A stretch of DNA of 64,000 nt from Terriglobales bacterium (GTDB taxonomy: Bacteria; Acidobacteriota; Terriglobia; Terriglobales; Acidobacteriaceae), in assembly GCA_035573675.1 (NCBI GenBank), contig DATMAB010000015.1, positions 310,001 to 374,000 on the forward strand. Reading direction: 5' to 3'. Each line of letters begins with the position of its first letter. Positions within the stretch are counted from its first letter, which is position 1. Under the pieces are notes generated by a model. The model was not told where the DNA came from. It saw only the letters and a program-made list of their open reading frames with translations, and made no database searches. This document shows, piece by piece, positions 1 through 64,000 of the stretch. A program made the translations under genes and the position numbers.

Positions 1-105
1 CATGGTCAGCCCGACGACGGAGTGTCCCTCGGAGCGGAGCAAGGCTGCGACGGTCGAGGAGTCGACTCCGCCCGACATGGCGACGGCGATGGTGGATGCA
101 GCCAT
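1..105 (-). CDS. mnmA: tRNA-specific 2-thiouridylase MnmA (N-terminus only, cut by window edge)
   Basis: The first 35 residues are visible before the window ends. They start [24 protein letters not shown] is the PP-loop that binds ATP in N-type ATP pyrophosphatases, and the following residues fit MnmA. MnmA adds sulfur to U34 of Lys, Glu and Gln tRNAs, using sulfur delivered from a cysteine desulfurase. The gene immediately upstream on the same strand is a cysteine desulfurase, which supports the call. The start is the ATG at 103-105. The catalytic cysteines lie outside the window and cannot be checked. Confidence 0.88.
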
Positions 106-107
106 AA

Positions 108-248
108 GCAAAAAGCAATAAGCAACTAGCAATTAGCAATTAGCAGTTAGCATTTAGCCCCTAAGCTTTCATTCTAATGTCCGGGACTGGGACCGGGGCT
201 GCCACCTGCGCTCCAGGGCTAGGCGCTAATTGCTAACTGCTAAGTGCT
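108..248. repeat. TAGC-rich microrepeat between iscS and mnmA
   Basis: The gap is filled with variants of the words TTAGCAA, TTAGCAG and TAACTGC. They are densest at 110-160 and return at 225-245, where they run into the iscS stop. A similar stretch lies at 11560-11640. No gene or promoter is recognised here. The words look like a decayed intergenic microsatellite. Confidence 0.6.
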
Positions 249-1418
249 GACGGTTGCCCGGCGCTTCTGGTACACGGGTGAGAGTTCTCGCAGCCGCGCC
301 AGGGCCTCCGGCAGGACGGAAAGGGCAAAGTCCACGTCCTCGGCCGTGTTCTGTTTCCCCAAGCTGAAGCGCAGGCTGGCGCGCGCCCGCTCGGGAGCAA
401 GGCCCATGGCAGTCAGCACGTGGGAAGGCTCGACCGCACCAGACGAGCATGCGGCTCCGGTGGAAACCGCCAGGCCCTTGAGGTCGAGCGCAATCACCAG
501 GGCTTCGCCCTCAATCCAATCGAAGAAGATGTTGGTCGTAGTGGGGACGCGCGGCGCCCCGGCGCCATTCACACCCACGCCCTCGAATTCCGCGAGTATG
601 GTGGTTTCGATGCGGTCGCGCAGTTCCTGGAGGCGCGCCATCTGACCGTTGCGCAGGCTGTCGCCGGCCAGCTCGGCCGCCCGGCCCAGACCGACGATGC
701 CGGGCACGTTCTCGGTGCCGGCGCGGCGTCCGCGCTCGTGATTGCCGCCGTAAAACAACGGGCGCAACAGCGTCCCGCGGCGTACGTAGAGCGCGCCGGT
801 TCCCTGCGGGGCGTGCATCTTGTGGCCGGAGATGGTCAACAGGTCGCATCCGATCTTCTGCACATTAAGGGGAATCTTCCCGGCCGCCTGCACAGCGTCG
901 GTGTGGAAGTAGACATCGGCTTCGGCAGCGATGCGGCCAATCTCCTCGACTGGTTGTATGGCGCCGGTTTCGTTGTTGGCCATCATGATGGAGATGAGCT
1001 TGGTATTCGGCCGCAGTGCCCGGCGTACGTCGTCGGGGTCCACCAGCCCGCGGCCATCCACCGGAACGAAGGTGACTTCGCAGCCGCGCTGCTCCAGTTG
1101 CCTGGCGGAATGCAGAACGGCGTGATGCTCGATGGTGGAAGTGACCAGATGATCGCCCGGCTCAACCAGGCCGAAAAGCGCCAAGTTGTCTCCCTCGGTG
1201 CCGCCGGAAGTGAAAACCACCTCGGCGGGGCGGCAGCCGAGCAGCACGGCGACCGATTCCCGAGCCCGTTCCACCGCCGCCCGGGTCTGCTGGCCGTGAC
1301 GGTGGATGGAGGATGCGTTGCCGAACTGATCGGCAAAATAGGGACGCATGGCCTCCCACACCTCGGGCAGGACGGGGGTGGTGGCGTTGTTATCGAGATA
1401 GACGCGGCGCATGCTCAT
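240..1418 (-). CDS. iscS: Cysteine desulfurase (NifS/IscS family)
   Basis: A 392-residue PLP enzyme of fold type I that converts L-cysteine to alanine and a protein-bound persulfide for Fe-S cluster assembly and tRNA thiolation. Visible motifs are YLDNNATTP at the N-terminus, the TSGGTEGDN PLP-phosphate region, HTDAVQAAGK, the PLP lysine in SGHKMHAPQGTG and the catalytic cysteine loop STGAACSSG near residue 325. Length is normal for the family. MnmA follows directly on the same strand, so this desulfurase probably serves at least tRNA thiolation. The start is the first ATG; a second in-frame ATG lies two codons later and either could be used. Confidence 0.95.
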   Translation of the reverse strand: MSMRRVYLDNNATTPVLPEVWEAMRPYFADQFGNASSIHRHGQQTRAAVERARESVAVLLGCRPAEVVFTSGGTEGDNLALFGLVEPGDHLVTSTIEHHAVLHSARQLEQRGCEVTFVPVDGRGLVDPDDVRRALRPNTKLISIMMANNETGAIQPVEEIGRIAAEADVYFHTDAVQAAGKIPLNVQKIGCDLLTISGHKMHAPQGTGALYVRRGTLLRPLFYGGNHERGRRAGTENVPGIVGLGRAAELAGDSLRNGQMARLQELRDRIETTILAEFEGVGVNGAGAPRVPTTTNIFFDWIEGEALVIALDLKGLAVSTGAACSSGAVEPSHVLTAMGLAPERARASLRFSLGKQNTAEDVDFALSVLPEALARLRELSPVYQKRRATVST

Positions 1419-1805
1419 ATTCTACGCCCGGCGGGGCTGGCCCGGCTGGTGACCCTCCCCCCTCCCTATTTCTCTGCAAAATCGTCTTAACAAAGGGCTT
1501 GGCCGATTTGGGTTTGGCAAAATATTCAAGGCAAAGGGGTTAGAGGCAAAATAGTCAAAGGAAACGGGTTAGAGGTCGTGCACCTCGATGTATTCTCCTA
1601 GATAATACAAACACTTGAATATTAGCACGATGAGCGTAAGGTGTCAAGAGGAATCGCTGCGAGGTCGCGCGGTGCCCGTCGGCCTTCGCGCCAGCTCGTC
1701 TCCCACCCTTGCCGGAACGGCAATGCGCAGAGACGCGGCGCCCGTCCCGAATTCTTGAAGCCGCAAAGCAGCCAAGTGGGGAAGTGGCGTCGGCTTGCAT
1801 GTAGG
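1419..1805. other. Gene-free interval with a tandem repeat
   Basis: 387 bases between iscS and the VOC gene. Short open frames cross it on both strands, but none has a recognisable domain or good start signals. The part nearest iscS is AT-richer than its surroundings and holds a 29-base tandem repeat (1516-1573). The rest shows no clear structure. Confidence 0.6.
1516..1573. repeat. Imperfect 29-base tandem duplication
   Basis: Two adjacent 29-base units (1516-1544 and 1545-1573) both begin GGCAAAATA and end GGGTTAGA. They differ at a few central positions. The sequence is non-coding and AT-rich relative to the window. Confidence 0.75.
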
Positions 1806-2195
1806 CTAGGCGGCAGCGAGCGCACTGACCATGACGTAATACCCATCGGGATCACGGAGTGCGAATTCCCGGGTGCCGGTATTGGGGTTCAAATGGGGTT
1901 CCTCGTCCAGTCGAGTGACAAGGGCGCGCGCTCGAACCAGCGTCTCATTGAAGTCGTCCACACGGAAGAACAGGAGCAGTCCATTGCCAGGCGGCGCATG
2001 ATCGGGACTGGTCAGTGGCGGATGTCCGTGAGCTCCCCATTGGTGAAGGCAAAGCAAGACCGTTCCATCGGTGTCCAGGATTTGCCCGAAGTCCTCATGT
2101 TCAGGATTCGTTTCCGGCTGGCCAAACAGCGCCTGGTACCACTTGAAGCTGCGAGCAACATCAGCAACACCGATGATGGTCCACGTACGCTTCAT
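1806..2195 (-). CDS. VOC (glyoxalase/bleomycin-resistance fold) protein
   Basis: A 129-residue protein of the vicinal oxygen chelate superfamily. It has the usual opening (IGVADVARSFKWYQALFG), a central FFRVDDF strand and the closing FALRDPDGYYVMV motif that normally carries a metal-binding acidic residue. Members range from glyoxalase I to antibiotic-binding and dioxygenase proteins, and no substrate can be inferred. It stands alone between a gene-free interval and citrate synthase on the same strand, and may share the citrate synthase transcript. Confidence 0.8.
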   Translation of the reverse strand: MKRTWTIIGVADVARSFKWYQALFGQPETNPEHEDFGQILDTDGTVLLCLHQWGAHGHPPLTSPDHAPPGNGLLLFFRVDDFNETLVRARALVTRLDEEPHLNPNTGTREFALRDPDGYYVMVSALAAA

Positions 2196-2292
2196 CGCTT
2201 TCTCCTGCGGCTCAACTCCCGTTCAGTCTGACCCGGATATTTTGACACGGTCGCCCGGAGAGTCGGGTTTGAAGCGCGACCGGCGCGGCTAC

Positions 2293-3426
2293 TCAGCGCC
2301 GGTCGATGGGGACGTACGGGACCGGCGGCAGCGGGCCCTGGTACTCGGCGCGGGGGCGGATGAGGCGGTTGTCGGCGTGCTGCTCCAGCACGTGGGCGGT
2401 CCAGCCGCTGATGCGCGACACCGCGAAGATGGGCGTGAACAGGTCGATATCGAGGCCCAGCGCCGTGTAGGTGGAGGCGGAATAAAAGTCGACGTTGGCG
2501 TTGAGCTTCTTCTCGCGGTTGATGAACTCCTCGATCCTGCGGGACATCTCGAACCACTTGTGCTGGCCGCTGGACCGGCCGAGATCGTCGGACATCTGGC
2601 GCAGATGGGTAGCGCGCGGGTCTTCGGTGTGGTAGACGCGATGGCCGAAGCCAGGCACCTTCTGCTTCCTGGCCAGCATCGCCTTGACGTGCTCGACCGG
2701 GTCTTCGCCAGCCTCGTCGATGGCATGCAAGAGTTTCATCACCTCTTCGTTGGCGCCGCCGTGGAGCGGCCCCTTGAGCGCGCCGATGGCCGAGGTGATA
2801 GCGGAATGCATGTCGGAAAGCGTGGCCGCAGTGACGCGGGCAGCAAAGGTGGAGGCGTTCAGCTCGTGGTCGGCATGCAAAATGAGAGCCACATCCATGG
2901 CCTTTTCGGCGGTGGGAGAAGGCTTCTCGCCATTGAGCATGAGCAGGAAATTGGCGGCATGGGACAGGGAGCGGTCGGGCTCGACCACGGCGCGCCCTTT
3001 GCGGACGCGATCGTAGACGGCGACGATCTCGGCGATCTGCGAGGTGAGGCGATAGGTCTTGCGCAGATTGGCGACCGGGTCGTTGTGGTGGGCGTCCGGA
3101 TCGTAGAAGGAGAGCGCGGAGACCGCGGTACGCAGCACCTCCATAGGGACGGCGCTGCGCGGCGCCTGCCGCAACAGGCTGATGATGGCCGGGTCGAGCT
3201 TGCGTTCGGCCGCAAGATGCGCCTTCAAGTCGTCGAGCTCGCTGCGCGTGGGCAGCTTGCCGAACCACAACAGGTAGCAGGTCTCTTCGAAGGAGGAGTT
3301 GTCGGCGAGGTCGTGGATGTCATATCCACGATACGCGAGGATGCCGCGCTCCCCGTCGATATAGCAAATGCTGGAATTGGCTGCGACGATTCCTTCCAGC
3401 CCTTTGGCCGCCGTTGCGGTAGTCAT
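2293..3426 (-). CDS. gltA: Citrate synthase (or 2-methylcitrate synthase)
   Basis: A 377-residue member of the citrate synthase family, which condenses acetyl-CoA with oxaloacetate at the entry of the TCA cycle. The signature GPLHGGANEEV and the downstream GFGHRVY motif hold two of the catalytic histidines. The catalytic aspartate region is VDFYSA. The short length, without the N-terminal extension of E. coli GltA, is the dimeric type shared by citrate and 2-methylcitrate synthases. No prp genes lie nearby, so citrate synthase is the better guess. A GAGG sequence precedes the ATG at suitable spacing. It is divergent from the S46 peptidase. Confidence 0.93.
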   Translation of the reverse strand: MTTATAAKGLEGIVAANSSICYIDGERGILAYRGYDIHDLADNSSFEETCYLLWFGKLPTRSELDDLKAHLAAERKLDPAIISLLRQAPRSAVPMEVLRTAVSALSFYDPDAHHNDPVANLRKTYRLTSQIAEIVAVYDRVRKGRAVVEPDRSLSHAANFLLMLNGEKPSPTAEKAMDVALILHADHELNASTFAARVTAATLSDMHSAITSAIGALKGPLHGGANEEVMKLLHAIDEAGEDPVEHVKAMLARKQKVPGFGHRVYHTEDPRATHLRQMSDDLGRSSGQHKWFEMSRRIEEFINREKKLNANVDFYSASTYTALGLDIDLFTPIFAVSRISGWTAHVLEQHADNRLIRPRAEYQGPLPPVPYVPIDRR

Positions 3427-3614
3427 AACGTTGCCTCAGCTCGAGCGCGCAATCGGGCGCTGCGCTACTCCCTTTTTTATACTCCAAATCGGGGCACTTC
3501 GCGAAGTGACGGCAGTCACAGGCCTGTGTTCTCCCTGTTTGCGAGGCTGTTTGGAGGCCCTGTATAGTGGGCTCCCCGGAGGCGCAAACCCTGATGCCGA
3601 GTCGGGAATCCCCT

Positions 3615-5720
3615 ATGAGAATCGTCGCCTGCCTGCTCTGTCTTGGCCTGCTCCCGGCCGCAGCCGTGGCCGATGAAGGGATGTGGCTGTTCAGCGCGCC
3701 GCCCCTGGAACAGCTCCAGGCGCGGCACAAGTTCAGGCCGAGCCAGGAATGGCTGGACCATTTGCGGTTATCGTCGGTGCGCTTCAACAACGGCGGGTCG
3801 GGCTCGTTCGTCTCGGCCGATGGGCTGGTATTCACCAACCATCACGTCGCGGCGGAGTGCATCCACCAGCTCTCGTCGGAGGGCAAGGACTTCCTGAAGA
3901 ACGGGTACGTGGCGCGCAGCCGGGCGGAAGAGGCCAAGTGCCCGGGCCTGGAACTCAACGTACTGGGCAGCTTGCAGGATGTGACGGCGCAGGTGAACGC
4001 CGCCGTCAAGCCGGGCATGAACGACGCCGAGGCGGGCCGGGCGCAGCGAGCGGCCATGGCAACCCTTGAGGCCGATTGCGTCAAGCAGACCGGCCTGCGC
4101 TGCGACGTCGTGACCTTCTACTCCGGGGGCGCGTATCACCTTTATCGTTACCGCAAGTACACCGATGTGCGGCTGGTGTTCGCGCCCGAGCAGGACATTG
4201 CGTTCTTCGGCGGGGACCCCGACAACTTCAATTTCCCCCGATACGATCTGGACGTGGCCTTTTTCCGTGTTTATGAGGACGATAAGCCCGTCGTCCTGAA
4301 CCACTACTTGAAGTGGTCAGCGAAGCCGTTGAGGGAGGGCGATCTCATCTTCGTTTCCGGGCATCCCGGCTCGACCGGGCGCCTGAAGGCCATGGACGAG
4401 CTGGAATTCCTGCGTGACGTCTTCTACCCGTTCAGTCTGGCGTCCTACCGGGGACGCATCGAGATGCTGCGCAAGTTTTCGTCGGAGTCGGAGGAGAACG
4501 CGCGCATCGCCAAGGACGACCTGGACAGCCTGGAGAACTCACTGAAGGCGGTGACCGGCTACCAGGACGGACTGAACAATGCGGAAATCATGGCCGCCAA
4601 GCAGGCCGACGAAGACCGGTTGCGCGCGGCGATTGACGCCAACCCGGAGCTGAAGAAACAAGTGGGCGACGCGTGGAAGGACATCGACCGCGCGATGGAC
4701 ACCTACCGGACCATCTTTCTCTCCTACATCTTCCTGGAGCGGCGGGCCGGATTCCGCGGGAAACTGGCCGATTACGCGCGCACCCTGGTGCGTGCAGCCA
4801 GCGAGCGGCCGCGGCCCAACAGCGAACGCTTGCGGGAGTACCGCGATTCCGCCCTGCCTTCGCTGGAGCTGGACCTGTTCTCCACGGCACCCGTCTACAA
4901 GTCTCTGGAGACGGCGATGCTCGCCCATTCGCTGAACGAGATGCGGGAGCAGATGGGCGCACGCAACGTGGTGGTGGAGCGGGTGCTGAAGGGACAGTCG
5001 CCGGAGCAGGTGGCGCACGCGGCCATCGAAGGCACGCAGCTGCAGGACGTGAACGTGCGACGCCAGCTCTATGAAGGCGGCAAGAAGGCGGTGGAGGACA
5101 GCAAAGATCCGCTGATCGTCCTGATGCGGGACATCGATCGTGAAGCGCGGGCCGCCCGCAAGACCTACGACGACAATGTGGACTCCGTGCTGCGCCAGGC
5201 GGGAGCGCGTCTGGCAAAGGCGCGCTTCAGCATCAGCGGGACGGCCGAGCCGCCCGATGCCACCTTTACCCTGCGCCTGAGCTATGGCGCGGTGCGCGGC
5301 TACACGGAGAACAACAAGCCGGTTCCCTTCTTCACCACAATCGGCGGCGCGTTCAAGCATGCAGCCGACCACGGCAACCAGCCGCCCTACAAGCTGCCGG
5401 AAAGCTGGACCAAGAACCGTGCCCGGCTGCGGGCGGCCACGCCGTTCAACTTCGTTTCGACGGCCGACATCATCGGCGGCTCCTCCGGCAGCCCGGTGGT
5501 GAATACCGCCGCAGAGCTCGTGGGCATCATCTTCGATGGCAACATCTATTCCCTTTCGTGGAACTTCGCCTACTCCGACAAGCTGGGAAGGGCCATCGCC
5601 GTGGACGTTCGCGCCATCCAGGAGGCGCTGCGCAAGGTGTATGGAGCGACCGGGCTGGCGGATGAACTGCTGGGCGTGAAACCGAGGCCGGCGCGGAGGG
5701 GAAGGACGCGAAGGCAGTAG
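3615..5720 (+). CDS. Secreted S46-family dipeptidyl-peptidase (DPP7/DPP11 type)
   Basis: About 701 residues from the chosen ATG, which opens a signal peptide (MRIVACLLCLGLLPAAAVA). An upstream in-frame start would spoil the signal peptide. Peptidase S46 enzymes release dipeptides from oligopeptide N-termini in the periplasm. The catalytic histidine region is TNHHV (His76/77), the acidic residue lies in YDLDVAFFR, and the nucleophile is Ser624 in GGSSGSP. Eighteen residues after that serine is Gly642. In characterised enzymes this position is Gly in DPP7 (hydrophobic P1) and Arg in DPP11 (acidic P1), so DPP7-like specificity is inferred. NHHV replaces the more usual NHHC. Confidence 0.92.
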   Translation: MRIVACLLCLGLLPAAAVADEGMWLFSAPPLEQLQARHKFRPSQEWLDHLRLSSVRFNNGGSGSFVSADGLVFTNHHVAAECIHQLSSEGKDFLKNGYVARSRAEEAKCPGLELNVLGSLQDVTAQVNAAVKPGMNDAEAGRAQRAAMATLEADCVKQTGLRCDVVTFYSGGAYHLYRYRKYTDVRLVFAPEQDIAFFGGDPDNFNFPRYDLDVAFFRVYEDDKPVVLNHYLKWSAKPLREGDLIFVSGHPGSTGRLKAMDELEFLRDVFYPFSLASYRGRIEMLRKFSSESEENARIAKDDLDSLENSLKAVTGYQDGLNNAEIMAAKQADEDRLRAAIDANPELKKQVGDAWKDIDRAMDTYRTIFLSYIFLERRAGFRGKLADYARTLVRAASERPRPNSERLREYRDSALPSLELDLFSTAPVYKSLETAMLAHSLNEMREQMGARNVVVERVLKGQSPEQVAHAAIEGTQLQDVNVRRQLYEGGKKAVEDSKDPLIVLMRDIDREARAARKTYDDNVDSVLRQAGARLAKARFSISGTAEPPDATFTLRLSYGAVRGYTENNKPVPFFTTIGGAFKHAADHGNQPPYKLPESWTKNRARLRAATPFNFVSTADIIGGSSGSPVVNTAAELVGIIFDGNIYSLSWNFAYSDKLGRAIAVDVRAIQEALRKVYGATGLADELLGVKPRPARRGRTRRQ

Positions 5721-5750
5721 GGTTTTCCACGAAGGACAGATCTGCAAATC

Positions 5751-5825
5751 CCCGGGCTAAAGCCCTTCTTCATGCGCTCGGGACGCGGGGTCGCTGCGCG
5801 AGTCGGACCTAAAGGCCCGAGCCAC
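5751..5825. repeat. Solo REP-like palindromes
   Basis: A GGGCTAAAGCCC palindrome (5754-5765) and an imperfect CCTAAAGG/GGCCC unit (about 5805-5818) lie in inverted arrangement downstream of the peptidase. The CTAAAG core is the one found in the REP clusters around the RAYT gene at 27684-28301. This looks like a dispersed copy of the same family. Confidence 0.55.
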
Positions 5826-5870
5826 CAAGCCCCGCTCTCCCACCGTGGCAACCCCGTTTCCCCACCCTGC

Positions 5871-6713
5871 TCAGCCGGGCCAGATGGCGAGTGAGGTCTG
5901 GCTGAGAATCTGCTCCTTGACAGCCTCCGGGAGCGACAAGGCACGGAAGTCGGTGAGATTTTTCTTCATGTCCGGGACGCCCGGGCCGGGCCAGTCTGTG
6001 CCGAACAGCGTCTTGGAAGAGATTTCCTCCAGGCGCGGGAAGTAGCGCAGCAAGGCCTTGGGCGGGATGCCGCTGATATCGAGATAAACGTTCGGGTGCC
6101 GCCGGACCAGGAAGAAGGCCGTTTCCATCCACAGGGGGCGGCCCCCGTGCGCCAAAAGGACCTTCAGTTTGGGGAAGTCGACCGCGACATCGTCCACGTA
6201 AATAGGGTCGCCGTACTTGTTGCGGGCGCCGGGGAAGATGGAAGTTCCGGTATGGACCATGACCGGGATGCCGTTGGCCTCGGCGGCGCGATAGATGATC
6301 TCCAGCTCCTTGACGCCCTTCAGGTAATCGTTCGGATAGAGGAGCTGGTGTGGGGGGTGGATCTTGAACATGCGGATGCCGAGCCGCAGGAGTTCTTCAA
6401 CATCCCGCAGGACGTTGGCGCTGTGGCGCGGATGCAACCCGCCGCAGGGAATGAGCCGCCGCGGGTCTTCTTTTACATACTGGGCGACGAAATGGTGGAC
6501 CTCCGAGGTGAGCCCGATGACTTCCGGCGCTACGTAATTGATGAGGACGGCGCGCTCCACGCCCACTGCGTCCAGATGCTCGAGGAAGGCCTTGGGCGAG
6601 CGGCAGAGGGCTTCAATGTGCTCGAAGTCGCTGCGTTTCCTCTTCATGGCAGCCATGGCCTCCGGCTTGAAGAGGTGCATGGGCATGATGTGGACGTGGC
6701 AGTCAGTGATCAA
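5871..6713 (-). CDS. Amidohydrolase family 2 protein (ACMSD-like TIM barrel)
   Basis: A 280-residue metal-dependent hydrolase or decarboxylase of the amidohydrolase-2 family. Ligand motifs are visible in order: DCHVH at residues 4-8, the HTG histidine in mid-protein, LLAHGG, and the FGTDWPG aspartate near the C-terminus. The family includes aminocarboxymuconate-semialdehyde decarboxylase and gamma-resorcylate decarboxylase, both acting on aromatic-derived acids. It is the last gene of the minus-strand array that includes the aromatic-CoA cluster, so a role there is possible but unproven. Length is normal. Confidence 0.85.
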   Translation of the reverse strand: MITDCHVHIMPMHLFKPEAMAAMKRKRSDFEHIEALCRSPKAFLEHLDAVGVERAVLINYVAPEVIGLTSEVHHFVAQYVKEDPRRLIPCGGLHPRHSANVLRDVEELLRLGIRMFKIHPPHQLLYPNDYLKGVKELEIIYRAAEANGIPVMVHTGTSIFPGARNKYGDPIYVDDVAVDFPKLKVLLAHGGRPLWMETAFFLVRRHPNVYLDISGIPPKALLRYFPRLEEISSKTLFGTDWPGPGVPDMKKNLTDFRALSLPEAVKEQILSQTSLAIWPG

Positions 6714-6740
6714 GGCAGTGGTCAGTGGTCAGTGGTTAGA
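6714..6740. repeat. CAGTGGT microrepeat
   Basis: Three tandem CAGTGGT words lie immediately upstream of the amidohydrolase start codon. The related words CTGACCACTGACC occur at 55163-55200. Confidence 0.6.
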
Positions 6741-6807
6741 AAAACCGTCACCCCATAAGAGTGGCGGCGCCCGGCATAGTGCAGCCCGGGCGCCGGTATC
6801 CTAGCAC

Positions 6808-7455
6808 TTACTTCTTCGGGAAGGCGGGGTCGGCCTTCACTTCCTCGATTTGCGCCGTATGACGTTTGAGGTGAGCGGCCATGAAGACCATCCACTGGAC
6901 GCCGTCCATGGTGCCCGGCGGGCCGGCCTGCACACGCTGCCTCATCCCGTCGTAATTTGCGGCCAGGTAGTCGGCGTTTTCCTTGCGCATGCGCTCGAAA
7001 TCGGCGACCAGTGCGGTTTGCGTCGGCCAGCGGCCGGTCGGCTTGAGCGGATCCGGCGCCTGGAACTTGGTGGAACGATCGGGAACCATCTTAACGATAT
7101 TGGCCTCCTTGAGGGTGGCCTCTTTCGCCTGGGCTGGGTCCGCGGGCGACTCCATCATCTTGCGCACCATGCCCTGGAACATCTCCTCCGCCTTGGTGAC
7201 GTGCTCCGAGACTTCACCCACCGACCAGCGGTCCGCCGCAGGCTTGAACTTCCACTGCGCCTCGCTCAGGCCGTTGATCGAGGCCAGGAACTTCTCCCGC
7301 GTCTCGGCCAGATAGCGGAGGGCGAATTCCTTGTCATAGTTCGCGGGCACGGTGGGGTCCGACACAGGCGAATCCTGCGCCGCGGCCAGGGTCGAAAGCA
7401 CCAGCACCATCAAGATTGCAAAACTGCAGAACTTCCACTGCTTGCTTGCGTCCAC
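6808..7455 (-). CDS. Exported DinB-like four-helix protein
   Basis: A 215-residue protein with an N-terminal signal segment (residues 8-27, FCSFAILMVLVLSTLAAAQ). A DinB_2-type domain follows, with the typical LSEAQWKFKPAADRWSVGEVSEHV region. DinB-family proteins often bind a metal through three histidines and some are thiol-dependent transferases; the family is mostly uncharacterised. The start is GTG (7453-7455), supported by a strong Shine-Dalgarno AAGGAGG about 7 bases upstream. It lies downstream of hcrB on the same strand. Confidence 0.85.
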   Translation of the reverse strand: MDASKQWKFCSFAILMVLVLSTLAAAQDSPVSDPTVPANYDKEFALRYLAETREKFLASINGLSEAQWKFKPAADRWSVGEVSEHVTKAEEMFQGMVRKMMESPADPAQAKEATLKEANIVKMVPDRSTKFQAPDPLKPTGRWPTQTALVADFERMRKENADYLAANYDGMRQRVQAGPPGTMDGVQWMVFMAAHLKRHTAQIEEVKADPAFPKK

Positions 7456-7493
7456 GACTCTCCTCCTTACATTTAGTGCGACGGTTATCCCCT

Positions 7494-8477
7494 CTAACCC
7501 CGGGCGGCGGCCAGGACAGCACGCTTGGCGAATACCCGGATCATCTCGCGGCGATACTCCGGCGTCAGCGCCGAGGTGGTGAGCGGCTTGGCAATCCGGG
7601 CCGCCAGCTCGCCGACCACTTCGGCCACGTGCTCATCCACCTTTTTCCCGGCCAGGGCATCGCCGGCTTGCGGCACCAGCAACGGCGCTGGATTGACGGC
7701 GGTGATGGCCACGCGCGCGTCCTCGACCGTGCCGTTCGACTTCTTGAGCGCCACCGCGACGCCCGCCAGCGGGTAGTCGATAGAACCGCGAATACGCAGC
7801 TTCATGTAGGCGCCTCGCCAGCCCGCCATAGTCTCCGGCAGGAACACGCGGGTGAGCAGCTCGTCCCGCTCGCATTGGATGCGCGCATCGCCCAGGTTGG
7901 TGTAGAAATCTCGCAGTGGTAAGCGGCGGGTGCCGCGCGGGCTCGCTAGCTCGATCTCTGCACTCAAACAAAGCAGTGCGGGAGGCGTATCGCCCGAGAA
8001 CGCCGCCCAGCACTTGGCGCCGCCGGGCGCCACGTGGCAGAGGTCGCCATCCTTCTTGATGCAGAAACCGCAAGACTTGCGCCAGGCGAGCGACTGGTTG
8101 TACCAGAGGCAGCGCGTGTCCAGGCAGATGTTCCCGCCGATGGTCCCCATGTTGCGCAGGATGGGCGAAGCCACGGTAATGGCCGCCTCGCGCAGCACGG
8201 GATAGTTGCGGCGCAGAAATTCGGAGTCTTCGATCGCGGTGAGCGTGGTGAGCGCTCCGATCTCCACGCCCTGGCCGGGAATGACGCGGATGCCGTTGAG
8301 TTCGGCGATGCTGCGAATGTCGAGCACGTACCGCGGGGCGAACAGGCGCTGGCGCAGCGAGGGGATGAGGTCGGTGCCGCCAGCAATGATCTGGACGTCG
8401 GGAGCGTGCGTGCCGAGCAGGTCGACCGCCTCAGTCATGGTGCGAGGGCGCAGCAGCTTGAATTCAGGGAGGCTCAT
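7494..8477 (-). CDS. hcrB: 4-hydroxybenzoyl-CoA reductase-like FAD/[4Fe-4S] subunit (beta)
   Basis: A 327-residue FAD-binding subunit of a xanthine-dehydrogenase-family enzyme (CO-dehydrogenase medium-subunit fold). FAD motifs are IAGGTDL near residue 32 and NMGTIGGNIC near 110. Ordinary family members lack what follows: a cysteine-bearing insert of about 40 residues with C123, C139, C147 and C156. The spacing equals the four ligands of the extra [4Fe-4S] cluster reported for Thauera aromatica HcrB (C122, C138, C146, C155). That insert marks 4-hydroxybenzoyl-CoA reductases, which reductively remove the para-hydroxyl with low-potential electrons. The start overlaps the upstream gene's stop by 4 bases. 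The substrate is inferred. Confidence 0.85.
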   Translation of the reverse strand: MSLPEFKLLRPRTMTEAVDLLGTHAPDVQIIAGGTDLIPSLRQRLFAPRYVLDIRSIAELNGIRVIPGQGVEIGALTTLTAIEDSEFLRRNYPVLREAAITVASPILRNMGTIGGNICLDTRCLWYNQSLAWRKSCGFCIKKDGDLCHVAPGGAKCWAAFSGDTPPALLCLSAEIELASPRGTRRLPLRDFYTNLGDARIQCERDELLTRVFLPETMAGWRGAYMKLRIRGSIDYPLAGVAVALKKSNGTVEDARVAITAVNPAPLLVPQAGDALAGKKVDEHVAEVVGELAARIAKPLTTSALTPEYRREMIRVFAKRAVLAAARG

Positions 8478-8953
8478 GCGTGCATGCCCTTCGCCAATGG
8501 CATGGACCGATAGATTGCGACTCGTCCTGTCATAGTAGGAGCACTAATGAACAAACGAAGCCCCAAGTGGCCACTGAGCTTCTTCCACTTCCCGTCTTCG
8601 AGGTACTCGCAGGCAAGGCTCCACCACACTAGCCCCTTTTTCTGAACTATCTGGGTTTCGTGACAGATCAACCGCTTCAATGCATCCAGGTACGCCTCCG
8701 CTAGCTCCTCGGCATCACCACGGAATTGAGCCATCTCGAACGGATACCACCAGAAGTATTCCCCGGGCCTGCCGCCTGTCCTATCCGCTCCGATCTGCCG
8801 CTCCCCACCTGGTTCCTCATGAACCGAGAACGCATAATCGGCTCCTGAAGCGCGTGGCAGGTACACTGTCTCCCAGCCGTGTGGCCCAGTGACCACCTCC
8901 GGCTCGAAACCAGGCAGGTACGCCTTCAGTAGCGCGATAGTTGAGGGACCCAT
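8474..8953 (-). CDS. Hypothetical protein inserted between hcrA and hcrB
   Basis: 159 residues with no domain I recognise. The sequence is rich in aromatic residues (EYFWWYPFEMAQF, GLVWWSLACEYLEDGKWKKL), has no signal peptide or membrane segment, and looks like a compact cytosolic protein. It starts 3 bases after the hcrA stop and overlaps the hcrB start by 4 bases, so it is translated with the reductase subunits. The known Hcr enzyme has only three subunits. This is either an accessory factor or an unrelated insertion. Confidence 0.7.
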   Translation of the reverse strand: MGPSTIALLKAYLPGFEPEVVTGPHGWETVYLPRASGADYAFSVHEEPGGERQIGADRTGGRPGEYFWWYPFEMAQFRGDAEELAEAYLDALKRLICHETQIVQKKGLVWWSLACEYLEDGKWKKLSGHLGLRLFISAPTMTGRVAIYRSMPLAKGMHA

Positions 8954-8956
8954 TGT

Positions 8957-11527
8957 CTACTCGCCCGTCGACTCGTTTGTTGTCTGCAAGCGTCGTGCCG
9001 GATCGTCCGGGTGGCGCTCCGGGCCCTTGCCGCGATACCACAATGCGCCACCGTGCTCGCGGAACCTGGTTGGAGCTGCGGGGTCGACGCCTTCCGTCAG
9101 GTCGAGTTTCTTTGCGCCCTTTTGGGCGCGCAGCCCCGCCAGCACCCGCTCGGGCGTGAACGGCGCTTCATGCAGGCGAATGCCCACGGCGTCGTAGATG
9201 GCGTTGGCGATGGCGGGAATGGTCGCGGCCAGAGAGCCCTCGCTGCATTCTTTTGCGCCGAAGGGACCTTCCGGGTCCACGCTCTCCACGATGATGCATT
9301 CGACCTCCGGCGACTCCACTGCCGAGGGTGAGCGGTATTCGAGCAGGCCGGGATTCATCAGCAGGCCGTCTTTCCAGACCATTTCTTCCTGGAGCGCCTG
9401 GCCCAGTCCCATCCAGACGGACCCAATGACCTGGCCCTCGACGGAGACGGGGTTGAGGGCGCGTCCGCAATCGTGCGCGGCCCAGATCTTGTGCACGGTT
9501 ACGACGCCGGTTTCTTCATCGACGCTGACCTCGGCCACCTGCGCGGCATAGGAGTAGGCCGGCGACGGCCCCACGCCCGCGCCTTTGTGCTTGCCGCCGC
9601 GCGCTTCCTGCGGCGGCGCATAGGAACCGGTTCCGGTGAGAGCGCCGTGGAAGTCGATGGCTGCAACCACCGCTTCCTCGAAAGTCATCCAGTCCTTGGG
9701 GCCTTCTTCCTTGCGTTTCTGCTGCAGGGAGCCGCGCAGGATCTGGCCTTCTTCCACGCGGCCGGCCGCCTGCTCGCGGGCGATGCGAGCCTCGGTTTGC
9801 GCCGCGCTTTCCGCCATGCCTTTCTTGAAAACCAGGTCGTTGCGCATCACGACGTCTTCGGGGGCGCAGTTCATCTTGCGCGCGGCGGCAGCGACGATCT
9901 GCTTTTTCACCTCGTCGGCGGCGCGCATGGTGGCGTTGCCGGCCATGAAAGTAACGCGGCTGGAGTACGAGCCGATGTCGATGGGCGTAAGGTCAGTGTC
10001 GGCGGCGACGATCTTGATGCGCGAGAGCGAGCAGCCCAGGACTTCGGCGGCAATCTGCGCGGTCATGGTGTCCGACCCCTGGCCAATTTCGGACGCCCCG
10101 GTGTAGACCACAACGCCGCCGTCGCGGTCCACCTTGATGTTCACGGTGGAGTGTGGCATGTCCGAACGGATGATGGAGTTGGCCGCGCCGCTGACGTAGT
10201 GGCTGCAACCCAGGCCCAGGCCGCGCCCGCGGCCGAGCCTGCCCCGGCGCTCCCGCCAGGCCGAGCGCTCTACCACCTTCTCGATGCATTCCGGCAGGCC
10301 GTAGCTCTGCACGCGCAGCCCGTTGACCGTGATGCAAGGCGGCCGCAGCAGGTTGACGCGGCGGATCTCGGCCGGGTCCAGCTTGAGCGCCGCGGCAATC
10401 TCATCCAGTTGCGACTCGAAAGCGAAGCGCACGTTCACGGTGCCGTGGCCGCGCATGGCCCCGCAGGCGGGTTTGTTGGTGAGCACGCGATAGCCGTCAT
10501 AGCGGATGTTGGGGATGTCGTAGAGCGCGCCCAGCAACGCGCCCGAATAGAGGATGGTCACCACGCCATACGAGCAGTAGGCACCGCCATCCTGAATCAC
10601 TTTGGCAGCGACGGCGGTGATGCGGCCGTCGCGCTTCACGCCGGTCTTCAGATCGATGATGGTGCGCGGACGACCGCGGTGCGCCCAGAACACTTCCTCG
10701 CGGGTGTAGGTGATCTTGACCGGCGCGCGGGCTGCGCGCGCCGCTACCGCCGCGATGATCTCCAGCGGGATGACTTCGCTCTTGCCGCCGAAGCCGCCGC
10801 CTACCAGCGGCTTGATGACGCGGATCTGCGCCATCGGCATCTCCAGCACGATGGAAAGCTTGTGCTGCAGGTAGTACGGCACCTGGGTCGAAGACCACAC
10901 CGTCAAGCGCCCGGGCTTGCCGGTGTGCGGGTCGAAGTCGAACGAGGCCAGGGTGGAGTGCGGCTCCATGGCCGCGTGCGTCACCTCGTTGGCGATGAAG
11001 CGAGCCTCGGCGATGTGATCGGCTTCCGCAAAGCCTTTTTCCGGATCGCCAAAGACGTGGTGGTAATCCTTCTCGATGTTGTGCGGCTTGTGATCGTGGA
11101 TGAGGTCGGCTTCGGCCTTCATGGATTCTTCCGGATCGAAATACGCGGGCAGGACTTCGTACTCGACTTCGATCAGCTCCAGCGCCTGTTCCGCCACCGC
11201 CTCACTGACAGCGACGACGCAGGCCACGTTGTCCCCGATGTAACGGACCTTGTCCACGGCCAGCGCGGTTTCGTCGTGGCCGACGGGCAGGATGCCGTAC
11301 TTGTTGGGCGCATCCTGGCCGGTCACCACCGCGACGACGCCTTCCAGCGCCAGGGCCTTCGAGGCATGGATGCGCTTGATGCGGGCGTGGGGATGCGGCG
11401 AGTGCAGGATCTTGCCGATCAGCATGCCGGGCAGCGACAGGTCGTCCGTGTACTTGCCCGAGCCGGTGGTTTTTTCCGCTGCGTCCACGAACGCGACGGA
11501 TTTGCCGATGATGGAGAAATCGCTCAT
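8957..11527 (-). CDS. hcrA: 4-hydroxybenzoyl-CoA reductase-like molybdenum subunit (alpha)
   Basis: An 856-residue molybdopterin-binding large subunit of the xanthine oxidase family. An aldehyde-oxidase a/b-hammerhead domain occupies about residues 20-130. The Mo-binding domains follow, with GGGFGGK, ACGAMRGHG and GASEIGQGS motifs. GPFGAKECSEGS near residue 770 contains the glutamate that is catalytic in the family. It is longer than typical HcrA because of a charged segment near residues 600-660 (around QLQQKRKEEGP-like sequence) and a polar C-terminal tail. Together with hcrB and hcrC on the same strand it makes a full Mo/FAD/FeS enzyme. The closest functional assignment rests on the HcrB insert. 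Confidence 0.85.
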   Translation of the reverse strand: MSDFSIIGKSVAFVDAAEKTTGSGKYTDDLSLPGMLIGKILHSPHPHARIKRIHASKALALEGVVAVVTGQDAPNKYGILPVGHDETALAVDKVRYIGDNVACVVAVSEAVAEQALELIEVEYEVLPAYFDPEESMKAEADLIHDHKPHNIEKDYHHVFGDPEKGFAEADHIAEARFIANEVTHAAMEPHSTLASFDFDPHTGKPGRLTVWSSTQVPYYLQHKLSIVLEMPMAQIRVIKPLVGGGFGGKSEVIPLEIIAAVAARAARAPVKITYTREEVFWAHRGRPRTIIDLKTGVKRDGRITAVAAKVIQDGGAYCSYGVVTILYSGALLGALYDIPNIRYDGYRVLTNKPACGAMRGHGTVNVRFAFESQLDEIAAALKLDPAEIRRVNLLRPPCITVNGLRVQSYGLPECIEKVVERSAWRERRGRLGRGRGLGLGCSHYVSGAANSIIRSDMPHSTVNIKVDRDGGVVVYTGASEIGQGSDTMTAQIAAEVLGCSLSRIKIVAADTDLTPIDIGSYSSRVTFMAGNATMRAADEVKKQIVAAAARKMNCAPEDVVMRNDLVFKKGMAESAAQTEARIAREQAAGRVEEGQILRGSLQQKRKEEGPKDWMTFEEAVVAAIDFHGALTGTGSYAPPQEARGGKHKGAGVGPSPAYSYAAQVAEVSVDEETGVVTVHKIWAAHDCGRALNPVSVEGQVIGSVWMGLGQALQEEMVWKDGLLMNPGLLEYRSPSAVESPEVECIIVESVDPEGPFGAKECSEGSLAATIPAIANAIYDAVGIRLHEAPFTPERVLAGLRAQKGAKKLDLTEGVDPAAPTRFREHGGALWYRGKGPERHPDDPARRLQTTNESTGE

Positions 11528-11559
11528 GTTCTGCTCGATCTTGACTTAACCGTTTGGTT

Positions 11560-11640
11560 GTGAGCCATTAGCTTCGGGCTCTTGGCTTTACGGCCTCTAG
11601 CTCCTAGCTGCTGGCTACTAGCTGTCAGCTCAACGCTCGA
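11560..11640. repeat. TAGCT-word microrepeat upstream of hcrA
   Basis: Repeated TTAGCT, CTAGCT, CTGGCTACTAGC words fill the gap. They are similar in character to the TAGC stretch at 108-248. No promoter is apparent. Confidence 0.55.
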
Positions 11641-11665
11641 CACCCGCTACGGGCATTGGCCCCTC

Positions 11666-11718
11666 GTAGAGACGCAGCTCGCTGCGTCTTCCGGGAGACG
11701 TTGCAGCAACGTCTCTAC
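11666..11718. repeat. Paired-hairpin dispersed repeat, copy 1
   Basis: Two adjacent hairpins, GACGCAGC/GCTGCGTC and GACGTTGC/GCAACGTC, are bounded by inverted ends GTAGAGACG and CGTCTCTAC. The same architecture recurs at 17418-17486. Both copies are intergenic within the aromatic-CoA array. The structure resembles a REPIN or a small non-autonomous element. Confidence 0.8.
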
Positions 11719-11747
11719 TTCCCTTTTTTCGCTGATGGCAGATTGGC

Positions 11748-12077
11748 TCATGCTCCGCTCTTCCGGGGATCCATGTCGACTCCCGCCTCTTCGGGATCGC
11801 GCACCATGGCGATGTTGGCGTCGATCGCCCGCATGCGTATGGGAATGATCTCTTGGTACTCCGGGGAGTCGTACCATCTCTGTGCCGCCGCAAAATCGGG
11901 ATAGGCAACAATCACCGTGCGCACAAACGGCCACTCGCCCGAGCGCACGACAGGCGCCCTGTCCACGGCGACATAACGGCCGCCGTGCCGCTCAATGAGC
12001 GGTCGCACGCGGCCGGCATATTCACGGAACGCCTCGAGGTCCTTAATCTTCTTGATGGTGACCACCACGTAGGTCAT
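11748..12077 (-). CDS. DUF1330-like small protein
   Basis: 109 residues with a ferredoxin-like alpha/beta-barrel pattern (MTYVVVTIKKIKDLEAFREY, WPFVRTVIVAYPDFAAAQRWY, SPEYQEIIPIR), typical of the DUF1330/dimeric barrel group. The ATG at 12077 overlaps the hcrC stop by 4 bases, which decides the start; a longer upstream frame would overlap hcrC heavily. Proteins of this fold are sometimes small isomerases or monooxygenases. Function here is unknown. Confidence 0.8.
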   Translation of the reverse strand: MTYVVVTIKKIKDLEAFREYAGRVRPLIERHGGRYVAVDRAPVVRSGEWPFVRTVIVAYPDFAAAQRWYDSPEYQEIIPIRMRAIDANIAMVRDPEEAGVDMDPRKSGA

Positions 12078-12577
12078 GGGTTCACCGCCGATTCTCTCCC
12101 CTTCTGCTCCGCCTCCACTGCCGCCTTCACCGCCTGGTACATCTGCGTGTAGCCGGTACAGCGGCAGAGGTTGCCGCTGAGGGCGTTGCGGATTTCGTCG
12201 TCGGTGGGCTCCGGGTTGGCCGCCAGCAGCGCCTTCACGGTCATCAGGAAGCCCGGAGTGCAGTAGCCGCACTGCGCGCCGCCCCAGTCACCGTAGGCCT
12301 TCTGGATGGCGGCCAGCGCGCCGTGCTCGGCCACGCCCTCGATGGTCGTCACCTCCTGGTCGTCACCGGCGCAACTGCCGGCGAGCATGGTGCAGGAAAG
12401 CACCGGCACGCCGTTCAGCAGCACGGTGCAGGCGCCGCAGGAAGAGTCGTCGCAGCCGCGCTTGGAGCCGGTAAGCTTCAGGTCTTCGCGCAGGACGTCG
12501 AGCAGGAGCTTCGAGGGCTCGACCGCCAGTTCGTGGCGACGCCCGTTCACGCGCAGTTCGATGAGTTCCTTCTTCAA
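12074..12577 (-). CDS. hcrC: 4-hydroxybenzoyl-CoA reductase-like [2Fe-2S] subunit (gamma)
   Basis: A 167-residue iron-sulfur subunit. A plant-type ferredoxin domain has the cluster cysteines GCDDSSCGAC and, further on, LSC. It is followed by the all-helical second-cluster domain with CGYCTPG and NLCRCTGY. This two-cluster layout is that of xanthine dehydrogenase small subunits, CoxS and HcrC. It passes electrons between the FAD subunit and the molybdenum site. The chosen start is a TTG (12575-12577), which lies at the edge of a TTCTCAG microrepeat. No ATG is available nearby upstream. Confidence 0.92.
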   Translation of the reverse strand: MKKELIELRVNGRRHELAVEPSKLLLDVLREDLKLTGSKRGCDDSSCGACTVLLNGVPVLSCTMLAGSCAGDDQEVTTIEGVAEHGALAAIQKAYGDWGGAQCGYCTPGFLMTVKALLAANPEPTDDEIRNALSGNLCRCTGYTQMYQAVKAAVEAEQKGRESAVNP

Positions 12578-12578
12578 G

Positions 12579-12607
12579 TTCTCAGTTCTCGGTTCTCAGT
12601 TCTCAGA
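12579..12607. repeat. GTTCTCAG microrepeat
   Basis: Three to four GTTCTCAG/GTTCTCGG words in tandem fill the whole gap between rhodanese and hcrC. Confidence 0.6.
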
Positions 12608-12608
12608 A

Positions 12609-13013
12609 TCAATAGAGCGGCACTTTGGGGTCGATGGTACGCGACCACTGGTCGATGCCGCCGCGCATGGACTGCACCTTCTCGAATCCCTGCTGCCGCA
12701 ACCAGGCGCATACGTTGGCGGAGCGGATGCCGTGATGGCATACGACCACGATGTGCTCCTCCGGGTCCAGTTCCCGGTGGGCCCGCGCGGGCACGTCCGA
12801 CATGGGGATGAGCGTCGAGCCGGCGATGCTCGCCGTCTGCACTTCCCAGGGCTCACGCACGTCGAGCAGCGTGAACCGTGACCCGTTTTCGGCCAGGGCC
12901 TTCACTTGTTCGGGTGTGATCTCGAAGTCCGTTTTCGTTCCCTTGTCATCCCGAGCGCCTGCGACCGAGCCTTGCGAGGAAGCAGGCAGCCGAGGGATCC
13001 CTACTCCCGCCAT
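12609..13013 (-). CDS. Single-domain rhodanese-like sulfurtransferase
   Basis: About 110 conserved residues of a rhodanese domain: LLDVREPWEVQTASIAGS, then HIVVVCHHGIRS, where the cysteine of the CHHGIR loop is the persulfide-forming residue. The C-terminal MRGGIDQWSRTIDP is also typical. Such proteins move sulfane sulfur and could support maturation of the molybdenum enzyme, whose cofactor often needs a sulfido ligand; that is inference. The start is uncertain. The domain begins near 12925, and the only in-frame ATG that avoids overlapping gctA is at 13013, inside a dispersed repeat. Confidence 0.8.
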   Translation of the reverse strand: MAGVGIPRLPASSQGSVAGARDDKGTKTDFEITPEQVKALAENGSRFTLLDVREPWEVQTASIAGSTLIPMSDVPARAHRELDPEEHIVVVCHHGIRSANVCAWLRQQGFEKVQSMRGGIDQWSRTIDPKVPLY

Positions 13014-13058
13014 GCCGTTCCGAGCAGAGGGATTCCTCGCTTCGCTCGGAATGACAAG
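12945..13058. repeat. Dispersed element with inverted ends
   Basis: A roughly 114-base sequence starts GTCATCCCGAGCG and ends CGCTCGGAATGAC, so its ends are inverted copies with one mismatch. Internally it has GGATCCCT and GGGATTCCTCGC variants, also inverted. A half copy with the same GTCATCCCGAG end is at 50465-50520. It overlaps the N-terminal codons of the rhodanese frame and ends just before the gctA stop. Confidence 0.75.
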
Positions 13059-13060
13059 CG

Positions 13061-13966
13061 TTAATATCCAAAATCCACTTGTGCCGCGTAGGCATGCTTC
13101 TCCACCGCCAGCTCCTGCTGGCGACACGCGCCGATGCGGTTCATGTACTCGCCTCGATCCGCAACGCTTAGCACCCAGCGCTCCAGCCACGCCGCAAAGT
13201 CTGCCGGAGTCTTGGTCTGCTCGTGGTACTGCTGGAAAGCTGCGTCGTCCCGCTTGTAGCAGCCCTGCACCGGCGAAGGATGCGCCCCGTAGGGGCACTC
13301 GACCACGGCGCTGACCAGGAAGCCGGGGATCACGGTGCGGTTGGGATCGCTCGAAATCACTTCCGGCTCGACGATCTTCTCCGCTACCACGATGACGCGC
13401 CGTGCCGCCCTTACTCCTTCCAGCATCACGCCGAAGTTGCCCCAGCAGTGGGCGTTGCCCTCTGCGTCGGCGCGCTGCACGTGGACGATGGCGACATCCG
13501 GGACGATAGCGCGAACCGCGTGTAGCTTTTCTCCCGTGAAGGGCGAGTTGAACTCCGTGAAGAATTCGTTGTCACGGGCGACGTCCGAGCCCAGAGCGGT
13601 ACGCGCGGGCAGGAACGGAACTCCCATGGCGGCCGCCTGGAGAGCCAGCGCGACACCGAAATTGGTCATATCTGTGACCTTGACGCTGCCCGACTCGACG
13701 GCGCGGCGGAAGTTGTAGGCCGAACCCATCATCACGTTGCCCACCCAGGCAGCGATGACGCGCTCCACGCAACCGGCGCCGATGAGCTGGTCGAACAGCA
13801 CATCCGAAATCGGCCCGATAAGCGTCAGCCCGCGCTTCTTCTGGCGGATGATCTCGTGGCCAGCGGCAAAAGGAATCATCTGCTCCAACTGCAGGCCAAA
13901 AGCGATGTGGGTTCCATCACTGATGTGCTCGGCTATCGCCTCGCGCATCGTCATCAGCTTGGACAT
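13061..13966 (-). CDS. gctA: CoA-transferase subunit A (glutaconate CoA-transferase type)
   Basis: A 301-residue class I CoA-transferase alpha subunit (MSKLMTMREAIAEHISDGTHIAFG, then GCVERVIAAWVGN, NFRRAVESGSVKVTDMTNFG, PDVAIVHVQRADAEGNAHCWG). It should pair with the beta subunit encoded at 15356-16144. The pair would move CoA between a carboxylic acid and an acyl-CoA donor. Alternatively it could be a ring-cleaving hydrolase like IpdAB, but the partner keeps the transferase glutamate. The ribosome-binding site GAGGG lies about 9 bases upstream, inside a dispersed repeat. A broken copy of its own N-terminus sits immediately upstream. Confidence 0.88.
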   Translation of the reverse strand: MSKLMTMREAIAEHISDGTHIAFGLQLEQMIPFAAGHEIIRQKKRGLTLIGPISDVLFDQLIGAGCVERVIAAWVGNVMMGSAYNFRRAVESGSVKVTDMTNFGVALALQAAAMGVPFLPARTALGSDVARDNEFFTEFNSPFTGEKLHAVRAIVPDVAIVHVQRADAEGNAHCWGNFGVMLEGVRAARRVIVVAEKIVEPEVISSDPNRTVIPGFLVSAVVECPYGAHPSPVQGCYKRDDAAFQQYHEQTKTPADFAAWLERWVLSVADRGEYMNRIGACRQQELAVEKHAYAAQVDFGY

Positions 13967-13975
13967 GATAGAGTT

Positions 13976-14040
13976 CCCTCGCTCTGCTCAGGATTTCGGC
14001 TGCGGGCTCCCGCTTCGCCTTCGGCTATGCTCACGCCCGC
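13976..14040. repeat. Dispersed GGGAGCCCGCAGCCGAA element, copy 1
   Basis: Read on the minus strand it runs GCGGGCGTGAG, a variable middle, GGGAGCCCGCAGCCGAA, then an AGCGAGG end. The same order occurs on the plus strand at 55242-55302, and a shorter related end lies at 24366-24395. Here it interrupts a partial copy of gctA and supplies the ribosome-binding site of the intact gctA. Confidence 0.75.
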
Positions 14041-14142
14041 AAACCGCCTCAACATCTGCTCCAGCTGCAGCCCCATGGCAAGCGAGCAGCCGTCAGGGAC
14101 GTGCTCGGCGATGGCATCGTGCAGGGGGAAGAGCTTGCTCAA
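14041..14142 (-). pseudogene. Truncated duplicate of gctA 5' end
   Basis: The translated start MSKLFPLHDAIAEHVPDG followed by GLQLEQML matches the gctA start MSKLMTMREAIAEHISDG and GLQLEQMI, then breaks off at the dispersed repeat (13976-14040). About 34 codons remain. The amino-acid similarity with differences spread along it suggests an old paralogue rather than a recent duplication. Its ATG overlaps the stop of the membrane protein upstream (ATGA). Confidence 0.8.
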
Positions 14143-14558
14143 TTCAGCCCCTCGTCAGAATCGTTCACCACGCGAACTCTCGCTCTAAAGTACTGAATGA
14201 AAAAGCTCGAAAACGTCATGAATAGCATAATGCTGAGGAGGGTCAGGCCAGCGGCAGCGAGCTTCTGCGCGTCGCCAGAGGCACCTGCCCAGTGAAGCGC
14301 CAGCCTTACAGACGCGCCGACGAGCATCAGACCACATGCGAGCTGAAGTAAGCGAGAGTGTCTAAAGCCGTACAACCCAAACAGGCCAACCACCGCACTC
14401 AAGTACGTATTCTTGTTTACGGATCGTATCGGGAATACCCCGTCAATCAGCTCCCAAACACTCGAAACCATCGCCAGTACAGTGAGCACGAAAAGCGCTG
14501 CGAACATACTCGTCGTGATGGCGTCAGAATCGACGACGATTGTTCGCCTACGCGTCAC
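14139..14558 (-). CDS. Hypothetical membrane protein
   Basis: 139 residues with about four hydrophobic segments (near residues 15-35, 52-62, 68-88 and 100-122) and a charged C-terminus. No family is recognised. It directly follows the dienoyl-CoA hydratase-like gene and overlaps the gctA remnant by 4 bases, so it is co-transcribed with the catabolic genes. A role in uptake is conceivable, but nothing in the sequence shows it. Confidence 0.65.
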   Translation of the reverse strand: MTRRRTIVVDSDAITTSMFAALFVLTVLAMVSSVWELIDGVFPIRSVNKNTYLSAVVGLFGLYGFRHSRLLQLACGLMLVGASVRLALHWAGASGDAQKLAAAGLTLLSIMLFMTFSSFFIQYFRARVRVVNDSDEGLN

Positions 14559-15350
14559 CTATTTCCCTTTCCACACCGGCTTGCGCTTCTCCAAAAACGC
14601 CTGGATGCCCTCAACGGCATCCTCGGTCTTCATCAGTTCCTCGAAGTAGACCTGCTCGGCCTTGGCCAGACCTTTGTCGAAGTGGATGGCGTCCCAGGCG
14701 TAGAAAGCCTTCTTGGTCACGGCCAGCGCGGCCGGGCTCAACTGCTCCAGGTGATGGACGGCCTGCTGGACCATCGCCTCGAGGTCGTCTTCGGCAGTGA
14801 CGCCGTTGGCCAGCCCGATGGCCGCGGCCTCCGGCCCTTTGAGCGAACGGCCGGTCAGCACCAGTTCCGCCGCCCGTTTCTGGCCGATGAGCGCCGAAAG
14901 GGCCACAGCGGCCACCGGCGGGAAGCAGGCCAGCTTGATCTCCGGGAACTGCCAGGTGGCGCCGTCCGCGGTGTAGACCAGGTCGCAGACCATGGCCAGC
15001 TCGGCGCCGCCTCCCAGGCACAGGCCGCGCACGGCGGCGACGGTGACCTTGCGGCTGGCCACGATGGCGCGGATGGCGGCGTGGAAGCGGGTCAGCATGT
15101 CACGCACGTTTTCCGGGGTGTGCGCGGCGACATCCACGCCGGCGGAGAAGGCCTTCTCCGAACCTGCAAAGACGATTACGCTGATGTCGGCGCGCTGCTC
15201 GATCTCTGCCAGCGCCTCTTTCAACTCATCCATCATGGGGATGTCGATGACGTTGAGCGGCGGATTACTGAGCTTGATGCGCGCCACGGGCGGCGCCAGC
15301 TCGAGGCAAATCTTCGTGTGGGTCATGCGGGTCAGTGGGGTTGCGGCCAT
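14559..15350 (-). CDS. Crotonase resembling cyclohexa-1,5-dienecarbonyl-CoA hydratase (Dch)
   Basis: A 263-residue enoyl-CoA hydratase/isomerase protein. Both crotonase glutamates are present: GGGAELAMVCD and FPEIKLACFPP. From my memory of the Thauera Dch sequence, the GRSLKGPEAAAIGL stretch and the C-terminal EELMKTEDAVEGIQAFLEKR match it better than they match fatty-acid hydratases. Dch adds water to the diene made by benzoyl-CoA reductase in anaerobic degradation. Here the nearby oxygenase is BoxB-like, so the true substrate may be a ring-derived or epoxide-derived CoA ester. GAGG lies 8 bases before the ATG, overlapping the gctB stop region. Confidence 0.75.
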   Translation of the reverse strand: MAATPLTRMTHTKICLELAPPVARIKLSNPPLNVIDIPMMDELKEALAEIEQRADISVIVFAGSEKAFSAGVDVAAHTPENVRDMLTRFHAAIRAIVASRKVTVAAVRGLCLGGGAELAMVCDLVYTADGATWQFPEIKLACFPPVAAVALSALIGQKRAAELVLTGRSLKGPEAAAIGLANGVTAEDDLEAMVQQAVHHLEQLSPAALAVTKKAFYAWDAIHFDKGLAKAEQVYFEELMKTEDAVEGIQAFLEKRKPVWKGK

Positions 15351-15355
15351 GTCAG

Positions 15356-16144
15356 TTACCTCGTCCAGAATCCCTTCTTATCGTACTCGCGAATCGCCTT
15401 GAGCTCGGCGGCCGAGGGCTCCGGGGTGACGGATATGCGCTCGGCGACACGCAGGTTCCACCCAGTGTTCGCCCGCACGTCCTCCACGGTGACGCCGGGA
15501 TGCGCGGAGTCAAGGAAGGCCTCACCGTCCTCGCCGAAGCGCAGCACAGCTTTGCTGGTGATGACGGCGCTGGGACCTCCGCGTGGCAGGCCGGCGCGCT
15601 CGCGCCACCCGCGGCCGTCTCCGTAGCCTGGGCTGGTCACATAGCTGACGCGCTCCGGCAGCCGCCGTTTGTCGTGTTCCAGCAGGACGACGAAGCGCTG
15701 CGCCAGCGAAGCGATGTCGCACGCTCCGCCCGAACCCGGCAGCCGCACGAAGCCGTTCTTGTTCTCGACCCGGGTGGAGTTCAGGTTGCCGAAGCGGTCC
15801 ACCTCGGCTGCGCCCAGGAAGCCCAGGTCGACGCGTCCCGATTGCAGCAGGCTCATCACGCTCAGCATATCCAGGCACTGGGTTGCGCCCAGCAGATTGG
15901 GCGGGTCGGCCATGGTGTAGATAAGCTCCTGGGCCGGGGTGGAGCGCACTACGCCATTCTCAAACAGGCCGATGGCGCTGGGAGCGTGCGTCTTCTTGGC
16001 CACCACGAAGGCGATGAGCGGCAGGCGCATGCCGACGAAGACGATCTCGCCGTCGCGGATCTCGCGCGCTGCCGCGGCCACCATCAGCTCACCCAGCGTG
16101 TAGCCGGAGCGGGCGGAGACGTCGGGAATGGAAGTCGTGGTCAC
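15356..16144 (-). CDS. gctB: CoA-transferase subunit B (glutaconate CoA-transferase type)
   Basis: 262 residues from a GTG start (16142-16144). The longer upstream frame would overlap boxB and has no homology. Features shared with Acidaminococcus GctB are VGMRLPLIAFVVAKKTHAP, FENGVVRSTP, LGAAEVDRFGNLNST, GSGGACDIASLA and YVTSPGYGDG. The glutamate in FENG lines up with the catalytic Glu54 of GctB that forms the glutamyl-CoA intermediate. The non-transferase IpdAB hydrolases lack this residue. Transferase activity is therefore likely, with GctA (13061-13966) as partner. The two subunits are unusually separated by three genes or remnants. Confidence 0.87.
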   Translation of the reverse strand: MTTTSIPDVSARSGYTLGELMVAAAAREIRDGEIVFVGMRLPLIAFVVAKKTHAPSAIGLFENGVVRSTPAQELIYTMADPPNLLGATQCLDMLSVMSLLQSGRVDLGFLGAAEVDRFGNLNSTRVENKNGFVRLPGSGGACDIASLAQRFVVLLEHDKRRLPERVSYVTSPGYGDGRGWRERAGLPRGGPSAVITSKAVLRFGEDGEAFLDSAHPGVTVEDVRANTGWNLRVAERISVTPEPSAAELKAIREYDKKGFWTR

Positions 16145-16221
16145 GGCCGATCTTGTCTCTGCCTTGTGAAACGGGGCACGGACCGTGCCGTGCCCCTCAG
16201 CTTCCCGGTCCTCGCGGCGCG

Positions 16222-17394
16222 TTACTGAATCGCGGCCTTGCGCACTTCCCCGATGGTCGCCAGCGGGTCGCGGCCGCCCTCTTTGGGCGCAATCCAGCCC
16301 TTCTCCGAACCGATGATCTCCAGCAGCAGCTTCTTGTCCGCTGCCGTGGGCAGCCATTCGGGAAGCTGCTGTTCGTAGGCCTTCTCTTCCACCGGCTCGC
16401 CGGTCTGCGGGTGGAACCTCTGGTTGGCCCAGCGCCCGATGGTGCGGTTGAACCTGATGTGCGGCGCGTAGAGCCTCGGCTGTCCCGGCTTCAGACTGTT
16501 GTTGAAACGCGCCACCAGGCCGGCAACCTCGTCGCGGTAGAGCTGGCGGTTGTAGTCGTTCAGGTCGTCCAGTTGCGGCTCCAGTTTGTTGGCGGGTTCG
16601 TCATAGCGTCCCTTGATGCCCCACACGTACGCCCAGTGCGCGGACGACGAGTTGTCCGTGCCGAACAGATCGTAGGACTCCGATATCCACTTGTTCAGAT
16701 ACTTCTGAATCAACCAGCCCGGCACGACCCCGGCTTCCACCACGCGGCGGATCCCGTCGTTGCCGGTGCCCATGTGGAAAGCCTCCTCGCGCAGCATGTA
16801 GGACATGGAACGTCCCAGCGGAGCGAAGCCGGAATACTTCAGCATCTGGAGCTGAAACTTGCCGTCGCGGTCCACGAAGTCGGTGTAGGTGAAAAAGTCC
16901 ATCCAGTTGTCCACGTTCTCATTGAAGGCGTTGAGCAGGCGCTTGTTCTCGAAGGCGCGGCGCTCCAGCATCTTCTGCGCTTCCACCTTGCCGGTTTGGC
17001 CGAAGTGCTCGATCAGGAGGGCGCACATCTGCCACCCGTGGCGCATTTCTTCGATCATCACCCGGGTGAGCGCCTTGCGATCGTAGTCGCTGGGCGCGGT
17101 CTCGAACAGGAAGCGCTGCTGCTCGACGCTGGCGAACTCGGTGTCGCCCTGGTAGACGATCATGTTCAGCAGGGCGTCGCGCATGTTCTGCGTGGGCATC
17201 TGGCGCACGTTCTCCCATTTCGGCCGCCCCTTGTAGTGGCCGAACTGGATCTCGTTGGTCTCGATGGCCCCGTACAGGGTCTCGAACTTGAACTCGGCGA
17301 TCTCCTTGGGGTTGACGCCGATCTCCTTGCGCCACTCCTCGAACAGGCCCGCCCAATCGCTGAAGGTTCCGATCTTGAAGACTCTTCCCGGCAT
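16222..17394 (-). CDS. BoxB-like di-iron oxygenase (benzoyl-CoA 2,3-epoxidase family)
   Basis: 390 residues. The di-iron ligands expected for BoxB/PaaA-type epoxidases are all present in order: E86 in QGDTE, E116 and H119 in EEMRH, an aspartate in DRDGK (175/177), and E204 and H207 in EEAFH. Other BoxB-like stretches are SVEQQRF, IQKYLNKW, DLFGT and the late EWLPTAADK and GWIAP. BoxB is about 470 residues; this protein lacks roughly the first 30-40 and some loop residues, so it may be a separate subfamily. BoxB epoxidises benzoyl-CoA using a BoxA reductase. No BoxA or BoxC is in the window. AGAGGA precedes the ATG. Confidence 0.82.
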   Translation of the reverse strand: MPGRVFKIGTFSDWAGLFEEWRKEIGVNPKEIAEFKFETLYGAIETNEIQFGHYKGRPKWENVRQMPTQNMRDALLNMIVYQGDTEFASVEQQRFLFETAPSDYDRKALTRVMIEEMRHGWQMCALLIEHFGQTGKVEAQKMLERRAFENKRLLNAFNENVDNWMDFFTYTDFVDRDGKFQLQMLKYSGFAPLGRSMSYMLREEAFHMGTGNDGIRRVVEAGVVPGWLIQKYLNKWISESYDLFGTDNSSSAHWAYVWGIKGRYDEPANKLEPQLDDLNDYNRQLYRDEVAGLVARFNNSLKPGQPRLYAPHIRFNRTIGRWANQRFHPQTGEPVEEKAYEQQLPEWLPTAADKKLLLEIIGSEKGWIAPKEGGRDPLATIGEVRKAAIQ

Positions 17395-17417
17395 CTGGCT
17401 TTCTATCCTCTTTCTTC

Positions 17418-17486
17418 GTAGAGACGCAGCTTGCTGCGTCTCCTTACCGTCAGTTCTCGCGGAGACGTTGCAAGCAACGTCTCTAC
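17418..17486. repeat. Paired-hairpin dispersed repeat, copy 2
   Basis: It has the same inverted ends (GTAGAGACG and CGTCTCTAC) and the same two hairpins as 11666-11718. The spacer between them is longer and different. It lies between the aldehyde dehydrogenase and the BoxB-like gene. Confidence 0.8.
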
Positions 17487-17496
17487 AGTTCCTACA

Positions 17497-18969
17497 TTAC
17501 AGATTCACCCACACGCTCTTGAGCTCCGTGTAGTGCTCGATGGCGTGCATGCCCAGCTCGCGGCCGAATCCGGACTGCTTGTAACCGCCGAACGGAAGCG
17601 CCACGTCGTACAGGTTGTAGGCATTCACCCATACCGTGCCCGCCTTCAGCCGGCGCGCCACGGTGTGCGCCTTCTTGATATCGTTGGTCCAGACCGCTGC
17701 CGCCAGACCGTAGATGTTCTGGTTGGCCATGGCAGCGACTTCTTCGGGATCTTCGAAGCTGATGGTGGCCAGCACCGGACCGAAGATTTCTTCCTGGGCG
17801 ATGGTCATCTTGTTATCCACGGCATCGAAGATCGTGGGCTCGATGAAGTAGCCCTGGCCGCCGTCCACGGACGCGCGGCTGCCGCCGGCCACCAGGCTGG
17901 CGCCTTCCTGCTTGCCCTTTTCGATGTAGCCCAGCACAGTCTTCATCTGCTGTTCGCTGACGATGGCGCCCAGGCGGGTCTTGGGATCGAGCGGGTCCCC
18001 GGGCTTGAGCTTTTTGGTGCGGTCCACCAGCTTCTCCATGAACTGGTCGTGGACCTTCTTCTCCACGAACAGGCGGGAACCCGCGGCGCAGACTTCGCCT
18101 TTGCCGTAGAAGATGCCGTTGGCGGCGCCGCGAATGGCGGCTTCCATGTCGGCATCGGCGAAGACGATGTTCGGCGACTTGCCGCCCAGTTCGAGCGTCA
18201 GACGCTTCACGGTGTCGGCCGCGCTGCGCATCACTTCCTTGCCCACCACGGTCGAGCCGGTGAACGCGACCTTGTCCACGCCGGCATGCTTCACCAGGGC
18301 CATGCCGACTACCGAGCCCTGTCCCGGCAGGATGTTCACCACACCCGCGGGCACACCGGCCTCCAGCATCAGTTTCCCGATGCGCAGCGCGGAAAGCGTC
18401 GTCTGCGTGGCCGGCTTCCAGATGACGGTATTGCCAGTCGCCAGCGCCGGAGCGATCTTCCAGGCTGCCAGCAGCAGGGGGAAGTTCCACGGCACGATGG
18501 CCGCCACCACGCCCACTGGCTCGCGCAGGGTGTAGGTAAAAGCGTTGGCGCGCGAGTTGATGGTCTCGCCGTGGATCTTCGTAGCCCAGCCGGCGTAGTA
18601 GCGGAAGACCTCAGCCACGGTGGGCACATCCACGTAGCGGGATTCGAAAATGGGCTTGCCGTTATCGAGGGTTTCGATCTCGGCGATCTCGTCGATGTCC
18701 CGCTCGATGAGGTCGGCGATACGCCACAGCACCTTGCCGCGCTCGCTAGCCGTCATCTTCTGCCACGGGCCGTTCGCGTCGTCGAAGGCCTTGCGCGCCG
18801 CCGCGACCGCCGCGTCCACGTCCTGCACTGTCCCTTGGGAGATGTGCGTGAGCACTTCGCCCGTGGCGGGGTTCACGGTCTCGAACGTCTTGCCGTCGGA
18901 AGAGTCCCGCCACTCGCCGCCGATGAGCAGCTTGCCGGGCTCGAGCTTCGCTTTGGTGGCTGCAATCAT
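17497..18969 (-). CDS. NAD(P)-dependent aldehyde dehydrogenase
   Basis: A 490-residue ALDH superfamily enzyme. Motifs are the cofactor-binding VPWNFPLLLAAWK, FTGSTVVGK, the general-base glutamate in LELGGKSP, the catalytic cysteine in GEVCAAGSR, and QEEIFGPV. The closest general type is the betaine/phenylacetaldehyde dehydrogenase group. In the box pathway a semialdehyde dehydrogenase (BoxD) follows ring cleavage, so this protein may oxidise a ring-cleavage semialdehyde. That rests only on position next to the BoxB-like gene. Length and catalytic residues are normal. Confidence 0.92.
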   Translation of the reverse strand: MIAATKAKLEPGKLLIGGEWRDSSDGKTFETVNPATGEVLTHISQGTVQDVDAAVAAARKAFDDANGPWQKMTASERGKVLWRIADLIERDIDEIAEIETLDNGKPIFESRYVDVPTVAEVFRYYAGWATKIHGETINSRANAFTYTLREPVGVVAAIVPWNFPLLLAAWKIAPALATGNTVIWKPATQTTLSALRIGKLMLEAGVPAGVVNILPGQGSVVGMALVKHAGVDKVAFTGSTVVGKEVMRSAADTVKRLTLELGGKSPNIVFADADMEAAIRGAANGIFYGKGEVCAAGSRLFVEKKVHDQFMEKLVDRTKKLKPGDPLDPKTRLGAIVSEQQMKTVLGYIEKGKQEGASLVAGGSRASVDGGQGYFIEPTIFDAVDNKMTIAQEEIFGPVLATISFEDPEEVAAMANQNIYGLAAAVWTNDIKKAHTVARRLKAGTVWVNAYNLYDVALPFGGYKQSGFGRELGMHAIEHYTELKSVWVNL

Positions 18970-18980
18970 TCACTTGCCTT

Positions 18981-19340
18981 TCAGTGGGAACTTGCCGTCC
19001 TCTTGACGATCTTCCATCCGTACTTCTTAGCGCCCTCCCGAACGAAGCGCTTGTCGGCCCTCATCTCCGCTGCGCGATTCCGACGCTTCGTTCGGACGGG
19101 GCGGTCTATGGAGACTGTCTCGACAATCTTCACGTGTACTTCGTCGCCAACCTTCAGGTTTTTCTTTACCCAATCGACGTGTGCGTGCTGGCCCGCAGTG
19201 CGCAGGCCGCCCACGCTCACGTTCAACTCTTCGTCGCGGTGGCCAGCGACGAAAGCCACTATCGCAGTCAGGACGCCGTCACCGCCCACGCCCGCGGTGC
19301 ACAACCTCCTGCCATTCAAGGAGACTGTGAAGGCTTTCAT
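18981..19340 (-). CDS. Hypothetical protein, small and basic
   Basis: 119 residues starting MKAFTVSLNGRRLCTAG. It has a beta-rich N-terminal half (GVLTAIVAFV, LNVSVGGL), a VGDEVHVKIVET strand and a very basic C-terminal tail. No family is recognised. It follows the upstream enoyl-CoA hydratase without a gap and precedes the aldehyde dehydrogenase by 11 bases, so it belongs to the operon physically. Confidence 0.65.
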   Translation of the reverse strand: MKAFTVSLNGRRLCTAGVGGDGVLTAIVAFVAGHRDEELNVSVGGLRTAGQHAHVDWVKKNLKVGDEVHVKIVETVSIDRPVRTKRRNRAAEMRADKRFVREGAKKYGWKIVKRTASSH

Positions 19341-20150
19341 CTACCTTGCCTTGAACTCCGCCGGACGCTTCTCCACGTAGGCGTTCAGGCCTTCCTTGGC
19401 GTCCTGGCTCTTGAACAGCAGCGATTGCAGCTCGCGCTCGACGGCCAGCGCCGACTCCAGCGGAATCTCCCAGCCGGTCTGCACCGAGCGCTTGATGTGG
19501 CCCACCGCCATGGCCGCCTTGTTGGGCGGGCAGAACTGGCGGGCGTATTCCATCACGCTCTCCATGAAGTTTTCGCGCTCGAAGATGTCGTTCACCAGGC
19601 CCAACTCCTTGGCCTCCTCGAAGGAGAAGGTGTTGCCGGTCACCATCAGCTCGATGGCCTTGGACTTGCCGACGATGCGCGACAGCCGCTGCGTTCCGCC
19701 GGTGCCAGGCAGCACGCCCAGGTTGATCTCCGGCAGGCCGATCTTGCCGGCATCGCGCCGCGCAATGCGCAGGTCCGCAGCCATGGCGATCTCCAGGCCG
19801 CCGCCCACGGTGTGCCCGTTCAGCGCGGCGATCACCAGCTTGGGCGTGTGCTCCAGGCGCAGCAGCGTCTCATTGGCATGCAGGCAGAAGTAATACTTGA
19901 AAACAGGATCCACGCTGGCCAGCATCTTGATGTTGGCGCCCGCGGAGAAGAACTTGTCTCCCGCGCCGGTCAGGACGATGACGTGGACGTCGTTCGCCAT
20001 ACGCGCCTTGAGGATGGCTTCGTCGAGCTGGCGGTTCATCTCGTAGGTGTAGGTGTTGGCCGGGGGATCGTTCATCTCGATCACAGCCACGCCCTGCTCC
20101 ACGCGATAATTGATGAGCGGCTTCGCTGCAGTTTCCGTTGCGGTCACCAT
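19341..20150 (-). CDS. Enoyl-CoA hydratase/isomerase
   Basis: About 269 residues from the ATG at 20148-20150. This start is preferred over one 18 bases upstream because GGAAGGAG lies about 7 bases before it. Crotonase motifs are FFSAGANIKML (oxyanion hole), GGGLEIAMAADLRIA (first catalytic Glu) and LPEINLGVLPGTGGTQRL (second Glu, acyl-CoA pocket). Both acid/base glutamates are kept, so hydratase activity is expected. It is the second structural gene of the array after the TetR regulator. It would serve beta-oxidation-like steps on ring-cleavage products. Confidence 0.88.
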   Translation of the reverse strand: MVTATETAAKPLINYRVEQGVAVIEMNDPPANTYTYEMNRQLDEAILKARMANDVHVIVLTGAGDKFFSAGANIKMLASVDPVFKYYFCLHANETLLRLEHTPKLVIAALNGHTVGGGLEIAMAADLRIARRDAGKIGLPEINLGVLPGTGGTQRLSRIVGKSKAIELMVTGNTFSFEEAKELGLVNDIFERENFMESVMEYARQFCPPNKAAMAVGHIKRSVQTGWEIPLESALAVERELQSLLFKSQDAKEGLNAYVEKRPAEFKAR

Positions 20151-20198
20151 CGAAAAACTCCTTCCCAAGATTCCCTGTATCCAGGGTGGAAATGTCGC

Positions 20199-20846
20199 TC
20201 AGCGCCGGCCGTTGCGCCGGGCGCGACCAGAGCCCAGAATGCCGCGCAAGAATAGATCGCCCATCTGCCGGGCCAGTGCTCCGGCGCCGGCGTCCACGCG
20301 CGGGTTATACCAGGTGTAGATCCAGTTCATCATGCCAAACAGGCTCAGCACCGCGATGCGCGCATTGAATTCTAGCCCCTGGGAGCGCTTCAGGTCTTCC
20401 AGCAGCTCCATCGCCGTGCGGTAGTACTGGCGCTTGATGGCGGCGATCTCGGCTCCGTAGGCGTTCTTCAGCACATCGGCCTCGTGGGAGAGCACCTTCA
20501 TGGCCGCCCCGTTCGCCAGAAAATAGTCGAGGTGGTTCTCCACCAGCACGCGCACCCGCTGCTCCGGATCCTTCACCCCTTCCAGGCGCTCCTGCAAACG
20601 TTCCAGGATGGTGGAGAAGGTGTGCTTCTGGATGAGGTAGAGCAGCTTCTCCTTGCTCTCGAAGTAGTAATAGAGGCCGGCCAGCGACGTGCCCGTGGCG
20701 CGGGAGAGGTCGCGCATGGAAGCGCCTTCATAGCCCTTCTGGCAGAAGACCTCGGTGGCGTGGGCCAGGATTTCGGCAAGACGCCGGTCAAACCGGCGGT
20801 CGGCGAGGACAGCAGATTCGGAGCGATGAGTGGCAGCAGTGGGCAA
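20199..20846 (-). CDS. TetR-family transcriptional regulator
   Basis: 215 residues. The N-terminal helix-turn-helix domain (about residues 18-65) shows ILAHATEVFCQKGYEGASMRDLSR followed by TSLAGLYYYFESKEKLLY. The ligand-binding half is helical and ends in a basic tail. It sits at the head of the minus-strand catabolic array, and a CGAACGTTCG palindrome lies 12 bases before its ATG, as for an autorepressor. Regulators of fatty-acid and phenylacetate catabolism of this class bind acyl-CoA esters. A CoA-ester effector is therefore a reasonable inference. Confidence 0.92.
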   Translation of the reverse strand: MPTAATHRSESAVLADRRFDRRLAEILAHATEVFCQKGYEGASMRDLSRATGTSLAGLYYYFESKEKLLYLIQKHTFSTILERLQERLEGVKDPEQRVRVLVENHLDYFLANGAAMKVLSHEADVLKNAYGAEIAAIKRQYYRTAMELLEDLKRSQGLEFNARIAVLSLFGMMNWIYTWYNPRVDAGAGALARQMGDLFLRGILGSGRARRNGRR

Positions 20847-20857
20847 GGCTACTCGAA

Positions 20858-20867
20858 CGAACGTTCG
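20858..20867. promoter_or_regulatory. Probable TetR operator
   Basis: A perfect 10-base palindrome CGAACGTTCG, preceded by CTCGAA, stands just upstream of the TetR start codon. This is a typical position for an autoregulatory operator. No second copy was noticed elsewhere in the array. Confidence 0.55.
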
Positions 20868-20872
20868 ATATT

Positions 20873-21337
20873 CTAGGCCTTGCGTCCCCGTTTCGTCAAG
20901 CGCGGCTTGCCGGCCGCCAGGTAGGCTTGGTCGAGCCAGGTGAGGGCATCCCGCAGGTCGGCCTCAGACTGCACCTCGAAGGTCAGCCAGCGCGACTTCG
21001 AGATGTCCGCTGATCCGATGCGCGAATCCTGCGCGGCCCTGGCCTTCAGCCGGGAGTCTTCACCTACCCGGAACATGAACGAGTGGGACGAGCCCACGGA
21101 GCGCGTCTTGGGCAGGGCGGCGAAGATGGTCTTGCCGCGATAGAAGCTGAGGAATCCGAACATGGGCTTGGTGCTTACGCCGGGCCAGGTTTCGAGTTCT
21201 CCGCCCAGCATGGCCGCCCAGTGCTTCATCTCCTGGGAAACCGGCAACAGGACCGGCCGGTTCGCGCCTGGAGACATCCGGCGGCGCGGGGTGGCGGGCA
21301 GCACATTCGTTCGTGTGGCCTTAGGTCGGCGCTCCAC
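20873..21337 (-). CDS. Hypothetical protein, possibly TfoX-N-like
   Basis: 154 residues with a basic N-terminal tail. The globular part contains MKHWAAMLGGELETWPGVSTKPMFGFLSFYRGKTIFAALP, shown here in one run only for its first 20 residues: MKHWAAMLGGELETWPGVST; the next segment KPMFGFLSFYRGKTIFA recalls the MFGG-type strand of TfoX N-terminal domains. The assignment is weak. It lies between the TetR gene and the DapA-like gene on the minus strand, so it may be the last gene of a short operon with dapA. Confidence 0.55.
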   Translation of the reverse strand: MERRPKATRTNVLPATPRRRMSPGANRPVLLPVSQEMKHWAAMLGGELETWPGVSTKPMFGFLSFYRGKTIFAALPKTRSVGSSHSFMFRVGEDSRLKARAAQDSRIGSADISKSRWLTFEVQSEADLRDALTWLDQAYLAAGKPRLTKRGRKA

Positions 21338-21339
21338 GC

Positions 21340-22395
21340 TCAGTTCCTGATCCCGGCCAGCAGCCGCTCAATCTCTTGCCTGACATCCGCCGTGGGCGGC
21401 AGCAGGGGCAACCGCGGAGGCCCGCCGTAGTAGCCGTTGAAGTCCATGGCGTATTTCACGCCGGGAATCCCGAACTCACCCACGATCTTCTTCGCCGCCT
21501 CGGCGATGCGCTGCTGCTTCTCCTTGGCCAGCGCCTGGTCGTCTTCCTTCCAGGCGGTGTAGATCTCGTAGCAGGCGGTGGGTGCGCAGTCGGCGAACGC
21601 CAGGATGGCTCCCACGGCGCCTACGTCGAGCGAATCCTTCAAGGTCTGCGCCGAGCCCACCAGCACCTGGAAGCCGACCTCTTTTGTGCGGGTTTTCCGA
21701 ATCGGAGGCGCCTGGACGGCTGCGCCTCCGCCCTCGCCCGTGAGGACCGAAGCTGCAATCAACCCCGCGTCTCCTGCCGCGGCCGGCGACGACAGCATCC
21801 TTCCCGTCACTGCGGCGAAGACCTCGGTCACCGTTGCGGTACGCCGCACGTGGCGAGTGCCCTCCACCATGGCCTTCACCTTGGCTACGTCGCCGCTCGA
21901 TTCCTTGATCCCGATCAGGTTCGGATGTTCGGCCAGCGCCATGACCACTTCCGCCGGGATGTCATACCCCGTGGCCTGCGGAAAGTTGTAGATGATTACC
22001 GGCAGCGGCGAGCGGTCCGCGACCGTGCGATAGAAGGCCAGCATATTGGCCGGCTGCATCTGGCGCTTGTAGTAGTGCGGAGTGCGCACCATGGCGACGT
22101 CGTAGCCCAGCCCGGCGGCGTATTCGGTGAGTCGCAGCGTTTCGCTCGCCGACTCGATCCCCGTGCCCGCAATCAGCACTTTTTCCGGCGCCGCGGCCTC
22201 GCGCGCCACGCGCAGCACCTCGCGCCGTTCTTGGTCGCTGAGCATCAGAGCCTCTCCCGTCGAGCCCAGCACCACGAGCCCGGCGACGGGAGTCTTCGAA
22301 TAGCGCTCGACGTTGGCCTCCAGCTTGCGGAAGTACACCGCGCCATCCGGATAGAACGGCGTGGTGATGGGTGGGAAAATGCCGTGGAGGAGCAC
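21340..22395 (-). CDS. Dihydrodipicolinate synthase-family aldolase with an inserted segment
   Basis: 351 residues, against about 295 for typical DapA/NAL family members. The class I aldolase residues are Lys164 (GIKESSGD, Schiff base) and Tyr136 (IIYNFPQATG), with GSTGEAL for the carboxylate site. The extra length is a segment at about residues 181-241, rich in Ala, Thr and Arg. It falls between the Schiff-base strand and the VLVGSAQTL strand, where the family normally has only a short loop. Lysine-pathway neighbours are absent. A sugar-acid or proline-derived substrate (KDG aldolase, HOGA-like) is as likely as aspartate semialdehyde. Confidence 0.82.
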   Translation of the reverse strand: MLLHGIFPPITTPFYPDGAVYFRKLEANVERYSKTPVAGLVVLGSTGEALMLSDQERREVLRVAREAAAPEKVLIAGTGIESASETLRLTEYAAGLGYDVAMVRTPHYYKRQMQPANMLAFYRTVADRSPLPVIIYNFPQATGYDIPAEVVMALAEHPNLIGIKESSGDVAKVKAMVEGTRHVRRTATVTEVFAAVTGRMLSSPAAAGDAGLIAASVLTGEGGGAAVQAPPIRKTRTKEVGFQVLVGSAQTLKDSLDVGAVGAILAFADCAPTACYEIYTAWKEDDQALAKEKQQRIAEAAKKIVGEFGIPGVKYAMDFNGYYGGPPRLPLLPPTADVRQEIERLLAGIRN

Positions 22396-22541
22396 AGTTG
22401 TCGTCTTCGGTCGTCAGTCGTCACTAACGGCTGCGCCGCATATCCAGCATACACAGAGAGGTCCACGAAACCAATGCGCCCATTGCTTCGGGGCCCCATT
22501 CGCGGTACAGTCCGGCCCCATCCTTTTGAGGGCGGTGACCC

Positions 22542-23084
22542 ATGCAATGTCCCAGTTGCAGCATCGACATTCCTGCGGGCTCCACGGTGTGCCCCGGCTG
22601 CGGGCGCCTGCTGAGCGAAAAGCCTGCCGGCGGTCCGGTCTCGCCGGGCCTGCCCGGCGTGCCCCAGAAGAGCTGGCTGGGACGCAATTGGAAGTGGGTC
22701 GTCCCCGTGGGCTGCTTCGGTTTCATCGTGCTCATCTTCGCCTTCGTCGCCCTCATCCTCGCCGTGGTGTTCGGCTCGATGAAGAATGAGGAGATCTACA
22801 AGGAGTCTGTGGCGCGAGCGCGCGCCAATCCCGCCGTCGTGCAGAAGCTGGGCACACCCATCGAAGAAGGCTGGATGTTCACCGGCTCGTTCAACGTCAC
22901 GCCCGAGCACGGCGAGGCCAAGATCGGCATTCCCATTTCTGGCCCGCGCGGCAAGGGCACCATCCACGTGGACGCGGTCAAGCAAGCCGGCGAATGGCAA
23001 TACAACATCCTCGAGGTCGAAATCGAGGGCGAACCGGAGCGAATCAACCTGCTGGAAGAGACGCCGGGAGTGCAGGAACAATAG
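22542..23084 (+). CDS. Zinc-ribbon membrane protein with Coa1-like domain
   Basis: 180 residues. The N-terminus is a zinc ribbon (MQCPSC and VCPGCG). A Pro/Gly linker and one transmembrane helix at about residues 52-77 (VVPVGCFGFIVLIFAFVALI) follow. The C-terminal domain (ARANPAVVQKLGTPIEEGWM, GSFNV, GEAKIGIPISGPRGKG) resembles the cytochrome oxidase assembly factor Coa1 family. Bacterial members are mostly uncharacterised. It is one of the few plus-strand genes in this part and is convergent with the DUF1028 gene. Confidence 0.75.
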   Translation: MQCPSCSIDIPAGSTVCPGCGRLLSEKPAGGPVSPGLPGVPQKSWLGRNWKWVVPVGCFGFIVLIFAFVALILAVVFGSMKNEEIYKESVARARANPAVVQKLGTPIEEGWMFTGSFNVTPEHGEAKIGIPISGPRGKGTIHVDAVKQAGEWQYNILEVEIEGEPERINLLEETPGVQEQ

Positions 23085-23091
23085 CGCCAAC

Positions 23092-24228
23092 CTAGCAGGT
23101 ACAGAAGTGGAAGTTCCGGCCTGCCCGATCCTGCCCCATCCCGCCGTAGCAGTTCTTGTGCGGCAGGACCCTACATACGGCTAGTCCTGGCGGATGCTGC
23201 AACTCGGCTAGCGGCGGCAGCCCCACGATGCGTTCGATCAGTTGCGGATCATCCGGCAGCAGGCCGGACTTGGGCAGCCGAGGCGTCAGCTCGCGCCAGC
23301 TTGGCTGCAGCTTGAAGGCCTTCTCGAACAGCGGCAGCGCGTCCTGCACGCGCTTCATATTGACCAGCGCCACGGCATGCCAGTAGGTCATCTCCGCCAG
23401 GCGGCTTGTGGGGATGCCCTCCGCGTTCGCCGCCAGCGCTTCTGCGGCGGCGTACTCGCGCAGCGCGGCCTCGTTGTCTTTGTGCTCGACGGCGAGGTCT
23501 CCAGCGTTCATGTGGTTGTAGGCGCGCTGCAGCGTCACCAGGCGCCGCAGCTCCTTGAGCGGCTCCACGCTGTCATCCACGCGCAGGTCGAAGATGCGGT
23601 CTTCCCAGGGCTTGCCGGACGACTTGGCCTTGACCACGATGAGCGCCGCCGACTGCATCCCGCGGATATCTCCGCCCACCGCCTGCGCCGCCTCCAGAGC
23701 CGCCAGCATGCGGTCGGCCAGGTCGCCCTTGGTTTCCTGATATGCCTTGGCCATGGCGGGCCAGACCTTGTCGTTGGCCATCAGGTTGGCCTGGACGGAG
23801 AACTGCGCCCCAACGATGTTCCCCGCCGCCTGAATGTCATTTTTGCCGGTGTAGGCATCCACGCGCCCCTGGGCATCGATCATTGCTACTTGGCGCACCT
23901 CGCGGCCGGCGTCCGCCGCCAGCAACCCGCGCAGGGCCTCGGGCGCGCTCTTCCCCGCCCGCATCAACTCCAACCCCAACTTGCCGTAGCTCGGATCGAC
24001 GAACGACTGCGTGGCCACTGCACCCACACCGGCTTCCGCCCACGGGACGATCTGCCCCACCGAGAACCAGTGCGATTGCACCGCCACGCCCATCTCTCCC
24101 GTCTGCGGATCGCGAGCCACGATGGAGTAGGTGGAGACAGGGCGCAAGGGCCGCGGCGACGTTTGCTGCGCAGCCAAATCCGCACCAGAGACGCCCAGCA
24201 GTATTCCGATCAAGAGCACACGTTTCAT
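23092..24228 (-). CDS. Secreted DUF1028 protein with C-terminal TPR-like region
   Basis: About 378 residues from the ATG at 24226-24228, which opens a signal peptide (KRVLLIGILLGVSGADLAAQ). DUF1028 occupies residues 30-250: TYSIVARDPQTGEMGVAVQS, SVGQIVPWAEAGVGAVATQS and DRMLAALEAAQAVGGDIRG. It is an Ntn-hydrolase-like fold with no established reaction. The C-terminal third has tetratricopeptide-like helices (AYNHMNAGDLAVEHKDNEAA, MTYWHAVALVNMKRVQDALP). The tail holds several cysteines. A periplasmic location is inferred. Confidence 0.85.
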   Translation of the reverse strand: MKRVLLIGILLGVSGADLAAQQTSPRPLRPVSTYSIVARDPQTGEMGVAVQSHWFSVGQIVPWAEAGVGAVATQSFVDPSYGKLGLELMRAGKSAPEALRGLLAADAGREVRQVAMIDAQGRVDAYTGKNDIQAAGNIVGAQFSVQANLMANDKVWPAMAKAYQETKGDLADRMLAALEAAQAVGGDIRGMQSAALIVVKAKSSGKPWEDRIFDLRVDDSVEPLKELRRLVTLQRAYNHMNAGDLAVEHKDNEAALREYAAAEALAANAEGIPTSRLAEMTYWHAVALVNMKRVQDALPLFEKAFKLQPSWRELTPRLPKSGLLPDDPQLIERIVGLPPLAELQHPPGLAVCRVLPHKNCYGGMGQDRAGRNFHFCTC

Positions 24229-24317
24229 GCACCACCTCACGAGGCGCCGATTGTAACAATCCCGGGGAACTGTACAGGACTAGCGGTCCCTCGTTCGCTC
24301 GGGACAAGCGAAGAACG

Positions 24318-24341
24318 CTCTGTGTCTCTGTGCCTCTGTGG
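24318..24341. repeat. CTCTGTG microrepeat, copy 1
   Basis: CTCTGTGTCTCTGTGCCTCTG-type words lie downstream of carB and upstream of DUF1028. Related stretches occur at 43092-43116, 47736-47766 and 49100-49128, always just outside coding regions. Confidence 0.6.
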
Positions 24342-24365
24342 CGAGGAATTACTTGGGTAGGTCCT

Positions 24366-24395
24366 TGGCTTCGCTCAGGATTTCGGCGCGCGGCT
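24366..24395. repeat. Dispersed element end overlapping the carB stop
   Basis: On the minus strand it reads GCGCCGAAATCCTGAGCGAAGCC, quoted here as GCGCCGAAATCC then TGAGCGAAGCC. This matches the end of the element at 13976-14040. The last codons and the stop of carB fall inside it. Confidence 0.55.
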
Positions 24396-27300
24396 CAGAC
24401 GCCGCGCAAGCGCCTCAACTTCCCGCCCGGCATGCAACTGCTGCAGGGCCCGCACGCTGATCTCGCCCCGCTGGCGGGCGGCGATGCCCTCCGCGGCGGC
24501 GCGGGCCGCCGAGAGCGTGGTCATGGTCGGTACGTGGTGAGTCACGGCGGCGCGGCGGATGGCTTTCTCGTCGAACCACGGTTCAGCGCCGTGCGGTGTA
24601 TTGATGACCAGTTGGATCTTGTCGCCCTTGATGAGATCCACCACGTTGGGGCGCCCTTCCTTGACCTTGTAGACGCGGTCCACCACCAGCCCAGCCTGCT
24701 CCAGCGCGTCGGCGGTGCCGTGCGTGGCCACGATGCGGAAGCCTAGTTCGGAAAAGCGCTGTGCGATGGGCACGGCAGCCGGCTTATCGCGATCGGTAAC
24801 GCTCAGGAAAATCGTGCCCGCCGTAGGCAGCGTCAAGCCAGCGGAGAGCTGCGCGCGAGCGAAGGCCTCCCCGAACGTGTCCGCCACGCCCATCACCTCG
24901 CCCGTAGACTTCATCTCCGGACCCAGGACGGTATCCACTCCCGGGAACTTCGACCACGGGAACACCGGCGACTTCACGAAGTAGCACCCGCTGGTCGTGA
25001 GGTCCGTACCGCGCTCGACGTGCTCGGGCAGGAACTCCCGCAGCTTGCGGCCCACCATGAGCCGCGCCGCAATCTTGGCCAGCGGCACACAGGTGGCCTT
25101 GGAAACGTAGGGCACGGTGCGCGAGGCGCGCGGGTTGACCTCCAGCGCGTACACCTTCTCCCGCTGGATGGCGAACTGGATGTTCATCAGCCCGACGACA
25201 TGCAGCGCGCGCGCCAGGCGGAAGGTGTACTCGCGCATGGTTTCGATGGCCGCCTGCGGGATATCCACGGCAGGCAGCACGCAGGAGGAATCGCCGGAGT
25301 GGATGCCGGCCTCCTCGATGTGCTGCATGATGCCGGCGATCACCGCGTCTTCACCGTCGGAGAGCGCGTCCACGTCCACTTCGGTGGCGTCTTCGAGAAA
25401 GTGGTCGATGAGCACGGGTCGCTCCTGCGAATAGTCCACCGCCTCCTTCATGTAACGGATGACGGAGTCGTCGTCGTAGGCGATGACCATGGCCCGCCCA
25501 CCCAGCACGTACGACGGACGCACCAGAACCGGGTAGCCGATCTGATTCGCCGCTGCCACGGCCTGCTCCACGCTGGTGGCGGTGGCGCCCCGCGGCTGCG
25601 GGATATCGAGTTCCTCCAGCAGCTTTCCGAAGCGCTTGCGGTCTTCGGCCAGGTCGATGGACTCAGGCGACGTACCGATGATCGGTACGCCCGCTGCCTT
25701 GAGCGGCAGCGCCAGGTTGAGCGGCGTCTGCCCGCCGAACTGCACGATCACGCCCACCGGCGCGCCGCGCGAGGCTTCGTGCTCGTACACCGCCAGCACG
25801 TCCTCCAGCGTCAGCGGCTCGAAGTACAGCCGGTCGCTGGTATCGTAGTCGGTGGAGACCGTCTCCGGATTGCAGTTGACCATCACCGTCTCGTAGCCGT
25901 CCTCGCGCAACGCGAACGAGGCGTGGCAGCAGCAGTAATCGAACTCGATCCCCTGCCCGATGCGGTTCGGCCCGGAGCCCAGGATGATTACCTTCTTGCG
26001 GTCGGTGGGCGTGGCTTCGTCCTCTTCCTCGTAGGTCGAATAGAGATAGGGCGTGTAGCTCTCGAATTCGGCAGCGCAGGTGTCCACGCGCTTGTACACC
26101 GGCGCGACCCCATGCTTCTTGCGCAGATGGCGGATCTTGCTGGCCGCGGCCTGGCCATCCGGGATGCGCCACGCCACGCCCAGCCGGGCGTCGGAAAGCC
26201 CGGCGCGCTTGGCCGCCGCCAGCACCCGAGCCGGCAGCGATTCCAGCGGGTGTTTCTCCACCTCCATCTCCATCTCCGTGATCTCTTTCAGTTGATAGAG
26301 AAACCACGGATCGATGGCGGTCATCTTGGCCAGTTCCTTGACCGTGTGCCCCTGGCGCAGCGCATAGCGCAGGTAGCTCAGGCGCTCGGGATGGGGCGTG
26401 ACCAGACGCTGGGTCAGGATGCGCGGCTCGATCTTCTCTGAGCCCGGCCGCCTGCCCGTCTCCAGCGAGCGCACGCCTTTCATCAGCGCTTCCTTGAAGG
26501 TGCGCCCGATGGCCATCACTTCGCCGACCGACTTCATCTGCGGCCCAAGCGTCTCATCCGCGCCGGGGAACTTCTCGAACTGCCACTTGGGAATCTTCAC
26601 CACCACGTAGTCGAGCGTAGGCTCGAAGCAGGCCGGCGTCTTGCGCGTGATGTCGTTGGGGATCTCATCCAGCGAATAGCCCACCGCGAGGCGAGCCGCT
26701 ATCTTCGCGATGGGGAACCCAGTGGCCTTGGAAGCCAGCGCCGAGGACCGCGAGACGCGCGGGTTCATCTCGATCACGACCATGCGCCCCGTCGCGGGGT
26801 TCACGGCGAACTGAATGTTCGACCCGCCGGTCTCCACGCCCACTTCGCGGATCACCGCGATGGCGGCATCGCGCATGGCCTGGTATTCGCGGTCGGTGAG
26901 CGTCTGCGCGGGAGCGACGGTGATGGAGTCGCCGGTGTGCACGCCCATGGGATCGAAGTTCTCGATGGAGCAGATGACGATGACGTTGTCCGCCAGGTCT
27001 CGCATCACCTCCAGCTCGTACTCCTTCCAGCCCAGCACCGATTCCTCGATCAGCACCTCGTGCACCGGCGAGAGGTCGAGCCCGCGCGCCAGCAACTCCA
27101 GCAGCTCTTCGCGGTTGTAGGCGATGCCGCCGCCCGTGCCGCCCAGCGTGAACGACGGACGGATGATGACCGGGAACCCGATCTTGCCGCTGAACTCCAA
27201 GCCGTCCTTCAGGTTGTTGACCAGCGCCGATTTCGGGACGTCGAGGCCGATGCGGGTCATCGCGTCCTTGAACAGCAGCCGGTCCTCGGCCATCTTGATG

Positions 27301-27683
27301 GCCCTGAGCTGCGCTCCGATAAGCTCGACGTTGTATTTTTCGAGGATCCCTGAGTCGGCCAGCTCCACCGCCAAGTTCAGCGCCGTCTGTCCGCCGACTG
27401 TGGGCAGCAGCGCGAAGCCGCGCCCAGCGCACATCTCCGCCTCGATGCGGATGATCTCGTCGAGGTAATCCTTGGTGAGCGGCTCGATGTAGGTGCGGTC
27501 GGCGAACTCCGGGTCGGTCATGATGGTGGCCGGATTCGAGTTCGCCAGCACCACCTCGAATCCTTCAGCTTTCAGAGCCTTGCACGCCTGCGTCCCGGAG
27601 TAATCAAACTCCGCCGACTGCCCGATGACGATCGGCCCCGAGCCGATGATCAGAATCTTCGAGATGTCAGTACGACGGGGCAT
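24375..27683 (-). CDS. carB: Carbamoyl-phosphate synthase large subunit
   Basis: 1102 residues. It makes carbamoyl phosphate from ammonia (supplied by CarA), bicarbonate and two ATP, for pyrimidine and arginine synthesis. The two homologous ATP-grasp halves are clear: [20 protein letters not shown] at the start of the first and [20 protein letters not shown] at the start of the second. Glycine-rich ATP loops FTLGGTGGG and VLGGRAM are present. The C-terminal MGS-like allosteric domain starts near residue 950 ([13 protein letters not shown]). The ATG follows the RAYT stop codon directly, so its ribosome-binding site GGAG lies in the RAYT coding end. The stop is in a dispersed repeat. Confidence 0.97.
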
Positions 27684-28301
27684 TCAGCGGTCTTCTCCAT
27701 TGCTGCTTAGTCCTTGAAAAAGCGCAGCTTTAGCTGCGCCGTAACTGCCCCTTTCGGAGCACGGCTTTCGCCGCCCAGGGTTTTCGCTTTGAAAGGGCGC
27801 GGCTTCAGCCGCGCCGCAAGAGCCACCCTCAATCTGCGGCTTTAGCCGCTGGGGCATCGGGTCCAAGGCAAATCCCGGATAGGCGGAGGAATAGGGATAC
27901 TCCTCGGGATTCGCGCAAAGCCTCTCCTTCACTGGATTCTGATGAACATAGTCGACGTGCACCGCATAGTCCGCCTCATCCCGAACCCGATGATCGCTGA
28001 AACCTTTTTGCCAGACTTCCATGTTCGACCCAAGCTCTTTCTTCGCCCGATACGAAAACCCGCCCTTGATAAACTGCACTGCCTTCTCCAGGCTGGTCAA
28101 AGGAGTGATGATGGCGTGGAAGTGGTCGGGCATGACCACGACCTCGTGCAGCAGATACGCCGATCCGCGATAGTGGTAGAGAGTATCGACAAGCAGCACG
28201 GCCCAGCGCTCGGCCCGAAAAAGGCCCCGTCGACCCCAAGTGGTCGAGGAGACCATGTAGGTCTGCCGGTTCTCCGTCGCTGGCTCTCGCTTTGGTCTCA
28301 T
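27684..28301 (-). CDS. REP-associated tyrosine transposase (RAYT, Y1 family)
   Basis: 205 residues. The Y1-transposase HUH motif is HFH in VVMPDHFHAIITP, and the downstream helix with the likely nucleophile tyrosine is in DYAVHVDYVHQNPVKERL. These enzymes nick and join REP palindromes and are usually domesticated. Here the palindromes flank the gene on both sides (27718-27853 and 28309-28498). About the last 60 residues (QRLKPQIEGGSCGAAEAAPF and similar) are translated REP sequence, so the functional domain probably ends near residue 145. The stop codon touches the carB ATG. Confidence 0.88.
   Translation of the reverse strand: MRPKREPATENRQTYMVSSTTWGRRGLFRAERWAVLLVDTLYHYRGSAYLLHEVVVMPDHFHAIITPLTSLEKAVQFIKGGFSYRAKKELGSNMEVWQKGFSDHRVRDEADYAVHVDYVHQNPVKERLCANPEEYPYSSAYPGFALDPMPQRLKPQIEGGSCGAAEAAPFQSENPGRRKPCSERGSYGAAKAALFQGLSSNGEDR
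27718..27853. repeat. REP palindrome cluster inside the RAYT 3' end
   Basis: Three palindromes with a CTTTAG or CTTCAG centre: GCGCAGCTTTAGCTGCGC (about 27721-27739), GCGCGGCTTCAGCCGCGC (about 27797-27816) and GCGGCTTTAGCCGC (about 27837-27850). They lie within the RAYT reading frame and encode its low-complexity tail. Confidence 0.85.
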
Positions 28302-28308
28302 TTCCCTC

Positions 28309-28498
28309 AGCGGCTAAAGCCGTCCACCTCGCCCGCCCTTACGGCGCGGCTGAAGCCGCGCCCTTTCAAATCTCCCCGCCCTGTCCGTCAAGAACTTCAT
28401 GAGGCAATCCCGGTCGGACTCCCTTACTTCTTGAAAGGGCGGGCCTTCAGGCCCGCCGATACGGCCGCCCCCAATCTGCGGCTTTAGCCGCTGAGGTA
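28309..28498. repeat. REP palindrome cluster upstream of RAYT
   Basis: Palindromes are AGCGGCTAAAGCCG near 28312, GCGCGGCTGAAGCCGCGC near 28351, GGCGGGCCTTCAGGCCCGCC near 28438 and GCGGCTTTAGCCGC near 28480. Together with the cluster at 27718-27853 they frame the RAYT gene in inverted order, as in REPIN-type arrangements. The 28302-28502 gap contains nothing else recognised. Confidence 0.85.
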
Positions 28499-28502
28499 CA
28501 AC

Positions 28503-28553
28503 CGGTACCGCTCCAATCATCAGGATCTTCGAGATGTCCGTGCGACGCGGCAT
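28503..28553 (-). pseudogene. Remnant of a carB 5' end
   Basis: Translates as [14 protein letters not shown], against [14 protein letters not shown] for intact carB at 27683. It then breaks into REP sequence. Of the first 13 codons several differ only at third positions (CCG/CCC, CGC/CGT, ACG/ACT, ATC/ATT, ATT/ATC). Its ATG overlaps the stop of the upstream gene (TAATG), which looks like the original operon junction. The RAYT/REP block therefore separates this remnant from today's carB. Confidence 0.85.
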
Positions 28554-29065
28554 TAGCATGGTTCCAAGATTGTGAGAGTCGATTTCCCCTTGTTTAACTG
28601 TAGGCGTACAGAGCACTCCTCGGATGTTCGCTGCCTCTCCAGAACAAGCGTAATGAAGGCAGACCCGTTCGGCGTGGGAGCCTCGAGCAGGTACTTGCCC
28701 TCGGGAATTCTGACCAAACTGAAATTTCCTGTTTCGTCTGTCCTTAGCTTCGCAATGGGCTTGCTCATGCCGACTTGGAAGGCTGAAATACCCTTTGTGG
28801 GCCACGTGATCATGAGTGTGCGCAGTCGCAGCTTCTGACCCTTCATGACCACGCCCTTTTCGTCTACGACACGGATCGTCGTGCAACTTAGCTTCACACA
28901 GCTCCCAAGGTGAATGCCCTCGCACGGCCCCAAGTCCAGAAGTTTGATTTCATCCGAGTCTGTTCCACTCGGGGTATTCTGCGAAACTGCAGAGTTCAAC
29001 GCAGCAGAAGCAAGCGCCAATATTGCCGCCCTAACGACAAGGGCCCGGTTCCTCACTGCTTCCAC
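28553..29065 (-). CDS. Exported hypothetical protein in the car operon
   Basis: 170 residues with a signal-type N-terminus (ALVVRAAILALASAALNSAVS). The mature part has TTIRVVDEKGVVMKGQKLRL and TDETGNFSLVRIPEGKYLLE, the pattern of a carboxypeptidase-regulatory-like (transthyretin-type) beta-sandwich. It starts 13 bases inside the carA 3' end and its stop overlaps the carB remnant. It is therefore an inserted cargo gene in an otherwise conserved carAB operon. No link to carbamoyl phosphate synthesis is apparent. Confidence 0.75.
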   Translation of the reverse strand: MEAVRNRALVVRAAILALASAALNSAVSQNTPSGTDSDEIKLLDLGPCEGIHLGSCVKLSCTTIRVVDEKGVVMKGQKLRLRTLMITWPTKGISAFQVGMSKPIAKLRTDETGNFSLVRIPEGKYLLEAPTPNGSAFITLVLERQRTSEECSVRLQLNKGKSTLTILEPC

Positions 29066-30183
29066 TCCTCCATCATCCTCACGAAATCCCCGAACAGGTA
29101 ATGCGAGTCATGCGGGCCCGGCGCCGCTTCGGGGTGGTATTGCACGCAGAACAGCGGCAGGTTCTTGTGGCGCAGGCCCTCCAGCGTCTGGTCGTTCAGG
29201 TTCATGTGCGTGAACTCGACCTCGTTCGCCGGCAGCGAGTCCGGGTCCACGGCGAAATTGTGGTTGTGCGAGGTGATCTCCACCTTTCCCGTCGCCAGTT
29301 GCTTCACCGGATGGTTGCCGCCGTGATGGCCGAACTTCAGCTTGTAGGTCTTGCCGCCCAGGGCCAAGCCGATCAACTGGTGTCCCAGGCAGATGCCGAA
29401 GATGGGCACGCGCCCCGCCAGCCGCCGGATGTTCTCCTGCGCGTACGTGCACGGCTCCGGGTCGCCGGGGCCGTTGGAGAGAAACACGCCGTCCGGTGAG
29501 AGCGCCAGCACGTCTTCGGCGAGTGTCTCTGCCGGCACCACCGTGACCTTGCAGCCGTTGGCCACCAGCTTCCTGAGGATGCTGTGCTTGATGCCGTAGT
29601 CGTAGGCCACCACGTGGAAGCGCGCCGGCTCGTCCTTCACGCCGACTACTTCCGTCGGCTCGTGGGAGCGCTCACCCACTTCCCAGACGTAGCGCTGTTT
29701 CGTGGTGACCACTTTGGCGAGATCCTGGCCATCCATCTTGGGGATGGAGAGCGCCTTGGCAATGAGCTTTTCGGCGTCGGTCTCAAGCGAAGAGATCACC
29801 CCGCGCATCACGCCATGCTCGCGCAGGTGGCGAACCACGGCGCGCGAGTCGATCTCCGCGATGACGGGAATCTTGAAGCGCTCCAGGTATTCTTCCGCTA
29901 CTTCTTGCGAGCGCCAGTTGGAGCTGATGCGGGAGAACTCGCGCACCACCAGCCCTTCGATGTAGGGCCGCGTGGACTCCTGGTCGTCAGGATTGGTCCC
30001 GTAGTTCCCTATCTGAGGGTTGGTGAGGACTACGATCTGCCCGGCGTAGGACGGGTCGGTGAAGATCTCCTGGTAGCCGGTGATGGCGGTATTAAAAACG
30101 ACTTCCCCGTAGCACTCGCCTTTTGCACCGAACCCTTTGCCGCGGAAGACGCGTCCGTCTTCCAGCGCCAGGATGGCCTCCAT
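29053..30183 (-). CDS. carA: Carbamoyl-phosphate synthase small subunit (glutaminase)
   Basis: 376 residues. The N-terminal CPSase small-chain domain (LALEDGRVFRGKGFGAKGE, FNTAITGYQEIFTDPSYAGQ) is followed by a class I glutamine amidotransferase domain. Its nucleophile cysteine is in IFGICLGHQLIG, and the catalytic His-Glu pair lies in VQYHPEAAPGP. It releases ammonia from glutamine and channels it to CarB. A good sigma-70-type promoter lies just upstream (30211-30239). Length and residues are normal. Confidence 0.97.
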   Translation of the reverse strand: MEAILALEDGRVFRGKGFGAKGECYGEVVFNTAITGYQEIFTDPSYAGQIVVLTNPQIGNYGTNPDDQESTRPYIEGLVVREFSRISSNWRSQEVAEEYLERFKIPVIAEIDSRAVVRHLREHGVMRGVISSLETDAEKLIAKALSIPKMDGQDLAKVVTTKQRYVWEVGERSHEPTEVVGVKDEPARFHVVAYDYGIKHSILRKLVANGCKVTVVPAETLAEDVLALSPDGVFLSNGPGDPEPCTYAQENIRRLAGRVPIFGICLGHQLIGLALGGKTYKLKFGHHGGNHPVKQLATGKVEITSHNHNFAVDPDSLPANEVEFTHMNLNDQTLEGLRHKNLPLFCVQYHPEAAPGPHDSHYLFGDFVRMMEEWKQ

Positions 30184-30210
30184 TCGCGCTCCGGGAACTG
30201 GATTTTATGA

Positions 30211-30239
30211 ATTCTAGCAGGCAATCGCGGAAGCGCCAA
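30211..30239 (-). promoter_or_regulatory. Predicted sigma-70 promoter of carA
   Basis: On the minus strand TTGGCG and TAGAAT are separated by 17 bases. The -10 box ends 27 bases before the carA ATG. This would give a leader of about 20 bases, leaving no room for an attenuator. Confidence 0.5.
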
Positions 30240-30247
30240 GCCGTTGC

Positions 30248-30544
30248 TCAGCGCAGGCGGCGCAGCATCAGTACCAGGGTGATGAAGAACACGACCAGTG
30301 CAGTCGGTCCTGCCACCTGCACGATGACGTTGCGAATCGGCGTTGCCCATTGGGAGGTATCGCGTATGGTGAGCAAGAGCCCCAGCAGGGTAATCAGCAC
30401 GACAGTGAAGAACGACAGGAACGCGCCCAGGATCGCCAGTATCAGGGCGCCGACCACCGTGCCCTGGCCGCGGCGTTCCTGTTCTTGATCCTGGACCTGC
30501 TCTTGAGTCTGCTCCGGCTGTCCCGCTTGCGGTTCGTCCGCCAC
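30248..30544 (-). CDS. Small membrane protein with Gln/Glu-rich N-terminus
   Basis: 98 residues. The first 27 are hydrophilic and rich in Gln and Glu. Two transmembrane helices follow (about 29-60, TVVGALILAILGAFLSFFTV; and about 74-94, AGPTALVVFFITLVLML), ending in a basic RRLR. No family is recognised. It lies between lepB and carA on the same strand, 45 bases after lepB. Confidence 0.65.
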   Translation of the reverse strand: MADEPQAGQPEQTQEQVQDQEQERRGQGTVVGALILAILGAFLSFFTVVLITLLGLLLTIRDTSQWATPIRNVIVQVAGPTALVVFFITLVLMLRRLR

Positions 30545-30589
30545 AATTCCCCCAGTGCGTCGTCTTGGGCCATCGGACTGCGGTGTTTG

Positions 30590-31147
30590 CTAGTGCAGCG
30601 CGCCCAGTCGCGCCACCGGCCAGTACACGAACACCGCCTTGCCGTAAATCTGGTCCTCGGTGACCGGACCGAACTCGCGGCTGTCATTCGACATCAGGCG
30701 GTGGTCCCCCAGGACATAGTACGCCCTTGGCGGCACCAGCACCTCGGGATACGAGCGAAAATCCCAATACTGCTTGGGCACATACGGCTCGTCGAGCAAG
30801 GCGCCGTTCAGCAGCACCCGTCCGGCCACCACCTGCACCCGGTCCCCCGGTACGCCGATCACGCGCTTGATGTAGCTTTTCGAGGGATCGCGCGGATACC
30901 GGAACACCACGATGTCCCCGCGATGGATGGCCTCCAGCCGGTACACGAACTTGTTGATGAAGATGCGCTGCTGGTCTTCCAGGCTGGGCAGCATGCTGTT
31001 GCCTTCCACCTTCACCGGCTGGTACAGGAACAGGATGATGAAGGCGGCAATGCCGCAGGCCATCAGGAGATCGCGTACCCAGGTGCGCCAGATGGATTTC
31101 GGCGCCGTCGCCGACTGGGCTTCCGAATGGCCGCCTTCTTGGGTCAT
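30590..31147 (-). CDS. lepB: Signal peptidase I
   Basis: 185 residues, a short S26 peptidase. A single transmembrane helix (about 27-43) is followed by the catalytic Ser51 in VEGNSMLPSL and the general-base Lys94 in SYIKRVIGVPGD. The conserved GDHRLMSNDSREFG box E is near residue 150. It removes signal peptides from exported proteins at the membrane surface. One helix instead of two is usual outside the Enterobacteria. Confidence 0.95.
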   Translation of the reverse strand: MTQEGGHSEAQSATAPKSIWRTWVRDLLMACGIAAFIILFLYQPVKVEGNSMLPSLEDQQRIFINKFVYRLEAIHRGDIVVFRYPRDPSKSYIKRVIGVPGDRVQVVAGRVLLNGALLDEPYVPKQYWDFRSYPEVLVPPRAYYVLGDHRLMSNDSREFGPVTEDQIYGKAVFVYWPVARLGALH

Positions 31148-31273
31148 GGGTTCCGCTTGATTTTAGATGAATTCGCCGGCACAAAGGTAATCCCGGCAGG
31201 CCTGTCCTTTTGGTAACCGTTCAGCTTCCGCTTTCATCTAAGCCTGCAGTACAATGACCGTTTGGAGCCCCTC

Positions 31274-31723
31274 ATGCGACGTGTCCTGACGCTTGCTTTT
31301 GTGGCTCTGGTCGCTGCCGCCACTTCGGCTCAGTGGACCAGCCAGGCCTCCAACATCCCTGCCTACCACGCGCAGCCTCCGGCAAAGAGCGCGAACCTGC
31401 CGCCCATCCTTCCGGCCGCGGAGCGCGTGGGCGACAACTTCCGCTACCCCTTCCAGGCCCGCTCCTACGAGCTGGCGGAAAAGCACAGCAGCGTGCTCTA
31501 CCAGGAGCCCTGCTACTGCTTCTGCGACCGCAGCGTCGGACACGGCAGCCTGCGCTCCTGCTTTGAGAGCGCGCACGGCGCTCACTGCGCCACCTGCATG
31601 AAAGAAGTCTTCTACATCGACCAGATGGTCAGGCAGAAGAAGACAGCGGCCCAGATTCGCCAAGGCATCATCCGCGGCGACTGGCAGCAGATCGATCTGC
31701 AGAAGGCCGGCTCCGCCCAATAG
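31274..31723 (+). CDS. Exported PCYCGC-motif protein
   Basis: 149 residues from the ATG at 31274, which gives a signal peptide (RRVLTLAFVALVAAATSAQ). The mature protein has the cysteine-rich signature EPCYCFCDRSVGHGSLRSCF followed by HCATC, as in the PCYCGC family. The second glycine of the motif name is replaced by Phe here. The spacing suggests metal or Fe-S binding, or a disulfide cage. Function is unknown. Confidence 0.8.
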   Translation: MRRVLTLAFVALVAAATSAQWTSQASNIPAYHAQPPAKSANLPPILPAAERVGDNFRYPFQARSYELAEKHSSVLYQEPCYCFCDRSVGHGSLRSCFESAHGAHCATCMKEVFYIDQMVRQKKTAAQIRQGIIRGDWQQIDLQKAGSAQ

Positions 31724-31882
31724 AGTTGCACCATTTGTTGTGCAGTTGACGCGTCCGCCTGCTTGCGCGTATAAGGGCTCCTCGCTGGTTCCTTACCGTG
31801 CTCGAGGGGTGCGCTGCACCGGCCGGTTTTCCACAGCCGTGCACACGCGCATAATTGCAGCTTCCCTACGGAAAGCGTTGAG

Positions 31883-32542
31883 ATGAAAAGAAAAAGCGCA
31901 GGAAAACTCAAGCGTTCCGGACCTAAGCGCAAGAAAACAAATGGGCCTGTGCGTGCAAAGGGCCATGCCCAAACCACCCGGACCCAACCCCTCCAGCATG
32001 TGGCCCAACTCGACGACCCAGCGCTCGGGCAGATTGTGGAAAATTATGAGGCCGGCCTGAAGGCCATGCAGGAACACAAGTTTGAGCGGGCCAAGGCCTA
32101 CTTCGAGAAGGTGGTGAAGGGTCCCAGTCGTGAGCTGGCCGATCGCGCCGCGGTTCACCTTAACACCTGCAGCCAGCACCTGGCGCGTGCCGGCACCAGC
32201 TTCAAGACGCCCGAGGAGCACTACGACTACGCCATCTCCCTGATGAACGCCGGCAATTACCAGGAGGCCCGCAGCCACATGGAGAAGATCCTGAAGCAGC
32301 ACCCCAAGGCGGACTACGCCGTCTACGGCCTCTCTGTGCTCGACTGTCTTACCGGCCGGGTGGAGGATTCGCTGCGCAACCTGGATCGCGCCATCCGCAT
32401 GAACCCCGGCAATCGCCTGCAGGCCCGCAACGACCCCGACTTTCAGAACCTGTTCGACGATCCCCGCTTCACGGAGTTGCTCTACCCAGAGGAAGGCGTT
32501 GACCTCCCGCCGCCACTCCCGGCGGAGGGCCGCCGGCGGTAA
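31883..32542 (+). CDS. Tetratricopeptide-repeat protein
   Basis: 219 residues. A very basic N-terminal 35 residues (MKRKSAGKLKRSGPKRKK) precede TPR-like helical pairs: NYEAGLKAMQEHKFERAKAY, YDYAISLMNAGNYQEARSHM and AVYGLSVLDCLTGRVEDSLR. It is probably a scaffold protein. The basic tail could bind nucleic acid or simply be disordered. yvcK follows 25 bases downstream. Confidence 0.8.
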   Translation: MKRKSAGKLKRSGPKRKKTNGPVRAKGHAQTTRTQPLQHVAQLDDPALGQIVENYEAGLKAMQEHKFERAKAYFEKVVKGPSRELADRAAVHLNTCSQHLARAGTSFKTPEEHYDYAISLMNAGNYQEARSHMEKILKQHPKADYAVYGLSVLDCLTGRVEDSLRNLDRAIRMNPGNRLQARNDPDFQNLFDDPRFTELLYPEEGVDLPPPLPAEGRRR

Positions 32543-32567
32543 ACTGGCACTCGCCTTTTTCCCCTGC

Positions 32568-33596
32568 ATGGGTTCCCCGGCACCAACGGAATCGTCTGCC
32601 GCCCACGGCTGCCGCGTAGTGGCGCTCGGCGGGGGCTCAGGACTCTCCGTCGTCCTGCGCGGGCTGAAGCACTATGTCACGACCGCCACCTCCCCGGTGC
32701 GCTCGCCGTTCCCGGTGGCCGACCTCACGGCCGTGGTCACCGTCACCGACGACGGGGGCTCCAGCGGCCGTCTGCGGCGCGAGCTCGGCATGCTTCCGCC
32801 CGGCGACATCCGCAACTGCATGGTGGCGCTGTCCGAGGATGAGGCGCTGCTCAGCCGCCTGTTCCAGTTCCGCTTCGCCTCCGGCTCGGGCCTGGAAGGA
32901 CACAGCTTCGGCAACCTGTTTCTCACCGCCCTGACGTCAATCACGGGTGATTTCGCCGAAGCCGTGCGGCTTTCTTCCGGCATCCTCGCGGCGCACGGGC
33001 ACATCTTCCCTTCCACTACGGCCGATGTCGAACTCGAAGCGCTGATGGACGACGGCTCGCGCGTGCGCGGCGAGACCGCCATCAGCGCCAGCTCGCGTCG
33101 CATCAAGGAGCTCTACCTGGTGCCGCCCGACGCGCAGCCCTTGCCGCAGACCCTGGCCGCCATCGCCGCCGCCGACCTCATCACCGTGGGGCCCGGATCG
33201 CTGTTCACCAGCCTCATCCCTAACCTGTGCGTGCACGGCATCCCGGAAGCCATCGCCGCCGCGCCCGCGCTCAAGGTCTACGTCGGCAATCTGATGACCC
33301 AGGCCAATGAAAGCCTGGGCCTCAGCGCCGCCGACCACATCCGCGCCATTTTCCAGCACGCCGGCAGGAAGATCTTCGACCTCGCGGTGCTCAACTCCAA
33401 GCCGATTTCTCCGGAGTTGCGCGCGCGTTATGCGCTGGAGGGGGCGGCCCAGGTGGTCAACGATCTGGACGCCATCGCTGCCTTGGGCGTTCGCCCCGTG
33501 CTGGCCGACCTGCTCGAGCCCGACGGCGTCGCCCGCCACAGCTCCAGCCGTCTTGCCGCCCTGCTGCTCGACCTGGTTCGCCAGCGACGGGCGTGA
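32568..33596 (+). CDS. yvcK: YvcK/CofD-like protein (gluconeogenesis factor family)
   Basis: 342 residues from the ATG at 32568. The longer frame would overlap the TPR gene. Motifs are VVALGGGSGLSVVLRGLK, TVTDDGGSSGRLRRELG, PPGDIRNCMVAL and GHSFGNLFL. YvcK binds UDP-sugars and is needed for cell shape and growth on gluconeogenic carbon in Firmicutes. It shares the CofD fold but not its transferase role. The next gene, glmU, makes UDP-GlcNAc, which fits a link to cell-wall precursor sensing. Confidence 0.9.
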   Translation: MGSPAPTESSAAHGCRVVALGGGSGLSVVLRGLKHYVTTATSPVRSPFPVADLTAVVTVTDDGGSSGRLRRELGMLPPGDIRNCMVALSEDEALLSRLFQFRFASGSGLEGHSFGNLFLTALTSITGDFAEAVRLSSGILAAHGHIFPSTTADVELEALMDDGSRVRGETAISASSRRIKELYLVPPDAQPLPQTLAAIAAADLITVGPGSLFTSLIPNLCVHGIPEAIAAAPALKVYVGNLMTQANESLGLSAADHIRAIFQHAGRKIFDLAVLNSKPISPELRARYALEGAAQVVNDLDAIAALGVRPVLADLLEPDGVARHSSSRLAALLLDLVRQRRA

Positions 33597-33664
33597 AGTT
33601 AGGACCAAGGTTTGTCGTGGCCGCGAGCGGTGCCGGACAAAGCCCCTGCTAAGATAGTGCGTCC

Positions 33665-35080
33665 ATGGCCACACGCGGCAAGGCGCGCTTCGCCGTCGCC
33701 ATTCTGGCGGCCGGCAAAGGGACGCGGCTCAAGTCGAAGCATCCCAAGGTGCTGCATCCGGTCGGGGGCAAGCCGCTCGTTGCCCACGTGATTGACGCTG
33801 CACGCCGGGTCGTTCCCGCCCGCGACATTCACGTCATCATCGGCCACGAGGCCGAGCGCGTACGCGAGGCCGTGGAGGCGACCGGCGTGCGCTTCGTCCT
33901 GCAGCAGCCGCAGCGCGGCACCGGTCATGCCCTCATGGTGGCTCGGCGCGCGCTTGCGGCGTACACCCACGTGCTGGTGCTTTCCGGCGATGTCCCCCGG
34001 GTGCGTCCGGAAACAATCGCTCGCCTGCGCGACTTTCACCTGGCCCAAGGCGCCGCCATGACCATTCTGACTGCCGAGCCTCCCGACCCCGCCGCCTACG
34101 GCCGTGTGATCCGCAGCTACGGTGACGAGGTCTCCGCCATCGTGGAAGCCCGCGCGCTCACTCCCGAACAGCAGAACGCGAGAGAGATCAATTCCGGGAT
34201 TTACGCTTTCGCCGTGGCCCCGCTTTTCCGGCATATCGGCCGCCTCTCCACGGCCAACTATCATCGCGAGCTCTACCTCACGGACATGGCGGCCATCCTG
34301 GCGGCGGCCGGTGAGCGCGTGGTGGCCCTGCGCGTCGAAAGCAGCGAGGAAGTTCTCGGCGCCAATACGCGTGCGGAACTGGTCGAACTCGACGCTTTGC
34401 TGCGCCGCGAGAAGTGTGCGCGACTCATGGAATCCGGCGTGACCATCTTCCAGCCCGAAACCTGCGTCATTGATGCCGAGGTCGAGATCGCTCCGGACAC
34501 GGTCATCGAACCTTTCGTGCAGATACTGGGCAAGACGCGCATCGGCAGCGACTGTCGCATCCGCTCCTACAGCGTGATCAGCGATTGCGAGATCGAAAGC
34601 GGCGTGACCATCCGCCCCGGTTGCATTCTGGACCAGTCCCGCGTGCGCCGCGGCGCCATCCTCGGCCCCTATTCCCATCTGCGTCCGGGAACCGACGTGG
34701 GCGAAGGCGCGCACGTGGGCAACTTCGTGGAAACCAAGAAGGCCCGCCTGGGACGCGGCGCGAAGGCCAACCACCTGACGTATCTCGGCGACGCGGAGAT
34801 CGGAGCGGGCGTCAACGTGGGCGCCGGGACCATCACCTGCAATTATGACGGCGCGCGCAAGCACGTGACGGTAATCGAAGACCGCGCCTTCATCGGCAGC
34901 GATACCACGCTGGTAGCTCCGGTGCGCGTGGGACGCGGCGCCTACATCGGCGCCGGCTCTTCCATCACGGAAGACGTCCCGGCGGGCGCGCTCGCCATCG
35001 CCCGCGGCCGCCAGGTCAACAAGCCCGGCTGGGTGCGCCGGAACAAGGCCAAAGCTGCGAAGAAAATCTCACACCGCTGA
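33665..35080 (+). CDS. glmU: Bifunctional UDP-GlcNAc pyrophosphorylase / GlcN-1-P acetyltransferase
   Basis: 471 residues. The N-terminal nucleotidyltransferase domain has ILAAGKGTRLKSKHPKVLHP, PQRGTGHA and EINSGIYAF. The C-terminal left-handed beta-helix acetyltransferase domain has hexapeptide repeats, with RPGTDVGEGAHVGNFVETKK and GAGTITCNYDG. GlmU makes UDP-GlcNAc for peptidoglycan from GlcN-1-P, acetyl-CoA and UTP. It is cytosolic. The gene ends before a 200-base gap with no recognised feature. Confidence 0.96.
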   Translation: MATRGKARFAVAILAAGKGTRLKSKHPKVLHPVGGKPLVAHVIDAARRVVPARDIHVIIGHEAERVREAVEATGVRFVLQQPQRGTGHALMVARRALAAYTHVLVLSGDVPRVRPETIARLRDFHLAQGAAMTILTAEPPDPAAYGRVIRSYGDEVSAIVEARALTPEQQNAREINSGIYAFAVAPLFRHIGRLSTANYHRELYLTDMAAILAAAGERVVALRVESSEEVLGANTRAELVELDALLRREKCARLMESGVTIFQPETCVIDAEVEIAPDTVIEPFVQILGKTRIGSDCRIRSYSVISDCEIESGVTIRPGCILDQSRVRRGAILGPYSHLRPGTDVGEGAHVGNFVETKKARLGRGAKANHLTYLGDAEIGAGVNVGAGTITCNYDGARKHVTVIEDRAFIGSDTTLVAPVRVGRGAYIGAGSSITEDVPAGALAIARGRQVNKPGWVRRNKAKAAKKISHR

Positions 35081-35281
35081 CGCGAGGTTCCAGTCCTGCA
35101 ACATCGCTGCACGACTGGAAAAAGAGGGGGTGGGCAAGCCGAAGCTTGTAACCCCGACATGCCCACTTTGAGGTACTGGGGGTTTGTATATAAGACGCAC
35201 GCCAGGGAAAAAGGTTCCGTGGATTTTTCAGGATTTTGGGGACCAGCCGCGCGGCTGGCGGACTCCGGGGCGAGGCACTGC

Positions 35282-38200
35282 TTACGCGCGCGGCGCGACC
35301 ACTTCCTTCTTCTTCTCCAGGATGCCGTGCAGCAGGGCAATGAGGTCGGCGACCTCGAAGGGCTTGATCACGCGCTGCACCTGCGTTTCCTGGACGAAGC
35401 GGCGCACTGAGCCTTCGGTGATGTCATTGGAGAAGGTCATCACCACGCAGCCCTCCAGTTCCGGCCGGGTCTCAGCAATCCAGCGATAGACCTCCAGTCC
35501 GCTCCACGGGCCGGGCATGTGGCTATCCAGCACAATGGCGTCGAAGGTCTCGTGCTGCAGACGCGCGATGGCTTCGTCGCCGCGCTTCATGGCCACCACT
35601 TCGGCTCCAGCGCCGGTGAGCACTTCGCGCTCGAAGTCGAGCACGGCGTCCTCGTCTTCGACCAGCAGGATCTTCCCGCGCATTTTTTCTTCGCCGGGCT
35701 TCACGCGGCGGCGCTTTTCGGTGCGGACCGCCGGGTTGCGCACCGCCGGCAGGCGCACCTGGAACACTGCGCCACCGTCCGGGGCGTTGCGGGCCACGAT
35801 CTCGCCCCCGTGCTCCTTCAGGATGCCGTAGCAGATGCTCAGGCCCAGTCCCGTTCCCTTGCCCACCGCCTTGGTGGTGTAGAAGGGATCGAACACGCGC
35901 TTGGGGTCGCGCATGCCCGGGCCATTGTCCTGGATCTCCGCGCAGACATGGTCGCCCTCCATGAAGACTCGCGTGATGAGCCGGCCTTCGCGGCCCGCCT
36001 CATGAATGGCGTCCACGGCGTTGTTGATGATGTTCAGGAAGACCTGCTCGAGCTGGTGCTGGTCGGCGATGACGCCCGGCAACGGCGTCTCCGATTCCTG
36101 GCTGACGACGATGTTCTTCATGCGCAGGTCGTATTCGCGCAGGGTGAGCGCCTCTTCGAGCACGCGGCGCAGGTCGATGTTCTGGCGCTGCGGCTTGCGC
36201 TGCCGCGCGAACGACAGCAGGTTCTGCACGATGCGATGCGTCCGCTGCGCCTGCTTGTAGAGCTTCTGCACGAAGTCGCGCACGCGGTCGCTGAGGTTCT
36301 CGTTCTCCAGCAACTGGGCATAGCCCAGGATGGCGGTCAGCGGGTTGTTGAGCTCGTGCGCGACCCCCGAGATGAGCTGCCCCACCGCGGACATCTTCTC
36401 GCTCTGCAGCAACTGCTCTTGCGTCGTCCTGAGGTCTTCATAGGCGCGCACCGTTTCCTCGTAGAGGCGCACCTTCTCGATGGTGGTCGCGAGCTGCCGC
36501 CCGATGGCGATGAGCAGGTTCTCATCGGTGGCGCTGAATTCGCGCGGCGTGCGGCTGCTCACGCCCAGCACGCCCACGATCCGGTCCTTGATCCACAGCA
36601 CCGCCCACAGCCACGACTTCAATCCTTCGGCGGCCGCGTAGTCAGCCACAAATTGCGGAAGCTGCGGCAGGTGCAGATGGGTGATGAGTTGCGTCCGCGA
36701 ACGCCGCACCCGCTCCCAGAATTCCTCGTTCACCTGCACTTCGGACGGAGGCGACTCCGTTCCCCGGTGCCCGATCGCGGCCCTCCGCTGGAGCACGTGG
36801 CGTTCCTCGTCCGCCAGGTAGATGGCGCCGGTATCGGTGCGGAACAGCTCCATCACCTGCTGCAGGGTGACTTCCAGGATCTCCGGCAGCTCCAGCGAAT
36901 GGGTGGCGGTGACCGCGATGGTATTCAGGGCATGCAGCTCGCGGTTGCGCCGTCGCATCTCTTCTTCCGCCCGCTTCTTGGCGGAGATGTCGAGCATGAA
37001 TCCCTGAAAGCAGTCCACGGCTCCGGTCGAGTCGCGTGAAGCGAAGCTGGTCTCCAGCACGGTGATGCGGCTGCCGTCCTTGCGCTTCAAGGTGACTTCG
37101 TAGTTGCGCACGAAGTTCGCCGACTCCATTTCCCGGCAGAACGCCTCGCGCTGCTCGGGCGCGGCGTAGATGTCCCTGCCCATGTTGAGCTTCAGCACTT
37201 CCTCGCGGCTGCTGTAGCCCAGCATGCGGGCAAAGGCGTCGTTGGAGTCCAGCAGCTTGCCGCCAGGCGACGCGATATACACCCCTTCCTGCGCCTGCTG
37301 GAACAGCAGCCGGTACTTCTCTTCCGCGGTGCGCTGGTGGGTGATGTCCTTGATGATGTGGATGGTGCCCAGATGCTCCGCGCCCCCCTCGCTGTAGGAG
37401 GACGTCGAGACCAACGAGAAGCCTCCGAAGCACGGGTCGGGCGCCTCACCAAAGAGCCCGGCCGACCGCGAACAGTACGGGCAACCGGTCCAGCGGTCTC
37501 CTACCCGCGGCAGCACCGCTTCGCAGGTGTTGCCCAGCACCGATGCCGGCTTGCGCACCAGCCGGCCCAGCAGGGCCTGGTTCACCTTCATGATGCGGAA
37601 CTTGGCGTCATGGACCAGGATGCAGTCCTCGATGGAATCGAAGGTGCTCGCCAGTTGCCGCTGCGAGCGCACCACCTCGTCCAGCATGCGCAGGTTCTCG
37701 ATCGCCAGGCCGAGCTGGTCGGCCGTCGTGGTGAGGAACTCGAGTTCATCGGCCCGGCCGAGCCGGAAGAAACGGTAGCCCAGCACCAGCAGCCCCAGCA
37801 CGCCGTGCTTTCCCCGTACCGGGACTAAGGTGGCGTAGCGAATGCCGGCGCGCCGCAGATGCTCAGCGGTCTCGGTGCTCATCTCCTCCACCGCGACCAT
37901 GCGCGGCGTGCCTTCGAAAAAGGCTTCCTGCGCCGCACTCCCCGTGACCTCCAAGGTCGAACAGGCGCGAGCAAATTCTTCCGGCAGGCCGATGTAGTGA
38001 GCCAGGACCAGGTGATCGCCTTCCACCCGGCGGAACCAGGCCGCGCGTGCTCCCATCAGCGACTTCAGTTCAGTGAGCACCGCGTTCATCATGTCCCCGA
38101 GGTCCTGCGCCTGCGAGAGCGCCGAAGTGATGCCGTGCATCACCTGCAAGCGGGTGGTCCGGGTGCGTGACTCGTCGAGCACGATCACCACCATGCCCAT

Positions 38201-38773
38201 TCCGATCACCAGTTCGATCACGCCTTCGTACGCAGGCAGAAGCGGCTGCAGGGGCATCAGCAACAGGCTGAGGGCGAACAGCATGGGACCGCGCGCGCGG
38301 CGGCCGAAGGCGAACACGGCCAGTTGGATCGCAGCCGTGGCGGAAACAGCCATCTGCAATCCGAAACACAACACGTCCATGACTTCGGAATCCGGCAGCC
38401 ATACGGAGCGGGCCAGCGCGGCCTGCAGCGCCACCGCCGTGGCGGCGGCCAGCGGCAGCAGCAGCTTGCGGTTGTCAATGAAGTAGAGAACGCTGGCGGC
38501 GAACGAGGTCAGTGCCAGCACGTACCCGGCGTCGGAAAGGGCCGGCCAGATGGTCTGCCCGGGACGCGCATAGAGCGCGTTCATGGCCCCGAACTTGTAG
38601 ACCAGATAGGCGACCCATCCCTGGATCCACAACAGCAAATAGCGCTCGCGGAAGCTGCGGTATACCAGGACGCCGCCCGCCAGCAACACCAGGATGGTGG
38701 TCGCCTGCGAGAGGAACTCCGCAGCCGCGAACCGCTGCAGCAGGTTGTACGTGAACCAGCGCTCCAACCCCAT
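35282..38773 (-). CDS. Hybrid sensor histidine kinase with C-terminal receiver domain
   Basis: 1163 residues from Met at 38773 (an earlier ATG at 38827 is possible). About eight transmembrane segments fill residues 15-210. A GAF domain (about 220-360), a PAS domain with an unusual GCPYCSRSAG cysteine pair, a second PAS (about 490-610) and a second GAF (about 640-790) follow. HisKA has the phospho-accepting His in SGVAHELNNPLTAIL. HATPase has NIINNAVDAI, DNGPGM and GTGLGLS. The last 115 residues are a receiver with the aspartate in IVLDSHMPG and IKPF. It is divergent from an HD-GYP response regulator, probably its partner. Confidence 0.93.
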   Translation of the reverse strand: MGLERWFTYNLLQRFAAAEFLSQATTILVLLAGGVLVYRSFRERYLLLWIQGWVAYLVYKFGAMNALYARPGQTIWPALSDAGYVLALTSFAASVLYFIDNRKLLLPLAAATAVALQAALARSVWLPDSEVMDVLCFGLQMAVSATAAIQLAVFAFGRRARGPMLFALSLLLMPLQPLLPAYEGVIELVIGMGMVVIVLDESRTRTTRLQVMHGITSALSQAQDLGDMMNAVLTELKSLMGARAAWFRRVEGDHLVLAHYIGLPEEFARACSTLEVTGSAAQEAFFEGTPRMVAVEEMSTETAEHLRRAGIRYATLVPVRGKHGVLGLLVLGYRFFRLGRADELEFLTTTADQLGLAIENLRMLDEVVRSQRQLASTFDSIEDCILVHDAKFRIMKVNQALLGRLVRKPASVLGNTCEAVLPRVGDRWTGCPYCSRSAGLFGEAPDPCFGGFSLVSTSSYSEGGAEHLGTIHIIKDITHQRTAEEKYRLLFQQAQEGVYIASPGGKLLDSNDAFARMLGYSSREEVLKLNMGRDIYAAPEQREAFCREMESANFVRNYEVTLKRKDGSRITVLETSFASRDSTGAVDCFQGFMLDISAKKRAEEEMRRRNRELHALNTIAVTATHSLELPEILEVTLQQVMELFRTDTGAIYLADEERHVLQRRAAIGHRGTESPPSEVQVNEEFWERVRRSRTQLITHLHLPQLPQFVADYAAAEGLKSWLWAVLWIKDRIVGVLGVSSRTPREFSATDENLLIAIGRQLATTIEKVRLYEETVRAYEDLRTTQEQLLQSEKMSAVGQLISGVAHELNNPLTAILGYAQLLENENLSDRVRDFVQKLYKQAQRTHRIVQNLLSFARQRKPQRQNIDLRRVLEEALTLREYDLRMKNIVVSQESETPLPGVIADQHQLEQVFLNIINNAVDAIHEAGREGRLITRVFMEGDHVCAEIQDNGPGMRDPKRVFDPFYTTKAVGKGTGLGLSICYGILKEHGGEIVARNAPDGGAVFQVRLPAVRNPAVRTEKRRRVKPGEEKMRGKILLVEDEDAVLDFEREVLTGAGAEVVAMKRGDEAIARLQHETFDAIVLDSHMPGPWSGLEVYRWIAETRPELEGCVVMTFSNDITEGSVRRFVQETQVQRVIKPFEVADLIALLHGILEKKKEVVAPRA

Positions 38774-38850
38774 GCCTTTGCCGGGAAGGGTTCTCGCCCT
38801 GTATACCACGGAAATCTTCCGCGGCACCTTGCTTTCCCGGGTTCCTTACA

Positions 38851-38878
38851 TTGTCTTTCAAAAGACTCTGTGTACAAT
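38851..38878 (+). promoter_or_regulatory. Predicted sigma-70 promoter of the HD-GYP regulator
   Basis: TTGTCT and TACAAT are separated by 16 bases and lie about 50 bases before the ATG at 38930. They fall in the intergenic region shared with the divergent kinase. Confidence 0.5.
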
Positions 38879-38929
38879 GGCCGAGGCTGAACCGAAGTAA
38901 CGACGAGTAACGTTACCTCGCGTGACCCC

Positions 38930-40030
38930 ATGAGCGCTGACCGCATTCTGGTCGTCGACGACGAAGAGTCCATTCGCGAAATCGTCTCCTCCATGCTGGG
39001 GAGCGCCGGGTACCAGTGCCGCCAGGCGGCTTCCGGGCTGGAAGCCCTGGCCATCCTCGACTCCGGCGCCGAGTTCGAGCTGATGCTCTCCGATCTGATG
39101 ATGGCCGAACTGGACGGCATCGGCCTGCTCGAGCGCGTAAAGGAAAAGTATCCCGACATGCCGGTCATCATGGTGACGGCCGTGCATGACATCTCCATCG
39201 CCCTGGCCGCCATCCGCAACGGCGCGTACGACTATCTGCTGAAGCCCTTCGAGCGCGAGCAATTGCTGGCTACCGTGCGGCGGGCGCTGGAGAATCGCCG
39301 TCTGAAGGTCGAAAACCGCAACTATCAGCTCAACCTGGAGCAGTTGGTGGCCTCGCGCACGGAGCAGCTCCGCCAAGCCATGGGCGACCTGGAGCGTTCC
39401 TACGACATCACGCTGGAAGCCTTGGGCGATGCCCTCGACCTAAAGGACGCCGAGACCGAGGGCCACTCCAAGCGCGTCACGGCGTTCACCATCGCCATCG
39501 CGCGCGCCATGGGGCTGCCCAGCGAGCAGATCCGCGTCATCGCCCGCGGCGCATTCCTGCATGACATCGGCAAGATGGCCATCCCGGACGCCATCCTGCG
39601 CAAGCCGGGCTCGCTCACCGAGGAGGAGATCGCCATCATGCGCGAGCATTGCTATCGCGGCTACCAGATGCTGCGCAAGATCCCCTTCCTCACCGAAGCC
39701 GCCGAGATCGTTTATTCCCACCAGGAGCGGTTCGACGGCACCGGCTATCCCCGCGGCCTCCGCGGCGAGCAGATTCCCCTGGGAGCGCGCATCTTCTCCA
39801 TCGCCGACACGCTCGACGCCATCACCAGCGACCGCCCCTATCGCAAGGCCCAGTCCTACGCCGCCGCCAAGGAAGAGATCAATCGCTGGGCCAGCAAGCA
39901 GTTCGACCCGGAAGTGGTTCGCGTGTTCAACACCATGCCGGAAAGCATCTGGGAGGAGCTGCGCCGCGAGATTGACGCTCAGGTCTTCCAGTTCTCGGCT
40001 GCCCACGGCCAGCTCGCCGCCCGGGTGTAG
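38930..40030 (+). CDS. Response regulator with HD-GYP output domain
   Basis: 366 residues. The receiver domain (1-120) has ILVVDDEESIREI, the phospho-accepting aspartate in LMLSDLMM, MVTA and LLKPF. A coiled linker (about 125-165) leads to an HD-GYP domain with GHSKRVTAF, the metal-binding FLHDIGKMAIPD, RYRGYQ-like helices and ERFDGTGYPRGL. Domains with intact HD and GYP residues hydrolyse cyclic-di-GMP or other cyclic dinucleotides. With the divergent hybrid kinase it likely forms a two-component system that adjusts a cyclic dinucleotide pool. Confidence 0.94.
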   Translation: MSADRILVVDDEESIREIVSSMLGSAGYQCRQAASGLEALAILDSGAEFELMLSDLMMAELDGIGLLERVKEKYPDMPVIMVTAVHDISIALAAIRNGAYDYLLKPFEREQLLATVRRALENRRLKVENRNYQLNLEQLVASRTEQLRQAMGDLERSYDITLEALGDALDLKDAETEGHSKRVTAFTIAIARAMGLPSEQIRVIARGAFLHDIGKMAIPDAILRKPGSLTEEEIAIMREHCYRGYQMLRKIPFLTEAAEIVYSHQERFDGTGYPRGLRGEQIPLGARIFSIADTLDAITSDRPYRKAQSYAAAKEEINRWASKQFDPEVVRVFNTMPESIWEELRREIDAQVFQFSAAHGQLAARV

Positions 40031-40121
40031 CCTTCTCGGCGCCGGCCCAACCGGCCAGAATTCACAAACCAGGAGTCAGCAAAGGGAAACGTCCGGCGCC
40101 GGTCGGCCCGGTTCGGGGAAA

Positions 40122-40367
40122 CTACGCGACTTCCAGCGATTTCGCCAGCCGGTTCAGGCGCTCACGGATCTGGGCGAGCTCGCGCTCGGCTTCCTGCTCC
40201 CAGGCATCGCTCCGCCGCTCGCCGGCTTCGGGCCTCTGGTACAGCCAGGGGAGGACCATCTTCCAGCCGCCCAGGCCCAGGCCTACGCCCGCCAGGCTCC
40301 CCAGGCCCAGCACCGCCAGGGGTATGGCCCACCGCCGCAGCCGCTCTTTGGTTTCGGCGCTCATCAT
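40122..40367 (-). CDS. Small membrane-anchored coiled-coil protein
   Basis: 81 residues. One hydrophobic segment (about 13-40, AIPLAVLGLGSLAGVGLGLG) precedes an amphipathic, acidic/basic helix (EQEAERELAQIRERLNRLAK) that could form a coiled coil. No family is recognised. It lies between the HD-GYP gene and the sigma-like gene. Confidence 0.6.
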   Translation of the reverse strand: MMSAETKERLRRWAIPLAVLGLGSLAGVGLGLGGWKMVLPWLYQRPEAGERRSDAWEQEAERELAQIRERLNRLAKSLEVA

Positions 40368-40443
40368 GCTCTCTATATCATGAGACGCCGTGCCCGGGGC
40401 GAAAGTTGCAGGCGGCTATTGAAAAGCGACCACCACTTTTGTG

Positions 40444-41247
40444 CTAGGCGCCGGAGAACAGCCGCGCCAGGAGGCCCTTCTGCCCACTGCCGCCGAATCC
40501 AAGCCGGGCCAGCACAGCGTCGATCTCAGCTTCGGACGCGGGAACGGCATCCTTGCGGTAGCGGATCATCTCCTGGAAGGAAGTGAACCGGTCGATGCAG
40601 TACAGGCAGCTGCGCACGTGGGCTTCGGCCAGTTCGCGCTCCCGCCACGCAATCTGGCCGTTCACGATGTTGTTGAAGGTCTTCCACGGCAGGCAGGCGT
40701 CGGTCCTGGCCTGCTCCGCCGCCTCGATCAGGGCGTGCACCGACCCGCCGAACACCTCGGTCACGGACCCGGGCAGCAGCTTCGCCATGCGCTCCTGGGC
40801 CACCGACTTCACCGCCTCCGCGGTCGCCGCCGCGTTCATGATCATGGGCGCGATCTGCGGCGCATCGTAACCCTTGACGTACAGCCAGAGCATTTCCCGC
40901 TCCACCAGGGAGAGTCCCTCGATGAGCTGCTGGTACTGCTCCATGGAGATGCGCGGCACCGGTACCCGCGCTTCCTCGCGTCCATAGAGGAAGACGAGTT
41001 CGCGGAAGGCCATCAGGAACTCGCGCTCGTTGGAAAAGCGCAGACCTCGGAACCAGGCGTTCTGCTGCGCTCGTGCGCGCTCGAACACCGCGGCTGTGTG
41101 GTTCGGCAGGTCGGGTTTCAGGACTGCGAAGTAGTGCTCCAGCAGCCGCCGGGCGATGGGAAGGTAGTCACGGACGAACTCCTGCCAACCGCGGCGCTCG
41201 CCGCGCGCGCAATCCTCCGCCATGGCGAAAATGGTGCGAACGGCCAT
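40444..41247 (-). CDS. Sigma-70-like protein with C-terminal anti-sigma zinc motif
   Basis: 267 residues. An N-terminal helical region (about 18-90) and a segment LSLVEREMLWLYVKGYDAPQ (113-132) followed by AEAVKSVAQERMAKLLPG look like ECF sigma regions 2 and 4 with a helix-turn-helix. The C-terminal part has H210-x3-C214-x2-C217, exactly the HX3CX2C pattern of zinc-binding anti-sigma (ZAS) domains, in AHVRSCLYC. Having both in one polypeptide suggests a self-regulated factor. No separate anti-sigma gene adjoins it. The sigma part is divergent, so the call is an inference. Confidence 0.6.
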   Translation of the reverse strand: MAVRTIFAMAEDCARGERRGWQEFVRDYLPIARRLLEHYFAVLKPDLPNHTAAVFERARAQQNAWFRGLRFSNEREFLMAFRELVFLYGREEARVPVPRISMEQYQQLIEGLSLVEREMLWLYVKGYDAPQIAPMIMNAAATAEAVKSVAQERMAKLLPGSVTEVFGGSVHALIEAAEQARTDACLPWKTFNNIVNGQIAWRERELAEAHVRSCLYCIDRFTSFQEMIRYRKDAVPASEAEIDAVLARLGFGGSGQKGLLARLFSGA

Positions 41248-41283
41248 CGCAGGACTCGATGGTAACAGAGGACCTGCGGACCC

Positions 41284-42066
41284 TCAGTGCGTGTCCGGCG
41301 GTGGGGTCAACACCGGTTTTTCCAGACGGCGGTCGCTCTGTTTCACGGGGACCAGTTCGCGCGCGGGCTTGTCCAGGCGCCGCTCTTCCAGGACCAGGTC
41401 CCGCTGCAGCACCATTTCCACCGCCGTGCCCGATTCCAGGCGTACCTCGTTACCGCGCGAAAACAAGCCGATCAGCACCCCGGCGGCCCCGCCCACTCCA
41501 GCGCCGATCCCCGCGCCTTTGCCGCCGGCCGCCACCCCGCCGATCACGGCGCCGGTCGCCGCCGTGCCTGCAGCGGTCTTGACGTCCCGGCCTTTGCTGC
41601 CCTCCGCCTGGATCGTGCCCTCGTCGTCCTTGATGGTCTTGTCCTCAGAGCCGGGAACGCTGTCCAGCGCGCCGGGCAGCTTCACCGTGTAGCCGTTCGG
41701 GTAGATGAGCGTGGTGAAGTGCAGCAGGAGTTCCGCGCGCCCTTTCACCCGCCCCGACCGCTTGACCGATGTGATCTCGCCCTGCACGTACGTTCCAGCC
41801 GGGATCACGACGCGGTCGTTCTGGGTCACCGGGAAGGTGGTTTCGAGGTACACTCCGTCGCCCGGGCGGGCGCTCTTGGTCGAAACCGCGTGCTTCAGCA
41901 CCAGCGGCACTTTGGTCCCCGCGGGCACGACGATCCGCACCGGCATTTCCTCCGCCGGTGCTTCCTGTTTCTGGCCGGTCGTCTGAGGTGACGTCGCAGG
42001 CTCATCGGGTCCCTGGTATCCGGCTGCCAAGCCCGTGGCCAGCAGTAAAATCCCTGGCAAGCGCAT
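41284..42066 (-). CDS. Exported protein with glycine-zipper segment
   Basis: About 260 residues from the ATG at 42066, which gives a signal peptide (MRLPGILLLATGLAAG). The mature part has a beta-rich domain (IVVPAGTKVPLVLKHAVSTK, VVIPAGTYVQGEITSVKRSG) resembling the VirB10/TrbI C-terminal region. A glycine-rich hydrophobic stretch (GTAATGAVIGGVAAGGKGAG and beyond) of glycine-zipper type follows, then a strand with LESGTAVEMVLQRDL. It is likely periplasmic or outer-membrane associated. Function is not known. Confidence 0.7.
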   Translation of the reverse strand: MRLPGILLLATGLAAGYQGPDEPATSPQTTGQKQEAPAEEMPVRIVVPAGTKVPLVLKHAVSTKSARPGDGVYLETTFPVTQNDRVVIPAGTYVQGEITSVKRSGRVKGRAELLLHFTTLIYPNGYTVKLPGALDSVPGSEDKTIKDDEGTIQAEGSKGRDVKTAAGTAATGAVIGGVAAGGKGAGIGAGVGGAAGVLIGLFSRGNEVRLESGTAVEMVLQRDLVLEERRLDKPARELVPVKQSDRRLEKPVLTPPPDTH

Positions 42067-42128
42067 ACTCTTCTCCTCCCCGTGCTCCGGTCCGCTCCCA
42101 GCAGGATGCGGCAAATCCTGTTAGACGC

Positions 42129-43076
42129 CTACTTGTTCTCGCTGGTTGGCTTTTCCGTCCCAACACCCTTCGGCGCCCACGCTTTGACGATGGCTTCCGC
42201 CATTCGCGCCACCAGCATCTCCGCCTGATTGTCCGGCGTCCAGCTCCGGTCCTGGTTGCCGTAAGTGAACACAGAAATCACGACCGGCCCCGTGGTGGTA
42301 TGGACCAACGCTACATCGTTGCGCACGTCGTCGAGCTGTCCCACCTTATCGGCGACGGCGCTTGCCTCCTCCGACGTATCCACGGTTTCCAGGTAGCGCG
42401 GAATCATGTTCCGGTACTGCTGTTTCTGCAGCATCTCGATCATACGCCGGCAGAGGGCCGCGTCGCCGAGCTCGCACCGCGCCACCGATTCCATCACCGC
42501 CGCCATTTCCCGCGCCGTGGTCTTGCCCAGCCCGAACTGCTTCTGGTCCTCCGGCACCTGCCCCTGCGCTGGCCTGTACACCTTCTTATAGAGATAAGTA
42601 TTCTTCAGACCCATCCCAGCCATACGCTCATTCACCGCCGGGATGCCCACCCGGTCGATGACCAGGTTCGTCGCCGTGTTGTCGCTCAGGACGATCATCA
42701 GCACGAGCGCGTCCTCCAGCGTCACTTCCAGACCGGTGTGGAGCAGCGTCAGCACACCTGAACCCGGCACCTTGTTCTCTTCATTCAGGACCAAGCGGTC
42801 CTGCAAGCTTCGCCGGCCGGCCTTCACCTGTGCGAAGGCTTCGAGCAGGATGGGCAGCTTGATGACCGACGCCGTCGGCACCGGCCGGTCCGCGTCAAGC
42901 GCAACTACTTGCCCGGTCTTCAGATGCTTGGCATAGAGCGCGACTCCTCCCGCATGGGCTTTCGCCATCGCCTCCAGCCGCCGTTGCAGGCTATCCTCCG
43001 CCCGGCTGGAAGGTGGCAGCGCGAGCAGCGCAGCCGCCAGACACGCAAGCTTTGCCCATCGTAGGACCGTTTCCAT
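42129..43076 (-). CDS. Class A beta-lactamase-like serine hydrolase
   Basis: 315 residues with a signal peptide (about 1-26). The catalytic SxxK is S70-V-I-K73, SDN is at 131-133 and the KxG motif is K244-V-G246, all in class A order. The omega-loop Glu166-type motif (ExxLN) is not evident between residues 150 and 190. Activity on beta-lactams may be poor, or the enzyme may be a peptidoglycan-acting hydrolase. It precedes no resistance genes but starts a run of cell-wall salvage genes. Confidence 0.82.
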   Translation of the reverse strand: METVLRWAKLACLAAALLALPPSSRAEDSLQRRLEAMAKAHAGGVALYAKHLKTGQVVALDADRPVPTASVIKLPILLEAFAQVKAGRRSLQDRLVLNEENKVPGSGVLTLLHTGLEVTLEDALVLMIVLSDNTATNLVIDRVGIPAVNERMAGMGLKNTYLYKKVYRPAQGQVPEDQKQFGLGKTTAREMAAVMESVARCELGDAALCRRMIEMLQKQQYRNMIPRYLETVDTSEEASAVADKVGQLDDVRNDVALVHTTTGPVVISVFTYGNQDRSWTPDNQAEMLVARMAEAIVKAWAPKGVGTEKPTSENK

Positions 43077-43091
43077 GTTGTCTGATTCCTA

Positions 43092-43116
43092 CCTCGTGCT
43101 CTTCGTGCTCTTCGCG
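43092..43116. repeat. CTCTTCGTG microrepeat, copy 2
   Basis: CTCGTGCTCTTCGTGCTCTT-type words lie between the beta-lactamase-like gene and the NamZ fusion. They belong with the CTCTGTG/CTTTGTGG word family at 24318, 47736 and 49100. Confidence 0.5.
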
Positions 43117-43144
43117 TACTGGCTGGTCAGCGTTTCGCGAACTC

Positions 43145-45484
43145 TCAGTACATTAGATACCTCTGTCTCGTCCTCATAAATTGCTTTACCTTTTGCTGCC
43201 AGCGGTTTGAGACCACGCCTGGATCCTCGCCGCGCCTCAGCGCCTCAACCGTACCCCTGTCTCCGACCAGGTCCGCCGTCCTGCCCAAATCGTACTTCGC
43301 CGGATAGAGCCGGATCATTGCCGCAATCAATTCTGCTCCCAGACGGCTCGTCCGCAGCCGCTCGCGATCCGTCACAGCGATTCTTACGCCTTGGCAGGCC
43401 TCTCCCTTGTATACGCTCGACAACGGCGTGAACTGCACAGCCTCGAACCGCACCCCGGGAATCTTTCGGCGGCTAAGGTATGCGGCCAGCCGGTCTCCTT
43501 CCGCCCAGGGTGCACCGAGCACCTCAAAGGGGCTGGCAGTTCCCCTTCCCACCGAGACGTTGGACCACTCCGCCATGGCCACGCCGGGATACAGCGTGGC
43601 CGCCGCCACGCTCGGCAGATTGGGCGATGGTGCCACCCACGTCAAACCCGTCTGGTCGAACCACTGTCGGCGCCGCCAGCCCGCCATGGGAACGACGCTC
43701 ACCCAGGCTCCGAGCTTACGTTCCCCATTGAGCATCCGTGCCAGCTCGCCCATGGTCATGCCGTGCCGCACCGGCAAGACGTAGGGATGCAGTGGGCTGG
43801 CGGAATTCGCGTCGGAAACCGGTCCTTCGACAACCGTCCCTGTAACGGGATTGGGCCGGTCGAGCACCACCACCTCCACGCCCTCTTTCGCGGCCTGCTC
43901 CATCATGTAGGCCATGGTGAGGTAGTACGTGTAGAAGCTTGCACCGGCATCCTGAAGATCCACCACGACCGCGTCCAGCCCGCGCAGCCACTCCGCCCGC
44001 GGCCGCCGCGTCGCCGGATTAGCGAAGTTCAGGCTGTACACCGGCAGGCCGGTCGGGCCGTCGCGCCTGTCGGCGATATCCGCACGGTCCTCCGCTCCCG
44101 TGATTCCATGTTCGGGACTGAAGATCGCCACCAGTTCGACGTCGGGAGCGCGGCCGAGCACGTCGATGCTCCTGCGTCCCTGCGAATCCTTCCCCGTCTC
44201 GTTGGTCAGCAGCCCGATCCTCCGCGGCCGCTGTGCACCCGGCGCACGCAGCAGATCGAACTTGCTCGCCTCCAGCACATCAATACCGGTCTGCGTCGCG
44301 CCCGCTTCTTTGGTCGTCGCCAGCGCTCCGATTCGCAGGGACTTTGCGACCGCGTTCGCCACCCGCCTGCGCAATGGCACCGCGGACTTCCCACCCCGCG
44401 GATGTACCGCATGGGTGAGCAGCACGATGTACGTGCGCGACGCCGGATCGATCCACAGCGACGTTCCCGTGAACCCGGTGTGCCCGAACGATCCCCGCGG
44501 CAGCCAGTCCCCGCGGGGGCTGGAGTGCGGCGAATCGATGTCCCAGCCGATGCCGCGCAGCACGTTCGCCGCGCCCGGCTGCTGCGGCGAGGTCATCAAC
44601 GCCACGGATTTCGCTGTCAGCACGGCCTCTCCGCCCGCCAGCATGGCCCGTGCGAACCGGGCCACGTCGTCCGCCGTCGAGAACACTCCCGCGTGACCAG
44701 CCACGCCGCCCATGCGCCGCGCCGTGGGATCGTGCACCACGCCGCGCAGCATCGCGCCCGATTCGTCTGCTTCGGTCGGCAAGATCCGCCGCCGCCATTC
44801 GTCGGGCGGAAGAAAACGCGTTTCCTTCATCCCCAGAGGTGCGAAGATCTTGCGCTGCGCATATTCCGCCAGCGGCTGCCCGCTCACCCGCTCCACCACT
44901 TCGCCCAACAGGATGTAGTTGATGTCGCTGTAGCGCCACTTCGTTCCCGGCGCGTCCACCGGCTTCTCTGCGCAGGCCCGCCGCAGCGCCTCTTCTTTTC
45001 CGCTCCACGTTTCTGTCAGGGCCAGGTCCGCCCGCAATCCGGAATAGTGCGTGGCCAGCATCCGCACCGTGATTGCCTGTTTGCCATTCGCCGCGCACTC
45101 CGGCAGATATTTGGTCAGCGGGTCGTCCACGTCCACGTTGCCCTGCTCCACCAGTTGCATCAGTGCGGTCGCAGTGACCATCGGCTTCGTCAACGATGCC
45201 AGGTCGAACACCGTATCCAGCGTCATGCGCTCGCGCTCCGGCTCCAGCGCCCTCCATCCGAACGCCCGCCGGTACAGCACCGCATCGCCCTGCCCCACAA
45301 TGACGACAGCCCCGGGAACCTCGCCCTCACCTATCGCTTTCTCCAGCACTGCATCAAGCGCGGCAAACCGGTCGGCAGAGAGTTCCGGTAAATCCTGCCC
45401 GCACACCCACGGAGTCGCCAGCGATACAAAGAGGAGTAGAGGAGGCAGAACGCGGATCGGAAACGTTCTCGTGGACACAGTCAA
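43145..45484 (-). CDS. Serine hydrolase (AmiE/beta-lactamase fold) fused to exo-muramidase NamZ (DUF1343)
   Basis: 779 residues with a signal peptide (about 1-29). The N-terminal half is a class C-type serine hydrolase with SLTK (S97-K100), YSDIN (the YxN position) and HTGFTG. The C-terminal half from about residue 420 is DUF1343/NamZ (GH171): RIGLLTNETGKD, IFSPEHGITG, VVDLQDAGASFYTYYLTMAY, LDRPNPVTG. In Bacillus the separate AmiE amidase (same hydrolase fold) and NamZ act in turn to strip the stem peptide and release terminal MurNAc. The fusion joins both steps in one secreted enzyme. murQ lies close by on the opposite strand. Confidence 0.88.
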   Translation of the reverse strand: MTVSTRTFPIRVLPPLLLFVSLATPWVCGQDLPELSADRFAALDAVLEKAIGEGEVPGAVVIVGQGDAVLYRRAFGWRALEPERERMTLDTVFDLASLTKPMVTATALMQLVEQGNVDVDDPLTKYLPECAANGKQAITVRMLATHYSGLRADLALTETWSGKEEALRRACAEKPVDAPGTKWRYSDINYILLGEVVERVSGQPLAEYAQRKIFAPLGMKETRFLPPDEWRRRILPTEADESGAMLRGVVHDPTARRMGGVAGHAGVFSTADDVARFARAMLAGGEAVLTAKSVALMTSPQQPGAANVLRGIGWDIDSPHSSPRGDWLPRGSFGHTGFTGTSLWIDPASRTYIVLLTHAVHPRGGKSAVPLRRRVANAVAKSLRIGALATTKEAGATQTGIDVLEASKFDLLRAPGAQRPRRIGLLTNETGKDSQGRRSIDVLGRAPDVELVAIFSPEHGITGAEDRADIADRRDGPTGLPVYSLNFANPATRRPRAEWLRGLDAVVVDLQDAGASFYTYYLTMAYMMEQAAKEGVEVVVLDRPNPVTGTVVEGPVSDANSASPLHPYVLPVRHGMTMGELARMLNGERKLGAWVSVVPMAGWRRRQWFDQTGLTWVAPSPNLPSVAAATLYPGVAMAEWSNVSVGRGTASPFEVLGAPWAEGDRLAAYLSRRKIPGVRFEAVQFTPLSSVYKGEACQGVRIAVTDRERLRTSRLGAELIAAMIRLYPAKYDLGRTADLVGDRGTVEALRRGEDPGVVSNRWQQKVKQFMRTRQRYLMY

Positions 45485-45550
45485 GTGCAGCGAGTGTGGA
45501 CGAATCCCAAACCCAAATCAAGCGACGGATTCGATCCCCCGGGTGCCTCT

Positions 45551-45585
45551 CGTTCGCGCCGCGCTTTTCGGCGCGTACGTGGGAG
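45551..45585. repeat. GTTCGCGCCG dispersed repeat, copy 1
   Basis: GTTCGCGCCGCGCTTTTCGG followed by CGCGTACGTGGG recurs with few changes at 50680-50712. The 45485-45778 gap around it is otherwise without recognised genes. It includes codons of the long frame upstream of the next gene, which are not conserved. Confidence 0.6.
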
Positions 45586-45778
45586 CAAACCTCTGCGGCT
45601 GTTTTCACGCACCCCCCGCATCCTTCGCGTCAACCGCCGGGTCGCTTCCGCTGCGCTAGAATTACCTCGCTGGCGACTCGACTGAGGCCGTTCCCTTCTG
45701 AAGAACGCTACCGCAACCTCCACGCTGCCCCTGCCGTCCTACTCTGACCAGGACAGGGCGTTCGCCCGCGCCTTCGGA

Positions 45779-46810
45779 GTGCTCGACGAGGGCATCGCCG
45801 ACCATGCTTTCCCCGGCGCCGCCGTCGCGGTTACACACGAAGGCAAGCTGGTAGCGCTGAAGGGCCTTGGCCGCTTCACCTATGCTGCTTCCAGTCCGGA
45901 AGTCACCGCAGCCACCGTATTCGACCTCGCCTCGGTCTCCAAAGTCATCGCCACCACGGCCATGGCAATGGTGCTTTACGAGCGCGGCCATCTGAACCTC
46001 GAAGCGCCACTTGCCTCGGTCGTTCCCGAATTCGCCTCTGCCGACGACCCCCGCCGCCGCGCCGTTACGTTCCGCATGCTGCTGGCGCACTCTTCCGGAC
46101 TTCCCGCCTACGAGCGCCTGTTCAAAACCGCCGCCACCCGCGACGCGCTCTTGCACGCCGCCTTTTCCATTCCGCTTGAAGCCGATCCCGGCGCTTGCGC
46201 CGCATACAGCGACCTGGGCTTCATCGTATTGGGCGAAGCTCTGGCGCGCATCGCCGGCGAGCCGTTGGATTCGTTCTGTCGCCGCGAAGTCTTCGGTCCG
46301 CTGGGGATGGCTCAGACGACCTTCAATCCTCCTGCCGCATGGAAGTCCCGCATTCCGCCCACCGTGGACGACCGCGACTTTCGTCGCCGCATCATTCAGG
46401 GCGAGGTGCACGATGAAAACTCCAGCGTCCTCGGTGGCGTCGCCGGACACGCCGGCCTGTTCGCGCCGGCCGCCGATGTGGCCACGTTCGCGCACATGAT
46501 GTTGCGCGGCGGCCATCCCATCCTGCGCCCGGAGACCGTCGAATTGTTCACCCGTCGGGAATCCTCGCCGCCCGGCACTTCCCGTGCCCTCGGCTGGGAC
46601 ACGCCGCGCCACCCCTCGCAGTCCGGCCGGCACTTCTCGCCGCGCTCCTTCGGCCATCTCGGCTACACCGGTGCTTCGCTTTGGATCGACCCCGACCGCG
46701 CCCTCTCCGTCACCTTGCTCACCAACCGCACCTTCCCCGACCGCAGTTCGCAGAAGATCAAGGAAGTTCGCCCGCGATTTCATGACGCCATCATCGAGGC
46801 GCTCCGATGA
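45779..46810 (+). CDS. Beta-lactamase-fold serine hydrolase
   Basis: 343 residues from a GTG start. The upstream in-frame region soon meets a TGA and has no ATG. Motifs are FDLASVSKVIATTAMAM (S52-x-x-K55), YSDLGF at the YxN position and HLGYTGASLWIDPD near the C-terminus. Overall it resembles the N-terminal half of the NamZ fusion, including GVAGHAGLF. It has no signal peptide, so it may be cytosolic and act on imported muropeptides. It overlaps murQ by 4 bases. Confidence 0.88.
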   Translation: MLDEGIADHAFPGAAVAVTHEGKLVALKGLGRFTYAASSPEVTAATVFDLASVSKVIATTAMAMVLYERGHLNLEAPLASVVPEFASADDPRRRAVTFRMLLAHSSGLPAYERLFKTAATRDALLHAAFSIPLEADPGACAAYSDLGFIVLGEALARIAGEPLDSFCRREVFGPLGMAQTTFNPPAAWKSRIPPTVDDRDFRRRIIQGEVHDENSSVLGGVAGHAGLFAPAADVATFAHMMLRGGHPILRPETVELFTRRESSPPGTSRALGWDTPRHPSQSGRHFSPRSFGHLGYTGASLWIDPDRALSVTLLTNRTFPDRSSQKIKEVRPRFHDAIIEALR

Positions 46811-47715
46811 CTGGCCGTGCAACCAAGCCGCGCGTGCCTACCGAGGCCCGCAACCCAGCCACGGTCGCGCTCGACACCCTCTCCGCGTTCGACATCGCCC
46901 GCCGCATCAACCAGGAAGACGCGACCGTCGCCCGCACCGTCTCCCGGGCTCTTCCCGCCATTGCCCGTGCCATTGACGCCATGGCCCGGTCGCTGGCGAA
47001 AGGCGGCCGCGTAATCTACGTCGGCGCAGGCACCAGCGGGCGTCTCGCTGCGCTCGACGCCGCCGAGTGCCCGCCCACCTTCGGCACCCGCCCGCGCAGC
47101 GTCCAATTCGTCATCGCCGGAGGTCGCCGCGCGCTGGCTTCCGCTTCCGAAGTCAGCGAAGATTCCGCCGCTGCCGGTCGCCGCGACCTGGCCCGCCGCA
47201 AACCCGGACCCAGGGATGTTGTCGTCGGCCTCGCGGCCAGCGGACGCACTCCCTACACCGTCGCCGCCCTGGCCCTGGCTCGCAGCCGCGGCGCGCGAAC
47301 CGTCGCCATCACCTGCAATCGCGGCACGCCGCTTGCGCGCGCCGCCCACATCCCCATCGTTCTCCCCACCGGTCCGGAGGTCGTCGCCGGCTCCACTCGC
47401 ATGAAGGCCGGCACCGCCCAGAAGATGGCTCTCAACATGCTCTCCACCGGCGCCATGGCCCGCCTCGGCTTCGTCTACGGCAACCTGATGGTCAACGTTC
47501 ACCAGAGGAACCGGAAGTTGCGGGAGCGAGCGCTGGCCGCACTCGAAGTCGCCACGGGACTGACTCGCGCGGCCGCGGTTCGCGCTCTCCAGCTTGCCGG
47601 CGGCAACCTGCCTGTCGCCCTGGTGATGGTGAAGCGCGGCGTCTCCCGGGCGGAAGCTCGGCGGCGCCTCCGCGCCGCTCGCGGCCACGTCCGCCACGCT
47701 ATCCTTGGTGTCTAA
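46807..47715 (+). CDS. murQ: N-acetylmuramic acid 6-phosphate etherase
   Basis: 302 residues, a SIS-domain protein. Motifs are RVIYVGAGTSGRLAALDAAE, ECPPTFGT, the Glu-containing VSEDSAAAG region, VVGLAASGRTPY, GPEVVAGSTRMKAGTAQKMA and NLMVNVHQRN. MurQ cleaves the lactyl ether of MurNAc-6-phosphate, giving GlcNAc-6-phosphate and lactate in peptidoglycan recycling. The start overlaps the serine hydrolase stop (ATGA), so the two are co-translated. No MurNAc kinase or PTS transporter is visible in the window. Confidence 0.95.
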   Translation: MTGRATKPRVPTEARNPATVALDTLSAFDIARRINQEDATVARTVSRALPAIARAIDAMARSLAKGGRVIYVGAGTSGRLAALDAAECPPTFGTRPRSVQFVIAGGRRALASASEVSEDSAAAGRRDLARRKPGPRDVVVGLAASGRTPYTVAALALARSRGARTVAITCNRGTPLARAAHIPIVLPTGPEVVAGSTRMKAGTAQKMALNMLSTGAMARLGFVYGNLMVNVHQRNRKLRERALAALEVATGLTRAAAVRALQLAGGNLPVALVMVKRGVSRAEARRRLRAARGHVRHAILGV

Positions 47716-47735
47716 TCAGGAGGAACCTGGGACGT

Positions 47736-47766
47736 CTCTGTGTTGCTCTGTGTCCTCTGTGGTTAA
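47736..47766. repeat. CTCTGTG microrepeat, copy 3
   Basis: CTCTGTGTTGCTCTGTG followed by TCCTCTGTGGTTAAC lies between murQ and murA and ends four bases before the murA ATG. It belongs to the family at 24318 and 49100. Confidence 0.6.
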
Positions 47767-47769
47767 CTA

Positions 47770-49089
47770 ATGCGAATGGATAAGTTCGTCATTCGCGGCG
47801 GCAATCCTCTTATCGGCACCATCCGCGTCAGTGGTGCGAAAAACGCCGCTCTCCCCGCCATGGCCGCCGCGCTCCTCACGGAAGAACCGGTCATCCTTGA
47901 GAACATCCCCGACGTCCGCGATATCCAGACCGAGCGCAGGCTGCTGGAATCCATGGGCGCTGAAGTCGAACTCGGCTACGGACGCGCCCACCACCGCACC
48001 ACCCTTTGCTGCCGCAACCTCATCCGCGAACCGGAAGCGTCGTACGAACTGGTGAAGACCATGCGCGCCTCCACGCTCGTCCTCGGCCCGCTGGTGGCGC
48101 GCACCGGGCACGCGCGCGTCTCCCTTCCCGGCGGATGCGCCATCGGCGCCCGCCCCATCGACCTGCACATCAAGGGCTTGGAGCGTCTCGGAGCCACCAT
48201 CACCCAGGAGCACGGATACGTGGTCGCCCAGGCGGAGCGCCTGCGCGGCGGCCAAATCGTTTTCGACAAGATCACCGTGACCGGCACCGAAGACCTGCTC
48301 ATGGCCGCCACGCTCGCCGATGGCGAGACCGTGATGGAGAACTGCGCCCTCGAGCCCGAGGTCGCCGACCTCGCCGCGCTGCTCACCCGCATGGGCGCGC
48401 ACATCGAAGGCGCCGGAACCCCCACCATCCGCGTCCGCGGCGTGGAGAAGCTGCGCGGCGCACGCCACCGCATCATCCCCGACCGCATCGAAGCCGGCAC
48501 CTTTGTCATCGCCGGCGCGCTCACCGGCGGCGACCTGGTCGTCTCCGGCTGCGACCCGCGCCACATTCACGCCTTGTTGCAGAAGCTGGAAGAGTGCGGC
48601 GTCACCCTGCGCACCGGCAAGGATTCCGTCCGCGTCATGGGCAACGGCGCGTTGCGCGCCGCCGATGTCTCCACCGCCGAGTATCCCGGCTTCGCCACCG
48701 ACCTGCAGGCGCAGTACATGGCTCTCGCCACGCAGGCTGAAGGCACTTCCGTTGTCACTGAGAACATCTTCGAGAACCGCTTCATGCACGCCCAGGAGCT
48801 GGTCCGCATGGGCGCCAGTATCAAGACGGAGGGGAACCGCGCCGTCGTCCGCGGCAAGACTCCGCTTTCTGGCGCCGCCGTGCTCGCTTCGGACCTGCGC
48901 GCTTCCGCGTCCCTGGTGCTGGCCGGCCTGGTCGCCGAAGGAGAGACCATCATCGACCGCGTCTATCACATCGACCGCGGCTACGAGCGCATCGAGGAAA
49001 AGCTGCGCGGTGTCGGCGCCCAGATGAAGCGCATCGGCGAAATGCTCCCCCGCCGCTCCCCCGCCCCCGTCGCCCCGGTCGAGAGCTGA
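47770..49089 (+). CDS. murA: UDP-N-acetylglucosamine 1-carboxyvinyltransferase
   Basis: 439 residues of the EPSP synthase fold. Motifs are [20 protein letters not shown] at the N-terminus and the active-site loop with the PEP-reactive cysteine in [32 protein letters not shown] and [14 protein letters not shown] lie near the C-terminus. It commits UDP-GlcNAc to peptidoglycan synthesis and is the fosfomycin target. The cysteine is present, so fosfomycin sensitivity is expected at this site. It follows the salvage genes murQ and the serine hydrolases. Confidence 0.96.
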
Positions 49090-49099
49090 AGATCTCTAC

Positions 49100-49128
49100 T
49101 TTGTTTTCCTTCGTGTCCTTTGTGGTTG
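49100..49128. repeat. CTTTGTGG microrepeat, copy 4
   Basis: TTTGTTTTCCTTCGTGTCC followed by TTTGTGGTT sits between the convergent murA and TauE genes. It belongs with the copies at 24318, 43092 and 47736. Confidence 0.6.
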
Positions 49129-49144
49129 GCTGTTGTTTCTAGCC

Positions 49145-49504
49145 TCACCCCTTCTGCAAGAACATCTTCACTCCCACCGCCACCAATACCACGGCAAACG
49201 TCTTCCGCAACATTGCTTCCGAAACATGCTGCGCCAGCGCTCCGCCGAAATAGCCGCCGATGAAAAACCCCAGCGCCACCACCAATCCGATCTTCACGTC
49301 GGCATTCCCGGCACGGTAGTACTGCCACAATGCCAGCCCGCCGACCGGAAGCAGCAGCGCCGCCAGCGACGTTCCCTGCGCCCGGTGCTGCGACATGTGA
49401 AAGAAATAGACCAGGACGGGCACCAGCAGCACTCCCCCGCCGATCCCCACGATCCCTGACACCACCCCGATCAGCAATCCAGCCAGCAACGCGAGCCACA
49501 GCAT
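49145..49504 (-). CDS. Half-size TauE/SafE-family membrane protein
   Basis: 119 residues from the ATG at 49502-49504. Longer frames read into the EamA gene. Three to four transmembrane segments are present, with the family signature SGIVGIGGGVLLVPVLVYF and a TSLAALLLPVG helix. TauE/SafE exporters of sulfonates, sulfite and organosulfur compounds usually have about 250 residues with two such halves. This is one half, which could dimerise. Its stop faces murA convergently. Confidence 0.82.
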   Translation of the reverse strand: MLWLALLAGLLIGVVSGIVGIGGGVLLVPVLVYFFHMSQHRAQGTSLAALLLPVGGLALWQYYRAGNADVKIGLVVALGFFIGGYFGGALAQHVSEAMLRKTFAVVLVAVGVKMFLQKG

Positions 49505-49530
49505 GGCGCATCCTCTCTTTCCGAATCCAT

Positions 49531-50469
49531 TCAGACTATGCCGCTCTGTACCCTGTCTTCGTCTTCCCGCGCCCGCAGCACCACGCCCACCGCCAGGATC
49601 ACCACCAGCGACGCCGCCAGCATGGTCGGCGGGATCGGTTCCTTCAGCAGCGCTGCGCCTTCCACGATGGCCACAATGGGGATCACCAGGCTCATGGTCG
49701 AGATCTGGTACGGCTGGGTGCGCTTCAGCAGCCAATAGTACAGGGCGAACGCCACCGCCGAGCCGCCTGCGGCCAGGAACAGCAGCGCCCCCAGCGCCTG
49801 CGGCGTCCAGTGCGATGCCTGCCGCTCCAGAGGCAGGCTCACCGCCAGCAACGCCGCCGCCCCGCCCAGCAACTGCCACCCCGTGGCTACCGAAGGATCG
49901 ATGTCATGCAGTTCTCGCTTGGCAAAGTGGACCGACCACGCCGTCGCCGCTACCGCCCCCAGCACTGCCGCTCCGCCCATCAGCGACCGGGTCGACACCG
50001 AGAGCGTGCTCTCGAACAGCACCGCGATCCCGCCCGTCGCCACCAGCATCGCCAGAAGCGCCGAGCGCGGCACCCGATGGTGCGACATCAGCGGCGTCAG
50101 CAGCGCCACTACCAGCGGCAGGCTGGTGTACAGCACCGCCGCCATCGAGGAGGCGATGTACTGCTCCGCCCAGAACAGCAGCCCGTAGGGCACCGCCATC
50201 ATGGTGAAGGAAAGGACGCGCACCGCGCGCCACTCCCGCGCGTCGCGCAGCACGATGGACCGCCGCAACGCCACTCCACCCAGCAGCAACGCAGCCCCGA
50301 CGAGAAACCGTATTCCCGCCGCTCGCAGCGGGGGTACATCCTGGACTACGACGCGGATCGCCATCCACGTCGTTCCCCAGATGCCGCACAGGCCTGCATA
50401 CGCGGCCCACTCCCACAGCCCGAACCGTCGCTCGTCCGTCAGCTTCTGCTGCGTGCTGATATCTGTCAT
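49531..50469 (-). CDS. EamA/DMT-superfamily transporter
   Basis: 312 residues with about ten hydrophobic segments in two homologous EamA halves: AAYAGLCGIWGTTWMAIRVV in the first and GAVAATAWSVHFAKREL and beyond in the second. DMT transporters of this kind export amino acids, nucleobases or drugs; the substrate cannot be told. The start codon lies within a GTCATCCCGAG dispersed repeat end. An alternative ATG lies further into the protein. Confidence 0.88.
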   Translation of the reverse strand: MTDISTQQKLTDERRFGLWEWAAYAGLCGIWGTTWMAIRVVVQDVPPLRAAGIRFLVGAALLLGGVALRRSIVLRDAREWRAVRVLSFTMMAVPYGLLFWAEQYIASSMAAVLYTSLPLVVALLTPLMSHHRVPRSALLAMLVATGGIAVLFESTLSVSTRSLMGGAAVLGAVAATAWSVHFAKRELHDIDPSVATGWQLLGGAAALLAVSLPLERQASHWTPQALGALLFLAAGGSAVAFALYYWLLKRTQPYQISTMSLVIPIVAIVEGAALLKEPIPPTMLAASLVVILAVGVVLRAREDEDRVQSGIV

Positions 50470-50644
50470 CCCGAGTAAGCCCGCTCGCGAAGCTACGCGG
50501 GCGCCGCGAGGGACCCCTATACCCTACACTGCCGTTGGAGAATTGGGTCTTCTCGTGCAAAAAGCAAGGCCGCGGCTCCCGGCCACGGCCCTTAAGCAGT
50601 TGCTAAGAATCATTGATTCAATGATTCATGGACTCAATGATTCA

Positions 50645-50667
50645 CTATCTCGGTCCCCGTCCTCCGC
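50645..50667 (-). repeat. Copy of the pnp 3' end
   Basis: These 23 bases match the pnp stop codon and last codons (50794-50816) with a single mismatch, in the same orientation. The two copies are about 126 bases apart and bracket the GTTCGCGCCG repeat and the hairpin. Confidence 0.75.
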
Positions 50668-50679
50668 GACGGTGCCCCA

Positions 50680-50712
50680 TGTTCGCGCCGTGCTTTTCGA
50701 CGCGTACATGGG
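50680..50712. repeat. GTTCGCGCCG dispersed repeat, copy 2
   Basis: GTTCGCGCCGTGCTTTTCGA followed by CGCGTACATGGG; compare 45551-45585. Confidence 0.6.
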
Positions 50713-50793
50713 TAAAACTAGCTTTCTATACCTCGGTTTGGGCTGCCCCACCCTTGTCGCTCCCGGTGTTGGAGCGACAGGGTGGGAGAGAAT

Positions 50794-53091
50794 CTATCTC
50801 GGTCCGCGTCCTCCGCCTCCACCGCCTCCGCCGCGCCTTCCTCTCCGCCTCCGGCGATTGCGATCACGGTCGCCGCCATGGCCCCCGAATCCTCCCGGCC
50901 CGCCATGCGGACGCCCGGCGTCCACCCGATTGAAGTTGGGTTCGCCCTGGTCTTCTTCCGGGATGACCGCGGCCATTTCCGGATTGCTCCCGGCCAGTTT
51001 CGCCCGCTGCTCGCGCAAGATGGCCTTGCGCGACAGCCGGATGCGATTGCCCTCCACCGAAAGCACCTTCACCAGGATCTGGTCGCCCTCGTGCAGTTCG
51101 TCGCGCACGTTGGCGATGCGGTGCTCGGCCACTTCGCTGATGTGCAGCAGTCCCTCGGTTCCGGGGAAGATCTCCACGAACGCGCCGAACTCCGCCAGCC
51201 GCGTCACTTTGCCCAGGTACGTCTTGCCCACCTCGGCGGTAGCGGTGATGTCGCCGATCATCTGCAGCGCCCGGGCCGCCGACGCTTCGTCGTTCGAGGC
51301 TACGTTCACTCGCCCCGAATCCTCCACGTCGATCTTCACCCCGGTCGCCTCGATGATCCCGCGGATCACCTTCCCGCCCGGCCCGATCAGGTCGCGGATC
51401 TTGTCCGTCGGGATCTGCAGCGTGTAGATGCGCGGCGCATACGGCGAAATCGCCGGCCGCGGCTCCGCGATCGCTGCCTGCATCTTCTCCAGGATGTGCA
51501 TGCGCGCGCGCCGGGCCTGCTCCATCGCCTCGCGCATGATCTGGCTGGTGATGCCGCTCACCTTGATGTCCATCTGCAGTGCGGTGATGCCGTCCTTCGT
51601 GCCCGCCACCTTGAAGTCCATATCGCCGTAGTGGTCTTCCGCGCCGGCGATATCCGTGAGGATGGCGTACTTGTCGCCCTCCTTCACCAGCCCCATGGCG
51701 ATGCCCGCCACGGCCGCCCTGATGGGCACGCCCGCATCCATCATCGAAAGGCTCGCCCCGCACACGGAGGCCATCGACGACGACCCGTTCGACTCCAGGA
51801 TGTCGGAGACCACGCGCATGGTGTACGGCCAGGTCTCTTCCGGCGGCAGCACCGCCGTCATCGCCCGTTCCGCCAGCGCGCCGTGTCCGATTTCCCTGCG
51901 GCCCGCGCCCCGCATGAACGCCACCTCGCCCACCGAAAATGGCGGGAAATTGTAGTGCAGCATGAAGCGCTTCTTGGCCTCGCCCTGGAAGCCTTCCGTG
52001 CGCTGCATGTCTTCCGCGGTCCCCAGCGTCGTGGTCACTAGCGCCTGCGTCTCCCCCCGGGTGAATACGGTCGAGCCGTGCGTCCGCGGCAGGATGCCCA
52101 CCTCGATCGAGATGTCACGCACCTCGTCGAACGCCCGTCCGTCCGGCCGCCGCCGCGCGCTCGTCACCTGCTCCCGGAACTGGTTCTCCCGCAGGATGTC
52201 GAAGTAGCGCGAAAGCTTCCGGCGGCCCTCTTCGTCCTCCTCCGGCAAGGACTCTTTCAGTTCTTTCTTCAGTGCCCGGATGCGGCTATAGCTCTCCGCC
52301 TTGGGATATTTCTTCGTGTCGCTCAAATCGGCCAGTTGCCCGCCGATGCGCTGCTTCAGCTCGTTGTAGTAGGCCTCATCGAACTCCACCGCCGGCACTT
52401 CCCGCTTCGGCCGTCCCACCCGCGCCGCCAGCTCCGAGATGGCCGCGCAGATCTTCTTGATTTCCGTGTGCCCGAACTCGATCGCCTCCAGCACCGTGTC
52501 TTCCTTCACTTCCTTGGCGCCCGACTCCACCATCACGATGCCCTCCGACGTGCCCACCACCATGATGTTCAGCAGGCTCTCGTTCATCTCCTGGTAGGTC
52601 GGATTGATCACGAACGCGCCGTTCACCAGGCCCACCCGCACCGCTCCCACCGGCCCCTGGAAGGGGATATCGGAAACCGTCAGCGCGCACGACGCCCCAT
52701 TGATGGCCGCCACATCCGGGTCGTTCTCCGTATCCGCGGAAAGCACCAGCGCGATCACCTGCGTCTCGCACCGGAAGCCCTCGGGAAACAGCGGCCGGAT
52801 CGGCCGGTCGATCTGCCGGCAGGTCAGCGTCTCTTTCTCGCTCATGCGCCCTTCACGCTTGATGAACCCCCCGGGGAACCGCCCGCCGGCGTAGGTGTAC
52901 TCGCGGTAATCCACGGTCAGCGGGAAGAAGTCGATTCCCTCCCGCGGCTCCGGATTGGCGCAGGCCGTGGCCAGCACCACATTATCGGCGGCGCGCACCA
53001 CGCACGAGCCGTGCGCCTGCTTGGCCAGCCGGCCGGTCTCGAAGCGCAGGCTTTTCCCGCCCGCCAGTTCTACAACCATCTCTTGTTTCAT
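50794..53091 (-). CDS. pnp: Polynucleotide phosphorylase
   Basis: 765 residues. Two RNase PH-like domains (about 1-230 and 300-540) are joined by a helical domain. The second has the phosphate and metal residues in GRREIGHGAL and DIAGAEDHYGDMDFKVAGT. A KH domain (GPGGKVIRGIIEATGVKID) and an S1 domain (VGKTYLGKVTRLAEFGAFVE) follow. Past residue 700 there is an unusual tail rich in Gly, Arg and Asp (GGPGGFGGHGGDRDRNRRRR). PNPase degrades and tails RNA in the degradosome. It follows rpsO, the usual order. Confidence 0.97.
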   Translation of the reverse strand: MKQEMVVELAGGKSLRFETGRLAKQAHGSCVVRAADNVVLATACANPEPREGIDFFPLTVDYREYTYAGGRFPGGFIKREGRMSEKETLTCRQIDRPIRPLFPEGFRCETQVIALVLSADTENDPDVAAINGASCALTVSDIPFQGPVGAVRVGLVNGAFVINPTYQEMNESLLNIMVVGTSEGIVMVESGAKEVKEDTVLEAIEFGHTEIKKICAAISELAARVGRPKREVPAVEFDEAYYNELKQRIGGQLADLSDTKKYPKAESYSRIRALKKELKESLPEEDEEGRRKLSRYFDILRENQFREQVTSARRRPDGRAFDEVRDISIEVGILPRTHGSTVFTRGETQALVTTTLGTAEDMQRTEGFQGEAKKRFMLHYNFPPFSVGEVAFMRGAGRREIGHGALAERAMTAVLPPEETWPYTMRVVSDILESNGSSSMASVCGASLSMMDAGVPIRAAVAGIAMGLVKEGDKYAILTDIAGAEDHYGDMDFKVAGTKDGITALQMDIKVSGITSQIMREAMEQARRARMHILEKMQAAIAEPRPAISPYAPRIYTLQIPTDKIRDLIGPGGKVIRGIIEATGVKIDVEDSGRVNVASNDEASAARALQMIGDITATAEVGKTYLGKVTRLAEFGAFVEIFPGTEGLLHISEVAEHRIANVRDELHEGDQILVKVLSVEGNRIRLSRKAILREQRAKLAGSNPEMAAVIPEEDQGEPNFNRVDAGRPHGGPGGFGGHGGDRDRNRRRRRGRRGGGGGGGGRGPR

Positions 53092-53236
53092 TACTCTCTC
53101 CTTGGTCTGGGTACCGATGAGCCGCCAAACGCAATGCGCACCTGGGACGCGACCGTCGCCGACCGGCTAGAGCCCCGCTTCGTACGCCGACCTACACCCA
53201 TCCCCGGCCGCACTTAGGCCTGCCCTCGCGGGCTGC

Positions 53237-53503
53237 CTACTTGCGGATGCCGAGTTTCTGGATGACGTCTTTGTACCGGTCCGGGTCGTAGCTCTTCAGG
53301 TAGTCCAGCAACCGGCGGCGCTTGCTCACCATGATCAGAAGACCGCGCCGGGAGGCGTGGTCGTTCTTATGGGTCTTGAAGTGCTCGGTCAGCTCTCCGA
53401 TCCGCTCGCTCAGGACCGCGATCTGGACCTCCGGGCTCCCGGTGTCCGTCGCATGCAGGCGGTGCCGCTGGATGACGTCTGTCTTGCGCTCTTTCGCCAA
53501 CAC
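53237..53503 (-). CDS. rpsO: 30S ribosomal protein S15
   Basis: 88 residues from a GTG (53501-53503), giving the normal S15 length. The longer frame adds 23 non-conserved residues. Signature stretches are [36 protein letters not shown] and [10 protein letters not shown]15 binds 16S rRNA and the central domain. A GAGGAG motif lies 13 bases before the GTG, rather far, which may reflect translational autoregulation known for S15 in other bacteria. pnp follows 145 bases downstream. Confidence 0.95.
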
Positions 53504-53551
53504 TTGGCTTGGTGTGCTCCTCAGTTTCTGTCCGTTGTTCTCGACCCTTCT

Positions 53552-53580
53552 AGAGTACACGCGATTCCCCACCCTGTAAA
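53552..53580 (-). promoter_or_regulatory. Possible promoter of rpsO-pnp
   Basis: On the minus strand TTTACA and TACTCT are separated by 17 bases, about 50 bases upstream of the rpsO GTG. The -35 is good and the -10 is weak. Confidence 0.4.
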
Positions 53581-53655
53581 CCTCGCGACTTCATGGACAT
53601 GGCGACACCACCGGTGCCCCGCCCGGCGTCGCCTGTCCCAAGGCGGAGAAGTTGC

Positions 53656-53680
53656 GACTCAATGATTGATTGTTTCAATC
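53656..53680. repeat. TCAATGATT microrepeat
   Basis: ACTCAATGATTGATTGTTTC-type words lie directly after the stop of the next gene. The same words are at 50611-50645 and 54189-54224. Confidence 0.6.
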
Positions 53681-53685
53681 CAGAA

Positions 53686-53976
53686 CTACGCCGCTTTTCC
53701 GTTCCCGTTCTTCCTGGGCAGCAACGGCAGCCGTTCCACCGTCCCGATCACGCAGGGCACATGACCGTTCTGCCGGTGTTGACGGAAGCGTTCTTCGCGG
53801 CACATTGACTCGATGAGGTGCTTCTGGTGGGGACCCAGCACTTCCTGCGACAGCACGTGGAAATTGCGGAACATCCACAACAACTGCACGCGCTCCACCA
53901 GCGACGGCCGCACGTATCGCGGCCCGCGGTCGGTCGCAACCTCCAGCACTCCGTGGCGGAGCTTCTCCAGCAACAT
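53686..53976 (-). CDS. Conserved-looking hypothetical protein
   Basis: 96 residues. The N-terminal half is compact with GPRYVRPSLVERVQLLWMFR and FHVLSQEVLG; the C-terminus is basic with RLPLLPRKNGNGKAA. No domain is recognised and there is no signal peptide or membrane helix. The codon pattern is similar to its neighbours. It stands alone between the rpsO promoter region and an AT-richer gap. Confidence 0.65.
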   Translation of the reverse strand: MLLEKLRHGVLEVATDRGPRYVRPSLVERVQLLWMFRNFHVLSQEVLGPHQKHLIESMCREERFRQHRQNGHVPCVIGTVERLPLLPRKNGNGKAA

Positions 53977-54217
53977 CGGGCACTACCTGGGTTGTGTGTC
54001 GGGGCGAACGCGCCGCAGCATACTCCTGCCCCATTCCCAATGCAACCCAAAATTTATGTTCAAGGTAAGTAGTACCTAAGTTATTAACTTATTGGTGATT
54101 AGCCTGCCAAGGGCCGAAAAGCTGGAGCCTTTCAATTACCTGATTACCCAATTACCAGATCATTCAATCGCCCGAGGGCCCGACCCTATTGATTCAATGA
54201 TTCACTGACTCAACGAT
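53977..54217. other. AT-richer gap with word-like repeats
   Basis: The stretch 54050-54175 is visibly AT-rich for this genome, with repeated ATTACC words. A TTCAATGATTCACTGACTCA-type microrepeat (54189-54224) runs into the stop of the kinase gene. The upstream part may hold the promoter of the small minus-strand gene. No gene is seen. Confidence 0.55.
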
Positions 54218-55024
54218 TCAATCGGTTTTCTTCACTCTCACCACCACGATCTTCGAGAATCCCTCTTCGAAGCTGGGCGGCTTGAGCTTGGCGGCCATGC
54301 GCCGCATGATGTCTTCCGGCACCACCCGTTCCCGCCGCTTGTTCCGTTCCAGGCATACCTCCAGCGGCACGTCGAAGAACACCGCCTGCACCTCGTAGCC
54401 CAAGCCCTTGGCCATCTTGATCCACTGCTTCCGCTCCCCGGGCGAGAGGTTGGTGGCGTCCACGTAATTCCACGGCATCTTGGCGATCAGCCGCGCCCGC
54501 AGCAGCGACCGCAGCGTCGAGAACACCAGCCCCTGGTAACGCTGCTCGGTGATGTCGTCGAACAGGATGTTCCGCAGCATGTCGCTCGAGAGCGGCGTCA
54601 CCCCGCGGCGCTTGTACCACGTGGTCTTGCCCGAGCCCGGCAGCCCGATGGTCAGCACCACCACTCCCTTGGGCGCTTTCGGACTTTTCTCCGGAGGATG
54701 CAGCGTCGCCTCCGACGCCCCAGCCGGGGGCACCGTCGGCGATTCCGGCTGCGTCTCCACCACCAGACGGGGCTCTGCCTTGCTGGGTGCCGCCCCGTGC
54801 TGCCGGGGCGGCTCTTTCGCCGGCTGTCGAGGCGTATCTTTCACGGGCTGCGCTTCCCGCGGCGCGCTCGCCGCCTCCGCCCCCCGCAGCATCGCCTCCG
54901 GATACGACGGTCGCAGCGGCTCCGCCCCGCTGGGCAACGGCTGCCCGATCCGCCCCGTCGCCTCCACCTCACTCACGTCTTTCTTCTTCCGCCGCTTCAA
55001 CCGCTCCCGCATCCACTTGCGCAT
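54218..55024 (-). CDS. P-loop kinase (polynucleotide-kinase-like) with disordered N-terminus
   Basis: 268 residues. The first 120 are Pro, Ala and charge rich and probably disordered. A Walker A motif GLPGSGKTTWYKRRG follows, then LSSDMLR, YVDATNLSPGERKQWIKMAK and VFFDVPLEVCLERNKRRERV. This layout is that of AAA_33/zeta-toxin/T4-Pnk-type kinases, which phosphorylate small molecules or nucleic acid ends. The substrate is unknown. It is the last chromosomal gene before the phage insertion. Confidence 0.82.
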   Translation of the reverse strand: MRKWMRERLKRRKKKDVSEVEATGRIGQPLPSGAEPLRPSYPEAMLRGAEAASAPREAQPVKDTPRQPAKEPPRQHGAAPSKAEPRLVVETQPESPTVPPAGASEATLHPPEKSPKAPKGVVVLTIGLPGSGKTTWYKRRGVTPLSSDMLRNILFDDITEQRYQGLVFSTLRSLLRARLIAKMPWNYVDATNLSPGERKQWIKMAKGLGYEVQAVFFDVPLEVCLERNKRRERVVPEDIMRRMAAKLKPPSFEEGFSKIVVVRVKKTD

Positions 55025-55333
55025 GAGTTCCTTCGCTTGCCTGAGGATCGTGCCCTCTTGCTTTCAGGGAGCATCAACCTAACGCTTCGCGCTTGTAACA
55101 CAATCTCGCCTTCACCGGCAATTCTCTTCCTGAGAGAGATTCCTCCCTGCAATCACCGGAGGTTGGCTGACAACTGACCACTGACCGCTGGCAGCTGGTT
55201 TTCTTGTCTGCCCCCCCACGGATTGGAACTTGAGGCGTTCTGCGGGCGTGAGGCCGCTATGGCGGCCGGGAGCCCGCAGCCGAAGTCCCGGGCGCAGCGA
55301 GGACCTCTCCCACTCCAACGTTCGGATACAACT
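55025..55333. other. Gene-free interval with dispersed repeats
   Basis: It contains CTGACCACTGACC words (55163-55200) related to those at 6714, and copy 2 of the GGGAGCCCGCAGCCGAA element (55242-55302). Short open frames exist but have no recognisable product. Confidence 0.6.
55242..55302 (+). repeat. Dispersed GGGAGCCCGCAGCCGAA element, copy 2
   Basis: GCGGGCGTGAG, a different short middle (CCGCTATGGCGG), GGGAGCCCGCAGCCGAA and an AGCGAGG end. The same order as the minus-strand copy at 13976-14040. Confidence 0.7.
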
Positions 55334-55377
55334 TGGCTGCCCCCCAGGGATTCGAACCCCGATATGCTGATCCAGAG
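55334..55377 (-). tRNA. 3' half of tRNA-Gln(CUG): phage attachment site
   Basis: On the minus strand this reads anticodon loop CTCTGGA (CUG at 34-36), anticodon 3' stem TCAGC, a T-arm CGGGG-TTCGAAT-CCCTG, acceptor GGGGGCA, discriminator G and CCA. A72 and G73 are glutamine tRNA features. The 5' half is missing: the bases that should pair with TCAGC do not. Fragments like this form when a phage recombines within a tRNA gene. The intact tRNA would be at the other junction, beyond the right edge. Confidence 0.8.
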
Positions 55378-55674
55378 TTGTGACTCCTGCCACGGAGAGC
55401 AATTTAGACTATATCGCAATCGGTCGTACTCGTTCGCAACTAAGCGCAGTGAAGAGAACGCCTTGGCGCGACCTCGTGGCCTTCCGTCGCCCGAGTTTCT
55501 ACAGCGGCGATTGCTACCGGTTACTACTACTTTTGACCGTGACGGGGCACAAAATTGGGCACACATCTCCAGGCTATTGAATGTCGCTACGAGGTAGCTC
55601 CGTTTCACATTGACCTACCTCCCATTGGAAGCTTGACCACGGAAGAATGAATATGATACACCTCTGTGTCGAGA

Positions 55675-55944
55675 ATGAAGCGGAAGCGATCAGAGCTGCG
55701 GCTCCCTGAGCTTCGAGTGGGGACCCCCAGATTCGGCTCTACCGCCCAAGCGGCCAAACTGGCCGGCATCGGCCGGGCGACGCTGCACCGGTGGATCCGC
55801 GAAGGCAAGGTGCCAGCGCCGCGGCGGGAGACAATCGGCGGTGTCACTGTGCGGCTCTGGTCCGAGGAGGATCTGGAGAAGATCCGGGAGTACAAGAAGG
55901 CCCGCTACCGCAAAGGACGGGGCCGGAAGAAGAGATCGACATAG
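55675..55944 (+). CDS. MerR-type helix-turn-helix protein (excisionase-like)
   Basis: About 89 residues from the ATG at 55675; a GTG three codons earlier is also possible. The HTH is STAQAAKLAGIGRATLHRWIREGK, shown in parts: AAKLAGIGRATLHRWIREGK. It is followed by a beta wing (TIGGVTVRLWSEEDLEKI) and a basic tail. This layout is that of helix_turn_helix 17 / excisionase proteins, and its place near the att site and recombinase supports that role. It could also be a repressor-type regulator. Confidence 0.75.
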   Translation: MKRKRSELRLPELRVGTPRFGSTAQAAKLAGIGRATLHRWIREGKVPAPRRETIGGVTVRLWSEEDLEKIREYKKARYRKGRGRKKRST

Positions 55945-55947
55945 GTC

Positions 55948-56193
55948 ATGGATATCGAACGGCTCGATTTCCGGCGCGTGCAAGATGGCAGCTTCTACGC
56001 GGGGAAGTCCTGCGAAGAATGCGACAACGCCGCCGAATTCGAGTACGCGATTTGGTACGAGGAGACTGCCGAGCCGCGCGAAACCGGAGCCCTCTGCGGA
56101 GTCTGCGCAGCGGTGATTCTCCTCCAGGAGACTGCCACGCCGAACGTCTCACTGGAAAAGCTAGGCCCAGAGGTGCGGGTTATTCCGTTTTGA
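55948..56193 (+). CDS. Small cysteine-containing phage protein
   Basis: 81 residues starting 3 bases after the HTH stop. Two cysteine pairs (KSCEEC and LCGVC) could bind one zinc ion. Otherwise it has acidic beta-strand-like segments (AEFEYAIWYEETAEP). No family is recognised. It is co-transcribed with the HTH gene. Confidence 0.6.
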   Translation: MDIERLDFRRVQDGSFYAGKSCEECDNAAEFEYAIWYEETAEPRETGALCGVCAAVILLQETATPNVSLEKLGPEVRVIPF

Positions 56194-56407
56194 AAAGTGC
56201 GCGCCGCGCCGGCGCGTGAAACGTCGGCGCGACGCTAACCAGAGTCGCCTGAACTGGAGGCAACGATGGCTAACTCGAACCTACACCAGCAGCGTTTCCC
56301 CTCACAACTTTCAATCGAGCCAGCGGCTGGCTTTCTGAGCGAGCCGGTGGTGTACAACTTACGGCCCTCGCCCGCCCTGGCCACGGCCGTTTCACAGGAG
56401 GATGCCG

Positions 56408-57466
56408 ATGGAAACATCAGAATTTCGCATGCTGACTTTCGCCACAGCCTTCCCGATCTGGCTGGCCTCGCGCACGCACCTCTCCGACGGCAGCCGGCAG
56501 GATTACTTGCGCCACTTCAAGCGCCTGTTCCCCTTCTTCGGCGAGTTGCGTCTAGATGAGATCCGGATCGACCACATCCAGGAGTACCGACAGCGGCGCC
56601 TGGCAGAGATCACCAAGCGCAAGGGGCATCATCCGGAGCGGCCTGGTGCCAGCCGCATAAACCACGAGCTCAACACCGTGCAGCAGGTCCTGGCGCTGGC
56701 CGGCTGTTGGAAAGAAATGGAACCTTGGTATAAGCCCTTGCCGCTGCCGGAGTCTTCGCCCGGGCGGGCGCTCACTCGGGAGGAATTCGAGCGTCTTTTC
56801 CGCATGGCGTCAACGAACAAGCGCTGGAGGGTTGCCTATGTGGCTGCACTCCTGACCGCGAACACAACCGCCGGCCCTGGTGAACTCCGCATGTTACGGT
56901 TAGGTGACGTCGACCTTGAAAAGGCTGAGCTCCACATCCGCCAGGGAATCAAGAACCCAAACCGCAAACGTGACATCCCACTCAACCAGGATGCGTTATG
57001 GGCGGCACGGCAGGCCGTCGAGCGAGCGCGCAGGATGGGAGCCACGCGCCCAGAGCACTATCTTTTCCCGCATCGCGCACACGCCCAGGGCGCCGAGCCC
57101 GATCCGATGCGGCCGATGGGAAGCTGGAAGAAGGCCTGGTACGCCCTGCGCACCGCCGCCGGGCTGCCCGGCCTGCGCCAGTACGACCTGCGCCACCATG
57201 CGATCACGGCGCTGCTGGAGATCCCCAGCGTTAGCGAGCGCACGGTGATGGACATCGCTGGGCACGTCTCGAACGAGATGCTCAAGCGCTATAGCCATAT
57301 TCGCGTCCGAACGAGGCGCGAGGCCGTCGAAGCGCTGACCAGGCAGTCGAAGTCGGAGTCGCAGGCCCAAGCAGGCCAGGTTGCAATTATTCCGGCCCAA
57401 CCGATGCCTCCAGCACCGTTTTGGGGCAGGGCGAGGCGGCGCTTGCCTCACCGCTCCTGGCGGTAG
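56408..57466 (+). CDS. int: Tyrosine-type recombinase/integrase
   Basis: 352 residues from the second ATG (56408), which has AGGAGG 7 bases upstream; the ATG at 56402 is too close to it. The N-terminal SAM-like core-binding domain is about residues 12-105. The catalytic domain shows YDLRHHAITALLE (HxxR box region), DIAGHVSNEMLKRYSHIR (second His and the nucleophile Tyr) and a lysine in KNPNRKRDIPL. The first catalytic arginine, normally in a TGxRxxE box, is not seen: the sequence is TTAGPGELRMLRL. It lies inside the tRNA-Gln attachment site and should catalyse integration, if active. Confidence 0.88.
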   Translation: METSEFRMLTFATAFPIWLASRTHLSDGSRQDYLRHFKRLFPFFGELRLDEIRIDHIQEYRQRRLAEITKRKGHHPERPGASRINHELNTVQQVLALAGCWKEMEPWYKPLPLPESSPGRALTREEFERLFRMASTNKRWRVAYVAALLTANTTAGPGELRMLRLGDVDLEKAELHIRQGIKNPNRKRDIPLNQDALWAARQAVERARRMGATRPEHYLFPHRAHAQGAEPDPMRPMGSWKKAWYALRTAAGLPGLRQYDLRHHAITALLEIPSVSERTVMDIAGHVSNEMLKRYSHIRVRTRREAVEALTRQSKSESQAQAGQVAIIPAQPMPPAPFWGRARRRLPHRSWR

Positions 57467-57497
57467 GGGTCCATTGAGGGGCTCTCGTTGCCTTGGG

Positions 57498-57638
57498 CTA
57501 CCTGATGAGATCGAGGGCCTGGCGGATCTGGTAGACCAGCGTTTGGGCTTCGAGGACCTTGACGAGCCGTTCAACCCTAGCCCGCTCCTGTGGCGACCGG
57601 TCTTTGATCAGCTCACGCCATGGGGTCGTCTTTGGCAC
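57498..57638 (-). CDS. Possible small phage protein
   Basis: 46 residues from a GTG start: PKTTPWRELIKDRSPQERAR followed by VERLVKVLEAQTLVYQIRQA and a short end. It is predicted to be mostly helical. It fills the gap between the convergent integrase and tail genes. No family is recognised and no strong ribosome-binding site is present, so it may not be real. Confidence 0.4.
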   Translation of the reverse strand: MPKTTPWRELIKDRSPQERARVERLVKVLEAQTLVYQIRQALDLIR

Positions 57639-57679
57639 GGGGGACGGTCTCGTTAGAGGATTTTACCGCAAACTCACCA

Positions 57680-60214
57680 TCAGCCACCTTGGTTGGTTCC
57701 CCCGAAGTTGCGGCCAAAGTTGAGGCCGAAGCCGCCGAACCAGAAGGCGTCCGTGGTGCGCACCGCTCCGTTCAGCGTCGCGACCGGGGTGATGCGGAAC
57801 TGCACTGCCTTGCCGGTGGGCGCGTCGGCCAGGTACTCCGACAGCAGGTAGGTGAAAGAAGTACCCGTCAGGCCCGTCTGGGTGCGGCTGCCTTGCACCA
57901 CGCCGTTCAGCAGCACCTCGACGGTGTACGTGCCCTCGATCGCGCCCGAGACGCTGGCCGCATCCTGTTGCACCACGTTCGGCTGGGCGGTGCGGATACG
58001 GTGCGCCCAGGTGAAGGCGGCATTCCCCACCACGTCAGTGGGCCAGTACAGGCCGTTCACCTGCGCCTTGCCCGGCGGGTAGGGCTTCTGCGCCCGGCTG
58101 GCCATCGTCTTTACCACCGCTGACACGCTGCCGATGGCCACGGTCGATTTGTGGCTGAAGGGCAGGCACTTGGCCGAGATGGTCATGTCGCTGGGGTAGT
58201 CGGCGTCGCGTACCAGACCGGCCAGGTTCAACCCAGTGCCGTCCGAGAAGAACCAGACGCGCGCGCCGGCGCTGTGATCGGCTGGAAGGGTGTCGAAGAT
58301 TCCGCGCACGATGCCGGCGATGGTGTAGGTGCCATCACCGTTGTCGGTGACCGTGGTGGCGCTCATCCACTCGTCATCGATGAGCACCAGGAGATCCCCA
58401 CGCACGCGCCCGCCGGCGTCCGTGTTCTCAATTCCAGCGAGGTCTTGGGCGCCCTGGATGACGAAGCCGACCGTATCGAGGGCGGCGGTGGTGCGTTGGT
58501 AGGCGTTGACCAGCGTGCCCGAGGGATTGAAAGTCCCGTTGGTGTTCGACTGGTAGAAGCCCGCGCCTTCATCGCTCCAGATCTGATAGCCGGCGCTCTG
58601 CTCTTCGGCGCGCACGCAGAGCGCTGCCAGCTCGCGCTCGCCGCCTTCCGTCAGGTGATAGGGCACTTCCTCCAGGCGTTGGGCGGTCGGTGGCAGTGGA
58701 TCGGTCACCGGGTCAACCCAGCCACTATCCGCCGGCGGGTCATACACGGTCGAGCCCACGGCGAAGATATCCTCGACGCACTCGATCTCGATGCGGCCGT
58801 TCTCCAGCGCGCCATAGTTGATATTCGAGACCCGCATCACCATGCCGCTGATCCCCAGCGGCGCCCAGGTAAGCTTGAACACGCCACCATGGCGCAGCGC
58901 CCAGGCCTTGCGGTTGGCGACCACGCGCGCCTTGGCCAAGGGATAGGAGCGCTGCCGCATCTCGCGGTTGGCTACCTTCTGGGCTACCGCGGAATTCGAG
59001 AAAAGCAGATAAGGCAGAACTTCGCCGTCGATCTCCTGGCGCGTCGCATGGTTGGCCGTCTCCTGGGCTTGGACGACTTCTTCCTTCCAGGTAGCCCGGT
59101 TCAGGAACTTGACCTTGACCTCGTTCAGCGTCTGCTGCCAGCTCACGCGCCCGAAGTCCAGCTCCAGGATGTCGTTATCAGTGAGTTCGAGCAGCGTGCC
59201 GGGGTCATAATCGGCGCGGATCAGCTTCAGTGTCCACAGGCCGGTTGCAGGGTCGGTGTAGATCGCTCCATCAATGTGCTGCAGGATATCGCCCAGGATG
59301 GAATCCAGGTCGCTGGGATTATCAAGCTGTTGGCTGATGCCCATGCTCTCCGACCAGAGCGTGTTGCCCGCCGCCTGGAAGCTGGCCAGGTCGAAGCGCG
59401 CCGCCGGGATGCGCCGCCCCCAGACGGTGTTGGTCATGATCTCGTAAATCCACTCGGCCGGGTTGGTGTCGCCGGCGATGTTCTCGCGCCCCGCCGCCAG
59501 GCCCAGGTTCTTGGGGCAGCGCCGCAGCACGAACGCCCAGTCCTTGATGTACTGGTTGGTACCGACATAGAAGGGCAGTCCCTTCGTGACCGGCGAAGCT
59601 TCCAAGACGGCATGGCACAGTCCACCGAACGCCGGCGCCGGGCTGAAGCCCTGCTGCTGTCCCAGGTAGGCATTCGCCGGCTGGCTGGGCTTGCCGCTGT
59701 AAAAACGCATGCGCCCCTTCAGGCCGCCCTCTCCGCCAGGGTTTTGCTTGATGGTCCCGCCAAACATGTCGCGCGCTGCGTTCGAGCTAATGTCTACGAT
59801 GGTTTCGCCAGTCGGGCTCAGCAGAATATTCGCGACGCCAGGGATGGGCTTGTCGTTGGCCACCAAGATCGCAACCAGCTCATCGACGACGCCGTGACAC
59901 ACGCCCATCTGCATGCCCAGGAAGTACTGATGGCCAAGGATTTGACTCCGCGAAAAAATCATCCCCAGGGTGAACGCCCGCTTCCATCCTGGATTCCCGA
60001 TAAGCGCATTTTTCTTCAGGTCTCCATACCAGAGCACGTTAGGGCCCCGCACGATGCAGGTGCCCGCAATCACCGGGATCGTTCGACCATCCTCCGCGGT
60101 CGGGACCTGGAAGTCGCCCAGCGCGCTGGCCTTGGCATTCGGCGGCCGTGGCGAAAGCGCCGCCGTCACGACCAGCGTGGCGACGAAGAGGGCGACGACG
60201 AGCCAGAACGGCAT
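57680..60214 (-). CDS. Phage tail tip / host-specificity protein (J-like, GTA-type)
   Basis: 844 residues. A hydrophobic N-terminal segment (LVVALFVATLVVTAAL) precedes the baseplate-hub-like part with VPTAEDGRTIPVIAGTCIVR, LGMQMGVCHGVVDELVAILV, and PAEWIYEIMTNTVWGRRIPA. This is the phage-tail_3/'tip attachment protein J' pattern found in siphophages and gene transfer agents. The C-terminal third (about 560-844) is beta-rich and repetitive, as expected for receptor binding. GGAGG lies 5 bases before the ATG, overlapping the upstream stop. Confidence 0.82.
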   Translation of the reverse strand: MPFWLVVALFVATLVVTAALSPRPPNAKASALGDFQVPTAEDGRTIPVIAGTCIVRGPNVLWYGDLKKNALIGNPGWKRAFTLGMIFSRSQILGHQYFLGMQMGVCHGVVDELVAILVANDKPIPGVANILLSPTGETIVDISSNAARDMFGGTIKQNPGGEGGLKGRMRFYSGKPSQPANAYLGQQQGFSPAPAFGGLCHAVLEASPVTKGLPFYVGTNQYIKDWAFVLRRCPKNLGLAAGRENIAGDTNPAEWIYEIMTNTVWGRRIPAARFDLASFQAAGNTLWSESMGISQQLDNPSDLDSILGDILQHIDGAIYTDPATGLWTLKLIRADYDPGTLLELTDNDILELDFGRVSWQQTLNEVKVKFLNRATWKEEVVQAQETANHATRQEIDGEVLPYLLFSNSAVAQKVANREMRQRSYPLAKARVVANRKAWALRHGGVFKLTWAPLGISGMVMRVSNINYGALENGRIEIECVEDIFAVGSTVYDPPADSGWVDPVTDPLPPTAQRLEEVPYHLTEGGERELAALCVRAEEQSAGYQIWSDEGAGFYQSNTNGTFNPSGTLVNAYQRTTAALDTVGFVIQGAQDLAGIENTDAGGRVRGDLLVLIDDEWMSATTVTDNGDGTYTIAGIVRGIFDTLPADHSAGARVWFFSDGTGLNLAGLVRDADYPSDMTISAKCLPFSHKSTVAIGSVSAVVKTMASRAQKPYPPGKAQVNGLYWPTDVVGNAAFTWAHRIRTAQPNVVQQDAASVSGAIEGTYTVEVLLNGVVQGSRTQTGLTGTSFTYLLSEYLADAPTGKAVQFRITPVATLNGAVRTTDAFWFGGFGLNFGRNFGGTNQGG

Positions 60215-61039
60215 TCAGACCTCCAGCCGACCCTGAAGCGGGCGACCCTGCTCCGGAGTTACTTGCCGCTCGCCATCGGGCGGTTGCTCCCGCTTCTGCC
60301 GTAGGATCTCGTCGGCCGTAGGTCCAGCAGGACTAGGCGAGCCCCGCCGCGGCGCCTTGTCCTGCTCGACTGCGAGCCAGCGGTTCACGAACTTCAGCAC
60401 GCCGGCTTTGGTCTTGCGGTTGCGCGGGTTGGCCAGCAGCCAGCCGCGCATATTGCGCAGCTCCTGCAGGACGTTCACCGCCGGATAGAGTCGCTTCCAC
60501 TCCTCGACCTGGTTGGTCTGGATGGGGTGCTCGCTTCCATCGTTCAGCGGCAGCGCCATGATCGGGACGGATGCCGGCGTCGGCCGGTTTTCTTGGCCGA
60601 CGCCTACTGACGGTTCTTTTGATGGTTCTATTTGATGGTTCGGGTGACAAGCTCTGTCACCCCTCACGGCCCGCGCTGTCACCCCATGGCGCTCCTCCTG
60701 ACACCCCACGTTCTTGGGGTGACTGGCTGACACCCCATCTTCTTGACAGATGGCGCGAGCAGCAGCCTCCTCCAACTTCCGACAATCGAGCTCGTACAGG
60801 TTCGTGCCTCGGCGACCTTGCTGCTTTGTCGTTTTCAGCCAACGCTCGCGCTTTAGTTTTAAGAGGATGCGCTGGACTTGGCGCTCTGACTGCCGGGACT
60901 TTTTCGCAATCGCCGGAATGGAAGGCCACGAGATCCCGCGCTCATTGGAGTGGTCGGCGAGGCAGAGAATAACCAACAACTCCCTGGGATCTTGGAACTC
61001 GCGACTTTTCCAGGCCAGACTCATAAGGTGGATCGACAT
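60215..61039 (-). CDS. Helix-turn-helix replication-type protein
   Basis: 274 residues. The N-terminal part is a winged HTH (helix_turn_helix 36): ELLVILCLADHSNERGISWP, SIPAIAKKSRQSERQVQRIL, LKLKRERWL. Phage replication initiators and plasmid Rep accessory proteins have this domain followed by a variable charged region, as here. The second half contains EEWKRLYPAVNVLQELRNMR. It would be unusual to find a replication gene between terminase and tail genes. It is transcribed with both. Confidence 0.72.
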   Translation of the reverse strand: MSIHLMSLAWKSREFQDPRELLVILCLADHSNERGISWPSIPAIAKKSRQSERQVQRILLKLKRERWLKTTKQQGRRGTNLYELDCRKLEEAAARAICQEDGVSASHPKNVGCQEERHGVTARAVRGDRACHPNHQIEPSKEPSVGVGQENRPTPASVPIMALPLNDGSEHPIQTNQVEEWKRLYPAVNVLQELRNMRGWLLANPRNRKTKAGVLKFVNRWLAVEQDKAPRRGSPSPAGPTADEILRQKREQPPDGERQVTPEQGRPLQGRLEV

Positions 61040-61059
61040 TACCCTCCAGTTGCTTCACT

Positions 61060-61365
61060 TCACTCGACGCCACTGGCTTCGAGGTCCTTGCGCTCTCCAA
61101 TCTGTATCTGGCAGGTCGGACCGGTTTCCACGGCCTGCTGTGCGACCGTCGCACAGGGTCTGGAAATCGCCGCTGCTGTCGTCTTGGGCCCTGGAGCCGG
61201 GCGCGGCCTCCGGAAGGCCCTGCCGCACAGCCGGCAGCGTTTCTCGGCTCTCCCCTGGCGCCTTGCTTTCTTATCCTGGCGCCGGCACTCCTCAGAACAG
61301 AAAACGCTACGGACTCCCCGGCGTGCTGGGATGGGCGCGCGGCAGTGGCAGCAGTAGCGCCTCAC
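61060..61365 (-). CDS. Small zinc-finger phage protein
   Basis: 101 residues. Two zinc-binding units are visible: MRRYCCHCRAPIPARRGVRS with CSEEC nearby, and RCRLCGRAFRRP. The second half is low in structure. Such proteins in phages are often called zinc-ribbon or HNH-like without catalytic residues; no HNH motif is present. Its ATG overlaps the stop of the preceding gene by 4 bases. Confidence 0.65.
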   Translation of the reverse strand: MRRYCCHCRAPIPARRGVRSVFCSEECRRQDKKARRQGRAEKRCRLCGRAFRRPRPAPGPKTTAAAISRPCATVAQQAVETGPTCQIQIGERKDLEASGVE

Positions 61366-61625
61366 AAGGCCTGCTCCATTCGGTGGACGGCTAAGACCAG
61401 ATCGTGGCGGCGTTGCGATTCGGTACGCCCGAAGGGGCCTACGTTCTCGCCGTAGAACGCGCTGGCCGCTTCTTTCAGTTGGAGGATTTTCTCCTCAACG
61501 TAGGCAGTCTCTGCCGTGACGTGTTTCAACAGCCGCTCGATTTCTCCGAGGGCACTGTGATCGCCAGCACAGTTGTGCTGCTCAATGACCGTCTCGATTG
61601 CCTTCACAGCTTCAGCCGGACCCAT
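61362..61625 (-). CDS. Hypothetical helical phage protein
   Basis: 87 residues from the ATG at 61623-61625, chosen because AAGGAGG lies 7 bases upstream. A GTG nine codons earlier is less likely. It is predicted to be helical (AVKAIETVIEQHNCAGDHSA, LKHVTAETAYVEEKILQLKE). It starts 23 bases after the terminase stop, in the position where head-completion or portal genes normally begin, but it matches neither. Confidence 0.6.
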   Translation of the reverse strand: MGPAEAVKAIETVIEQHNCAGDHSALGEIERLLKHVTAETAYVEEKILQLKEAASAFYGENVGPFGRTESQRRHDLVLAVHRMEQAL

Positions 61626-61648
61626 CTGCGAACCTCCTTCAAAAGTAC

Positions 61649-63607
61649 TCACCGGGGCATGCTGCCGAGCGGGTTTCCAGGCGTGCGCACGCGGCGCGCC
61701 GGGGCCGGAACCAGCGTCGCCGGATTGCGGCCCTGCTGGATATGCTCGGCGAGCGCGCCCAGGTCACGATAGAGCGCCGGCGCAAGCAGATTCTGCAGCA
61801 GCCACAGACCAGCGTGGCAGTAGACCTCCAGGTCGAGCGCCTCATTGCGCGCATAGGTCTGGACGTAGATCGAGCGCGGCGTACGGGTGCGTTTGTCGCG
61901 CACCGTGATCTTGCGCTCGCTGGTTAGCTGCTGGAGATAATCGTCGGTCACCCAATCCGGAAGGTGGATGTAGCCTGGTCCCGGCTTCGGGATGTTCAGC
62001 CGGGCGAAGATGCGGTCCTTGGCGGCGTAAGTATCCACAAGCCACAGGCGGATGTTGGCTTTGCGCGTCGAGCTCTCCTGCACCAGGCCGGGGCGCGAAA
62101 GATGATCCACGCCCTTGCAGGCATAGATACGGCGCAGGCTGAATTGCCGCGGCAGCACGAAATCATAGACGCTGTCCGCATGGGCGCCGGAGTCGATGAG
62201 CACGATGGCCGGCCGCAGGCGAAGGCCGCACTCGTGCTCCCATTCGCGCAGCAGGTAATGGTCGAGCTGCTCCCAGACGTTCACCTGCGTGGCTGGATCG
62301 ACCTCGATACCGGGGTTGCCCCAGAACACCTGATAATCGACCAGCCAGCTCTCCTCACCCGGCCCGAAGGCCTTCACCTGAACCTCGATGCGGTTGTGCT
62401 GCACGTCGGCCGCGGCCACCAGCACGCAACCGCCGCGCGGCACCTGCGCCGGGTACTTTTCTTCCTTCGCGCGGGAGCGCAGCACGGGCGCTTCAACGGG
62501 GTTCTGCGCCGCGGCGTCCCACGTTTCGGCGAGCGAAAGGGTGACAAAAGCGCGCAGCTTCTCCGGGTTATCCTTGGCTGCCACCCACCGTTCGGCCAGC
62601 TCCGCCCAGATCGGCTTCCAGGGCGAGTACAGCGCGTTCAAGTGAAAACCGCGGTGCGCGGTGCGCTCCGGACGGCGGTGGATCCAGCGGCCGGCGGCGA
62701 GCATGCGAGCCTTGTGCTTCTCATCGATGCCCTGGCCGCACTGCGTGCACAGATAGCGGACGCTTTCCGGTATGACGGCGCCTTGCCCATCGCGCTCGAA
62801 CACCAGGCGATAGACTGGGTGCTCAGGGTCGGAGTCCGGATCGCGCCACCAAAGCGGCTGCTCGAAGCCACAGAACGGGCAGGGCAGATGGAAGAGACCC
62901 TGCGAGCTGGCGTCGTACTCGGCATCGATGCGCGACAGGCCGCGGGGCCGCGCTGGCGTCGAGGCCAGGAAGATCTTGGCATCATCGAAAGTCTCGGTGC
63001 GGCGCTCGGCGATCTCGACGGGATCGCCTTCTTTGTTCACGTCGAGCGGATAAGCCTCGACCTCGTCGAGCAGCAGCACGGCAATCGGATGCGAACGCAG
63101 GCCTGCACCAGAATTGGCGCCGGTGATCTTCAGATACCCACCGGGGAAGCGCTTCAGACGCACGGTGTTGCCGGCGCGGCGGCTGGTCGCCGTGCGTACC
63201 TTGCTGCGCAGCGCCGGGGAATGTTCGATCAGGGGCGCGATGCGCTCGTTCGAGTAGTCCTTCGCCGTCTCGGAGGTAGGCTGCACCAGCATGATCGGTT
63301 TCGGATCGGCATCGATGAAGTAGCCAATCACGTTATTCATGACCTCCGACCCGCCCACCTGCGTGCTCTTGCGCAGCGTGATGCGCCGCACCGCCGGATC
63401 CAGGATGCAATCCATGATCTCCCGCTGGTACGACTCGGTCAGCCAGGGACCGGGCCGGTGCGTCCGGCCCTTGGGCAGGATGCGGTTTCGCTCTGCCCAC
63501 TGACTGACGCTTTCGGCGCGCGCCGGCGGAGCGAGCAGGTGCGCCCGGCTTCGGAATATCTCCCCGAGGCGGTCCAGATGCGGGGCGACGCTTTCGGCCG
63601 TTGCCAT
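61649..63607 (-). CDS. Phage terminase large subunit (GpA family)
   Basis: 652 residues. ATPase part: QVGGSEVMNNVIGYFI and Walker B-type AVLLLDEVEAYP. A zinc ribbon, LPCPFCGFEQP with LCTQCGQG, is typical of GpA terminases. The nuclease part has acidic residues in VAAADVQHNRIEV and IVLIDSGAHADSVYDF. It packages DNA into proheads. AAGGA lies 9 bases before the ATG. The upstream small-subunit frame overlaps its first 90 codons. Confidence 0.92.
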   Translation of the reverse strand: MATAESVAPHLDRLGEIFRSRAHLLAPPARAESVSQWAERNRILPKGRTHRPGPWLTESYQREIMDCILDPAVRRITLRKSTQVGGSEVMNNVIGYFIDADPKPIMLVQPTSETAKDYSNERIAPLIEHSPALRSKVRTATSRRAGNTVRLKRFPGGYLKITGANSGAGLRSHPIAVLLLDEVEAYPLDVNKEGDPVEIAERRTETFDDAKIFLASTPARPRGLSRIDAEYDASSQGLFHLPCPFCGFEQPLWWRDPDSDPEHPVYRLVFERDGQGAVIPESVRYLCTQCGQGIDEKHKARMLAAGRWIHRRPERTAHRGFHLNALYSPWKPIWAELAERWVAAKDNPEKLRAFVTLSLAETWDAAAQNPVEAPVLRSRAKEEKYPAQVPRGGCVLVAAADVQHNRIEVQVKAFGPGEESWLVDYQVFWGNPGIEVDPATQVNVWEQLDHYLLREWEHECGLRLRPAIVLIDSGAHADSVYDFVLPRQFSLRRIYACKGVDHLSRPGLVQESSTRKANIRLWLVDTYAAKDRIFARLNIPKPGPGYIHLPDWVTDDYLQQLTSERKITVRDKRTRTPRSIYVQTYARNEALDLEVYCHAGLWLLQNLLAPALYRDLGALAEHIQQGRNPATLVPAPARRVRTPGNPLGSMPR

Positions 63608-63998
63608 GGATCAGATCCTTAACCAGGGGCACCAGGTCGTGGAGCATGGCGCGAATCTCCGCGTCCATCCGCGCCTTGATGACCGCGCGGCTCTCGTCCT
63701 CGCAGTTCGCCGCCAAGCGGACAGGCAGACCGAGGGCGCGCTGGCGCATTGTGGTGAGCAGCTCCTCGAACTTCTCCTCCACCACCGCGGCGGGGATGAA
63801 TTCGCGCCGGCGCTCTGCCAACTTGTGCTCCAGCAGCTCGCGCTGCGCGCGCTTGAGTAGGTCCGCTTCTGGAGGCCCCTTGCCAACCGAGGCTCCATCT
63901 TCAGACTCGCAAGCCTGGGTGCGGTCCTGCAGGAAGCCGATGTACCAGCGCATGCACTCGCCCAGCTCGTACTTGCCATGGGCCTGACGCGGCATCCC
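63333..63998 (-). CDS. Phage terminase small subunit (Nu1-like), 5' end cut by window
   Basis: The visible frame begins G-M-P-R at the edge and continues QAHGKYELGECMRWYIGFLQ, a stretch typical of Nu1/DUF1441 DNA-packaging proteins just after their N-terminal HTH, so the true start is outside the window. A helical region (KRAQRELLEHKLAERRREFI, VEEKFEELLTTMRQRALGLP) follows. The frame then runs about 90 codons into the large-subunit gene as a Pro/Arg/Gly-rich sequence with no similarity, suggesting the original stop was lost. The functional part probably ends near 63600. Confidence 0.72.
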   Translation of the reverse strand, partial: GMPRQAHGKYELGECMRWYIGFLQDRTQACESEDGASVGKGPPEADLLKRAQRELLEHKLAERRREFIPAAVVEEKFEELLTTMRQRALGLPVRLAANCEDESRAVIKARMDAEIRAMLHDLVPLVKDLIHGNGRKRRPASGPPRGDIPKPGAPARSAGARRKRQSVGRAKPHPAQGPDAPARSLADRVVPAGDHGLHPGSGGAAHHAAQEHAGGRVGGHE

Positions 63999-64000
63999 CG

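Follow-up and report, generated by a model that had tools for sequence, protein, structure and literature searches.

Of central interest in the stretch of 64,000 nucleotides analysed here (the window) is a short di-iron protein, BOXL, that resembles BoxB, a subunit of benzoyl-CoA 2,3-epoxidase, and the question it raises is whether such a protein does BoxB's job, acts on some other substrate, or is simply a BoxB that has diverged. It is encoded at 16222..17394 on the minus strand, has 390 amino acids counted from an ATG start, and is the single match of its kind in the window's genome (3.16 Mb, 99.1% complete).

Relation of BOXL to BoxB

The alignment bears out the claim of an earlier note on this DNA that all six ligand positions of BoxB are present, as E86, E116, H119, D175, E204 and H207, in a protein of 390 amino acids as against about 470 for BoxB. 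BoxB is also the top hit when the PDB is searched with the BOXL sequence (3per, E 3.8e-56), and the Pfam family PaaA_PaaC is matched at 44 bits (cut-off 28.5). However, the NCBIfam model for BoxB, TIGR03225, gives BOXL only 252.1 bits, about half of its cut-off of 499.1, which is thus not reached; three other short forms score 220-238 bits against the same model, and an acidobacterial BoxB 883.4 bits. PaaA, a subunit of 1,2-phenylacetyl-CoA epoxidase (TIGR02156; 3pvr, 3pw8, 4iit), belongs to the same superfamily and shares the Pfam match, but BOXL scores no more than 40.3 bits where the model requires 280, and no Paa subunits were found among the window neighbours searched. The ring-oxidation-like protein SSO1313 of Sulfolobus (4mud) is likewise short and related (E 1.5e-15), but has 235 amino acids.

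An AlphaFold model of BOXL, made from an alignment of 66 rows that holds close relatives only (65 of the 80 loci described below, plus the window), is weak (pLDDT 64, pTM 0.65), with 142 residues below pLDDT 50, residues 176-210 among them. In Foldseek its first 11 matches are to BoxB chains without exception (E 8e-14 to 5e-13, TMq 0.69-0.71), with the chains of the PaaA complex at TMq 0.45-0.47 and 4mud at 0.40-0.41. The fold and the six ligands are shared with BoxB as known from Azoarcus evansii (3per, 3pm5, 3q1g). A reading of the substrate pocket from the model was dropped on account of the pLDDT of 64 and the low confidence at 176-210.

Relatives of BOXL are encoded on 272 stretches in the species-genome collection; the best 80 of these, from which the cluster counts below are drawn, have relatives at 74-84% identity and come from Acidobacteria, Terriglobia or subgroups thereof. 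Both the length and the ligands are conserved in 65 homologues at 74-84% identity, and with so many sharing them, and 272 stretches encoding relatives, the shortening is not a matter of chance. Set against an acidobacterial BoxB of 471 amino acids, BOXL lacks about 15 residues at the N-terminus, 24 after residue 26, 16 after 220, 23 after 269 and 6 after 361. With gaps at five places, the shortening is dispersed along the protein and leaves the ligand positions untouched; the earlier note was right that the N-terminal part differs, inasmuch as the N-terminal loss is real, but the losses are spread well beyond it.

In a tree of 55 rows BoxB forms one clade (12 rows, including the annotated BoxB of Mycetohabitans, support 100/100) and the window's set of short forms, shortA, forms a clade of its own (16 rows, 100/100). 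A second tree, of 63 rows, took in 10 further BoxB and 10 further short rows, with two PaaA-like rows, L112, L118, L138, L146 and six shortA rows omitted beforehand; here BoxB is again one clade with no short forms in it (20 rows, 100/100, stem 2.5), and the window clusters with the ten new short rows (20 rows, 92/93), all of them from clusters of the same TetR-ECH2-BOXL type as the window's, though the program warned of long branches meeting in this tree. Taken together, the short forms are paraphyletic to BoxB, with the distant set we call group 3 as outgroup (AU p 0.018 for one clade), so that any 'subfamily' is a paraphyletic set beside a long-branched BoxB. The new subfamily put forward in the earlier note stands to the extent that BOXL lies outside the BoxB clade (100/100 in two trees) and falls well short of the equivalog cut-off for BoxB, but not as a single clade of all short forms.

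The gene cluster and its counterpart at BoxB loci

BOXL lies in a cluster with the conserved order TetR, crotonase, short BoxB, crotonase and HcrCAB (4-hydroxybenzoyl-CoA reductase), every member of which is on the minus strand in the window. At its head is a TetR-type regulator (20199..20846), with a homologue in 61 of the 64 loci that have more than 3.5 kb upstream; the BoxB locus L304 is headed instead by a helix-turn-helix/shikimate-kinase protein. The crotonase ECH2 (19341..20168) is the constant partner, found upstream of BOXL and on the same strand in all 64 of those loci (from the best 80 of 272). The gap between the two genes measures 25 to 2384 bases and is wide mostly where an aldehyde dehydrogenase gene intervenes. 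That gene (17497..18969 in the window) is optional, present in 29 of the 50 loci that extend more than 9 kb downstream, and its product is not of the BoxD type, its best NCBIfam models being BADH and StyD, both below cut-off. The second crotonase, ECH1 (14559..15350), occurs in 47 of the 50; its best model is that of cyclic dienoyl-CoA hydratase (Dch), with a score that stays under the cut-off and that other hydratase models practically equal (158.3 bits, as against 157.5 for the general hydratase model).

Also optional are the two glutaconate CoA-transferase-like subunits, B (15356..16144, start approximate) and A (13061..13966), both present in 18 of the 50 loci and both missing from 30. A reading of this pair as an IpdAB-like ring hydrolase was rejected, as 1poi gives the best matches (7.3e-48 and 4.4e-38), far ahead of the 6co6-type entries, which we take to be IpdAB; the optional occurrence of the pair weighs against it too. 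A rhodanese-like protein (12609..13013, start approximate) is encoded in 34 of the 50 loci and an Amidohydro_2 protein (5871..6713) has a homologue in 36. Two small reading frames complete the region: a DUF1330 protein (11748-12083), which overlaps the end of the HcrC gene and has a recognised homologue in only 2 of the 80 related loci, and a protein of 159 amino acids (8474-8953), between HcrB and HcrA, with no Pfam match.

Of the three reductase subunits, the HcrA-like molybdenum subunit (8957..11527) scores above the equivalog cut-off of its model (TIGR03194, 1034.7 bits vs. 994.55), although it is 110 amino acids longer than the model. The HcrC-like iron-sulfur subunit (12074..12577) falls below its own (TIGR03193, 179.4 vs. 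257.8) and scores slightly higher with a glyceraldehyde dehydrogenase model, and the HcrB-like FAD subunit (7494..8477) is also below (TIGR03195, 325.8 vs. 404.55). The latter has four cysteines that align with those of the 4-hydroxybenzoyl-CoA reductase 1rm6, in an insertion that presumably binds the [4Fe-4S] cluster peculiar to this enzyme, which is usually considered an anaerobic one.

Among the 50 shortA loci that extend more than 9 kb beyond BOXL on the downstream side, HcrC is present there in 39, HcrA in 39 and HcrB in 38. In the window's family, all 7 sampled shortA genomes have an HcrB at E<=1e-60, as against 0 of 20 listed relatives that lack BOXL, and five of those seven, the window's included, encode a benzoate-CoA-ligase-like protein at 46-48% identity. 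Across the phylum, with 396 genomes compiled by hand and kinship ignored, an HcrB-like match at that threshold occurs in 34 of 65 BoxB-type genomes as compared with 44 of 331 others. Ten further short loci from the same class all show TetR-ECH2-BOXL, with HcrC-HcrA downstream in six. The reductase is not obligatory, since HcrA is absent from 11 of the 50 shortA loci and from 4 of the 10 other short ones.

The Hcr genes are not confined to the short form. In three of ten BoxB loci from the class (L303-L305, genus g237), HcrC-HcrA lie downstream of BoxC-BoxB and share its strand, and a fourth locus, L300, has weaker HcrC/HcrA-like matches on the opposite strand. In L304 and L305 the canonical BoxC-BoxB pair is followed by Hcr genes plus an amidohydrolase, and L303 has Hcr genes.

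The two forms were not found together in one genome. Among 399 genomes of the class, again compiled by hand, 121 matched at E<=1e-40, namely 69 with a short form (called below 1e-70), 52 with a BoxB-type protein and none with both, although 9.0 would be expected to have both (Fisher p 2.4e-5, kinship ignored); a weaker BoxB could escape this count, as the limit lies near many BoxB scores (about 1e-42 to 1e-45). For 20 short genomes, no BoxB-type match at E<=1e-3 is among the matches listed (for G376, three of four). The non-overlap holds inside genera as well, with short and BoxB-type genomes numbering 4 and 28 in g237, 3 and 2 in g255, 4 and 4 in g262, and 2 and 3 in g265. Two matches each turned up in three genomes; those of G376 and G438 are all short forms, and those of G605 are neighbouring fragments of a single, broken short match, so that G605, like G521, is counted among the 69 on broken or partial matches only. 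One genome of the window's own genus, G621, has no BOXL match at E<=1e-40. That one slot holds either BoxC-BoxB or the short form with its crotonases is the chief reason to think that BOXL may well stand in for BoxB on benzoyl-CoA.

A quite different view would place BOXL outside aromatic catabolism, in some other oxidative or protective role like that of group 3, with the cluster around it coincidental. Nine of 15 loci of a second set of short forms, shortB, do lack an ECH2 or a NuoE/NuoF neighbour (three of the nine lie less than 700 bases from a contig end), and much of the pocket is retained in group 3, but an ECH2 upstream of BOXL in all 64 loci, an HcrA downstream in most, and an HcrB that tracks BOXL so closely through the family make this very improbable.

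Active site and substrate

In the BoxB of Azoarcus the ligands are Glu120, Glu150, His153, Asp211, Glu240 and His243, Gln116 contacts the substrate, and the second shell includes Thr119, Ser123, Phe193, Phe203 or Phe206, and Thr210 (PMC5489048). The equivalents of Gln116, Thr119, Ser123, Phe193 and Phe203 are unchanged in BOXL (Q82, T85, S89, F157 and F167 in the alignment), and the changes are from Phe206 to Y170 and from Thr210 to V174. The earlier note's claim that active-site loops differ holds only weakly, with five of the seven second-shell residues named in that source kept. The trees and the alignment were also checked for a BOXL inside the BoxB clade with its pocket fully conserved, the outcome which that note had set against its own proposal, and they show a protein outside the clade with these two residues altered.

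The six ligands are identical in 16 of 16 shortA, 16 of 16 shortB and 12 of 12 BoxB rows (two of the latter being identical to each other). The equivalents of Gln116, Thr119, Ser123 and Phe193 are invariant in all 16 shortA and 16 shortB rows, and that of Phe203 is Phe in 30 of the 32. By contrast, at the position of Phe206 most short rows (28 of 32) carry Tyr and all 12 BoxB rows Phe, and at that of Thr210 the residue is Val or Ile in all 32 short rows and Thr in all 12 of BoxB. The nine members of group 3 also keep the ligands and the equivalents of Gln116, Thr119, Ser123 and Phe193, and because they do so in a different gene context, conservation of the pocket alone cannot fix the substrate.

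Group 3, which has 29-34% identity to BOXL with the di-iron ligands and Gln116 retained, has a proline-dehydrogenase-like neighbour in six of nine loci (L121, L122, L124-L127) and, in four of those six (L122, L124-L126), a pyrroline-5-carboxylate-reductase-like one as well (Pfam assignment on L122). In two groups, proteins of the LytB/IspH family (Pfam LYTB) adjoin BoxB-like genes (L133:8609-9604 and L120:8440-9303), and a similar partial gene in L146 was recognised by clustering.

The earlier note had suggested that the substrate may differ from that of BoxB. With the pocket of BOXL nearly intact a changed substrate is not supported, and the fact that BoxB and the short form were not found together, while both occur beside Hcr genes, speaks against it further; pocket, non-overlap and shared Hcr context together point to a substrate identical with that of BoxB or very near it. 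One could nevertheless suppose that BOXL takes another aryl-CoA, such as 4-hydroxybenzoyl-CoA or a ring-substituted benzoyl-CoA, with HcrCAB catalysing a parallel or later step. The uniform replacement of Thr210 and the common one of Phe206 would be in keeping with this, as would the persistence of ECH2-BOXL where HcrCAB is absent, and the lack of a BoxC over cut-off together with the different type of aldehyde dehydrogenase would suggest a different product. We consider it rather unlikely, however, given that the substrate-contacting Gln116 and four further second-shell residues are unchanged, that short form and BoxB were not found together, even inside genera, and that canonical BoxC-BoxB, too, occurs beside Hcr genes.

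Partner proteins, electron donor and a proposed route

The absence of BoxA, the usual reductase of BoxB, near BOXL, pointed out in the earlier note, extends to the whole genome of the window, in which a search with the BoxA model (TIGR03224) gave no match at E<=1e-3. None of the 37 acidobacterial genomes searched has a BoxA over cut-off, and these include eight that encode BoxB-type proteins; weaker matches occur in 20 of the 37, the best (146.9 bits, L147, G326:C24:64417-65253) being in a group 3 genome. As BoxB-type genomes likewise fail to pass the cut-off, the absence is non-specific, and it was dropped as a mark of the short form.

BoxC, the partner that opens the ring, does separate the two: all 10 BoxB genomes have a match over cut-off, and none of the 20 short-form genomes does (three of the 20 are less than 80% complete). 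The best match to the BoxC model in the window's genome is ECH2 itself, at 86.7 bits vs. a cut-off of 712.3. ECH2 need not be what replaces BoxC, though, since in L115 a homologue (60%) lies directly downstream of a true BoxC-BoxB pair. BoxD does not distinguish the two kinds of genome: a BoxD-like match is present in 2 of the 20 genomes with a short form, in one case as a fragment, and in only 5 of the 10 with BoxB.

If BOXL were an ordinary divergent BoxB, with non-essential losses, a generic ferredoxin or reductase as donor and an unremarkable later pathway, the likeness in fold, ligands and most pocket residues would follow readily, and the lack of a BoxA over cut-off would be no more than is seen in the eight BoxB-type genomes. 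Such a reading is improbable in view of a score of 252 bits where the cut-off is 499.1 and acidobacterial BoxB reaches 883, of the position of BOXL outside the BoxB clade, and of the failure of all 20 short genomes to yield a BoxC over cut-off. BOXL is BoxB-like yet not BoxB, by model, by clade and by partners.

Among the products of the window's cluster we recognised neither a reductase nor a ferredoxin. In the shortB loci, a thioredoxin-like [2Fe-2S] small protein is encoded in 6 of 15, and five of the six also have a NuoF-like gene near the BOX gene; in the genome of the sixth, G226, a NuoF-like match of similar strength lies on a different contig. Genes of [2Fe-2S] type or NuoF-like were noted near short BoxB-like genes in L145 (6462-8352), L135, L139, L140, L141 and L143, and the Pfam names of the NuoE/NuoF-like pair were checked on L145 and L135. 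Because these genes adjoin the BOX gene, that branch of shortB likely has a dedicated NADH-dependent reductase, of a type for which we know of no description in this di-iron family. The same was considered for the window's genome and rejected, for its two NuoF homologues (38-39% identity) are on contig C18, off the window's contig; there is one NuoE-like match, and the C18 NuoF homologue at 213 kb sits in a different cluster. FNR-like proteins encoded on contigs C10 and C6 are possible donors without positional support. The earlier note's proposal of a differing electron donor is thus plausible by way of the pair beside some relatives, but not on the ground of a missing BoxA, which is not peculiar to the short form (0 of 37 genomes).

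On balance we think that BOXL probably is, if by no great measure, a di-iron aryl-CoA epoxidase that does BoxB's job in a parallel box-type route, and that such short forms have probably done so in many Acidobacteriota of soil. In that route, of which we infer the substrate, the product, the order of steps, the electron donor and the crotonase that replaces BoxC, HcrCAB would reductively dehydroxylate 4-hydroxybenzoyl-CoA to benzoyl-CoA, for which the ligase may be an alternative source. BOXL, reduced by a non-BoxA donor presumably encoded elsewhere in the genome, would activate O2 at its Glu/Asp/His di-iron site and form a ring epoxide of benzoyl-CoA, possibly with an oxepin tautomer, by a mechanism presumed to be that of BoxB. 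The stand-alone crotonase ECH2, with ECH1 where present, may then take over from BoxC in opening or hydrating the ring, and the aldehyde dehydrogenase, where there is one, may oxidise the semialdehyde in place of BoxD.

A more far-reaching version is tentative, and we would hold it with some doubt: that this is a BoxC-independent epoxybenzoyl-CoA route, in which ring opening falls to a short BoxB paralogue together with a dedicated stand-alone crotonase, with reductive dehydroxylation of 4-hydroxybenzoyl-CoA as the supply and with a side branch whose monooxygenase is driven by the NADH-dependent NuoE/NuoF-like pair. A single cluster would then unite reductive with O2-dependent aromatic chemistry. 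A search of open-access titles and the beginnings of abstracts found, among those listed, none on a short acidobacterial BoxB or on an Hcr-box cluster; the texts of PMC4782131 and PMC11291871 contain terms of both kinds.

Should BOXL indeed do BoxB's job, the short forms, present in 69 of the 399 genomes of the class, would be enzymes of the box pathway that the curated models for BoxA, BoxB and BoxC have overlooked, and 4-hydroxybenzoyl-CoA reductase would be tied to an O2-dependent route. They would also be natural replacements of BoxB, occurring in the same genera as true BoxB, with which its electron donor and the opening of the ring could be probed.
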